Assembly: GCA_015231295.1 (NCBI GenBank) | Contig: JADGBU010000005.1 | Coordinates: 1 to 40,035, forward strand | Length of the DNA: 40,035 nucleotides | Direction of reading: 5' to 3' | Source: Magnetococcales bacterium | GTDB lineage: Bacteria; Pseudomonadota; Magnetococcia; Magnetococcales; Magnetaquicoccaceae | Part shown: positions 1 through 40,035 of the stretch, piece after piece | How the letters are laid out: each line of letters opens with the position of its first letter | Position numbering within the stretch: position 1 is the first letter of the stretch | Made by a program: the position numbers and the translations under genes | Notes under the pieces: model-generated | Databases searched by the model: none | What the model was told of the DNA's origin: nothing | The model's input: the letters and a program-made list of their open reading frames with translations, nothing else

Positions 1-295
1 ACAGATGGGCCATGGCGCGGGTGACGGGATGATCCGCCTGACCGTTGCGCGCCATTTCGAGGCGTCGCGACCAGTCGTCGATCAATTGCAGCTTGAGATC
101 GTCATCTCCGTTGCCTTGCAAGGTGACATCCCGCATCACCCACACGAAGGCGCACAACACAAACCAGTAGGCCTTGAACCGCCGGGGAAGAAAGCGGGTA
201 TCCAGGGGCATGGGGCCGCCGTGCATCAACACCTTTTCGCGACAATAGGCGAAATCGCTGGACAACGGGGCGGGAATGGAAGGAAGACGTTTCAT
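1..295 (-). CDS. Squalene/phytoene synthase-like protein, N-terminal part (runs off window)
   Basis: Read on the minus strand from the ATG at 295, the frame gives about 98 residues and continues past the window edge. The segment resembles the start of the squalene/phytoene synthase family (HpnC/HpnD/CrtB), which condenses prenyl diphosphates for hopanoids or carotenoids. Matching features are an early FAYCREKV helix, the [15 protein letters not shown] stretch, a following DDW helix and HPVTRAMA. The first aspartate-rich motif, usually DDxxDE right after the 'YAFAR' helix, reads [10 protein letters not shown] here, so the usual metal/diphosphate-binding acids are not all present. The ORF track shows only a plus-strand shadow (5-310). 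The gene lies 28 bp downstream of prmB on the same strand and may be cotranscribed with it. Family assignment is moderate because only the N-terminus is visible. Confidence 0.6.
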
Positions 296-323
296 GGGCG
301 ATTACTGTAACCAGGAATGTCGC

Positions 324-1313
324 TCAAGGGAAGTCTTCACGCCAAGATTCCAACGACTCCCGCAACACGGCGAACACGCCGCTGGCCCCGAAGTGAAACA
401 TCAACCACTCCACCGGCAGCTCCGGCCAGCGCGCCATGAGAATTTCCTCCACATCATCGCCGGTTTCGCAGACCAGCAATCCTCCCGGCGTCAAATGATC
501 GGGGGCCTGACGCAGAATCGGACCGAGCAGATCCAGGCCATCCTCTCCGGCCACCAGGGCCATGGCCGGTTCGCGATGATACTCGGCGGGCAACCGTTCG
601 AAATCGGCCTTGGGCACATAGGGCGGATTGCTGACGATCAGATCGTAGCGTTCCCCCGCCAGGGCCGAAAAGAGATCCGAGCGGATCAGACGCAACCGTT
701 GCTCCAATCCGAACCGTTCCCGGTTGAGTCGGGCCACCTCCAAGGCTCCCGGCGACAGATCCACCGCATCGACCTGAGCCCGGGGAAAGGCCAACGCCAG
801 CGCGATCGCCAGACAACCGCTGCCGGTGCCCAGATCGAGAATGCGTCGCACCCGTCCCGTTGCCAGCCACGGCGTGAAGCCGCGCGGATCGTCGAGCATG
901 TTTTCGATCCGGGAGCGGGGAATCAGCACCCGCTCATCCACCACAAACCGATGCCCGGCGAAAAAGGCCTCGCCGGTGACATAGGCGGCGGGTTTGCGCT
1001 GTCCGATGCGGGCCTCCAGCAGGGCGCGCACCCGTTCGGCGGCATCCGGCGGCGGGGGCGGACGACGCCCCGGCGGAGTTTCCGGCGGAATGGAGAAGGC
1101 GTGCAACACCAGATATTCGGCTTCTGGGTATGGTTCTTGCATTCCACTGGCAAAGCACAAGTCGGCGTCTGTCAGTTGACGCGCCACGATCCGGATCCAA
1201 TCCGCCACCTGACGCGGGGCGGTTTCCGGACCGGAACGCGCCACCGCAGGACGTCTTCCGGAGCGCAGAGGATGTGTGGTTTTTTTGTCGGCGTCAGAGG
1301 AGCGAATCTTCAT
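324..1313 (-). CDS. prmB: Ribosomal protein uL3 (L3) glutamine N5-methyltransferase PrmB
   Basis: A 329-residue class I SAM-dependent methyltransferase of the HemK/PrmA-PrmB group, expected to methylate a glutamine of ribosomal protein L3 in the cytoplasm. The N-terminal half has the PrmB-like stretch [20 protein letters not shown] followed by IPRS. The SAM-binding loop is [15 protein letters not shown] (about residues 168-182), and the catalytic SNPPYVP motif that recognises the glutamine side chain is intact. The start is the ATG at 1313; the ORF track extends it to 2690, but that part is antisense to the sigma-54 activator. About 30 residues of basic sequence precede the conserved region, so a later start is possible. 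HemK (release-factor methylase, PrmC) is the alternative; the [17 protein letters not shown] signature favours PrmB. Confidence 0.88.
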
Positions 1314-1514
1314 GGCAAGGATAAAAAAATTGGCGGTTGTCGGTTGCCACGGCTTGGCACCCGAAAAAATTTGACGTACTCTTTCGTTGGATTTTTGACA
1401 CATCCTTTGCCAATGGTCGGTCCCAACGGGTGCCTGTGGCCGACCGGAACCCAAGGATCGCTCTGGTTTTTGACTCCGACCCATGGTAACCAAAAAGGCC
1501 AAGTTGACGACATC

Positions 1515-2684
1515 ATGTACGGAATCATAGGAAAATCCCAGTGTATGCAGAAACTGTTCAAGATGATCGAACGGGTCGCCTCGACCAATTCCACCATCTT
1601 GATACAGGGAGAAAGTGGCACCGGCAAGGAGTTGATCGCCAAAGCCGTACACCACCTTTCCCCCAGAAAGGATCAGCCCCTGATTCCGGTCAACTGCGGA
1701 GCCATTCCGGAGGATCTGCTGGAGTCTGAACTCTTCGGACATGTGCGCGGCGCCTTCACCGGCGCGGCCAACACCCGGGTGGGCCGTTTCGAACTGGCCA
1801 ACGGGGGCACCCTGTTTCTCGACGAAATCGGCGACATGAGCCCCAAGCTCCAGGTCAAAATGCTGCGGGTGCTGCAAGAGAAGATCGTCGAACCGGTGGG
1901 CGCGGTGAAACCGGTCAAGGTGGATGTGCGGGTGATCGCCGCCACCCACAAGGATCTCGAAAAAGAGGTCGCCGAAAAACGGTTCCGGGAAGATCTCTTC
2001 TACCGCCTCAACGTGGTGCCGATCCATGTCCCCCCCCTGCGGGAACGGGAAGGGGATATCCTGTTGCTGATCAACTATTTCCTGGAACGGGCCTACAAAA
2101 TCCAGGAACGCCCCCGCGTCAACGTGGAACGAGAAATCCAGGAGATTTTCCAAAGCTACTCCTGGCCGGGCAATGTCCGGGAGTTGGAAAATCTCATCGA
2201 ACGGTTGACCATTCTCTCCGAGGGGACCGTCCTGTTCGAGGATCTGCCCCCGAAAATTCGCAATCATGTGCCCGTGCCGGCGGTCCGCCCCCCGGAAATG
2301 CGGGAACAGCCGCCATCCTCCGCAGAAGCCGACCGGAGCCCGCCCCCCGCCTCCCCGCACGATGCCGATCCGGAAATCGATGGCGATCGGGATGGAGAAG
2401 GCGACGTGGACAGCGAGAGCGGTCCGGGACTGGAGGCGGTCAACCGCATGATCGCCGCATCGACCCAGGATCTCAACCAGAAAATTCTCCAGGGACTCGA
2501 CTTCAATGGTGCCGTGGCCTCGTTCGAGAATCAACTGATTCTCTCCGCCCTCGACAGCACCGGCTGGAACAAAAACAAGGCGGCACGCCTGCTGAATCTC
2601 AATCGCACCACGCTGGTGGAAAAAATCAAGAAAAAAGGACTGGAACGGCTGGAACGGGTCGAAACGGATGGAGGCCTGACGTGA
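1515..2684 (+). CDS. Sigma-54-dependent transcriptional activator without receiver domain
   Basis: A 389-residue bacterial enhancer-binding protein. The AAA+ domain starts almost at the N-terminus: Walker A GESGTGKE (about 32-39), the sigma-54-contacting GAFTGA loop (79-84) and Walker [11 protein letters not shown] (about 98-107), then the [16 protein letters not shown] segment. A roughly 60-residue acidic/proline-rich linker leads to a Fis-type helix-turn-helix at the C-terminus ([20 protein letters not shown]). No sensory N-terminal domain is present if the ATG at 1515 is the start; the ORF track runs to 276 but that portion is antisense to prmB. The HTH resembles those of FlrA/FleQ-type regulators, but no flagellar gene is in view, so the regulon is unknown. 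Its stop codon overlaps the next gene by 4 bp (GTGA), implying translational coupling. Confidence 0.87.
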
Positions 2685-5600
2685 CCACACGGAGCCATTG
2701 GAAATCTGAAATCCCGACGATCGCCGGGTGGTGGCTGGGCGTTTTCTGCGCGCTGGCCCTGTTCTGCGCCCCCCAGGAGGCCCACGCCTTCTTCACCGCC
2801 CTGAAATATCAAACCGAGGATCAGGGGAAACGGGAGATTCTCTCCTTCATGATTCCCCCCGGTGCTCCGCGCCCCTCGATCCGCATGGTGGACGCGACCA
2901 CCATGCGAATCATCGTGCCCGGCGTCCTGGCCCTGCCGTCGAATGAGTTGAAGATCAAGGATTCCAAGTGGATCAAGGATCTGAAAATGACCGATGTGCC
3001 CCGGGGCGAGGAGATGGGACTGCAATTGACCTTGAGTCTCAAGGATGGCAACGTCAATTTCCGCGATTCGGTGGGCGAACAGGATCCGGTGGAAGGCTCC
3101 CTCTATCGGCTGGAGTTCGATCCCCCGGTGCTCCCTTCGGGCAGCGGGCAGGGTCAACTGCTGGAAGGCCGGGTGCTCGCCGGTCGGGATGGCACCCTGG
3201 TGCTGATCTCCCATACCGGCAACGGCCAAACCCAACCCTTCCTCGATCTGGGCTCCCATGTGGCCCGCCTCGAATGGCAGGGCGCGGTCCTGGGCCCGAC
3301 CTGGCGCACCATCGCCCCCGCCGGATTGGCGGAAAAGATCAATGTCTACGAATTCAAAGGCAAGGTGGAAGTGGAGATCAATCTTCACGACTCGACCAGC
3401 CAGGTCAATTTTCTCCACGATCCGGTGGCCGGACTCTACATCGCCTCCATCCGCGCCAAGGATGGCATTGGCCGTCAGGAAGAGGCGGAACAACTGCTGA
3501 AACAACGCCGCAAAACCGTCACCGAAAAACGGGCCATCCCTTTGCGCCGCATCGGCAATCCCGGCTACGAACACCAACCCGACAACAAAACCCGCATCAA
3601 CGAACAGGAGATCGACGAACTCTACTTCCTCGACCAGGCCAAGGCCGCCGAACGGGATCACCAGTACGCCAGAGCCCGAGGCTATATCGATCGCCTGCTG
3701 GAACTCTTCCCCGACACCAAAAACCGCGAGTTCCTCGACTTCTACAAATATGATCTGGCCCGCCAGATGGATTGGAAATCGGGCTGGCTGCTGACCGAAT
3801 TGAGCACCCTGATCGCCCGCTATCCCAACGTGGCCGAATATCCCGAACTGCGCCTGAATCAACTGGCCCTGCTCAACCGCTCGGGACAGTTCCAGGAGGC
3901 CTCCGCCATTCTCAACGATCCCAACCTGCCCAAGGAGAACTATCTGACCTGGCTGGAGCGGGGTCGCACCGCCATGGGACTGATCCAATCCCGCATCGCC
4001 CCGGAAGAGAATCTCAAGGCGGGCGAGGCCTACCTGAAAAAAGTGCTGGAACAGAGCCGGGATACCGGACCGGCTGCCGCCGAAGCCCATTTTCTGCTCT
4101 CCCGGATCGCCAAGGCTTCCGGGGATCACGAAGGCGCGATCCGCATTCTCGACGCCATGTCTCCGGAACAGGTGGCCCACATCGCCAATCAGCCGGAACG
4201 ACTGATGGAGATCGCCGATATCTATTACAAATTCCGCCGCTATCCGGATGCGGTGCGCTACTACGCCCAGGTGCTGAGTCACTATCCGACCCATCCCACC
4301 ATCACCCCCTGGGCGCTGTTGCGCGCCGCCGAGTCCCACCGGCAACTGGGACACGTCACCGACGCCACCCGCCTGTTCGAACGGCTGAAAAAGGATCACG
4401 CCGACTCCGACGCCACGGTCTGGGGACGCATCTTCCAGTTGCAACTGGAAAAGGATCGGGACATTCACGATCGTCTCGAAGAGTTGGAAAAAATTCTGGA
4501 AGCCCTCAATCTGCCCAAAGAGCAGGCCGATGCCTTCATGGGTCGGGTGCGTCAACTGCTGGTGGAGACCAACCGCCATTGGGATGTCAAGAAGACCCTC
4601 GATCAACTGGCGGCCCTCAAGAAGGATTACCCCAAAATCGCCCCCGAAGTGTGGGAACGGGTGCCGGTGCTCCAGAGCAAGATGGAGCAGAATTTCAAGG
4701 ATCGACTCACCCGGCTCGACACGTTGATCCAGGAGATCGCCCTGCCCGAAGCCCTGGCCGAGGCCTACATGACCAAAGCCGAAATGCTCGGCGAGGCGGG
4801 ACGCCACAAAGAGGTGCTCGAAACCCTGAATCAACTCATGACCATCAGCTCCCGTGGCGACATGGTGGCGCGGGCCCGGGAGATCAAACGGCTCTATCTG
4901 CTGGAGGGGATGAGCCGCGCCCTGGACAATGGCCGTCCCGAGTATGCCGCCATTCTCGCGGAGATTCATGGCGAGGATTGGCGCGAGGATCCCGCATTCA
5001 TTCCGGCGAAGATTCATCTCGCCGAAGCCCTGATGCGAATGGGTCTGCACGACGAAGCCCTGAAACTGCTCGACGGCATCCAGAGCAACTCCGCCAACGC
5101 CCTGACCCAACTGGCCAACGGCCTCTCCCGGGAGAGCATCCTCGACCTGCACGAGCCGAAGGGCGGCGTCAAGAGTCCGGGCAAAGGCCAGGAGAACCCC
5201 TCGACGCGAGACGCGGCCCGAGTCCGTCTGGACGAGGCCGCCCGACTGGCCCGCAAAAAGGATTGGGAAGGGGTGATGGTGCTGCTCGAAGGGGTGCCGG
5301 ATGGCATGCTCAATCCCGGCGATCGGGTCGAGCGGTGGCGGATTCTCGCCAAGGCCGAAGCCGGTCTGGAACGGTTTCCCCAGGCGGTGCAACACATGGA
5401 GGATCTGTTGTTCGGTCGTCCCATGGGGGATGGCATGGATTATTACTGGTATGCCAGCATCCTTCACCAGTGGAAGGGAGATGACAAGGCCCTGCCCGCC
5501 TTCAAGCGGGTGGCCGCCGAGGCCCAGAACAAGGAGATCCAGGCGTTGGCCCGCATTCGGGTCGGCGACATTCTGCAACGCAAGGGGGATTTCAAGGGAG

Positions 5601-5710
5601 CCAAGGAGCAGTTTTCGGGCGTGCAGAAGCTGGCCCCCGACTCCCCCTGGTCCAAGATCTCCTCGGAAAATGCCTCGCAACTGGGCATGGCCCTGGATGT
5701 CAACCCATGA
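2681..5710 (+). CDS. Secreted TPR-repeat protein with N-terminal AMIN-like domain
   Basis: 1009 residues beginning at a GTG that overlaps the upstream stop. Residues 1-36 form a signal peptide (hydrophobic [13 protein letters not shown], then an Ala-x-Ala-type cleavage site before FFTALKYQ), so the protein is exported to the periplasm or envelope. Residues about 40-140 resemble an AMIN-type beta domain ([11 protein letters not shown] and similar strands), a fold that often binds peptidoglycan or envelope polymers. Much of the remaining ~800 residues looks alpha-helical with tetratricopeptide-like spacing (for example [21 protein letters not shown] and [20 protein letters not shown]), a scaffold for protein contacts. 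It sits between two sigma-54 activators with 4-bp overlaps on both sides, so it is made in step with them. It may act as an envelope partner of the regulators; that role is inference from position only. The 1049-codon minus-strand ORF over it is a shadow. Confidence 0.82.
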
Positions 5711-7140
5711 CCCAACTCCGTCGCGAAATCCTGTTGATCGGGGGGCGCAATGGGCCGGAACTGACCCATTTCATCGCCCAGTTGAGCGCCGCCGGTCTGG
5801 ATGCCACCCGCATCCCCCATGTGGCCGAGGCCAAGGAGCAGTTGGCCCGTTCCCGTTTCAGCCTGGTGGTGGTGGCCATGGAGAGCGGCATCGACTCCCT
5901 GGAACCGATCCGGGAGTTGACCTTTCTGTTTCGGGGCTTGCCGGTGCTGGCCGCCGCCATCAAGGGGAGTGTCACCGAGGCGCGGGAGGTGATCACCGCC
6001 GGTGCGGCGGATTATCTGCTGCTGCCGGTGGACGACGACAAAGTGACCTCGCTGGTCCAGCACTTCGCGGATCAATATTTCGACCCGGAACTGGGACGGG
6101 GCCGACGCCTCATCACCGCCGACGCCGGCATGCGTCATCTGCTGCAACAGGTGCGCCGGGTGGCGCGCACCATGGCCACGGTGCTGATTCAGGGCGAGAG
6201 CGGAACGGGCAAGGAGTTGATCGCCCGCTTCGTGCATCAAGTCTCGGATCGGCATCAGGGACCGTTCATCGCCATCAACTGCGCGGCCCTGCCGGAAAAT
6301 CTGTTGGAATCCGAACTGTTCGGACATGCCAAAGGGGCCTTCACCGGTGCCCTGGCCGATCGCAAGGGCAAATTCCAGCAGGCCAACGGCGGCGCGATCT
6401 TTCTCGACGAAATTTCCGAGATGTCTCTCAATCTGCAAGCCAAGCTGTTGCGGGTATTGCAGGAGCGGGAAGTGGATCCGGTCGGTGGACGCAGTGCCAT
6501 CCCCCTCGACGTGCGGGTGATCGCCTCCACCAATCGGGATCTCAAGGCCTGGGCGCAATCGGGCAGGTTTCGGGAGGATCTCTATTACCGGTTGAACGTC
6601 TTTCCGGTACGGCTGCCGCCGCTGCGTCAGCGACCCAACGACATTCCCCTGTTGGCCGAACACTTCCGCAAGCGGTTCGTGGAAGAGTTGGGACGCAATG
6701 CGATTCCCTTTTCCAGCGAGGCCATGGCCACGCTGAATCGTTACGGCTGGCCGGGCAATGTCCGGGAGCTGGAAAATGTGATCCATCGCGCGTTGCTGGT
6801 GGCGGACGGCGAACAGATCTCCACCCTGGATTTGATGATCGACGCCCCCCCGCCCCCTCCGGGTGCGATGCGGGAGGACGTGTACGCGCACGACGCCGAC
6901 GATGACGACGAAGAGATGGAAGAGGGCATGAGCGGTGGTCCCATCGATCTGCCGCGTCCGGAACTGGAAAACAGCGATCAGATTCGTTTGCCCGTGGGCA
7001 CGACGGTGCGCCAGATGGAAGAGTTTCTGATTCACCGCACGCTGGATGAGGTCAAGGGAAACCGGACACGGGCCGCCGAGCTGTTGGGCATTTCCATTCG
7101 CACTCTGCGCAACAAGTTGAATGAGTATGCGGCCCGCTGA
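5707..7140 (+). CDS. Sigma-54 activator with Asp-less (pseudo-)receiver domain, FlbD/FlrC-like
   Basis: A 477-residue NtrC-family protein. Residues 1-125 have the receiver outline: an opening REILLIGGRNG strand, a GAADYLLLPVDDDKV end, and the middle strand FSLVVVAMESG. In that strand the phospho-accepting Asp of canonical receivers is replaced, and the usual N-terminal acidic pair is also missing. Phosphorylation control is therefore unlikely, as known for the flagellar regulator FlbD. The AAA+ core is complete: Walker A GESGTGKE (163-170), GAFTGA (210-215), Walker B GAIFLDEISE and [13 protein letters not shown] very acidic linker (DADDDDEEMEE, about 398-410) precedes a Fis-type HTH (NRTRAAELLGISIRTLRNKL). 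Its ATG overlaps the TPR gene's stop (ATGA). The 20-bp overlap with the next gene continues the operon. FlbD- or FlrC-like is the best family guess, without flagellar context. Confidence 0.87.
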   Translation: MTQLRREILLIGGRNGPELTHFIAQLSAAGLDATRIPHVAEAKEQLARSRFSLVVVAMESGIDSLEPIRELTFLFRGLPVLAAAIKGSVTEAREVITAGAADYLLLPVDDDKVTSLVQHFADQYFDPELGRGRRLITADAGMRHLLQQVRRVARTMATVLIQGESGTGKELIARFVHQVSDRHQGPFIAINCAALPENLLESELFGHAKGAFTGALADRKGKFQQANGGAIFLDEISEMSLNLQAKLLRVLQEREVDPVGGRSAIPLDVRVIASTNRDLKAWAQSGRFREDLYYRLNVFPVRLPPLRQRPNDIPLLAEHFRKRFVEELGRNAIPFSSEAMATLNRYGWPGNVRELENVIHRALLVADGEQISTLDLMIDAPPPPPGAMREDVYAHDADDDDEEMEEGMSGGPIDLPRPELENSDQIRLPVGTTVRQMEEFLIHRTLDEVKGNRTRAAELLGISIRTLRNKLNEYAAR

Positions 7141-7612
7141 TTTTTTCCCTTTTCCCGGACTCTGGAGGATCGGTCGCTGGCATGCGATGATGCTGGCGGT
7201 ACTGGTGCTGCTGGGGGGGTGCGCGGATCCCATCGAGGATCCGGTATTGGTGGCGTTGACCAATCAGGACACCGTGTGGGAATCCCTGGAACGGGTCGTG
7301 CGTCCCGTCGCCTATTGGACGCGCAAGGTCACGGAGTTGGAAAAAAGCGCGGAAGAGGCGCGCAAGGCTTTTCAGGGGCATCACGAGGCCTATCGCAACG
7401 GTTTGTTGACGCGACGCGAAGCGGTGCTCAAGGCGGTGCAGGAGGCCAGAGGCCGTCAGGAGAAGAGTGACGAGGCCCGTCAGGAGGCGATTCAGCACCA
7501 TCGGAGCGTGTTGGCCCACGCCCGGGATGAGGCCAGAAACTCGGGACGCAATCTGCGGATTCGGTTGGCTTTGCTGCGCAAGGCGCAAGAGCAGCTCGAC
7601 CGGTCCCGATGA
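7121..7612 (+). CDS. Predicted coiled-coil lipoprotein
   Basis: 163 residues. A basic N-region and hydrophobic MMLAVLVLLGGC end in a lipobox (LGGC, Cys about 34), so the mature protein should be lipid-anchored in the envelope. The rest is almost entirely charged helix (for example ELEKSAEEARKAFQGHHEAY and AVLKAVQEARGRQEKSDEAR), consistent with a coiled coil; no enzymatic motif is visible. The start could be the ATG at 7121 or 7127, both inside the end of the upstream activator gene. A still later Met pair (7187/7190) would leave a signal with no positive charge and is less likely. It is the last gene of the sigma-54/TPR cassette and ends 7 bp from the convergent gene at 7620, with no hairpin between. 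Function unknown. Confidence 0.72.
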   Translation: MSMRPADFFPFPGLWRIGRWHAMMLAVLVLLGGCADPIEDPVLVALTNQDTVWESLERVVRPVAYWTRKVTELEKSAEEARKAFQGHHEAYRNGLLTRREAVLKAVQEARGRQEKSDEARQEAIQHHRSVLAHARDEARNSGRNLRIRLALLRKAQEQLDRSR

Positions 7613-7619
7613 CCTTGGA

Positions 7620-8978
7620 CTACAGATCCAATCCTTTTTTCTTGATCAAACGGACATTGTTGGCCCGATAGGTTTCGTTGCGTCCCGGATAGACCTCGAA
7701 CTCGATATGATCCCCCGGACCCGGGACATGCTCAGGATCGGTCAACTCCGAAACGTGAATGTAAACGCTGTTGCGCTTGCACTTGGCGAATCCATAGCCT
7801 TTTTCCGGAAAATAGACCGTCACCACCGCATGTTCGATGGCCCCGATCACCAGATTTTCCCCCATATCCCCCTGAAGGCTCTGAAGATCGTTCTGCCGGG
7901 TGATCTGCAAGGCGATCAACCCTTCGGACTCCGAGCCCGAACCGGCGGAAAACTCCACCAGATCATCGACCCGCATTCCGGAGTACTGCACCTCCTGGGT
8001 CAGGATGAAAAACCGGATCGGCTTGGCATCGTGATCGCGAATGGCGATGAAGCCACTGCCATCTTCCGCCAGCGACTCGACCCGCCCCTGGAAGCGACTG
8101 CCCAACACCAGCACCGAACAGGCCTGGGGACGCCCCTCCTTGCCCGGCTTGATGACGAACTGAACGTGATCGTTCTCGAACACCGGCACCTGATGAATCA
8201 CGTAGGTCATATGGAAATAAATTTCCTGATACTCGTGATTATCCGAATAATATTGAATAAATCCGAATCCCCGTTCCTTCTTGAAAGCGGAGACCTTGCC
8301 AAAATAGGGCCGTGACTGAATCGGCTCCTCCTCGACCTGAGCGCGATTGATCTCGACGGGGGAAGCGGTGATGTACTCCCCCGGATTGGCCTGCCAGTGG
8401 ATCGCCAACCGCTTGATGGGTGCGGCCACCCCGGTCATGCGGAACGGCGGCATCTCCTGGAGATAATCGACGAAAGGCCGGTTGACCAACTCTCCGGCCC
8501 GGGAACGGAAGGGAAAATCGTGGGCCACGATGGGATCGGGATGATGCAGCAAAATGGCATGTCCCCTGGCCTGCTCGCAAAGCTGCTGGGCCATGTCGCT
8601 GGCGATGCCCAGATAGTCGATCCGTTTGCCATCGTTCCAGTGGAGGGCAAAGACCTCTCCCGTGGCGATGCCGACACCACAGGAGAGACCATATGCGGGA
8701 TATCGACGCCGCTCCAGGAGATGCTCCTGGAGGTCGATGGCCGCCTGAACCGCGTCTCCGGGATGACGAAAGACACACATCACCCCGGAAGCCAGACATT
8801 TGACGAACTTGCCATTGTGCCGATTCGCCTGGAGCAGGACCGCCTGATAGAATCCGGCGTGAAGCTCGGCCCATTCGAGGACCGGGCGACCATCCTTGTA
8901 CTGTTCCGCGTTATGAATTCTGGCACACAGAAAGCTCTTGACGACCGATTCGAGGCCAATATCCCGCGTGTGACTCAT
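7620..8978 (-). CDS. Degenerate cyclase-homology domain fused to three cold-shock-like domains
   Basis: 452 residues. Residues about 10-195 align by eye with class III nucleotide cyclases: a first strand [12 protein letters not shown], then [36 protein letters not shown] and [16 protein letters not shown]. The two metal-binding aspartates are gone: FADI is FLCARI, and the GD of the second motif is AS. The transition-state Asn position (GDTVN) reads ASDMA. The domain should therefore be catalytically dead. Residues about 224-290 form a cold-shock fold ([18 protein letters not shown], then IYFHMTYV). A divergent second copy lies at about 296-360 ([18 protein letters not shown]), and a third at about 383-447 ([17 protein letters not shown]). 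Cold-shock folds bind single-stranded nucleic acid, so this may be a signal- or partner-responsive RNA-binding protein. The ATG overlaps the stop of the cyclophilin gene (ATGA). Confidence 0.8.
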
Positions 8979-9562
8979 GTGCGACTCGCCTTGAGGATGA
9001 TCACGGGTTCGGTCGGCACATCGCCATGCCCCCGGCTGTTGCCGGTCTTGACGGCGGCGATCTTGTCCACGGTCTCCATGCCCGAGGTGACGCGACCAAA
9101 TACCGCATATCCGAAGTCACGCTTGCCGTGATTCAAAAAGGCATTGTCCGCCAGATTGATGAAAAATTGCGAAGTGGCACTGTCCACCACCTGGGTGCGC
9201 GCCATGGCGATGGTGCCCCGGGTATTGGTCAGTCCATTGTCCGCCTCGTTCTTGATGGGGGCATTGTTGGCCTTTTCCCGCATATCCGGGGTCATGCCGC
9301 CCCCCTGAATCATGAAACCCGGGATCACCCGATGAAAGACGAGTCCGTCATAGAACCCGGCATCCACATAGCTCAGAAAGTTCTTGACAGTGATGGGGGC
9401 TTTGCTCTCGTCGAGTTCGAGAACGATATCGCCGTGATTCGTGGTCAGGGTCACCATGGGGTGGGCTCCGGGTTTGGGTTTGGTGGGAAGATCGGCGGCA
9501 CGGGCCGTGCCGGCCAACACGATTGCAAAAAGCAGAAGAGTGTAAAAAAATCGACGGGTCAT
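8975..9562 (-). CDS. ppiA: Periplasmic cyclophilin-type peptidyl-prolyl cis-trans isomerase
   Basis: 195 residues from the ATG at 9562, which has a GGAGG ribosome-binding site at suitable distance; the track's extra 8 residues lack one. The N-terminus [22 protein letters not shown] is a cleavable signal peptide, placing the enzyme in the periplasm. The cyclophilin core is clear: [47 protein letters not shown] with the catalytic Arg, [18 protein letters not shown] and [17 protein letters not shown]. It catalyses proline isomerisation in folding envelope proteins. It is the upstream member of a two-gene unit with the cyclase-like/cold-shock fusion. The symbol follows the periplasmic E. coli paralogue; without the signal peptide it would be called ppiB. 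Confidence 0.93.
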
Positions 9563-9753
9563 GGTCAATGGATCCTCCCGAATCACGGCACCTGTGGTGA
9601 ACGAAATTTTCTACGGTTAATAAAAACCGCAAATGGCTCCAGACGCAAGGATTCAAACAAACGGGACTCCTTCAATCCGGAAATCACCCCCTGCCCTCCC
9701 CGGACATTCCAAAATCGACCCGCCATTCTTGCCCCGGAGGTGAGCAAGGAACT

Positions 9754-9782
9754 TTGCAAATCACCACAACGGCGTTTATACT
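9754..9782 (+). promoter_or_regulatory. Predicted sigma-70-type promoter upstream of the SH3b membrane protein gene
   Basis: TTGCAA at 9754-9759 and TATACT at 9777-9782 are separated by exactly 17 bp. The start would fall near 9789, about 90 nt ahead of the ATG at 9879. The rest of the 316-bp divergent gap (9563-9878) holds the cyclophilin ribosome-binding site and AT-rich sequence in which no second promoter is convincing. Confidence 0.55.
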
Positions 9783-9878
9783 GAATTCAACAAAGTCGAA
9801 AAAAAACCGAACACAATTACGACCGTTTACGTTAGAACCTGGCTTTCCTCGAAAGTCCACGCGGTCAGGAGCGCGAGG

Positions 9879-11414
9879 ATGAGTTCTGCATGGCCCGATC
9901 CGGTGGATCTGACGGATTCACAGCAACAGGCGATCACCGCGATCCAGCGGAATACCACCTATTTGTGGAAATCATTCGTCTCGCTCCCCAAGGAAAAAAA
10001 GAGCTTCATCTGTCCCATTCGTCAAGTCACCTATCAAAAAATTCGCAAAAACCTGAACACCCTCTGTGAAGCGGGCTTCTTCGAGTTCAACCTGATTCAC
10101 GAAAATTCAGGCATCGAAGGCTCGGTCATCAAAGTGGAGGTCTCCGAAATCAATGACGCCTTCCGGGCGATCATCGCGCATCAGTCGGACCCGGCCCACA
10201 AGCCCGCCCCGGAAAGCACCCCCGTCACCCCGTCGAGGCCGCGTCCGCCCTCCTCCACCAAACCGCTGACCGTGCAAAACTCCCCCCGACCGGTGGCTCT
10301 GCCCAAACTCGCCCTGTCCCGTTTCTCCCCGTCCGACCCCGTGGACAAACCGATCGAAGAAGAGACCCCCGCACACAAATCCGGCCCACGACTCTGGATG
10401 ATCGTTTTGGGCATTCTGCTCTCTCTCGAAGCGGCCCGCTGGCTCACCTACGGCACCAGTTCCACCACCTGGATGAGCCAACTCTATCGGCAGACCTTCA
10501 CGGTTGCGAAAACTCCGGACGCACCAAAAACGCCTCCGATCCTGCTGGCCCAACGCCTCCCCCAGACGGAACAGGCCCCCACGCCCTCCAGCACGCCCCC
10601 GGCAGCGCCTTCCAAAAGCGATCCCGTCTCCACCCCCCTTCCGGTTCCGGTCGCCACGCCGCCGCCCACCACCAAGACGATCGAGGCGGCGACCTCGACC
10701 CCCATCGCGCCGACCGCGCCGAACAAAACGACCCCGGGTGAGGTTGCCGCCCCGGCTCCGGCCCCGGCTCCGGCTCCGGCACCAGCCCAGGCGGAGCAAC
10801 CGAGTGCCCCCCCTGCGGCCTCAACGACCGCCCCCACTCCGGATCCAGCCCCCGCCGCCGCGCCGCCTGACGCGGAGGCCGGAAAAGAGGCCACCACACC
10901 CTACCGCCCCGCGACCGCACCGACGCCACCCGCCTCGGAGAGTCCGGAAGCCACCACGCCGACGCCGAACCCGCTTCCGCCTGCGGTGCCGGCTCCGCTC
11001 GCCGTGCCGGGTCCATCACCCATCCCGACCCCGGCCCCCCTGCCGGTCCAGAACGCCTCACGCCGTCTTTACGCGCCGGTCGTCTTTCCCCATCGGAGCA
11101 TTCGTTTTCCCAACGATCCCGAAGAGAGCACCCCGCTCCAGGCCGCTCCGGCCCAATCCACCCGGATCGTGATGGTCGATCTGCCGAAACTCAATCTCCA
11201 CTCCCACCCCTCTTTCCAGGGCACCCGCATCAAGGAGTTGAATCAAGGCGTGAATCTCACCGTCCATTGGGGAGAAAACGGTTGGCTGCAGGTGACGGAT
11301 CCCACCAATACCACCGGTTGGGTGATGGCCTTCGCCACCCGTGACGCCTCCACGCAGCAGAGGATCACCGTGCGCGAAACCTTCGCACCCTCTCCGCCCC
11401 GAACACCACCTTGA
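9879..11414 (+). CDS. Single-pass membrane protein: helical N-domain, Pro/Ala-rich stalk, C-terminal SH3-like domain
   Basis: 511 residues with four visible parts. Residues 1-100 are a compact, charged cytoplasmic domain; the pattern CPIRQVTYQKIRKNLNTLCE followed by GFFEFNLI looks like a winged-helix fold, but this is only a pattern judgement. Residues about 171-190 (RLWMIVLGILLSLEAARWLT) form one membrane helix. Residues about 200-400 are a Pro/Ala/Thr-rich spacer with an (AP)n run, long enough to span the periplasm. Residues about 430-495 resemble a bacterial SH3 domain (LNLHSHPSFQGTRIKELNQG, then ENGWLQVTDPTNTTGWVM), a fold that often binds cell-wall peptides. The orientation would place the N-domain inside and the SH3b outside. 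It may relay envelope state to the cytoplasm; that is inference. dapE follows after 68 bp. Confidence 0.75.
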   Translation: MSSAWPDPVDLTDSQQQAITAIQRNTTYLWKSFVSLPKEKKSFICPIRQVTYQKIRKNLNTLCEAGFFEFNLIHENSGIEGSVIKVEVSEINDAFRAIIAHQSDPAHKPAPESTPVTPSRPRPPSSTKPLTVQNSPRPVALPKLALSRFSPSDPVDKPIEEETPAHKSGPRLWMIVLGILLSLEAARWLTYGTSSTTWMSQLYRQTFTVAKTPDAPKTPPILLAQRLPQTEQAPTPSSTPPAAPSKSDPVSTPLPVPVATPPPTTKTIEAATSTPIAPTAPNKTTPGEVAAPAPAPAPAPAPAQAEQPSAPPAASTTAPTPDPAPAAAPPDAEAGKEATTPYRPATAPTPPASESPEATTPTPNPLPPAVPAPLAVPGPSPIPTPAPLPVQNASRRLYAPVVFPHRSIRFPNDPEESTPLQAAPAQSTRIVMVDLPKLNLHSHPSFQGTRIKELNQGVNLTVHWGENGWLQVTDPTNTTGWVMAFATRDASTQQRITVRETFAPSPPRTPP

Positions 11415-11482
11415 CGCCAACCCCGAATCCGTATGACTTTCCCATCTCCCCTTGCCGACATCTCCCGATTGGATCGACGCCG

Positions 11483-12622
11483 ATGAACGCTTCCTGCACC
11501 GAACTGACCGCGCAACTGGTCCGCATTCCTTCGATCACCCCGGTCGATGCGGGATGCCAAACCCTGGTCCGACAACGCCTGGAACAGGCCGGATTCACCG
11601 TGCATCCGTTACGCTTCGGCACCACGGACAATCTCTATGCCCGCTTCGGCAACTCCGGCAAGAATCTCTGTCTGGCCGGACATACCGATGTGGTCTCCCC
11701 CGGGGATGCGACGCAATGGCTCTGCGACCCCTTCTCCGGCACCATCCTCGATGGCATGCTCGTGGGGCGAGGCGTGGCCGACATGAAAGGCGGGGTGGCC
11801 GCCATGATCGTCGCCGCCGAACGCTTTTTGAAGGCCAGGCCCGATTTTCCCCATTCGATCTCCTTTCTGATCACCGGAGATGAAGAGGGAGAGGCCACCG
11901 ACGGCACGGTGAAAGTGTTACAATGGCTGCGGGAACGCGGGGAGAGGCTCGACTTCTGCATGGTCGGAGAGCCGACCAGCGACACCGTGCTCGGGGACCA
12001 ATACAAAAATGGACGCCGTGGCTCGCTCAACGGGGAGATCCGATTTGTGGGGCGTCAGGGACATGTGGCCCATCCCCATCTGGCCAACAATCCGATCCAT
12101 CGCGCCATGCCGGTACTGGCCCGGCTGGCGGCTTTGCGTTTCGATGAAGGCAGCGCCGATTTCCCCCCCTCCTCGCTGCAATTGACCACCATCCACGCCG
12201 GAGACGCCACCACCAACAACGTGATTCCAGGCGTGCTGACGGTTCATTTCAACATTCGCTTCGGCACCGCCAATACCCCGGAAACCTTGGAAAACGCCAT
12301 CCGCGAAGTGTTGAAGAGCGATGGCCACGAACATGAAATGACCGTCGAGGTTTCCGGTTTGCCCTTTCTGACCCGATCCGGTTTGCTGGATCAATGCCTG
12401 ATCGAGGCGACACGGGATGTGTTGGGCATCGCGCCGCGCCCCTCCACCGGAGGCGGCACCTCCGATGCCCGTTTCATCTCCCGGGATTGCCCGCAAACCC
12501 TGGAATTGGGATTGGTCGGCAAGAGCATTCACAAGGTCAACGAATCGGCTCCGGTCGCCGATCTGGAAGCGTTGAGCCAAGTCTATCAACGTCTGATGGA
12601 ACGACTGTTCGACGCGCTCTGA
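11483..12622 (+). CDS. dapE: Succinyl-diaminopimelate desuccinylase
   Basis: 379 residues, matching the family's usual ~375. DapE is a di-zinc M20 hydrolase that converts N-succinyl-LL-diaminopimelate to LL-diaminopimelate, feeding lysine and peptidoglycan synthesis in the cytoplasm. Visible metal and active-site motifs are LAGHTDVVSPGD, GRGVADMKGG, ITGDEEGEATDG, MVGEPTS, the substrate-contacting NGRRGSLNG and the C-terminal His in GKSIHKVNE. The start at ATG 11483 (MNASCTEL) is chosen because homologues begin there; the ORF track extends 24 residues into the preceding gene's end. It is followed directly by palindromic repeat module A and then by convergent cbbO. Confidence 0.95.
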   Translation: MNASCTELTAQLVRIPSITPVDAGCQTLVRQRLEQAGFTVHPLRFGTTDNLYARFGNSGKNLCLAGHTDVVSPGDATQWLCDPFSGTILDGMLVGRGVADMKGGVAAMIVAAERFLKARPDFPHSISFLITGDEEGEATDGTVKVLQWLRERGERLDFCMVGEPTSDTVLGDQYKNGRRGSLNGEIRFVGRQGHVAHPHLANNPIHRAMPVLARLAALRFDEGSADFPPSSLQLTTIHAGDATTNNVIPGVLTVHFNIRFGTANTPETLENAIREVLKSDGHEHEMTVEVSGLPFLTRSGLLDQCLIEATRDVLGIAPRPSTGGGTSDARFISRDCPQTLELGLVGKSIHKVNESAPVADLEALSQVYQRLMERLFDAL

Positions 12623-12630
12623 AACCATCG

Positions 12631-12672
12631 AAAAAAAAGAAGGGGTCTGGGGGACTCCTCCCCCAGGGTTTT
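12631..12672. terminator. Repeat module A, copy 1: GC hairpin with flanking A/T run between dapE and cbbO
   Basis: CTGGGGG (12647-12653) pairs with CCCCCAG (12660-12666). Seen from the minus strand, the hairpin is followed by a C-rich spacer and eight T (complement of 12631-12638), so it could end transcripts from cbbO. On the plus strand only four T follow. The same module recurs at 37429 and 38701. It fills the 61-bp convergent junction. Confidence 0.55.
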
Positions 12673-12683
12673 CATGGTCTGAT

Positions 12684-14792
12684 CTAGGTGGTGATCTTCC
12701 GATAAATCTCCGAAATCTTGAGCGGCAACAGATCGACCGAAGGCAGCACCACAAAACGCGACGGACCGTACAACCGAGGCAAATACGCCTGCGCCTCCTG
12801 ATCGATCGTGATGCAAAACGGATGGATATCCCGCTGTCGGGCTTCGATCAAGGCCTTTCTCGTGTCTTCCAGACTGTATTCCCCCCGGTAGCCGTCATAA
12901 TCTTCCGGCTTGCCATCGGACAAAATGATCAACAGGCGAATCCTGGCCTCCACCGTCTCCAGCAAATGGATCGCGTGTCGAATGAAAACCCCCATGCGGG
13001 TATATTCCATCGGTCGAATGTTGGCGATTCTCCGCTCCACATCGACCGAATAGGCGTCGGTAAACGGCTTGATCCGCATGAACTCGCACCGCTTCCGCGT
13101 CATGCCGGAAAAACCGTAAATCGCATAACGATCCTGCAACACCTCCAAGGCCGTACTCAACAAAACGACGCTGGCACGAATGGCATCGTTGACCCAACCC
13201 TTGGTGGAACCACTCATATCCACCAGAATCAAGGTGGCCACATCCCGCTGCTGACGTTCGATCCGCTGGAAGAGTCGATTGCTCATCTCGCCACCGGATC
13301 TGGCTTCGACCAGGGCTTCCACCAAAGCATCCCAATCGACCTCATCGCCCCGATCCTGTTTCTTCAAACGCTGCTCGCCACCGCGCAACATCTCGAAAGA
13401 ACGACGAATGTGACGCACCAGACCCGCATATCGGGTCAAGGTCTCCTGCACGAAGGGTTCATCCGACGGCGTGACCGGCAACTCCCGCAGCACGCACCAT
13501 CCCTTGCGATAGTCCTGACGATGACAATCCCATTCGTCGTAAAGAAACGCCCCCTCCTCGTGATAGACCCCCTGCCACACCTCCAACTCCGTGTTGGAAG
13601 AGTCCGCATCGAGGTCATAACCGCCGGGTCCGGCGGCTTCCAGATATTCCGGGGGAATCTGACCCAGATCCTGCACGATGTCTCGCACCAGATGTTCCAG
13701 AGATTCCGGCGGGGTCAACGGCTGTCCATCGAGGTTGAAATCGAAGGTGAGGCCATCCGGTTTCGGCTCGAAGGTCAACAGCGACGGATCGGAGAGTCCT
13801 GGCATGGTGATCCGGGCGGGATGTTTGTCCAGCATCTTCCCCACCATGCGACGAAACAGATGACGCTGCTTTTGCAACCGCTGCTGCATGGCGCAATCCA
13901 CCCGTTGCATCATGAGCACCCCCTGATGCCAGGGCGTCTCCGGCCATTCGGAGGCCGCATGGCCCCATTCCAGCCACCGCCATGAGGTTTCCGGCGTGGC
14001 GGAAGCCTCTTCCAGCGCGCGCGAAGCCTCCTGCCACGACGCGGGCCAAGGCGGCGTTCGGGTCAACGCGCCGATATCCCGCCCCAAACCCGGAAATCGC
14101 CGCCGCAACAGAGCCGCCAACCGATGGTTCTCCAGAGTATAATAGAGCGCTCCCGCCCGCTCCGGATCGGGAAACGCACTCAGTCGTTGCGACAACTCGG
14201 GGAAAAAAGTGCCATAGCGGGTCTGGGCCCACAATCCCGCCGCCACACAACGATACAGACGCTCGTTCTGCCGCAGGTCGGGAAAACGGGCCAGCCGACT
14301 GGGTAAAAACAGGGTCTCGGTATCGGTATAGATCTGCTCGCCGATCTCGATCTTGAGGGGGCGACCGCCCAATCCGGTCAACACCTTCTCCAGACAGTGG
14401 ACGATGGTGGCCAGAAACAGGGATCCCGGCTCCGGGGCGCGCTGTTGCGCGAAACTTTGCGGATCTTTCACCACCCGCAAGGCGGCATGCAACCCCTCCT
14501 GATCATAGCGGTCGAACGCGACCCCGAGCCACTGACGCATCCCGGTCATATCGAGCCACTGGGTGGCATCGGGGGCGTGCTGGGCAAACTGAAACGCCAA
14601 TTCCGGATTGGTCCGCGCCAACATCTCCACCCAGGCCAGAATCTGCTCCTGATCGGCGCGGCAACAGCGGGCCAGTTGATGCACCGGCCCGCTACAGGTG
14701 CGACGGGAGGAAAGAGCCGCTTCCAGCAACGCTTCCAGCCGTTCTTCGAGAAAATCGAGAGGCAGAGGGGGGTCTTCCAGCGGAATGGACAT
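12684..14792 (-). CDS. cbbO: CbbO-type Rubisco activase subunit with VWA domain
   Basis: 702 residues. The C-terminal ~180 residues form a von Willebrand factor A domain with an intact MIDAS: ILVDMSGST (about 521-529), the downstream Thr in MEYTRMG and LIILSDGKPED. The long N-terminal region is the helical part typical of CbbO/NorD proteins. In characterised systems CbbO is the adaptor that binds Rubisco through its VWA domain while the CbbQ AAA+ ring supplies ATP-driven removal of inhibitory sugar phosphates. It overlaps the cbbQ stop by one base (TGATG), so the two are coupled. NorD (nitric-oxide reductase accessory) is the alternative family. The strong CbbQ character of its partner favours CbbO, but Rubisco itself is not in the window. 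Confidence 0.83.
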   Translation of the reverse strand: MSIPLEDPPLPLDFLEERLEALLEAALSSRRTCSGPVHQLARCCRADQEQILAWVEMLARTNPELAFQFAQHAPDATQWLDMTGMRQWLGVAFDRYDQEGLHAALRVVKDPQSFAQQRAPEPGSLFLATIVHCLEKVLTGLGGRPLKIEIGEQIYTDTETLFLPSRLARFPDLRQNERLYRCVAAGLWAQTRYGTFFPELSQRLSAFPDPERAGALYYTLENHRLAALLRRRFPGLGRDIGALTRTPPWPASWQEASRALEEASATPETSWRWLEWGHAASEWPETPWHQGVLMMQRVDCAMQQRLQKQRHLFRRMVGKMLDKHPARITMPGLSDPSLLTFEPKPDGLTFDFNLDGQPLTPPESLEHLVRDIVQDLGQIPPEYLEAAGPGGYDLDADSSNTELEVWQGVYHEEGAFLYDEWDCHRQDYRKGWCVLRELPVTPSDEPFVQETLTRYAGLVRHIRRSFEMLRGGEQRLKKQDRGDEVDWDALVEALVEARSGGEMSNRLFQRIERQQRDVATLILVDMSGSTKGWVNDAIRASVVLLSTALEVLQDRYAIYGFSGMTRKRCEFMRIKPFTDAYSVDVERRIANIRPMEYTRMGVFIRHAIHLLETVEARIRLLIILSDGKPEDYDGYRGEYSLEDTRKALIEARQRDIHPFCITIDQEAQAYLPRLYGPSRFVVLPSVDLLPLKISEIYRKITT

Positions 14793-15610
14793 CAGAACAG
14801 CGTGGCACTCAGAGCCTGAACCGCCGTCAGCATCTCCGGATCATCGGTCAGAACCTGCGCGATGGCCGCCGTGCAGGCGGAAGGAGGCATGATCCCACTC
14901 TGGATCAACTTTCCAGCGTGAACCAACAGGCGGGTGCTGGCTCCCTCTTCGAGACCGGAGCCTTTCAGATTGCGGGTGAGACGGGCAAACGTCACCAGCG
15001 CGCGGGCCGTCTCCGGATCGACACCGCTTTCGTGACGCACGATATCGATTTCCACCGCTTCCGGGGGATAGTCGAACTCCAAAGCCACGAAGCGTTGCCG
15101 GGTGCTCTGCTTGAGATCCTTCATCACGCTCTGATAGCCGGGATTGTAGGAGATGATCAGCGAAAATTCCGGCGGGGCCAGCAGCAGTTGTCCGAGCTTT
15201 TCCATCGGCAGAATGCGCCGATCATCCGCCAGAGGATGAATCACCACCGTGGTATCCTTGCGGGCCTCGACGATCTCATCCAGATAACAGAGTCCGCCAC
15301 AGCGCACCGCGCGGGCCAGGGGGCCATCCTCCCACACCGTATTGCCGCCGACGATCAAAAACCGTCCCACCAGATCGGTGGCGGTCATATCCTCGTGACA
15401 GGCGACGGTGATCAGCGGACGACGCAGCCGCCACGCCATGTAATCGACAAAACGACTCTTGCCGCATCCCGTCGGACCCTTGAGCAGAATCGGCAACCGA
15501 TTCCGATAGGCGGCGGTAAACAGCGAAACCTCATCTCCCGTGGCGTGATAATAGGGCTCTTCCTCGATGAAATGGTGTTCGGGCTCGACGATCTTGACGG
15601 ACACACGCAC
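14792..15610 (-). CDS. cbbQ: CbbQ-type AAA+ ATPase (Rubisco activase motor, MoxR family)
   Basis: 272 residues, normal for CbbQ/NorQ. Motifs are Walker [14 protein letters not shown] (about 42-54), Walker [17 protein letters not shown], sensor-1 region [12 protein letters not shown] and [15 protein letters not shown], with [13 protein letters not shown] near the C-terminus. These match CbbQ closely. The protein should form a hexameric ring that uses ATP with CbbO to reactivate Rubisco. The start is a GTG at 15610 (a second in-frame GTG is at 15604), with only a weak ribosome-binding site. Upstream lie 167 bp with a half copy of repeat module B and no clear promoter. The gene upstream on the same strand encodes a FadL-type protein rather than cbbLS or cbbM, so the usual Rubisco linkage is absent here. 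Confidence 0.88.
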
Positions 15611-15630
15611 CTCGTGGAAATAAAAGGAGT

Positions 15631-15651
15631 CCAGGGGCCACAGGCCCCTGG
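15631..15651 (+). repeat. Half copy of repeat module B (inverted orientation)
   Basis: CCAGGGGCC pairs with GGCCCCTGG around ACA. It matches the second hairpin of module B but is preceded by AGT on the plus strand, which puts it in the opposite orientation to the full copies. It lies 20 bp upstream of the cbbQ start and 127 bp after the fadL-like stop. Confidence 0.6.
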
Positions 15652-15777
15652 CACTCGACAGACCCCGATCGGGTCACCAGATCTGATCACTTTCGCGCCC
15701 GAAGGTCAAACCCTGGCGTGACGAGTCCCCCGGATCCCCTCTTGATTGCCCCGACACGACCGGTCTTGCACGGCGTT

Positions 15778-17058
15778 TCAGAAACGATAGCTCCAGTTCA
15801 ACTCCATTTCATACTGTTTCATATGCAGCGAACCGGTCTGAAACGGGGTATTGGGATTGGTTCCCTCGACCCGTTCGTTCAGGGCATGGCTGGCGGCGAA
15901 ATCGATGCTGCTGCGTTCGGAGATTTTCCGGCTGGCACCGATCGTCACATGTTGGGTGATGGTGGCCGGGGCCAGGGTGTTGAACAACGCCTGTTTGCTC
16001 GGCACCACCTGATTGGCGATGCTGTAGCCGGAACGCAAGGCCCAATCCTCATTCGCCTGCCACTGAAGGCCGGCCTTGTAGATCGTCATGTCGCGCCAAC
16101 CAAACCCCAGGCCGTCATCCGTGCCCAGGGAGATGGTGCCAGGGGTCAGCACCATGTCGTTGCTGTTGCCGACCGACTTGATGTCGCTGAAAAACAGGCG
16201 TTGCATATCCAGCGCGGCGGTCCACTCGGGGGTCGGCTTGTAGGCGACGCCGATCTGAAAGGTCGGCGGAATGTCAAAATCCCCCTGTTCGGCCAGCAAT
16301 CCGGCATACTGGTCGAAGCGGGTCATGTAGAGCCGGCTCTGATAGGAGGAGCCGACCGACAGGGTATCGGTGGCTTGCCAATACCATCCCAGTTTCAGGC
16401 CACCGCCATACGAGTAATCATAGCCATTGTTGGTGACGGCGTTCGGATTGGCGGACAAACCGGCGAACGGTTGCAGTCCCTCGATTTTGATGCGCTGCGC
16501 CGCCAGCACCGGAGCCACGCCGATCGTATGCTCCTTGTTGAGTTGTTTGGCGTAATTGATGCCCACGAACAGTTGCGCCATATCGATGCTGGTCGGGGCG
16601 GTGGTCACGCCCGGCGGGGCGAAGTTGCCGAACACCGCCACATCATATTCGGTATTCATGCCGCCGTTGCCACCGATGCTCACCCCGATGGTGCTGGTGG
16701 CATCCAGGGGACGATTCCAGCCCAGATGGGGAATCAGGAAAAAATCATCCGTTTTTTCGAAGGTTCCCGGGGGAATGAACGGAACGCCCGCCGGCATGGC
16801 CGAAGGGGTATCGGCGGTGAAGCCCCGATCGGGCTTGAACCAGGCGAGTCCCACATCCAGCCGATGACCGACATGGGCCATCAAGGCCGGATTGACGGCG
16901 GTGCCCATGGTATCGGTGGGCAGGGCCACACCGGCACCGGCCATGCCTTTGCTGATGGTTCCGAATCCATAGGTATAATACCCATTGCTGGCCTGTGCGG
17001 AGGTCGCCAAAGCCAACGCGGCCACCAAAGTTCCTGCCCCCACCCACCATACTTTCAT
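15778..17058 (-). CDS. OmpP1/FadL-family outer-membrane beta-barrel protein
   Basis: 426 residues. The signal peptide is MKVWWVGAGTLVAALALATSAQA, and the mature start SNGYYTYGFGTISKGMAGAGVA is the typical FadL family N-terminus, where the plug region begins. TAVNPALM further in is another family hallmark (the 'NPA' turn). The remainder alternates amphipathic strands, and the protein ends in WSYRF, an aromatic C-terminal residue as outer-membrane barrels use for BAM recognition. Family members import long-chain fatty acids or other hydrophobic compounds across the outer membrane; the substrate cannot be read from sequence. The start ATG at 17058 has a GGGAGA ribosome-binding site. It probably has its own promoter, since 273 bp separate it from the upstream gene. 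Confidence 0.9.
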   Translation of the reverse strand: MKVWWVGAGTLVAALALATSAQASNGYYTYGFGTISKGMAGAGVALPTDTMGTAVNPALMAHVGHRLDVGLAWFKPDRGFTADTPSAMPAGVPFIPPGTFEKTDDFFLIPHLGWNRPLDATSTIGVSIGGNGGMNTEYDVAVFGNFAPPGVTTAPTSIDMAQLFVGINYAKQLNKEHTIGVAPVLAAQRIKIEGLQPFAGLSANPNAVTNNGYDYSYGGGLKLGWYWQATDTLSVGSSYQSRLYMTRFDQYAGLLAEQGDFDIPPTFQIGVAYKPTPEWTAALDMQRLFFSDIKSVGNSNDMVLTPGTISLGTDDGLGFGWRDMTIYKAGLQWQANEDWALRSGYSIANQVVPSKQALFNTLAPATITQHVTIGASRKISERSSIDFAASHALNERVEGTNPNTPFQTGSLHMKQYEMELNWSYRF

Positions 17059-17142
17059 TAAAATTCTCCCATTTGTCGTTTCATTGGCTATGGATATCCC
17101 CTGGCTGCATCCAACTGGGGCAGGTTTGCGTTTTTCAGCTGA

Positions 17143-17171
17143 TCTTTATATTTGACCATCGATATTTGCAA
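17143..17171 (-). promoter_or_regulatory. Possible promoter for the FadL-like gene
   Basis: On the minus strand TTGCAA (17166-17171) is followed by an AT-rich stretch giving TAAAGA with 17-bp spacing, or TATAAA with 15-bp spacing. The start would fall about 80 nt ahead of the gene. A short TGCAA/TTGCA inverted repeat overlaps the -35 element. The rest of the 273-bp gap holds the hairpin listed next and a run of ten T (plus strand) with no clear role. Confidence 0.35.
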
Positions 17172-17268
17172 AGGTTGCATGTTTTTTTTTTGCGCCGCTT
17201 GATTTTTAAGCGTCGGGGCGCTCCGATTCGGGGATGTCGGCACAGGATCCTGCCGCACGCCATCGATT

Positions 17269-17306
17269 CCATCCTCCTGAAGCCAAGGTCGCCGTCAGGA
17301 GGATGG
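17269..17306 (-). terminator. Perfect 12-bp stem-loop downstream of the heme protein gene
   Basis: CCATCCTCCTGA and TCAGGAGGATGG form a 12-bp perfect stem with a 14-nt loop, 25 bp past the stop at 17332. There is no T run on either side, so it is either a factor-dependent end point or a 3'-protecting hairpin rather than a classical terminator. Confidence 0.4.
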
Positions 17307-17331
17307 TCCGATTCCGTGCGGTGTGATTCTT

Positions 17332-17898
17332 CTATGGAAGCGTTTTCCGAATGGTGATCGCGCCCCGGATTTCGCCTTCGGAATATCCGGTCGCCTGATC
17401 CTGGGGATAGTGCTGACTCAGAGCCGCCTTGACCTCCGGCGTGATCTGATCCGGTTTCCCGTGGCATCCGAGGCAGAGTGCTTGCACCGGCAGCGCCTTG
17501 ACATAACGATACTCGGAACCGATCCGCTCCCCTTTTTCGAGTTTGGCGGGTGACTCACCGGCGGCGGCGCGCTTGTCGAACGCTTCGAGGGCGGCTTTTT
17601 CCCAGGCATCGGGAGTGGCGCGGGCGTCATTGCGCGCCTTCAGGCTGACCCGCTTGATTTTCCAGCCGCTCTCTTTGGAAATCTCCCCGGCGATTTTCGG
17701 AGCCATCTCCTTGCAGGCGGTGATCGCCCCCTGAAAATCGGATTTGACGATCTCGGCCTGCAAGGTGGCCTGGAGTTTGGGCGGTAACGACATCGCCACC
17801 TTGCGGGCCTCGTCGAGCAGGGGATCCTCGTTGGCCTGAGCCAGAGGCGCGATCCAGGAGGTCATCAGGGCGGCTGCGACAATCAAGAGGGATTTCAT
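17332..17898 (-). CDS. Periplasmic c-type heme protein of the DUF3365 (Tll0287-like) family
   Basis: 188 residues from the ATG at 17898, preceded by AAGGAA; the ORF track adds 15 unlikely residues. A signal peptide (MKSLLIVAAALMTSWIAPLAQA) sends it to the periplasm. The body matches the DUF3365 pattern: the early helix region (CKEMAPKIAGEISKESGWKI), KRVSLKARNDARATPDAWE, EYRYVKALPVQALCLGCHG with one CxxCH heme-binding site, and the closing ATGYSEGEIRGAITI. Tll0287-like domains bind a single heme and occur alone or as sensor domains of kinases and cyclases; a redox- or gas-sensing role is likely but not shown here. It lies 120 bp downstream of gdhA. An 8-bp inverted repeat (CGCGGTTT/AAACCGCG, 17943-17996) sits in that gap. 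Confidence 0.85.
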   Translation of the reverse strand: MKSLLIVAAALMTSWIAPLAQANEDPLLDEARKVAMSLPPKLQATLQAEIVKSDFQGAITACKEMAPKIAGEISKESGWKIKRVSLKARNDARATPDAWEKAALEAFDKRAAAGESPAKLEKGERIGSEYRYVKALPVQALCLGCHGKPDQITPEVKAALSQHYPQDQATGYSEGEIRGAITIRKTLP

Positions 17899-18018
17899 AT
17901 CCGGTTCCTTATAGGAGTGCAGGAAGGTTGACACGTTCGACACGCGGTTTCGATCACAAAATGTTCTCCATATTTACGGCATTTCAGCAAACCGCGAAAG
18001 CATCTTCTTCAAGGCATG

Positions 18019-19371
<1,353 letters not shown>

Positions 19372-19508
19372 TCAAACCTTAGCCAAAAGTAATTGATTTG
19401 CGTCAAGCACCGCATCGATACAGCTTCGTTTCAGCTTACGAATGGTGTCCTCTTTCGCCTTCGTCTCCCGGTCATTTTCGCCATGACGATCGTCTCCAGC
19501 GCGTCGGA

Positions 19509-19537
19509 TTGACCGGAATCACAGAAATAAACATATT
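19509..19537 (+). promoter_or_regulatory. Possible promoter and AT-rich palindrome in the gdhA / radical SAM divergent region
   Basis: TTGACC (19509-19514) and CATATT (19532-19537) are 17 bp apart, pointing at the radical SAM gene with a leader of about 240 nt. An exact palindrome AAATAAA-CATA-TTTATTT (19525-19542) covers the -10 region and could be an operator. A second weak candidate (TGGACA, 17 bp, TAGGAT) ends just before 19670. The rest of 19369-19786 shows no gene; the TTG-initiated extension of the downstream ORF starts at 19670 and is not supported. Confidence 0.35.
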
Positions 19538-19786
19538 TATTTACAGACAGATACCACATTCACACCTCTCTTGTCTCGTCCCACCACCACCACCGGAGTC
19601 GATCGAAACCGCCCGTTCCCCTGGAAACACGGCATGGACAAACCCGGACACTTCCGGTAGGATACAAAGTTGACATCATACAACCAATCATCCGGATCCA
19701 CTGCCGGGCGAAGCCGCATCGACCACGGCTCGATCGTACCGAAACATCGGCTTGCGCAGGCATCAACGCAAGGTTTTTCCGCACGC

Positions 19787-22075
19787 ATGAATACCGTCAG
19801 CTTCGTCACCTATCTGACCCGTGACATGGAATTGATGCCGGTAGGGGTTCTGACCCTGGCCGCTCTGACCCGTCAGCAGGGTTGGGATGTCACCATCGAG
19901 GATCTGCCCCGGTTTGACGACGAATCGGCTTTGGTACGCACGCTCTCCAAACGTCAGGTAGTCGGTTTCAGCACGCTTTGTTCCACCTTTCACCGCTCCT
20001 TGCGGCTGGCGAGTCAGATCAAGGCCCTCAATCCCCAGGTGCTGCTGGTGATGGGCGGGCCACAGGCTTCGGCGGTAGCGGTATCGTTGCTGCAACGTCA
20101 CGCCTGCGTGGATCTGATCTTTCGCGGCGAGGCGGAAGCGGGCTGGGCCGCCTTTCTGGAAGGCAAACCGTGGTCGGAGATTCCCGGTCTGGTCTATCGT
20201 CACCAGAATGCCGTGCAGGAGACGCCACCCGCTCCCCTGCTCATGGATCTCGATCAACTGCCCTTTCCCGCCTTCGATCTCTACCCCGCCACCGGCCTGA
20301 GCATTCCGCTGGAAACCGGACGCGGTTGTCCTTTCGCTTGCACCTATTGTTCCACCAATCGTTATTTTTCCCGCCGGTTCCGGGCCAAGAGTCCGGCGCG
20401 GATTCTGGCCGAAATGGATCAGTTGAATCGACTTTACGGCGTCCGCGCCTTCGATCTCATCGAGGACTCCTTCACCACCAATCGCCGCAAGATTCTGGAA
20501 TTTTGCGACGCCATCGCACTTCACTCCCCGGCCTACTCCTGGAACATCAGTGCCCGTCCCGATCAGGTCGATGACGAACTGCTGGGGCGGCTGCGTCAAT
20601 CGGGATGCCGGGGCATTTTTTTCGGCATCGAAACCGGCTCGCAACGGTTGCAGAAGGTGGTGAAGAAAAATTTGCGGGTGGCTCCCGCCATGGAAAATAT
20701 CGCCCAGGCGCGCCATTCCGGTTTGATGGTCACGGCGTCGTTCATCATCGGCTTTCCCGACGAAACCGAAACCGATCTCCGGGAGACCTTGCGGGTCTTC
20801 GGCATTCTGAACGGCTATCGGGAGATGGTGTTGCAGTTGCATCTGCTTTCACCCCTGGCCGGATCGGCTCTGGTCGCCGCCCAAACCGAACTGGTCTACG
20901 ACGGCATGCCCACCGATTTCAACGAACTCGACGAAAGCGGCACCCTGACCCTGCTCGATCGGGAACGGTTCCGACAGGAGCCGGAGCTGTTTCCCCACAT
21001 GCACTATTTTCCCAACGCCCATCTGCCCCGTTCCCGTTATCTGTTTCTGGCCTATGTGATCCGGCTGTGCGGCTGGTTTTTCCCCAATTTTCTGCATCAG
21101 GCGTTTCGTCTCTGCCCGGATGCCTGGATCGATCATCTGCTGACCGCTCCGGAACCGCCGGAATGGATCGGCGACGCCTCGTTTCCCAATCCCATGACGC
21201 TCTGGAACGAACGGGGACATGGCGTCTGTCTCGCCTTTGCGCGGCAGGTGCGTCTGCCGATTCTCGATGCGGTGTTGCGCTATGATCAAGCCTATTGCCG
21301 GGTGGCTCTGTTGAAGGAGGAGTCCTCCGGTCTGGTCTCTCTGCCGCGCACGATTTCGGGACGCCCGCCCGGACGCCTGCTTCCCGAACTCTCTCCGGAA
21401 GCCTTCGAAGAGATGGTCCCTTGCATGATGAGTCGCGACAGCTCGGGCCGGATCGATGTCGCGGTGGTGCTGACCCCCGAAGAGATGGAACAACGTCTGC
21501 AAGAACTGTGCGGCACCTGCGGCGAATGCTGTCTGGATGAGGATGGCTTGATGTGCGGCGTCGAGGAGTGGAGCACGATCGCCCAATTTCTGGAGAGTCA
21601 TCACCAGGCGATTCCCGGCATCACGCCGACGGCGTGGCAAGGGTTGGTGCTGGAAGAGGGATGCCGTTATCTGGCGCATCCCATCGACGGTCCGCGCACG
21701 CTGCACGACAGCCGCGAGGCGGCGCGACTGGCCGCCGGAGAGCAAGGATGGGTACGTCATGCCTGCGCCCATCTGGAGGTGACGGGCGAAGCGGAAACGG
21801 AAAGATTCCAGTGTGCCATTCAGTCGGTCAAGCCTGCCGAATGCGTGGCCTACCCTTATCGGCCCATGGGGGACGGGGGGCAACGGTGGCATCTGGAGCC
21901 GGTGGAAGGCAGAGTCGATCGACGTTGCGCGCTGATTCGGCTGTTGCGGGAAAAGGCGGTCTTTCGTCAGCAATATCTGGAGTGGGCCAGAAGCCGCATG
22001 GGACAACGATCGGGGGCCGTGGCTCTGGGGCGGTTGCATGCCGAAGAGGCCAACGATCTGGAACGTCGGGCGTAA
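19787..22075 (+). CDS. B12-binding-type radical SAM protein with C-terminal CxxCxxCC cysteine-cluster domain
   Basis: 762 residues from the ATG at 19787; the track starts at a TTG 39 codons earlier. Residues 1-150 resemble the cobalamin-binding Rossmann domain of B12-radical SAM enzymes (MPVGVLTLAALTRQQGWDVT, LVMGGPQAS). Residues about 170-400 are the radical SAM barrel with its 4Fe-4S motif CPFACTYC (Cys about 181, 185, 188), then a GIETGSQRLQK strand and an IIGFPDETETDLRETL segment. Residues about 560-745 add a second cysteine cluster, CGTCGECCLDEDGLMC with later single cysteines, in the style of YkgJ-family zinc- or iron-chelating domains. The substrate is unknown; related enzymes methylate or rearrange unactivated carbons. 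The gene stands alone, convergent with mltA. Confidence 0.83.
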   Translation: MNTVSFVTYLTRDMELMPVGVLTLAALTRQQGWDVTIEDLPRFDDESALVRTLSKRQVVGFSTLCSTFHRSLRLASQIKALNPQVLLVMGGPQASAVAVSLLQRHACVDLIFRGEAEAGWAAFLEGKPWSEIPGLVYRHQNAVQETPPAPLLMDLDQLPFPAFDLYPATGLSIPLETGRGCPFACTYCSTNRYFSRRFRAKSPARILAEMDQLNRLYGVRAFDLIEDSFTTNRRKILEFCDAIALHSPAYSWNISARPDQVDDELLGRLRQSGCRGIFFGIETGSQRLQKVVKKNLRVAPAMENIAQARHSGLMVTASFIIGFPDETETDLRETLRVFGILNGYREMVLQLHLLSPLAGSALVAAQTELVYDGMPTDFNELDESGTLTLLDRERFRQEPELFPHMHYFPNAHLPRSRYLFLAYVIRLCGWFFPNFLHQAFRLCPDAWIDHLLTAPEPPEWIGDASFPNPMTLWNERGHGVCLAFARQVRLPILDAVLRYDQAYCRVALLKEESSGLVSLPRTISGRPPGRLLPELSPEAFEEMVPCMMSRDSSGRIDVAVVLTPEEMEQRLQELCGTCGECCLDEDGLMCGVEEWSTIAQFLESHHQAIPGITPTAWQGLVLEEGCRYLAHPIDGPRTLHDSREAARLAAGEQGWVRHACAHLEVTGEAETERFQCAIQSVKPAECVAYPYRPMGDGGQRWHLEPVEGRVDRRCALIRLLREKAVFRQQYLEWARSRMGQRSGAVALGRLHAEEANDLERRA

Positions 22076-22095
22076 CGTTTTCGGGGGGGATTGCC

Positions 22096-22121
22096 CACCA
22101 GGGGGAGCTTTCCCCCTGGTG
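22096..22121. terminator. Half-B-type hairpin between convergent radical SAM gene and mltA
   Basis: CACCAGGGGGA (22096-22106) pairs perfectly with TCCCCCTGGTG (22111-22121) around GCTT. It shares the ACCAGGGGG core with module B. It lies 20 bp after one stop and 22 bp after the other, so it can serve both strands; no T run follows. Confidence 0.5.
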
Positions 22122-22143
22122 CCAGATGATTGCCTGATGGTTG

Positions 22144-23400
22144 TCAGGGCAGATCGGTACGCGGCGCGATGAAATAAAGCTTGGAGTTGTTTTGTTTCAT
22201 GACGCCAGCCTTGAAGTCCACATGATCGTCAAAGCCGAAAAAGAGATCCACCCGCCCCGCGCCACGAATGGCCCCGCCGGTATCCTGATTGACCACGAAA
22301 CGGGTTTCGGGTTTCCAGGCGATGACGGATTTGCCATCCGGAGCCAATTGGGGCAAGGTGGTGGTCAGAATGCCCGGAGCCCCCTTGGGAAACAGACGAT
22401 GATCGGTGGCGATGGAACGATCCTTGGTCAAAGGAACGTTGATGTTGCCCACCGCGTCCCCCGACAACTCACGGAAAAAGACATAGGATGGATTGGCGAA
22501 GAAGATCCGCCGCACCTCGCGGGGATTGTCCACCAGCCATTGCCGCAGACGCGGCATGGTCATCTCCTCGTGAGGAACTTTCTTCTCCTCGATGAGAATG
22601 CGACCGATTGCCGTGTACGCACGGCCATTGGTGCTGTCGAAACCGATCCGCATCATGCGGCCATCGTCGAGCTTGACCCGTCCCGAACCCTGAATGTGCA
22701 GGAAGAAAGCATCGATCGGACTATCCACCCACACCAGTTCCAGGCCCCGGTTGGCCAGTTTGGCCGAGAGTTTCTTGTTGTTGCTTTTTGCCAGGAAGCG
22801 TTCATCGATTTCACTGCGGGTGTAATAGCGCGCCCGCTTGCCTTTTTCCATGCGATAGGCACCCTTGCCGCCGGACTCCACCACCAGATCCGGCGGACGC
22901 CGATAGATGGGAAAGTAGAATCGTTTGGAACGGGTGAGCGAACCATGCAGCAAGGGTTCATAGTAGCCTGTCACCAGCACGCCGCCTTTGGCGTTGCCCA
23001 CGGATCGAAACAGTCGGAACCGTTGTTGCAACGTCTGCTGCAATTGGGCCGGATTGTCGCGGCGGGCCAGATCGGCCAGTTCGGTGCACGCTTTGGCCAT
23101 CTGGGCGGCTGTCACCTGATAGCCGTCGAAGGTGAAGCTCTTGTCCGCCGGAACACGACGATAATAGAGCGCGCTTTGAGTCAAGGCATCGGCCCAGGTG
23201 CGGATCATGCCATCCTGAAACAACTCCGCCGGTGCTTCCGACCAGGAGACGGGCACCAGACTGGTGCTGGACGTCGGTTCGGCGACCAGTTCCTGAGGAG
23301 GCGGCTCTTTGACCGCATCGACACTTTCCTGCAAGGGTTTGGCCTGACATCCCGCGAGGAAAATCAACAGGATGATTTGATACAAACGCAGATGACGCAT
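22144..23400 (-). CDS. mltA: Membrane-bound lytic murein transglycosylase A
   Basis: 418 residues. The ATG at 23400 has a strong GGGAGG ribosome-binding site; the track adds 20 residues without one. A lipoprotein signal, IILLIFLAGCQA (Cys about 18), predicts anchoring in the outer membrane. MltA family segments follow: VLVTGYYEPLLHGSL, the PIYRRPPDL region, AFFLHIQGSGRVKLDDGR and the C-terminal 3D domain MTGG-like run VVNQDTGGAIRGAGRVDLFFG carrying the conserved aspartates used for cleavage. The enzyme cuts the MurNAc-GlcNAc bond, leaving 1,6-anhydro ends. Upstream is the 530-bp hairpin-rich gap; downstream is a half-B hairpin shared with the convergent gene. Confidence 0.94.
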   Translation of the reverse strand: MRHLRLYQIILLIFLAGCQAKPLQESVDAVKEPPPQELVAEPTSSTSLVPVSWSEAPAELFQDGMIRTWADALTQSALYYRRVPADKSFTFDGYQVTAAQMAKACTELADLARRDNPAQLQQTLQQRFRLFRSVGNAKGGVLVTGYYEPLLHGSLTRSKRFYFPIYRRPPDLVVESGGKGAYRMEKGKRARYYTRSEIDERFLAKSNNKKLSAKLANRGLELVWVDSPIDAFFLHIQGSGRVKLDDGRMMRIGFDSTNGRAYTAIGRILIEEKKVPHEEMTMPRLRQWLVDNPREVRRIFFANPSYVFFRELSGDAVGNINVPLTKDRSIATDHRLFPKGAPGILTTTLPQLAPDGKSVIAWKPETRFVVNQDTGGAIRGAGRVDLFFGFDDHVDFKAGVMKQNNSKLYFIAPRTDLP

Positions 23401-23613
23401 GAATGCTATACCTCCCTTTCGCGGCTGATTGGCTGACACATGGAAAGACAAAATGGGCACAACCGCAAGGGACGGATCGCAATGGGATGATGGAATCCCA
23501 TCTCGGCCTACCCGACAAGGGGCGGGCGGATGGGGTATGTCGGCTACGGTAACTTGTGAGAAAAAATCAGGAAATTACGGTTTGACGGCTGTCATGACGG
23601 TTCAGAAGCGGTC

Positions 23614-23928
23614 AAAAAAAAGAGAGGATGGGGGGGGAGTTCTCTCACGGAATTTTGAGGGATTGCAGGGGTCCGGGGAGCGGCACGCTCCCCGGCAGAG
23701 GTTTGGAGACGGAGTCTCCAAGGCTGCGTGCAGAATGTGAGCGTCGTTTCCAAAAATACGGAAACGACGCTCACGAAGGCCGCGCGCGGCGCATTTTTCG
23801 CAGAAACCGCGAAAAATGCTTCTTGAGAAGAGCGCGCTTTAAAGTCAAAAAATCAAAAAGTCAAAAAGAAACAAATCCCAAGGGCTTCGCCCTTGGATCC
23901 CACCAGGGGTCAATGACCCCTGGACCCC
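23614..23928. repeat. Cluster of six stem-loops between the deacetylase 3' end and mltA
   Basis: Within the 529-bp gap 23401-23929, six perfect inverted repeats lie in about 260 bp. They are: CCGGGGAGCG/CGCTCCCCGG (23673-23695); TTGGAGAC/GTCTCCAA (23703-23721); GTGAGCGTCGTTTCC/GGAAACGACGCTCAC, a 15-bp stem (23737-23774); GCATTTTTCGC/GCGAAAAATGC (23791-23819); CCAAGGGC/GCCCTTGG (23878-23896); and CCAGGGGTCA/TGACCCCTGG (23903-23923). The last two form a full module B that ends one base before the deacetylase stop codon's first base. The A8-GAGAGG start at 23616 resembles the edge of module A. Nothing recognisable as a gene is present; 23401-23613 shows no structure beyond the mltA ribosome-binding site. 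Confidence 0.75.
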
Positions 23929-23929
23929 A

Positions 23930-25072
23930 TCAATCCGACACGTTCGAGATCGGCACGATCACCGGCACCACCGAATCGATCACCCGTGAAATCACCGGCA
24001 CCTCATCCCCATCAGCCCCACCAGAGGAATCGATATCCTGTTCCGAGGCATCCTGTTCCGGCACCATCTCCGAGACATCCTCCTCCTCATACGGTTCGGT
24101 TTCCGACACCACCACCGGTCGGACACTCTTGGCGGCAGATTTCTTGGCATTCACGGACTTGGAGGTCGAGACCGTCTTGATCTCCTTGACTTTCTCTTCG
24201 GAAGTCGAAGGTTCCGGACTCTTGGCAACCGGTCTGTTGGCCGAACGGGCCGCAAGCGTCGGTCCAGCGGGACAGGAGCTGCGGCCTTCGTGCCGACAAT
24301 TGGCGGCCAGCACGGTCGTGCGCCAATCTCCCAACGAAACGAAGCGATAATTTTCCCGCTCGGCGGCCTCCAGCACTTTGGGCACGGCCCGCAGGGTGAC
24401 GGGATGTTGACTGTGAAACAGCAACACCGCTCCGGGATGGAAATGTCGGATCACATTCTTGGCCATGGCATCGGCACCGATACCGGTCCAATCCCGCGAA
24501 TCGATGGTCCAGAGAACGGTTTCCATACCGTTATCTTTGGCGGTACGCACCAACCGTTCGTTGAAATCCCCATAGGGGGGACGAAACAGGCTCATATTCA
24601 CGCCCAGATTGGCGAGAATCTCCTTGCCCTGACGAAACTCATCGCTCTGACCGGCCTGAGAGAACCATTTCACCCGCTGATGACGCATCGAATGGAAGCC
24701 GATTTCATGTTGACCGGCAGACACTTTCTTCACGATTTCCGGGAAGGCCTTGACCTTGGAACCCAGATAGAAAAAAGTCGCGGGAACTTCATATTTCTTG
24801 AGCACTTCGAGCAGTTCCAGATCCTGCGTATCCGGTCCGTCGTCGAAGGTGATGGCCATGACGCGCTCTTCCGGTCGGGTCAGCGCATCCACCGACAACA
24901 CCACCTCTCCTCCCGGATAGAGATAATGAGGGGTGAACTGCGAGGTATCGTATCGGACCGCCGGTTTATCCGGATCTTCGGCCTTGCCATAGGCTTCCGC
25001 CATGGAATACACACCACCTGACAGGATCGCCAAAAAGGCGAACCCACGCACGAACGGGGTCAATATAGACAT
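23930..25072 (-). CDS. Secreted polysaccharide deacetylase (NodB homology domain)
   Basis: 380 residues from the ATG at 25072, where a signal sequence begins (MSILTPFVRGFAFLAILSGG); the track's extra 46 residues look non-coding. The carbohydrate esterase family 4 motifs are all visible: AITFDDGPD with the metal and base aspartates, GFHSMRH with the two metal histidines, RPPYGDFNERL, WTIDSRDWTG and the last motif VLLFHSQH. Such enzymes remove N-acetyl groups from peptidoglycan, chitin-like or exopolysaccharide chains outside the cytoplasmic membrane. The last ~120 residues are a low-complexity Ser/Lys/Glu-rich tail (KVKEIKTVSTSKSVNAKKS, then an acidic segment). Substrate unknown. A module B copy abuts its stop codon. 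Confidence 0.9.
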   Translation of the reverse strand: MSILTPFVRGFAFLAILSGGVYSMAEAYGKAEDPDKPAVRYDTSQFTPHYLYPGGEVVLSVDALTRPEERVMAITFDDGPDTQDLELLEVLKKYEVPATFFYLGSKVKAFPEIVKKVSAGQHEIGFHSMRHQRVKWFSQAGQSDEFRQGKEILANLGVNMSLFRPPYGDFNERLVRTAKDNGMETVLWTIDSRDWTGIGADAMAKNVIRHFHPGAVLLFHSQHPVTLRAVPKVLEAAERENYRFVSLGDWRTTVLAANCRHEGRSSCPAGPTLAARSANRPVAKSPEPSTSEEKVKEIKTVSTSKSVNAKKSAAKSVRPVVVSETEPYEEEDVSEMVPEQDASEQDIDSSGGADGDEVPVISRVIDSVVPVIVPISNVSD

Positions 25073-25386
25073 GGAGAGCGCGTAAATTCCAATGCAAGAG
25101 CCACAGTTGACCAACCGGTCACTCCGAACGACGACACTGCCCCATCGTGGTTCGTCACCCACCCAATCATGGATCGAAACGAAAATCAGAAGCGGTACAG
25201 CAATCAACATTCATGCCAACCCACCCCCGACATCCCCACGCTTGGAACCGTCACATCACCCGGAGGATCCGTTGAGCAACGACAGAGACAGAGACAGACA
25301 ATTCCCACAAAAAATGGCGGGCAACCAACCACGCTTCACGACCTGAAAGGACATGGTTCCCCCGCACGCCGTGACATGCTATTCTG

Positions 25387-25416
25387 TTGACAGCATTCAT
25401 GTCCATCCTCTTTAAT
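25387..25416 (+). promoter_or_regulatory. Predicted sigma-70-type promoter of the adenylate cyclase gene
   Basis: A perfect TTGACA (25387-25392) is followed after 18 bp by TTTAAT (25411-25416). The start would be near 25423, which rules out the ORF-track start at 25387 and the ATG at 25399 and supports the GTG at 25465. The rest of the 392-bp divergent gap (25073-25464) shows no gene; a weak minus-strand TTGGTC/TGGAAT pair precedes the deacetylase. Confidence 0.6.
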
Positions 25417-25464
25417 GGAATTATTGCCCTCACAACATCTTTCGAGCATACAGGAATACGCGCG

Positions 25465-28400
25465 GTGAACTGTTCCACTTGCCATCTGGACAACCGTCAA
25501 GGGGTTCGCTATTGCACCCGCTGCGGAACCCCATTGGTTGCCATCTGCCCCCAGTGCCATGCGGCACGCGCCGTGGACGACAACTATTGCGGCGAATGCG
25601 GCATCCGCCTGCCGACCGCATCGACCAACCGCGCGCTGCCCCAGGTGGCGTTGCCGACGAACGGATTCACCACGACTCCGGCGGCACCGGTGGCCATGGA
25701 ATCGGAACGCAAGAATGTCACGGTGCTGTTCGCCGACATTTCGGGCTTCACGGCCATGAGCGAAAAAATGGATCCGGAAGAGGTGACGAACATCATGAAC
25801 GGCTGCATGAAAATGCTCGCCGATATCGTTCACCGCTACGAAGGGTATGTGGACAAGTTCATCGGGGATTGCATCATGGCCCTGTTCGGTGCCCCCATGA
25901 CCCACGAAAACGATCCGGAACTGGCCCTGCGCGCCGCCCTCGACATGCAAAAGGAGATGGAAGAGTACAATGTGCGCCTCCAGGGCCGCATCGAAAGTCC
26001 GCTGACGCTCCATACCGGCATCAACTCCGGCATGGTGATCGCGGGGGGCGTGGGCTCGGACAAAAAAATGGAATACACGGTCATGGGCGATACCGTGAAT
26101 CTGGCGGCGCGCCTGGAATCCCTGGCCAAACATGGCCAGACCTTCGTCTCGGGCTACACCTACAACCTTACCCGTCATCTGTTCGAGTTTGTGCGTCACG
26201 ATCCGATCAAGGTCAAGGGCAAAAAAGATCCGGTGGCGGTCTACGAAGTGATCCGTCCCAAAAGCCGCCAGGAGCAGAACAACGATCCGAGCCATGCCGC
26301 CACCCCGCTGGTGGGCCGGGGCCGGGAGATGGAAACCCTGCGCAACTGCATGGATCGCCATGCCGCCGGACAGGGCCTGGCCGCTTTTCTGATCTCTCCG
26401 GCGGGCGTGGGCAAAAGCCGCATCCATCAGGAAATCAAGAAGCAGTTCCTCAAAGGGGAACGGATTCAGGTGCTGGAAGGCATCTGCCGCTCGTTCAACC
26501 GGGATACCAGTTACGCGGTCTTCATCGAACTGTTCCGTCAGCTCTTCAACATCGACTCCGAGGATCTCGAAGAGTCGATGGCCCACAAGCTCGTGACCAA
26601 CTTTCCGCTGCTGCTCGGCTCCAAAAGCGACTCCTCCACCGAGGAGATGCGCAAGGCCATGGTCTTCATCGGCGCGGCCATGGGACTGAAACTCGGCGCG
26701 GAGTACGATGTGCCCCTGGAACGCATGAGCGCGCAAGAGGTGAAACTGGGCATTTTCCGGGCCACCGCGTGGTTTTTACAGAATCTGGCGGCCCGCAAAC
26801 CCCTGATCCTCGCGCTGGAGGATCTCCATCTGGCGGATGCCACCTCCGTGGAGCTGATCGCCTCCCTGTTCGAAAGCCTCAAGCAGGCTCCGATCCTGCT
26901 GTTGCTCCTGATGCGTCCGGTCTCCGACCACCCCTCGAACAAGCTCCCGCTGATCGCCGACAAGGAACTCGACGATCTGGCGATCGAAATTCACTTCAAG
27001 CAGCTCACCCCCGCCGAGTGCGATGAATTGACCCGTCGTCTGCTCAACGCCGACGACGTGCCGGAATCGATCCTCCATCTGATCCGCAATCGCGGCGATG
27101 GCAATCCGATGTTCATCGAGGAGATCATCCGCAATCTGGTGGAAGAGGGAATCGTCGAACTGATCCCCGGCGAAGCCCCGAGAGTGATCAAAAATCTCGA
27201 CGAGGTGACGATTCCCTCTTCGATTCAGGGCATGTTCATCGCCCGCATCGACAAGCTGCCGGTGGATCTCAAGGAGGTGCTGCTCACCGCCGCCGTGATC
27301 GGACCGCTGTTCCGTCTGGCCCTGCTGGCGCGCCTCTTTCCCAACAGCGAACTGGAAGTCCGTCTGGCCCGTCTGGTGGAGATGGGATTGATCTTCGAAT
27401 CCAAATCCTTCCCGGAGATCGAATACAGCTTCCGCAACATCATGATCCAGGAGGCGATCTACTCCACGCTGCTGCACAAGAAGCGTCGCGAGCTGCACGC
27501 CTCGGTCGCCGAGGAGATCGAATCCCTCTACGCCACCCGTCTCGACGATCACTTCGAAATTCTCGCCCAGCACTATCTGCGGGCCGATCACGCGGAGCGG
27601 GCCTATCTCTATCTGGTGAAGAGCGGACTCAAGGCCAAGGAGAGCTACGCCAACAGTGCCGCGCTCGCCGCGCTGGAAAAGGCCGCCGAACTGGGCAAAA
27701 CCCTCTCCACGCCCCCTCTGCCCCTCATCGAGACGCTGGTGGTGCTCTCCGAGGTGCAGGAGTTGTGCGGCGAGTTCTCCCCGGCGATCGCCACCCGCCG
27801 GGAGGTGATCGCCGCCATCGAGGATCCCTTGAGCCGTATCGATCATCTGCGGCGCATCGGTCGTCTGCTGGAAAAACTGGAACAGTACGATCAGGCCATG
27901 ACGGTCTACGGCGAGGCCCACGCGGAGCTGAGCGCCTTTCCGGATTCGATTCCCCTCGGCCTGCTGCTGATGAATGAAAGCTGGATTCTCAACCGTCTCG
28001 GCCAGCGGGACGAGGCCGCCACCCGCGCCCGGCGCGCCCTGGAAATTTTCGAAAATCACAACGCCCGGGAACAGATCGCCATGGTCTGCAACAATCTCGG
28101 GGTGATTCTGGAGCATCAGGGGGATCTGAAACAGGCCCTGACCTTCAACGAAAAGAGTCTGCGCATCTTCTCCGAACTGGGCGACAAACGACAGACCGCC
28201 AATCTTTATCTGTCGATGGGCTTTCTGCACGAAAAGAACGGTGCCATGGGCGAGGCACTGCGCTTTTTCGAGCTTTCCCACGAAATCATGCAGAGAATCG
28301 AAAATCCGTTCGGGGTCGGCACCGCGCTGATGCGCAAAGGCATCTGCCTCAACCGTCTCAACCGCCTGAGCGATGCCGAAAAAGCCCTCAAGGAGGCTCT

Positions 28401-28725
28401 GCGGATCCACCGTCAGCTCAATCTGACCCGCAAGGTGGTCTCCAATCTCTGGACCCTGTGCGAACTCTATCTGGCGTTAGGTTCCGCCTCCAAGGCCCGC
28501 AAGCATATGGAAGAGGCCAAAGTGATCGCCTCCGCGCGGAATGATCTGCCGGATCTGGCCCAGTGCTCGCTGCTGGAGGCGCGCATTCTGCTTCAGGAAC
28601 GGGCCCTCCCGGATGAGGCCTTTCTGGAGGCGGCGCGACTCTATCGGCTGTGTGGCCGCCAGAAATCCGCCGAAGCCGCCGAACAGGAGTTGGAACGCCA
28701 TCGCCAGGGAGAGGCCAAAGCATGA
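25465..28725 (+). CDS. Class III adenylate cyclase fused to zinc ribbon, AAA-type ATPase and TPR domains
   Basis: 1086 residues from the GTG at 25465, chosen because the promoter lies just before it and relatives start at the zinc ribbon. Residues 3-45 hold four CxxC pairs (CSTC, CTRC, CPQC, CGEC), a double zinc ribbon. Residues about 83-270 are a cyclase domain with both metal aspartates (FADISGFT, FIGDCIMALFG) and the Asn/Arg of GDTVNLAARLESLA, so it should make cAMP. Residues about 290-620 form a STAND-like NTPase with Walker A SPAGVGKSR and an LALEDLHLAD Walker B. Residues about 690-1075 are TPR-like helices (for example NNLGVILEHQGDLKQALTFN). The architecture is known from signalling cyclases; the ATPase/TPR part probably gates activity through partner binding. 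Its stop overlaps the next gene (ATGA). Confidence 0.88.
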   Translation: MNCSTCHLDNRQGVRYCTRCGTPLVAICPQCHAARAVDDNYCGECGIRLPTASTNRALPQVALPTNGFTTTPAAPVAMESERKNVTVLFADISGFTAMSEKMDPEEVTNIMNGCMKMLADIVHRYEGYVDKFIGDCIMALFGAPMTHENDPELALRAALDMQKEMEEYNVRLQGRIESPLTLHTGINSGMVIAGGVGSDKKMEYTVMGDTVNLAARLESLAKHGQTFVSGYTYNLTRHLFEFVRHDPIKVKGKKDPVAVYEVIRPKSRQEQNNDPSHAATPLVGRGREMETLRNCMDRHAAGQGLAAFLISPAGVGKSRIHQEIKKQFLKGERIQVLEGICRSFNRDTSYAVFIELFRQLFNIDSEDLEESMAHKLVTNFPLLLGSKSDSSTEEMRKAMVFIGAAMGLKLGAEYDVPLERMSAQEVKLGIFRATAWFLQNLAARKPLILALEDLHLADATSVELIASLFESLKQAPILLLLLMRPVSDHPSNKLPLIADKELDDLAIEIHFKQLTPAECDELTRRLLNADDVPESILHLIRNRGDGNPMFIEEIIRNLVEEGIVELIPGEAPRVIKNLDEVTIPSSIQGMFIARIDKLPVDLKEVLLTAAVIGPLFRLALLARLFPNSELEVRLARLVEMGLIFESKSFPEIEYSFRNIMIQEAIYSTLLHKKRRELHASVAEEIESLYATRLDDHFEILAQHYLRADHAERAYLYLVKSGLKAKESYANSAALAALEKAAELGKTLSTPPLPLIETLVVLSEVQELCGEFSPAIATRREVIAAIEDPLSRIDHLRRIGRLLEKLEQYDQAMTVYGEAHAELSAFPDSIPLGLLLMNESWILNRLGQRDEAATRARRALEIFENHNAREQIAMVCNNLGVILEHQGDLKQALTFNEKSLRIFSELGDKRQTANLYLSMGFLHEKNGAMGEALRFFELSHEIMQRIENPFGVGTALMRKGICLNRLNRLSDAEKALKEALRIHRQLNLTRKVVSNLWTLCELYLALGSASKARKHMEEAKVIASARNDLPDLAQCSLLEARILLQERALPDEAFLEAARLYRLCGRQKSAEAAEQELERHRQGEAKA

Positions 28726-29954
28726 ACGCCGGTCTCACCGCCTTGACCGTGGATGACGATGCAAGCACCCGTCTGCTGCTCCGCACGATCCTGGAAAAAG
28801 CGGGCTATCGGGTGCTGGAAGAGGAGACCAGTCGCCACGCGCTGGCGCGGATCGAGGCGGAGCGTCCGGATCTGATCCTGCTCGACATCATGATGCCCGG
28901 CATCGACGGTTTGCAGATCTGTCGCACCATCCGCAGTCGTCCGGAGTTCGACCGCTGCAAAGTGGTGATGGTCTCGGCCAAACCCTACGAATTCGACCGG
29001 CAACGGGCGATTCAATTCGGGGCCGACGCCTATTTCCTCAAACCCATCGAGCCGGTCGCCTTTCTCGAAGGGCTGCGTCGGGTCTTCGCCGATGCCATGC
29101 TGTTGCGTTTCTGGGGGGTGCGGGGCACCTTGCCGGTGCCGGGTGCGGAAACCGTCCGCTATGGGGGCAATACCAACTGCGTCACTCTGCATCTCACCAA
29201 GGGGCCGATCTTCATTTTCGACGCCGGAAGCGGCATTCGCAATCTGTCGGATCATCTGCTGGCGGCACGCGCCTTTCCCGTCTCCGGGAAATTTCTCATT
29301 TCCCATCCCCACTGGGATCACATCAACGGTCTGCCGTTTTTCGTGCCGCTCTACATCAAAGGCAACGAATTCGAAATCTGCTGCGTGCCTCAAAACGACG
29401 TCACCACGCGCAAAATGATCTCCGATCAGATGGATGGCGTTTATTTTCCGATCAAGATCAAAGAGTTCAGCTCAAGAGTCTATTTCCGAGACCTGCACGA
29501 GGAGTGCTGGGAGGTGGGACATGGTGCCACGGTCTCCACCATGCTGCTCAATCATCCGGGAGCCTGCCTGGGCTATCGGGTGGACTACGGCGGACGCAAG
29601 GTCGCCTACATCCCCGATCATGAACTGCCCCCGTCGGACCATCCCCACTACAATCCGGATTATGAAGCCCGTCTGATCCGTTTCGTGGCGCAGAGCGACA
29701 TTCTGATCATGGATGCCACCTTCAACGCCGAACAATATGCCCGACAGATGGGACATGGCCACTCCAGCGCGGTGCAGGCGGCGAAACTGGCCCATCGGGC
29801 CGGCGTGAAGACCCTCTGTCTGCACCATCACGATCCGGAGCAGACCGACGATCAGATCGACGACAAACTGGAAGAGGCCCGCCAAGTATTGCGTGACCTC
29901 GGCTCCGACACGATCTGTCTGGCTCCGGCGGAGGGGGATTCCCTCACCATCTGA
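28722..29954 (+). CDS. Receiver domain fused to metallo-beta-lactamase-fold hydrolase
   Basis: 410 residues. Residues 5-120 are a complete CheY-type receiver: acidic pair DD (11-12), phospho-acceptor D55 in LILLDIMMPG, the MVSAK Ser/Lys region and K105 in YFLKP. Residues about 126-405 belong to the metallo-beta-lactamase fold group that opens with LRFWGVRGTLPVPG and YGGNTNCVTL. The metal motif HPHWDH is at 193-198, with later ligands in AYIPDHE, MDATF and GHGHSS. The output is thus an enzyme whose activity may be phosphorylation-controlled. Some related hydrolases are annotated as cyclic-nucleotide phosphodiesterases. Given the translational coupling to the cyclase, cAMP breakdown is an attractive but unproven role. 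No histidine kinase is in the window. Confidence 0.88.
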   Translation: MNAGLTALTVDDDASTRLLLRTILEKAGYRVLEEETSRHALARIEAERPDLILLDIMMPGIDGLQICRTIRSRPEFDRCKVVMVSAKPYEFDRQRAIQFGADAYFLKPIEPVAFLEGLRRVFADAMLLRFWGVRGTLPVPGAETVRYGGNTNCVTLHLTKGPIFIFDAGSGIRNLSDHLLAARAFPVSGKFLISHPHWDHINGLPFFVPLYIKGNEFEICCVPQNDVTTRKMISDQMDGVYFPIKIKEFSSRVYFRDLHEECWEVGHGATVSTMLLNHPGACLGYRVDYGGRKVAYIPDHELPPSDHPHYNPDYEARLIRFVAQSDILIMDATFNAEQYARQMGHGHSSAVQAAKLAHRAGVKTLCLHHHDPEQTDDQIDDKLEEARQVLRDLGSDTICLAPAEGDSLTI

Positions 29955-30016
29955 TTGAATGGCGAGGGTCCGGAGACGATCCTCGCCCCCCGGCCCCCCT
30001 TGCCTCCGGCAGAAAC

Positions 30017-30070
30017 GTCCCAAGGGCTTCGTCCCTGGACCCACCAGGGGGATAATCCCCCTGGCCCCCT
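30017..30070. repeat. Repeat module B copy between convergent genes
   Basis: It matches the module B consensus (CCCAAGGGCTTCG..CCCTGG, then CCAGGGGGAT-A-ATCCCCCTGG, 30044-30064). The first hairpin has a mismatch here; the second is perfect. It lies 8 bp from the LysR gene's stop and about 60 bp after the hydrolase stop, and probably marks the transcript end. No module A accompanies it. Confidence 0.65.
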
Positions 30071-30077
30071 GAAAGGA

Positions 30078-30995
30078 TCACGGCTCTTCGGGCTGTTCCA
30101 GCAACTGTTTCACCTGTTCGCGCAACCAGATGTTGGGCGGACTCTTTTCGGTGCGGGGATGCCAGGCGATGGCCATGCGCAACGAAGGGGTGCTCACCGG
30201 CACCGGAGCCACCCGCAAGCCAAGAGGCTTGGCCAACTGACGCGCCACCCGATCCGGCAACACCGCCATGACATCGCTCTGGGCCACCATGAAGGGAATG
30301 ACCCCCAAAGAGTACATCCGCGCCTTGATGGAACGCGAACGACCCAGATTGGCCAACGCCTCGTCCACCACGGTACTGGTCATGCCACGGGGATAGAAAT
30401 GGACATGATCCGCCGCCAGGAAGGATTCCAGGGTCAATTTTCCATCCGGCACCAGGGGGTGATTCTGGCGATAGATGCAGGCGAACTGCATCTGAAACAC
30501 CCGATGCAGCAGAATGTTCGGCGGCACCCACTGAAACCGGCTGAAGACCAGATCCGCCGCTCCGCTCTCCAGCACGGTGCGTTCCTCCTCGCCGCCGATA
30601 TCCACCAGTTCCACGGCGACCCCCGGCGCTTTTTGACGCAACAGTTCCACCAGCGGTGCCAACAACAACACCGAGGCATAATCCACCATGCCGATGCGAA
30701 ACAGATGCTGCGCGTGAATCGGGTCGAAACGCTCCTGATTGAGGGCTTGTCGCACCTCTCTCAGGGCCCGCTCCACCGGTCCGGCCAACTCCAGGGCCCG
30801 AGCGGTGGGTTCCATGCGCAACCCGATCTTGACGAACAACGGATCATCGAAAATATCCCGCAACCGTCTGAGGGTATTGCTCATGGCGGCCTGGGTGATT
30901 CCCAAGCGTCGTCCCGCCCGGGTCACACCCCGCTCGGTCATCAGCACGTCGAAGGCGACCAGAAGGTTCAAGTCAAACCGTACCAGATCATGCAT
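30078..30995 (-). CDS. LysR-family transcriptional regulator
   Basis: 305 residues from the ATG at 30995, with GGGGAG 6-7 nt upstream; the track's GTG start adds six residues. The N-terminal winged helix is clear (FDLNLLVAFDVLMTERGVTR, then AAMSNTLRRLRDIFDDPLFVK), and residues about 90-290 form the two-lobed effector-binding domain. The FDLNLLVAFDVLM opening is shared by the NodD/LinR-like branch of LysR proteins. LysR regulators usually control a divergent neighbour and themselves. The only divergent transcription unit here is the short one described at 31045-31228. The inducer is unknown. Confidence 0.92.
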   Translation of the reverse strand: MHDLVRFDLNLLVAFDVLMTERGVTRAGRRLGITQAAMSNTLRRLRDIFDDPLFVKIGLRMEPTARALELAGPVERALREVRQALNQERFDPIHAQHLFRIGMVDYASVLLLAPLVELLRQKAPGVAVELVDIGGEEERTVLESGAADLVFSRFQWVPPNILLHRVFQMQFACIYRQNHPLVPDGKLTLESFLAADHVHFYPRGMTSTVVDEALANLGRSRSIKARMYSLGVIPFMVAQSDVMAVLPDRVARQLAKPLGLRVAPVPVSTPSLRMAIAWHPRTEKSPPNIWLREQVKQLLEQPEEP

Positions 30996-31044
30996 GGGGG
31001 GCTCCCCTTTCACCGATTAAAATACCACTGATTCCGAATCGAAA

Positions 31045-31073
31045 TTTGCACCCGTGCCATTTTTCAATATAAT
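31045..31073 (+). promoter_or_regulatory. Predicted plus-strand promoter with consensus -10, divergent from LysR
   Basis: TTTGCA (31045-31050), a 17-bp spacer and a perfect TATAAT (31068-31073). The start would be near 31080. It reads away from the LysR gene towards the intrinsic terminator at 31164-31228. Confidence 0.5.
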
Positions 31074-31094
31074 CCACACTGTTTATGAATACAA
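31066..31094 (-). promoter_or_regulatory. Predicted promoter of the LysR gene
   Basis: On the minus strand TTGTAT (31089-31094) and TATATT (31066-31071) are 17 bp apart, giving a leader of about 65 nt. The -10 element overlaps the oppositely directed TATAAT at 31068-31073, so only one of the two promoters can be occupied at a time. A GCAC-CC-GTGC inverted repeat lies at 31048-31057. Confidence 0.45.
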
Positions 31095-31228
31095 ATTTCA
31101 ATCTGGATTTCCTTGATTTCTTGGCCAGGCAGCACCAGGCGGCTTTGTCTCCCGGTGCGGTCGCGGATCGATGGGTATGACGGCTCTCCCCCCTCTGAGA
31201 CCCAATACCCGTCGATCCGTTTTTTTTT
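31080..31228 (+). ncRNA. Candidate small RNA (or small-protein mRNA) divergent from the LysR gene
   Basis: The unit is bounded by a consensus-type promoter and a strong intrinsic terminator about 150 nt apart, with no recognised gene between. It contains one short frame: ATG at 31085, stop at 31178-31180, 31 residues beginning MNTNFNLDFLDFLARQHQ. That ATG would lie only about 5 nt from the predicted start and has no ribosome-binding site, so it would have to be leaderless. An sRNA is therefore the simpler reading. The GCACC/GGTGC pair at about 31132-31158 could form a second small stem. No known sRNA family was recognised. Confidence 0.4.
31164..31228 (+). terminator. Strong intrinsic terminator on the plus strand
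   Basis: CGGATCGATGGGTAT (31164-31178) pairs with ATACCCGTCGATCCG (31205-31219), giving 15 bp with a single G-U wobble, followed immediately by nine T (31220-31228). On the minus strand no T run follows, so it is directional. No plus-strand protein gene precedes it within 1 kb apart from the short candidate unit. Confidence 0.75.
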
Positions 31229-31247
31229 GCTTTTCGTGTCCCATCGT

Positions 31248-31880
31248 TCAGAACGGCCACAGGCTCCATCCTCCCGACTCCTCCTCCTTGCGACAGCGCG
31301 CCAACTGTTCCCGATAGCGGATTGCGTTTTTTTCCACCCGCTTGGCGGTTTCCAGCAGCCATCCTTTTTTCAGATAGCTTTTGCGATTGAACCCCTGCTG
31401 CCCCTCGTGATAGGCCAAATATTGCTGACGGACATCGGTTTTGGCGATGCCACACTTTCGGTGGCTCAGATCCACATACCAGCCGATGAAATCCACGGCA
31501 TCGGCGAAGTTGTCCCGATCGGCCCATCGGGATCCGGTATTTTTTTTATAGCTCTCCCAGGTTTCGTCCAGGGCCTGGGCATAACCGAACGCGCTGGAAG
31601 GCCGAGGACCGGGAATGAACCAGAACAGACGCGATCGGGCCGGTTTGGCGTCGTGTTTGAATCGGGACTCCTGATGGATGATCGCCAGTTGCACATGAAC
31701 CGGCACTCCCCATTTTTTCCAGACCTTGCGGGTATCGTCGTACCAGCTTCCCTGATCTTCGAAGATGGCGCAGGCGTCATCGGTACGCTGGATGGTCGGG
31801 GCGGTGGCGCATCCGGCCAGCAGCGCGCAGCCCAGCAACACCCCCCGAAGCGGCCAGAACAGGCTTCGTCGCACCGGCAT
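31248..31880 (-). CDS. SLT-type lytic transglycosylase-like lipoprotein
   Basis: 210 residues from the ATG at 31880, which has GGAGG a few bases upstream. The lipobox is LLAGC (Cys about 24), so it should be a lipoprotein. A short SLT fold follows: HVQLAIIHQESRFKHDAKPA with the likely catalytic Glu (E71), SSAFGYAQALDETWESYK, and an end segment YLAYHEGQQGFNRKSYLKKG resembling the 'YN.G' part of transglycosylases. It would cleave peptidoglycan glycan strands. It overlaps the stop of the upstream cNMP-binding gene by one base (TGATG), so the two are coupled. The domain is more compact than Slt70-type enzymes. Confidence 0.8.
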   Translation of the reverse strand: MPVRRSLFWPLRGVLLGCALLAGCATAPTIQRTDDACAIFEDQGSWYDDTRKVWKKWGVPVHVQLAIIHQESRFKHDAKPARSRLFWFIPGPRPSSAFGYAQALDETWESYKKNTGSRWADRDNFADAVDFIGWYVDLSHRKCGIAKTDVRQQYLAYHEGQQGFNRKSYLKKGWLLETAKRVEKNAIRYREQLARCRKEEESGGWSLWPF

Positions 31881-32815
31881 CAACCTCCAAACCACATTTT
31901 GCCTTCCATGTGTTCGAGTTTGATGCGGGCGATGTTGAGCGGCGAGAGTCGGTTGACCAGGGTCAGGGCCATGCCCCAGTAGAACTTGAGCCGGAACAAG
32001 GGCTCCAGCGCCTGCAACTCGGCCAGCGAGATCCGCACTCCTTCACAGGCTTCCACCGCGACCAGATTGGCTTGATGGAGGCCATCCCTGAAGAAGCTGT
32101 CGAGTCCGAGCAGCCGTTCCGGTCCCATGTTGACCAGCACCAGCGCGGGATCTCGTTGCAGCGTGACCTTGACGCTGCCCTTGAGCAGAATGAAAAAATG
32201 GTCGTAGCGACTCCCTTCCCGATAGAGGTATCCACCGGCGGGAATGGACTCCGGTCCGGGTTTCAGAGTGTGCAACAACCGTTGCTCTTCCGGGGTGAAG
32301 GCGGCGAGCAAAGGAATGCCCGGCAGATAGCCCACCGGACTGGAGACGATTCCCCCGTCGAACTGATCCCGTTCGAGGCTGGCCAGCCGGAACAGGGTAT
32401 CGTGAAGAGTGGCCTTGCGACCGATCACGTCGGCGAGGAGATTGTGATAGATTTTGAGCAGCAGTTCCGGGGGATAGCCATGGCTCTGTTCGAAATCGAA
32501 GCGCAACACCAGCCCCGGTTCCGAAGCGATGACGCTGGCGGTGCGGGGTTGTCCCGTGAACCAGGCGATTTCGCCGCAAAAACTGCCGGAGTGGAGCACC
32601 CCCAAAGGCAGATTGGGTTGGGTGCGCTTGACCACCTGAAACGCCCCTTGCAACAACAGCCACATATCCCGATCGGTATCCCCTTCGCGGATCAGCACCT
32701 CGCCGGTTTCGACCCGTCTGACCCCCATGCGATCGGAACACAACACCGCCCGCTCCCCATCGGTGAACTCCTGGGGAAAATGCAAGGCTTCCAGAATGAG
32801 TTGACAATGATTCAT
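31880..32815 (-). CDS. Protein with two tandem cyclic-nucleotide-binding domains
   Basis: 311 residues from the ATG at 32815; the track's 35-residue extension runs into the promoter-side leader. Residues about 10-125 form a CRP-type cNMP-binding fold whose phosphate-binding cassette is intact (GEIAWFTGQPRTASVIA, 81-97, with Glu and Arg). Residues about 170-290 repeat the fold (GGYLYREGSRYDHFFILLKG), but its cassette reads LLGLDSFFRDGLHQANLVAVE, lacking the usual Glu and Arg. So one domain should bind cAMP or cGMP and the other is structural or binds something else. No DNA-binding helix-turn-helix or enzyme domain follows, making it a stand-alone adaptor. It is coupled to the SLT lipoprotein and lies about 2 kb from the cyclase module. 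Confidence 0.85.
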   Translation of the reverse strand: MNHCQLILEALHFPQEFTDGERAVLCSDRMGVRRVETGEVLIREGDTDRDMWLLLQGAFQVVKRTQPNLPLGVLHSGSFCGEIAWFTGQPRTASVIASEPGLVLRFDFEQSHGYPPELLLKIYHNLLADVIGRKATLHDTLFRLASLERDQFDGGIVSSPVGYLPGIPLLAAFTPEEQRLLHTLKPGPESIPAGGYLYREGSRYDHFFILLKGSVKVTLQRDPALVLVNMGPERLLGLDSFFRDGLHQANLVAVEACEGVRISLAELQALEPLFRLKFYWGMALTLVNRLSPLNIARIKLEHMEGKMWFGG

Positions 32816-32951
32816 GCTGTTCTGCACTCCTCTGCCAAGGGATTTCGGGGCCACCCGGTCCGCATGGGAACACCTGCTCCCACCGGGGGCGGCACGATAC
32901 GGCGAAAAGGTCCGCTCCAACCGGCGAAAAAACGGTGCTGGCGATTCTCTC

Positions 32952-32981
32952 GTTATAACTCGGAACGCGCGTGCAATTCAA
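32952..32981 (-). promoter_or_regulatory. Predicted promoter of the cNMP-binding gene
   Basis: On the minus strand TTGAAT (32976-32981), 18 bp, TATAAC (32952-32957). The leader to the ATG at 32815 would be about 130 nt. The remainder of the 494-bp divergent gap (32816-33309) has no gene that can be supported. Confidence 0.45.
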
Positions 32982-33234
32982 TTCGTCATTCAGGGCACCG
33001 GGTCCGGAAGCACCGGCGGCACAATCGGGAGGGGCTCTCCGGATCGGGCGCACCGACCGTCAGGTGCACGCGACGTGACGCATCGAACGCTGATTTTGTC
33101 TTGGCAAGCCGATGAGATCCATGCATATTCATGCCCCAGACGCACACAATGCGAACAAACACCACTTCTTATCCCACAATTTTGCAAAAAATGCAACCAA
33201 TAACCACGACCACACACACTTCTCTACCGGAGCA

Positions 33235-33263
33235 TTGCCCGGCCTTGACCCATTCATTACACT
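33235..33263 (+). promoter_or_regulatory. Predicted promoter of the RND efflux operon
   Basis: TTGCCC (33235-33240), 17 bp, TACACT (33258-33263). The start would be near 33270, about 40 nt before the GTG at 33310. That argues against the His/Asn-rich upstream extension in the ORF track (33112). Confidence 0.4.
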
Positions 33264-33309
33264 GTCGGTGCATCCTTCGACCACCGCTGCGCATTGGACA
33301 CCACTTCCC

Positions 33310-34323
33310 GTGAATATTTCGATTCTTGTTTTTCTGTGTACGCTGCTGGCCACGACGACCGTCCGGGGAGACGAACCGCTCCAGGTGACCACCAAACCCC
33401 TGGAGGCAGTCCTGATCCACCCCAAGGAGGAGGCTCCCGCAGAGACCCGCAGCCTCAACGACGGTCTGATCACCGCCCAGGTGACGGCCACCATCGTGGC
33501 ATTTTCGGTGCAGGTGGGGGATCGGGTCAAGAGCGGCGAGCTGGTGGTGCGGCTCGACCCCTGGGCCTACCGTCTGGCCGAACGGCGCGCCGGAGCGGAG
33601 CTGGAAGGACTGCGCGCCCGACTGGAGGCCACCCGCAAACGGTCGCAACGCTCGCAGCAACTGCAACAGCAAAAACAGGCCTCCGACGAGAAGGTCGAAC
33701 AGCTCGACAGCGAAGTCAAAGAGTTGACCGCCCAGATCCGTGCCGTGGAAGCCACCCTGGAAGAGGCCCGCATCCAGGCGGAAAAGTGTCAGGTACGCGC
33801 CCCCTTCGACGGGGTGATCGTGCAGCGTCCGGCGCGCATCGGGGTAAACGCCACGCCGGGCACCCCTCTGGCCCAACTGGTGGATACCCAGGCGGTGGAG
33901 CTGTCGGCCACCATTCCCGCCAACCGGGTCGAGAGCCTGACCCGCGCCACCGGCCACGAGTTCACCCACGATGGCCGCAGCGATCCGGTGCAGTTGCGGG
34001 TGATCGTACCGATAGTGGATCCAGCCACCCGCGCGCAAGAAGCCCGCATGATCTTCACCGGCGACAAACCGGTTCCGGGCACGGTGGGCCGGGTGATCTG
34101 GTCCGATCCCCAACCCCATCTGCCCCCCTGGCTGCTCACCCGTCGGGACAATACGCTCGGGGTCTTTCTGGTGCGTGAGGAGAAGGCGTTTTTCCACCCC
34201 CTGCCCGACGCCCTGGAAGGACATCCGGCCCGCCTCGATCCCTTGCCCGAAGGGGCGGTGGTGATCTCCGGACGAGAATCCCTGGCCCATCAGGCTCCGG
34301 TCAAGTCGAGCCCCGCACCCTGA
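33310..34323 (+). CDS. Periplasmic adaptor (membrane fusion) subunit of an RND efflux pump
   Basis: 337 residues from the GTG at 33310, where a signal peptide starts (ISILVFLCTLLATTTVRG then DEPLQV). No good ribosome-binding site is seen, so the exact start is uncertain. The HlyD/AcrA layout follows: a lipoyl-half strand (FSVQVGDRVKSGELVVRLDP), a helical hairpin rich in Gln/Arg/Glu (about 95-160), the second lipoyl half (KCQVRAPFDGVIVQRPARIG) and beta-barrel and membrane-proximal parts. The hairpin is short compared with AcrA. It should bridge the inner-membrane RND transporter encoded 19 bp downstream to an outer-membrane TolC-type channel, which is not in the window. Confidence 0.87.
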   Translation: MNISILVFLCTLLATTTVRGDEPLQVTTKPLEAVLIHPKEEAPAETRSLNDGLITAQVTATIVAFSVQVGDRVKSGELVVRLDPWAYRLAERRAGAELEGLRARLEATRKRSQRSQQLQQQKQASDEKVEQLDSEVKELTAQIRAVEATLEEARIQAEKCQVRAPFDGVIVQRPARIGVNATPGTPLAQLVDTQAVELSATIPANRVESLTRATGHEFTHDGRSDPVQLRVIVPIVDPATRAQEARMIFTGDKPVPGTVGRVIWSDPQPHLPPWLLTRRDNTLGVFLVREEKAFFHPLPDALEGHPARLDPLPEGAVVISGRESLAHQAPVKSSPAP

Positions 34324-34342
34324 CCCCCCGGAGAGCCCCCCG

Positions 34343-37300
34343 ATGATACGCGAATTTCTCGGCAATCACGTTCTGGCCAATCTGGCTTTTGGTCTGGTGC
34401 TGGTGCTTGGTTTTCTCACCTACGGCATGCTGCCCCGACAGCAAGATCCGGACATGAATTTCAACTGGATCAGCATTGTCACGATTCTGCCGGGGGCGGC
34501 GGCGGAAGATGTGGAGAAGTTGATCACCGATCCTCTGGAAGAGGCCCTGCAAAACATTCCCGACATCCGCTTCGTGATGTCGAGCAGCAGCGACGCCACC
34601 TCCAGCATGCTGGTGCGCTTCAACGAAATGGACGATCGCACCTTCGACAAGCGGATCGCCGATCTGCGCCGGGAGATCAGCAACAAACAGCGGGAACTCC
34701 CCGAAGAGTGCGAAGATCCGATCATCCTGGAAATCACCAGCGCGAACGGATGGCCGACCGTGATGGCGGTCGTCTCCGGCGAGGCCGACGACGAAACCCT
34801 CCGCCAACAGGCCCGACGGGTGCAAAAGGATCTCGAAGGGATCCAGGGGGTCGATTCGGTGATGGCCCTCGGCTTGCGGGATCCGGAGATTCAGGTGCGC
34901 TTCGATCCGGTGCAACTGGCGATCCTCGGCGTGGATCCCACCCGGTTGTCCAGCACCGTCAGCACCCGTTTCCGGGATCTGGCGGGGGGCGCGGTGGCCA
35001 TGGGAGAAGGCAATCGCATGCTGCGCTATCAGGGCACCACGCCGGATCCGAATCAGCTCGCCTCCTGGCCCATCCCGGGACGCGAAGGGGAGTTGCAGAT
35101 CAATCGGGTCGCCGAAGTGGCCAGAGAACGCAAAAAGGCCGATCGCGCCGTGCGCTACATGGGCAAACCGGCGGTCCTCCTCACCGTGACCAAACGACCC
35201 GGCGTCAACTCCCTGGAGTTGACCGAACGCATCAAGGCCTATCTGGAAAAACGTCAGGCTCTCAAGGATCACACCGGCGTCCAGACCCTTCTGGCGGATG
35301 ATCAGACCTCCATGGTGCAAAACGCCCTGTCGATCATGGAAAGCAATGCCCTCATGGGATTGACGATGGTCTTTGCCGCCACCTGGCTGTTTCTGGGCTT
35401 CCGCATTTCGCTTCTGGTGAGTCTGGGGATTCCCTTTGCCCTGTCCGGCACCTTCATTCTGCTTTACGCCATGGGCGAAACCCTGAATGTCATGGCTCTG
35501 CTCGGGGTGGTGATCGCTCTGGGCATGCTGGTCGATGACGCGGTGGTGGTGGTGGAGTCGATCTCCCTGCGCCTCGCCCAGGGCGCGAAAGCCATGGATG
35601 CCGCCATCGAAGGGCTCCGCGAGGTGGCCATTCCCGTGGCCTCCTCCTCCCTGACCACCATGGCGGCCTTTCTGCCGCTGATGCTGTTGCCGGGCATTCT
35701 CGGCAAGTTCATGCGGATCATTCCGATGGTGGTTTCGTTGGCGTTGGTCATCAGTCTGGTGGAGGCGTTCTGGATGCTGCCCGCCCATGTGGCCGCCTTG
35801 AAGTGGCACGGCGATCGCCCACCCAGCCGCGCCCAAAGAGTGCGCACCCGGTGGATGCATCGCATCCGCATCGGTTATGTGCGGCTGCTGGTGCCGGTGC
35901 TGCGTCGTCCGAAGCTCTCTTTGGGAATTTCGATGCTCGGCTTGATGGCGTCCATCGGCATCGTGGCCTCGGGACAGTTGAAGGTCGATTTCTTCGCCAT
36001 GGATCCGATGCCGATGTTTTACGTCAACATCAAGATGCCCTCCGGCTCCTCCCTGGAACGCACCATGACCACCACCCTGGAGGTGGAAAAACGGGTCCGG
36101 GAGGGGTTGCAGGCCCATGAGATCCGCGCCGTGGTGCCCTACGCCGGACAGATGATGACCGATACCGCCCCCTTTTTCGGCGACCGGTTCGGGCAGATTC
36201 TGATCAGTCTGGTGCCGGACAATCAGCAACGCCGTTCGGTTCAGGAGATCATCGCCGGCATGCGCGCGGCGGTACTGGCCACGCCGGGACCGGATCAGAT
36301 CACCTTTTTGCCGATGTCCGGGGGGCCACCCGTCACCAAGCCGATCAGCGTCAAGGTGCGGGGGGATGATCTGGAGCCGTTGCGCGCCGCGACCGCGAAG
36401 ATCAAGGAGATTCTCGCCACCATGCCCGAAGTCAGCGACATCGGCGACAACTTCACCATGGGCAGTCGGGAGCTGGTGTTGCGTCCCGATGCCGACGCCC
36501 TGCGGCGCGCCGGTCTGGAAGCGGGCATGGTGGCCCGTCTGACCCGCCTGTTGGCGGATGGAGAGATCGCCGCCACCTTCCAGCATCAGGGAGAGCAGGT
36601 CAAGGTGCGGGTGAAGGCCAATCCCACCCCCAGGCAGGGAGTGGAGGAGATTCTGAATCTGCCGGTGGCCCTGCCGGGAGGCGGCACCACCACCCTCGGC
36701 ACCCTGACCCATCACGAAACCCGTCAGGGGGTGGATACGATTCATCACTACAATTTTCGTCGCGCCATCACCGTCGAAGCCGAACTGGATCGGGAGCGCA
36801 TGGATGTGATCACGGCCAACGAACGGCTGAAACAGGAGTGGAAAAAGGTTCAAACCGAGTTTCCGGGCATCGATCTGGATTTCACCGGCATCCTGGATGA
36901 CATCAACGAGGCTCTGGATGCGATTCTGGTTCTGTTTTTGTTCGGGTTTGGACTGCTCTATTTAATTCTCGGCACCCAGTTCAAGAGCTATTTTCAGCCG
37001 CTGCTGATTCTGTCCACGGTGGTCATGGCTTTTGTGGGCGTGGTGTTCGGATTGCTGCTCACCGGGCATCCGCTGAGTCTTTATACGCTCTATGGGGTGG
37101 TGGCTCTGTCGGGGATTGCGGTCAACTCGGCGATCGTGCTGGTGGCCGCGGCCAACGATCGACGCCGCGACGGGATGAAACCCATCCATGCGATGATCTT
37201 TGCCGCCCGTCGTCGGGTGGTGCCGATTCTGATCACCTCGATCACCACCATTGCCGGACTCTCCTCCCTGGCCATGGGACTGGGCGGGAAATCGCTGTTG

Positions 37301-37429
37301 TGGGGGCCGGTGGCCACCTCCATCGTCTGGGGATTGGCCTTTTCCACCGCGTTGACGCTGTTTCTGATTCCGCTGCTTTATCTGATGTTCATGCGCGATA
37401 AAGGAGACGGGAGCGCGCCAACCCATTGA
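34343..37429 (+). CDS. RND-family inner-membrane efflux transporter (AcrB/HAE1-like)
   Basis: 1028 residues, the full length for the family. It shows two repeats of six membrane helices with large periplasmic loops. The proton-relay pair in TM4 is present (LGMLVDDAVVVVESISLR), as are the porter-domain stretch GIQGVDSVMALGLRDPEI and family segments such as SLGIPFALSGTFI and VASSSLTTMAAFLPLMLLPG. In TM10 the segment LSGIAVNSAIVLVAA carries Asn/Ser where AcrB has its relay Lys, as in many non-AcrB HAE1 relatives. It exports a substrate by proton antiport with its adaptor; substrate class cannot be read. The A8 run of repeat module A starts within its stop codon. The 850-codon antisense ORF is a shadow. 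Confidence 0.92.
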   Translation: MIREFLGNHVLANLAFGLVLVLGFLTYGMLPRQQDPDMNFNWISIVTILPGAAAEDVEKLITDPLEEALQNIPDIRFVMSSSSDATSSMLVRFNEMDDRTFDKRIADLRREISNKQRELPEECEDPIILEITSANGWPTVMAVVSGEADDETLRQQARRVQKDLEGIQGVDSVMALGLRDPEIQVRFDPVQLAILGVDPTRLSSTVSTRFRDLAGGAVAMGEGNRMLRYQGTTPDPNQLASWPIPGREGELQINRVAEVARERKKADRAVRYMGKPAVLLTVTKRPGVNSLELTERIKAYLEKRQALKDHTGVQTLLADDQTSMVQNALSIMESNALMGLTMVFAATWLFLGFRISLLVSLGIPFALSGTFILLYAMGETLNVMALLGVVIALGMLVDDAVVVVESISLRLAQGAKAMDAAIEGLREVAIPVASSSLTTMAAFLPLMLLPGILGKFMRIIPMVVSLALVISLVEAFWMLPAHVAALKWHGDRPPSRAQRVRTRWMHRIRIGYVRLLVPVLRRPKLSLGISMLGLMASIGIVASGQLKVDFFAMDPMPMFYVNIKMPSGSSLERTMTTTLEVEKRVREGLQAHEIRAVVPYAGQMMTDTAPFFGDRFGQILISLVPDNQQRRSVQEIIAGMRAAVLATPGPDQITFLPMSGGPPVTKPISVKVRGDDLEPLRAATAKIKEILATMPEVSDIGDNFTMGSRELVLRPDADALRRAGLEAGMVARLTRLLADGEIAATFQHQGEQVKVRVKANPTPRQGVEEILNLPVALPGGGTTTLGTLTHHETRQGVDTIHHYNFRRAITVEAELDRERMDVITANERLKQEWKKVQTEFPGIDLDFTGILDDINEALDAILVLFLFGFGLLYLILGTQFKSYFQPLLILSTVVMAFVGVVFGLLLTGHPLSLYTLYGVVALSGIAVNSAIVLVAAANDRRRDGMKPIHAMIFAARRRVVPILITSITTIAGLSSLAMGLGGKSLLWGPVATSIVWGLAFSTALTLFLIPLLYLMFMRDKGDGSAPTH

Positions 37430-37560
37430 AAAAAAAGAGAGGGTCTGGGGGATTCATCCCCCAGGGTTTTGACTTTCAAGCAATATTGATAAAATTTGTT
37501 GTTTTGAACGTCCCAGGGCTTCGCCCTGGACCCACCAGGGGCCAATGGCCCCTGGACCCC
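37429..37560. repeat. Repeat modules A (copy 2) and B in tandem between convergent genes
   Basis: Module A is 37429-37473: A8, then hairpin CTGGGGGAT-TC-ATCCCCCAG at 37445-37464, then GGTTTTGAC. Module B is 37511-37560: CCAGGGC-TTC-GCCCTGG (37513-37529) and CCAGGGGCCA-A-TGGCCCCTGG (37535-37555), then ACCCC. The 37-bp spacer is AT-rich and unlike other loci. From the minus-strand Sel1 gene the order is stop, B, spacer, A, T8, as in a composite terminator. It fills the whole 143-bp junction. Confidence 0.75.
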
Positions 37561-37572
37561 GATCGTGGTGGA

Positions 37573-38028
37573 TCACTCCCCCCCTCCGGAATTTTTTTTG
37601 ATCCACTCCACCGTCAATCGCCGTGCGGTTTCGATCTCGGCGGGACTCATTTTGCGCTCCAGGGCATCCCGACTCTCTTCGGCGGCCTTGTCCCCCCGCA
37701 ACGCGGCCAGATTGTACAACGCATAGGAGTGCACCCGATTCTGCCGCACCCCCCTGCCGAGTGCCGTCAGATTGGCCAAACGAACCTGCGCGTCCAACAC
37801 ACCCTGTTCGGCGGCCTTTTCATACCAATAAACGGCCTGCATGTTGTGGCCCTTGATGACATCCCCCTTCTCGTACATCAAGCCGAGATTGTACTGGGCA
37901 TCCGCGCTGCCCAACTCCGCCCCGATCCGGAACACCACAAAATCCAGCCATCCCCCGCACACCCCTTCCGAGGGCGCGGCCAACCCAAAACCGACGATCA
38001 GTACCGTCAACCACCCGCTTCGTTTCAT
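37573..38028 (-). CDS. Small secreted Sel1-repeat protein
   Basis: 151 residues from the ATG at 38028, with GGGAG five bases upstream; the track's 60-residue extension runs back into the HPRT gene in another frame. The N-terminus MKRSGWLTVLIVGFGLAAPSEG is a probable signal peptide. Two Sel1-type repeats follow (GSADAQYNLGLMYEKGDVI..NMQAVYWYEKAAEQG and VLDAQVRLANLTALGRGV..SYALYNLAALRG), then a charged tail ending in KKNSGGGE. Sel1 repeats are TPR-like protein-contact helices; no specific partner is apparent. It lies 67 bp downstream of the HPRT gene on the same strand. Confidence 0.82.
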   Translation of the reverse strand: MKRSGWLTVLIVGFGLAAPSEGVCGGWLDFVVFRIGAELGSADAQYNLGLMYEKGDVIKGHNMQAVYWYEKAAEQGVLDAQVRLANLTALGRGVRQNRVHSYALYNLAALRGDKAAEESRDALERKMSPAEIETARRLTVEWIKKNSGGGE

Positions 38029-38095
38029 GACGACTCCCATGCCAGAAGGAAACGGAAACGCATCACCACACCCCGCAACGACCCGAGCAGCCCCC

Positions 38096-38647
38096 TCAGC
38101 CGGGCAGGTCGCGACCCGGCGTCCACCAAGTATAAACCGCCGACAATCCCCGAAACCGCTGCTCTTCATCCATGCCATATCCCACCAGGCGCACATCGGG
38201 CACCTCATAGCCCAGAAAATCGATCGGCAGGGGATCGGATTCGTGTACGGTTTTATGCAACAGCACCGCCACCCGGATCGAGGCCGCTTGACACTCTCCC
38301 ATCAACCAACGCTGCAACCGTTTCAGGCTGCCGCCGCTGTCCATAAGGATATCCACCAGAATCAGATGACGATGGCGTAAAAAGGCCTGCTCTTCCACGG
38401 TCATCACCAATCGGGAGTCGCTGGAACGGGCATGCACGAACACCACCGGCAGCGGCTTGGAAAGGGCTCGCAACAGATCGCTCCCGAACAGGAAGGCACC
38501 CTTGAGCACCACCACCATCACCGGTTCTTCTCCCGGGGGCAGCGCGGCGATCACCTCCCGATCGATACGCCGGGCCATTTCGGCCACGACCTCCTGAATC
38601 CGCTCGGCGTCCAGCACCAGCGTCATGTGATCCAATGGTTCCATCAT
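38096..38647 (-). CDS. hpt: Hypoxanthine phosphoribosyltransferase-like protein
   Basis: 183 residues from the ATG at 38647, with GGAGG seven bases upstream. The type I phosphoribosyltransferase fold is recognisable: an LKG loop (VMVVVLKGAFLFGSDLLRAL), a flexible-loop region VVFVHARSSDSRLV, the PRPP-binding segment HLILVDILMDSGGSLKRL and a C-terminal VPDVRLVGYGMDEEQRFRGL strand. HPRT salvages hypoxanthine and guanine using PRPP. The PRPP loop is unusual: EDIIDTG of the family reads VDILMDSG, apparently shifting or losing one of the two adjacent acids. Activity or base preference may thus differ. Repeat modules A and B separate it from accC upstream, so it likely has its own start. Confidence 0.8.
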   Translation of the reverse strand: MMEPLDHMTLVLDAERIQEVVAEMARRIDREVIAALPPGEEPVMVVVLKGAFLFGSDLLRALSKPLPVVFVHARSSDSRLVMTVEEQAFLRHRHLILVDILMDSGGSLKRLQRWLMGECQAASIRVAVLLHKTVHESDPLPIDFLGYEVPDVRLVGYGMDEEQRFRGLSAVYTWWTPGRDLPG

Positions 38648-38700
38648 GCACAGACCTCCCGGATGCGTGAACCGCGCCCATGGCGAGATGCCAACGATTG

Positions 38701-38838
38701 AAAAAAAAGAGGGGGTCTGGGGGATTCATCCCCCAGGGTTTTGACTCGGAAAAAGACACCGCCTGCGGCGGTTTTATGCGCTGAAGTCCCAAGGCTTCGC
38801 CCTTGGATCCCACCAGGGGCCAATGGCCCCTGGACCCC
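38701..38838. repeat. Repeat modules A (copy 3) and B in tandem between accC and hpt
   Basis: Module A is 38701-38743 with hairpin CTGGGGGATTCATCCCCCAG at 38717-38736. A small extra stem CCGCC-TGC-GGCGG is at 38759-38771. Module B is 38787-38838 with CCAAGGC..GCCCTTGG and CCAGGGGCCA-A-TGGCCCCTGG. Seen from accC the order is stop, B after 8 bp, spacer, A, then T8, so it probably ends the acc transcript before hpt. Confidence 0.75.
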
Positions 38839-38846
38839 GACGGTGT

Positions 38847-40035
38847 TCAACCGTCCCGTTTCAGGAAACGACTCAGGAAGTTCAGATCATACCGCCCGCG
38901 CACGAAGGCCCCGTCGCGCAGAATGCGTTGATGCAACGGCAGAGTGGTCTTGACGCCGCCGATCACATATTCATCGAGCGCGCGCCGCATGCGCGCCACG
39001 GCCTCGGCCCGGTCGGCCCCGTGGACGATCAGCTTGCTGATGAGCGAATCGTAATAGGGCGGAATGCGATAACCGGCATAGGCCGCCGAATCGACCCGCA
39101 CCCCGCCGCCGCCCGGCGGATGATATTCGGTGATCAGGCCGGGAGAGGGAATGAACCGCTCGGGATCTTCGGCGTTGATGCGGCATTCGATGGAGTGTCC
39201 GGTAAAGCGGACCTGCTCCTGGGTGATGGCCAGAGGCAGTCCGGCGGCGACCCGGATCTGCTCCTTCACCAGATCGAGTCCCGTGACCATTTCGGTGACG
39301 GGATGCTCCACCTGAACGCGGGTATTGACCTCGATGAAGTGATACTTGCCCTCGGACTGAAGAAACTCGAAGGTGCCCGCGCCGGTATAGCCCACGGCCA
39401 AGGCCGCCTTGGTGGCCAGCCGACCCAGATACTCCCGCTCTTCGGGCGTGACCATCGGCGAGGGGGACTCTTCCAGGATTTTTTGGTGACGCCGCTGCAA
39501 CGAGCAATCCCGCTCGCCGAGATGAATGGCGTGACCATGTTTGTCCGCCAGGATCTGAATTTCGACATGTCGCGGATTTTTCAAGAATTTTTCAATATAG
39601 ACCTCATCATTCTTGAAAAACTGCTGCGCTTCGTTGCGGGCCACGGTATAGCTGTTGATCAGGGCCGCATCGGTATGGACCACCTTCATGCCTCGTCCGC
39701 CGCCGCCGCCCGCCGCCTTGATGATCACCGGAAAACCGATTTCGCGGGCGACCTTCAAGGCCATCTCTTCGTTGGTCACGGCCGTGGAGGAGCCTTGAAC
39801 CACCGGCACGCCCGCTTCGATCATCGCCCGACGGGCCCGCACCTTGTCTCCGAGCAACCGGATCACCTCGGGTTCCGGACCGATGAAGGTCAGACCCGAA
39901 GCCTGGATGATTTCGGCGAAGGCGGCATTTTCGGAGAGAAAGCCATATCCCGGATGGATCGCCTGGGTATCGGTGATCTCGGCGGCGGCCATGATCGCCG
40001 CCACGTTGAGATAGGAGTCCATGGAGGCCGGGGGA
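38847..40035 (-). CDS. accC: Biotin carboxylase subunit of acetyl-CoA carboxylase (5' end outside window)
   Basis: About 396 residues of an expected ~447 are visible; the frame is still open at the window edge, reading PPASMDSYLN, so the ATG at 40022 in the ORF track is internal. AccC carboxylates biotin on AccB using ATP and bicarbonate, the first step of fatty-acid synthesis. Motifs present are IHPGYGFLSEN, the glycine-rich ATP-grasp loop IIKAAGGGGGRGMK, EKFLKNPRHVEIQILADKHG, ERDCSLQRRHQKILEESPSP, the catalytic FIEVNTRVQVEHPVTEMVTG and HSIECRINAEDP. The C-terminus (NFLSRFLKRDG) is complete. accB would be expected just upstream, beyond the window. Confidence 0.95.
   Translation of the reverse strand, partial: PPASMDSYLNVAAIMAAAEITDTQAIHPGYGFLSENAAFAEIIQASGLTFIGPEPEVIRLLGDKVRARRAMIEAGVPVVQGSSTAVTNEEMALKVAREIGFPVIIKAAGGGGGRGMKVVHTDAALINSYTVARNEAQQFFKNDEVYIEKFLKNPRHVEIQILADKHGHAIHLGERDCSLQRRHQKILEESPSPMVTPEEREYLGRLATKAALAVGYTGAGTFEFLQSEGKYHFIEVNTRVQVEHPVTEMVTGLDLVKEQIRVAAGLPLAITQEQVRFTGHSIECRINAEDPERFIPSPGLITEYHPPGGGGVRVDSAAYAGYRIPPYYDSLISKLIVHGADRAEAVARMRRALDEYVIGGVKTTLPLHQRILRDGAFVRGRYDLNFLSRFLKRDG

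Follow-up and report, generated by a model that had tools for sequence, protein, structure and literature searches.

ERIC, RU-1/2/3, NEMIS and Correia-type repeats are non-autonomous hairpin repeats of intergenic DNA, built from one or a few hairpins with short inverted ends, and they can affect mRNA ends. RU repeats have been described (PMC2759123), as have REP sequences, RAYT transposases and the composite elements known as REPINs or BIMEs (PMC3116915, PMC8266576, PMC2817692). A REP is a palindrome of 20-50 nt that stands behind a conserved tetranucleotide, mostly GTAG (PMC8266576), and REPINs are high-copy extragenic palindromes arranged in inverted pairs (PMC3116915). The region considered here lies in a window of 40,035 nucleotides of Magnetococcales DNA, the whole stretch that was analysed, to which all positions refer. 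It behaves like a BIME/REPIN or a MITE, but by test the element is not a member of the REP/RAYT group, nor is the window copy an IS630 MITE. Most probably, the region derives by internal deletion from a hairpin-rich mobile DNA element of Magnetococcales that is dispersed and non-autonomous.

The element copy occupies positions 23668-23928 (261 bp) and is flanked, as the initial annotation had placed it, by a polysaccharide deacetylase gene (PF01522; 23930-25210, - strand, stop codon 23932-23930) and, downstream of the element, by an mltA-like lytic transglycosylase gene (PF03562 and PF06725; 22144-23460, - strand). A single base separates the element from the deacetylase stop codon. Since the protein can be aligned with several homologues right up to its C-terminal end, this stop codon is the native one. 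The array contains exactly six non-overlapping perfect stems, of the same 10, 8, 15, 11, 8 and 10 bp that were first noted: hairpin 1 (23673-23695), hairpin 2 (23703-23721), hairpin 3 or P1 (23737-23774, + strand, with an 8-nt loop), hairpin 4 or P3 (23791-23819), hairpin 5 (23878-23896) and hairpin 6 (23903-23923). By chance, 0.06 such hairpins are expected on average and at most one was seen (300 dinucleotide-preserving shuffles of 261 bp). This is the densest hairpin cluster in the window, which holds 21 such hairpins in 40 kb. Folding of both strands, a check proposed together with the annotation, gave -147.3 kcal/mol and z = -11.5 for the + strand and z = -9.0 for the - strand. The six-hairpin feature is thus real and strongly non-random.

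The copy ends in GGGGTCC (23668-23674) and GGACCCC (23922-23928), which belong to a 19-nt inverted repeat that includes flanking bases and is 84% complementary. The outer pair of hairpins had been assigned to one repeat, module B. Module B is the right terminal pair (hairpins 5 and 6; 23876-23929, - strand), whereas the left terminal pair (hairpins 1 and 2; 23666-23724, + strand) is a different module, A', of like layout. Between them, P1 is followed by a three-way unit (23782-23837, + strand) that comprises P2 (GCGCGC, 23782-23787 with 23832-23837), P3 and the short TTC/GAA stem P4 (23820-23829), and then by an A-rich linker (23838-23877, + strand; AAAGTCAAAAAATCAAAAAGTC...) that is T-rich on the deacetylase strand. 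The outer half of P1 differs between copies, with compensated changes. The resemblance of the left edge to module A was borne out by comparison with module A copies: positions 23612-23655 (- strand) form a degenerate remnant in which the CTCTCTTTTTTTT tail is retained and the stem is gone.

The intact form of the element is found in congeners. One of them (G009) carries many divergent pairs of units whose spacing hardly departs from about 56 bp, and we propose that two such half-units, pointing away from each other around a short centre, make up the intact element, a dyad. Such a dyad measures about 500 bp. Its left half runs from GGGGTCC through two hairpins and a T-rich linker to GCGCGC[P4, P3]GCGCGC and P1', its centre is short and carries a small hairpin of its own, and its right half consists of P1, GCGCGC[P3, P4]GCGCGC, an A-rich linker, two hairpins and GGACCCC. 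The window copy retains the hairpin pairs at both ends but lacks one of the two inner units; hairpins 1 and 2, the left end, are joined straight to the right half, made up of P1, P3 and the terminal pair 5 and 6. Comparison with four other loci (L227, L228, L233 and L235) places the junction at 23719-23733. It is here that the copy lacks the linker, three-way unit and P1 of the left half as well as the centre of the full dyad. CAAGG is present on either side of this junction and may represent the microhomology at which recombination removed the left inner half. None of the fetched loci holds an autonomous dyad with a gene of its own between the halves; the sole gene-bracketing pair encloses an apparent host gene. 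This pair (L244; G010:C2:162700-164400) consists of two half-units whose module-A ends face outward, and the gene between them looks by eye like trmL (tRNA methyltransferase).

All parts of the array recur in its own genome (G000), a draft of 3.79 Mb in 353 contigs at 84.65% completeness, for which the copy numbers given are minima or counts from a first look. A search with the region returned 45 matches that fall into three sets: A', with five near-identical copies; element C (P1 plus the three-way unit), with about nine copies, some truncated; and the high-copy module B, with 237 first-look candidates, 40 of them scored. Module B stands at the end of several contigs, a usual place for a repeat at which assemblies break. 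The four inner hairpins had been thought to occur nowhere else in the window, which stands for exact copies only and fails for hairpin 5, a part of module B with copies at, for example, 37512-37560 and 38787-38838; across the genome, a search that the annotation had suggested, their uniqueness disappears altogether. All six window hairpins are parts of dispersed repeats and represent neither a terminator by itself nor an RNA peculiar to this site. Modules B and A often lie near each other elsewhere in this genome. Within the window, they stand about 40 bp apart in equal orientation, with no element C between them, at 37425-37560 and again at 38697-38838, two sites within 1.5 kb, and the pairing is also found on other contigs. 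A further abundant three-way sub-family, with a P3 of GCGAATGGC/GCCATTCGC and a CCGCCGCAGGCGG hairpin, adjoins module B at L037, L040, L049 and L059.

Across the phylum, 399 Pseudomonadota genomes were searched with a covariance model (R2), which detected the unit in 27. These are all Magnetococcales and span seven families of the order. Tens of copies occur in many magnetotactic Magnetococcales genomes. The distribution is patchy, with zero units in the congeners G001, G003 and G008. Among named genomes, a DNA pattern taken from element C matches only Magnetococcales MAGs (nHA4bin8, nQXH2bin1, WMHbin3 and nW5bin1). Plasmids, phages and viral contigs gave zero unit matches, the viral scan being of one exact pattern, and an origin from phage, plasmid or virus was rejected on this lack of matches. 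A second cmsearch match within the window copy (- strand, 23774-23683) consists of reversed P1 and A' pieces and was taken as a chance fit. Searches of the open-access literature found no Magnetococcales repeat or multi-hairpin MITE.

The copy in the window is lineage-specific at its site. The unit is absent behind the deacetylase gene in all nine readable congeners, the tenth (G001) being cut by a contig end; in G003, other hairpin modules follow the gene. Among the congeners read, only G005 has an mltA-like gene near the deacetylase. Since gene order is not conserved and the neighbour of the deacetylase differs among congeners, the locus offers no exact empty site, and neither a target duplication nor an empty site was seen for the GGGGTCC-bounded element here or elsewhere. 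Mobile-element remnant, one of the options initially listed, is the best supported of them, given the dispersed parts, the intact form in congeners and the lineage-specific copy.

How the stems change provides a view of what maintains them. Among 12 copies of element C, both sides have changed in 10 of 35 pairs and 98.1% of cells pair, and none of 500 shuffles reaches any of these measures. Among 107 distinct rows from several genomes, changes on both sides occur in 35 of 35 pairs; such cells number 720, where shuffles give 164 (0 of 500). These rows were fitted to the structure model, so the count from the 12 copies is to be preferred. As a control, the partners were slid by 1-3 columns, which destroyed the signal in both alignments. 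G-T pairs make up 0.67% of standard pairs in P1, 1.32% in P2 and 0.80% in P3. P4 is weak, with 84% pairing and 12% G-T, and this pairing may not be real. Because the stems vary on both sides together, with about 1% of G-T pairs, they probably evolve as DNA palindromes. Between close copies of one genome, distinct two-sided Watson-Crick changes outnumber other stem changes by 83 to 15 in the native form (12:0 in G000, 7:2 in G002, 30:5 and 9:3 in G009, 25:5 in G035), whereas copies carried in IS630 MITEs in G007 show 1 to 19, a one-sided decay; these counts are not fully independent, and since some G000 and G009 copies also have IS630-type ends, native and MITE-borne copies are best told apart in G002, in G035 and among the G009 dyads. 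Put most simply, native spread would renew the palindromes, and carriage by another transposon would let them decay. Selection on folded DNA during copying, or correction of one arm by the other, could keep the stems palindromic at the DNA level, probably with no RNA role.

Strong structural conservation with covariation, as well as A-rich loops and a linker that are strand-specific across copies, might instead suit a structured RNA, either small or cis-regulatory, in which P1 and the three-way junction would be followed by the terminal hairpin as terminator. This option, also raised by the initial annotation, is disfavoured and quite unlikely: G-T pairs amount to 0.8% in P1-P3 against 3.5% in 26 tRNAs of the same genus, although this deficit is only about four-fold; recent MITE-borne copies shed pairs freely; tens of copies sit at unrelated sites; and dyads read out both ways. 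In Rfam, no family reaches its gathering cut-off, the matches below it including chrB-b at 23.3 bits where 36.5 are needed. The inner stems, whose lack of conservation would have spoken against the annotation, keep their structure in the 27 genomes recovered with the covariance model that it had called for, as part of a mobile repeat. A second alternative, possible but on balance doubtful, is that the region is mainly a terminator or mRNA 3'-end block before mltA, in which module B, and perhaps A, stops transcription and the inner hairpins add stability. Module B follows a gene on the same strand in 22 cases and one on the opposite strand in 7 (29 classifiable upstream genes, called with a crude ORF caller), and 13 of the 22, about half, lie within 20 nt of the stop codon. 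On the deacetylase strand, moreover, hairpin 5 is followed by the T-rich ATTTGTTTCTTTTT (terminator-like site, 23867-23897, - strand). However, one such site (23897-23877, - strand) was found where shuffles give 1.0, many other copies of module B are followed by a tail that is not T-rich, and the three-way unit and P1 are structurally conserved yet needless for termination. Given that chance alone yields about one site of this kind in sequence of such length, a role of the deacetylase-facing module B in termination or at the mRNA end is put forward as likely. The composite terminator expanded by insertion that had been suggested is partly right in the proximity of B and A and the T-rich tail of hairpin 5, but the inner hairpins make up a defined half of the element and are no ad hoc expansion. 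If the region is a mobile-element remnant, the end that faces the deacetylase would stop or stabilise its transcript as a side effect.

The means of spread can be weighed in the same manner. Movement by a Y1 (RAYT) transposase, as for REP sequences, BIMEs and REPINs, would agree with the high copy number, the extragenic position and the inverted pairing of the palindromes, and with the occurrence of Y1 transposases in 31 of the 48 Magnetococcales genomes. It is nonetheless highly improbable. None of the 21 fetched Y1 loci holds the unit, and those inspected show no matching hairpin array; a Y1 match is absent from the carriers G036 (100% complete), G002 (93%) and G039 (95%); no invariant GTAG or GTGG precedes the stems in the aligned copies; and units of about 100-550 bp with many hairpins differ from palindromes of 20-50 nt behind GTAG (PMC8266576). 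REP/RAYT membership was accordingly rejected for want of the tetranucleotide-palindrome and the Y1 linkage, with inverted-pair, high-copy and extragenic character present. In its own genome, two loci (L062, G000:C121; L063, G000:C159) carry broken or truncated copies of an IS200-like Y1 transposase. More has to be said for other transposons, and part of the spread, by IS630-type and possibly IS66-type elements, counts against mobility of the dyad on its own. Ends of the IS630 type (TAAACCGCAMCCA) with TA borders enclose most copies in G007 and about five in G000. A parent element with DDE_3 (PF13358) and HTH_33 domains and ends TAAACCGCACCYA... is present in G001 (L174; G001:C71:387-1618), and ends matching it recur many times in G003, G005 and G007. 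Insertion is clear at another locus (L243; G007:C360, 360-810), where P3 of one unit is interrupted by a second dyad that has GTAACTATTCAG/CTGAATAGTTAC as its outer ends and is flanked by 8-bp direct repeats, CGCACTTT; the interrupted stem continues across the site. The 8-bp duplication and GTAA ends presumably recall IS66. Some copies were dispersed as part of an IS630-type MITE, and one was carried by a MITE leaving an 8-bp target duplication. That the array is mere cargo of such ordinary MITEs, with no mobility of its own, is still unlikely, as both end types are absent from the window copy, from the dyads of G002 and from most of those in G009, and native copies evolve unlike MITE-borne ones; the same array also occurs in more than one MITE backbone as well as in other families, which suggests movement of its own or recombination. 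The window copy was excluded as an IS630-type MITE, the shared terminal repeats and TA being absent around it (the end pattern has no match on its contig, C351). No transposase is linked to the GGGGTCC-bounded form.

A rather unlikely extension of the mobile-element reading is that the repeats represent a new class of non-autonomous mobile DNA, confined to Magnetococcales. Its spread would involve an intermediate, either single-stranded and folded or a hairpin, and copying of one arm of each hairpin onto the other would keep stems perfect whatever their sequence; the enzyme would be neither a RAYT nor a known DDE transposase. In many Magnetococcales genomes the family, apparently unnamed in the literature searched, takes up intergenic DNA and is met where contigs end. 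It presents the same palindromes in two modes of spread, with stems perfect in one and decaying in the other, a contrast that allows one to ask whether hairpin repeats are kept by selection, by palindrome correction at the DNA level or during transposition. For the window, the element explains the six hairpins and cautions against annotation as a riboswitch or small RNA.

Among known systems, REPINs and BIMEs share with this element the high-copy extragenic palindromes in inverted pairs with a short spacer, single-half remnants, non-autonomy and mosaic clusters. In contrast to them, each half here is multi-hairpin with a three-way junction, the total reaches about 500 bp, a GTAG-type tetranucleotide and a linked RAYT are not seen, and the distribution is limited to one order. 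IS630-type MITEs share the TAAACCGCAMCCA ends and TA borders of some copies, and a congener carries the DDE_3 parent transposase; however, the window copy is without such ends, the array occurs in several backbones and its mode of decay differs. Intrinsic terminators likewise have a GC-rich hairpin and T-rich tail on the strand of the gene, directly behind its stop codon, but here the tail is imperfect and not conserved between copies, and most of the element is superfluous for termination. ERIC, RU, NEMIS and Correia-type repeats are set apart by description: the element considered here has six to eleven hairpins, and its stems covary.
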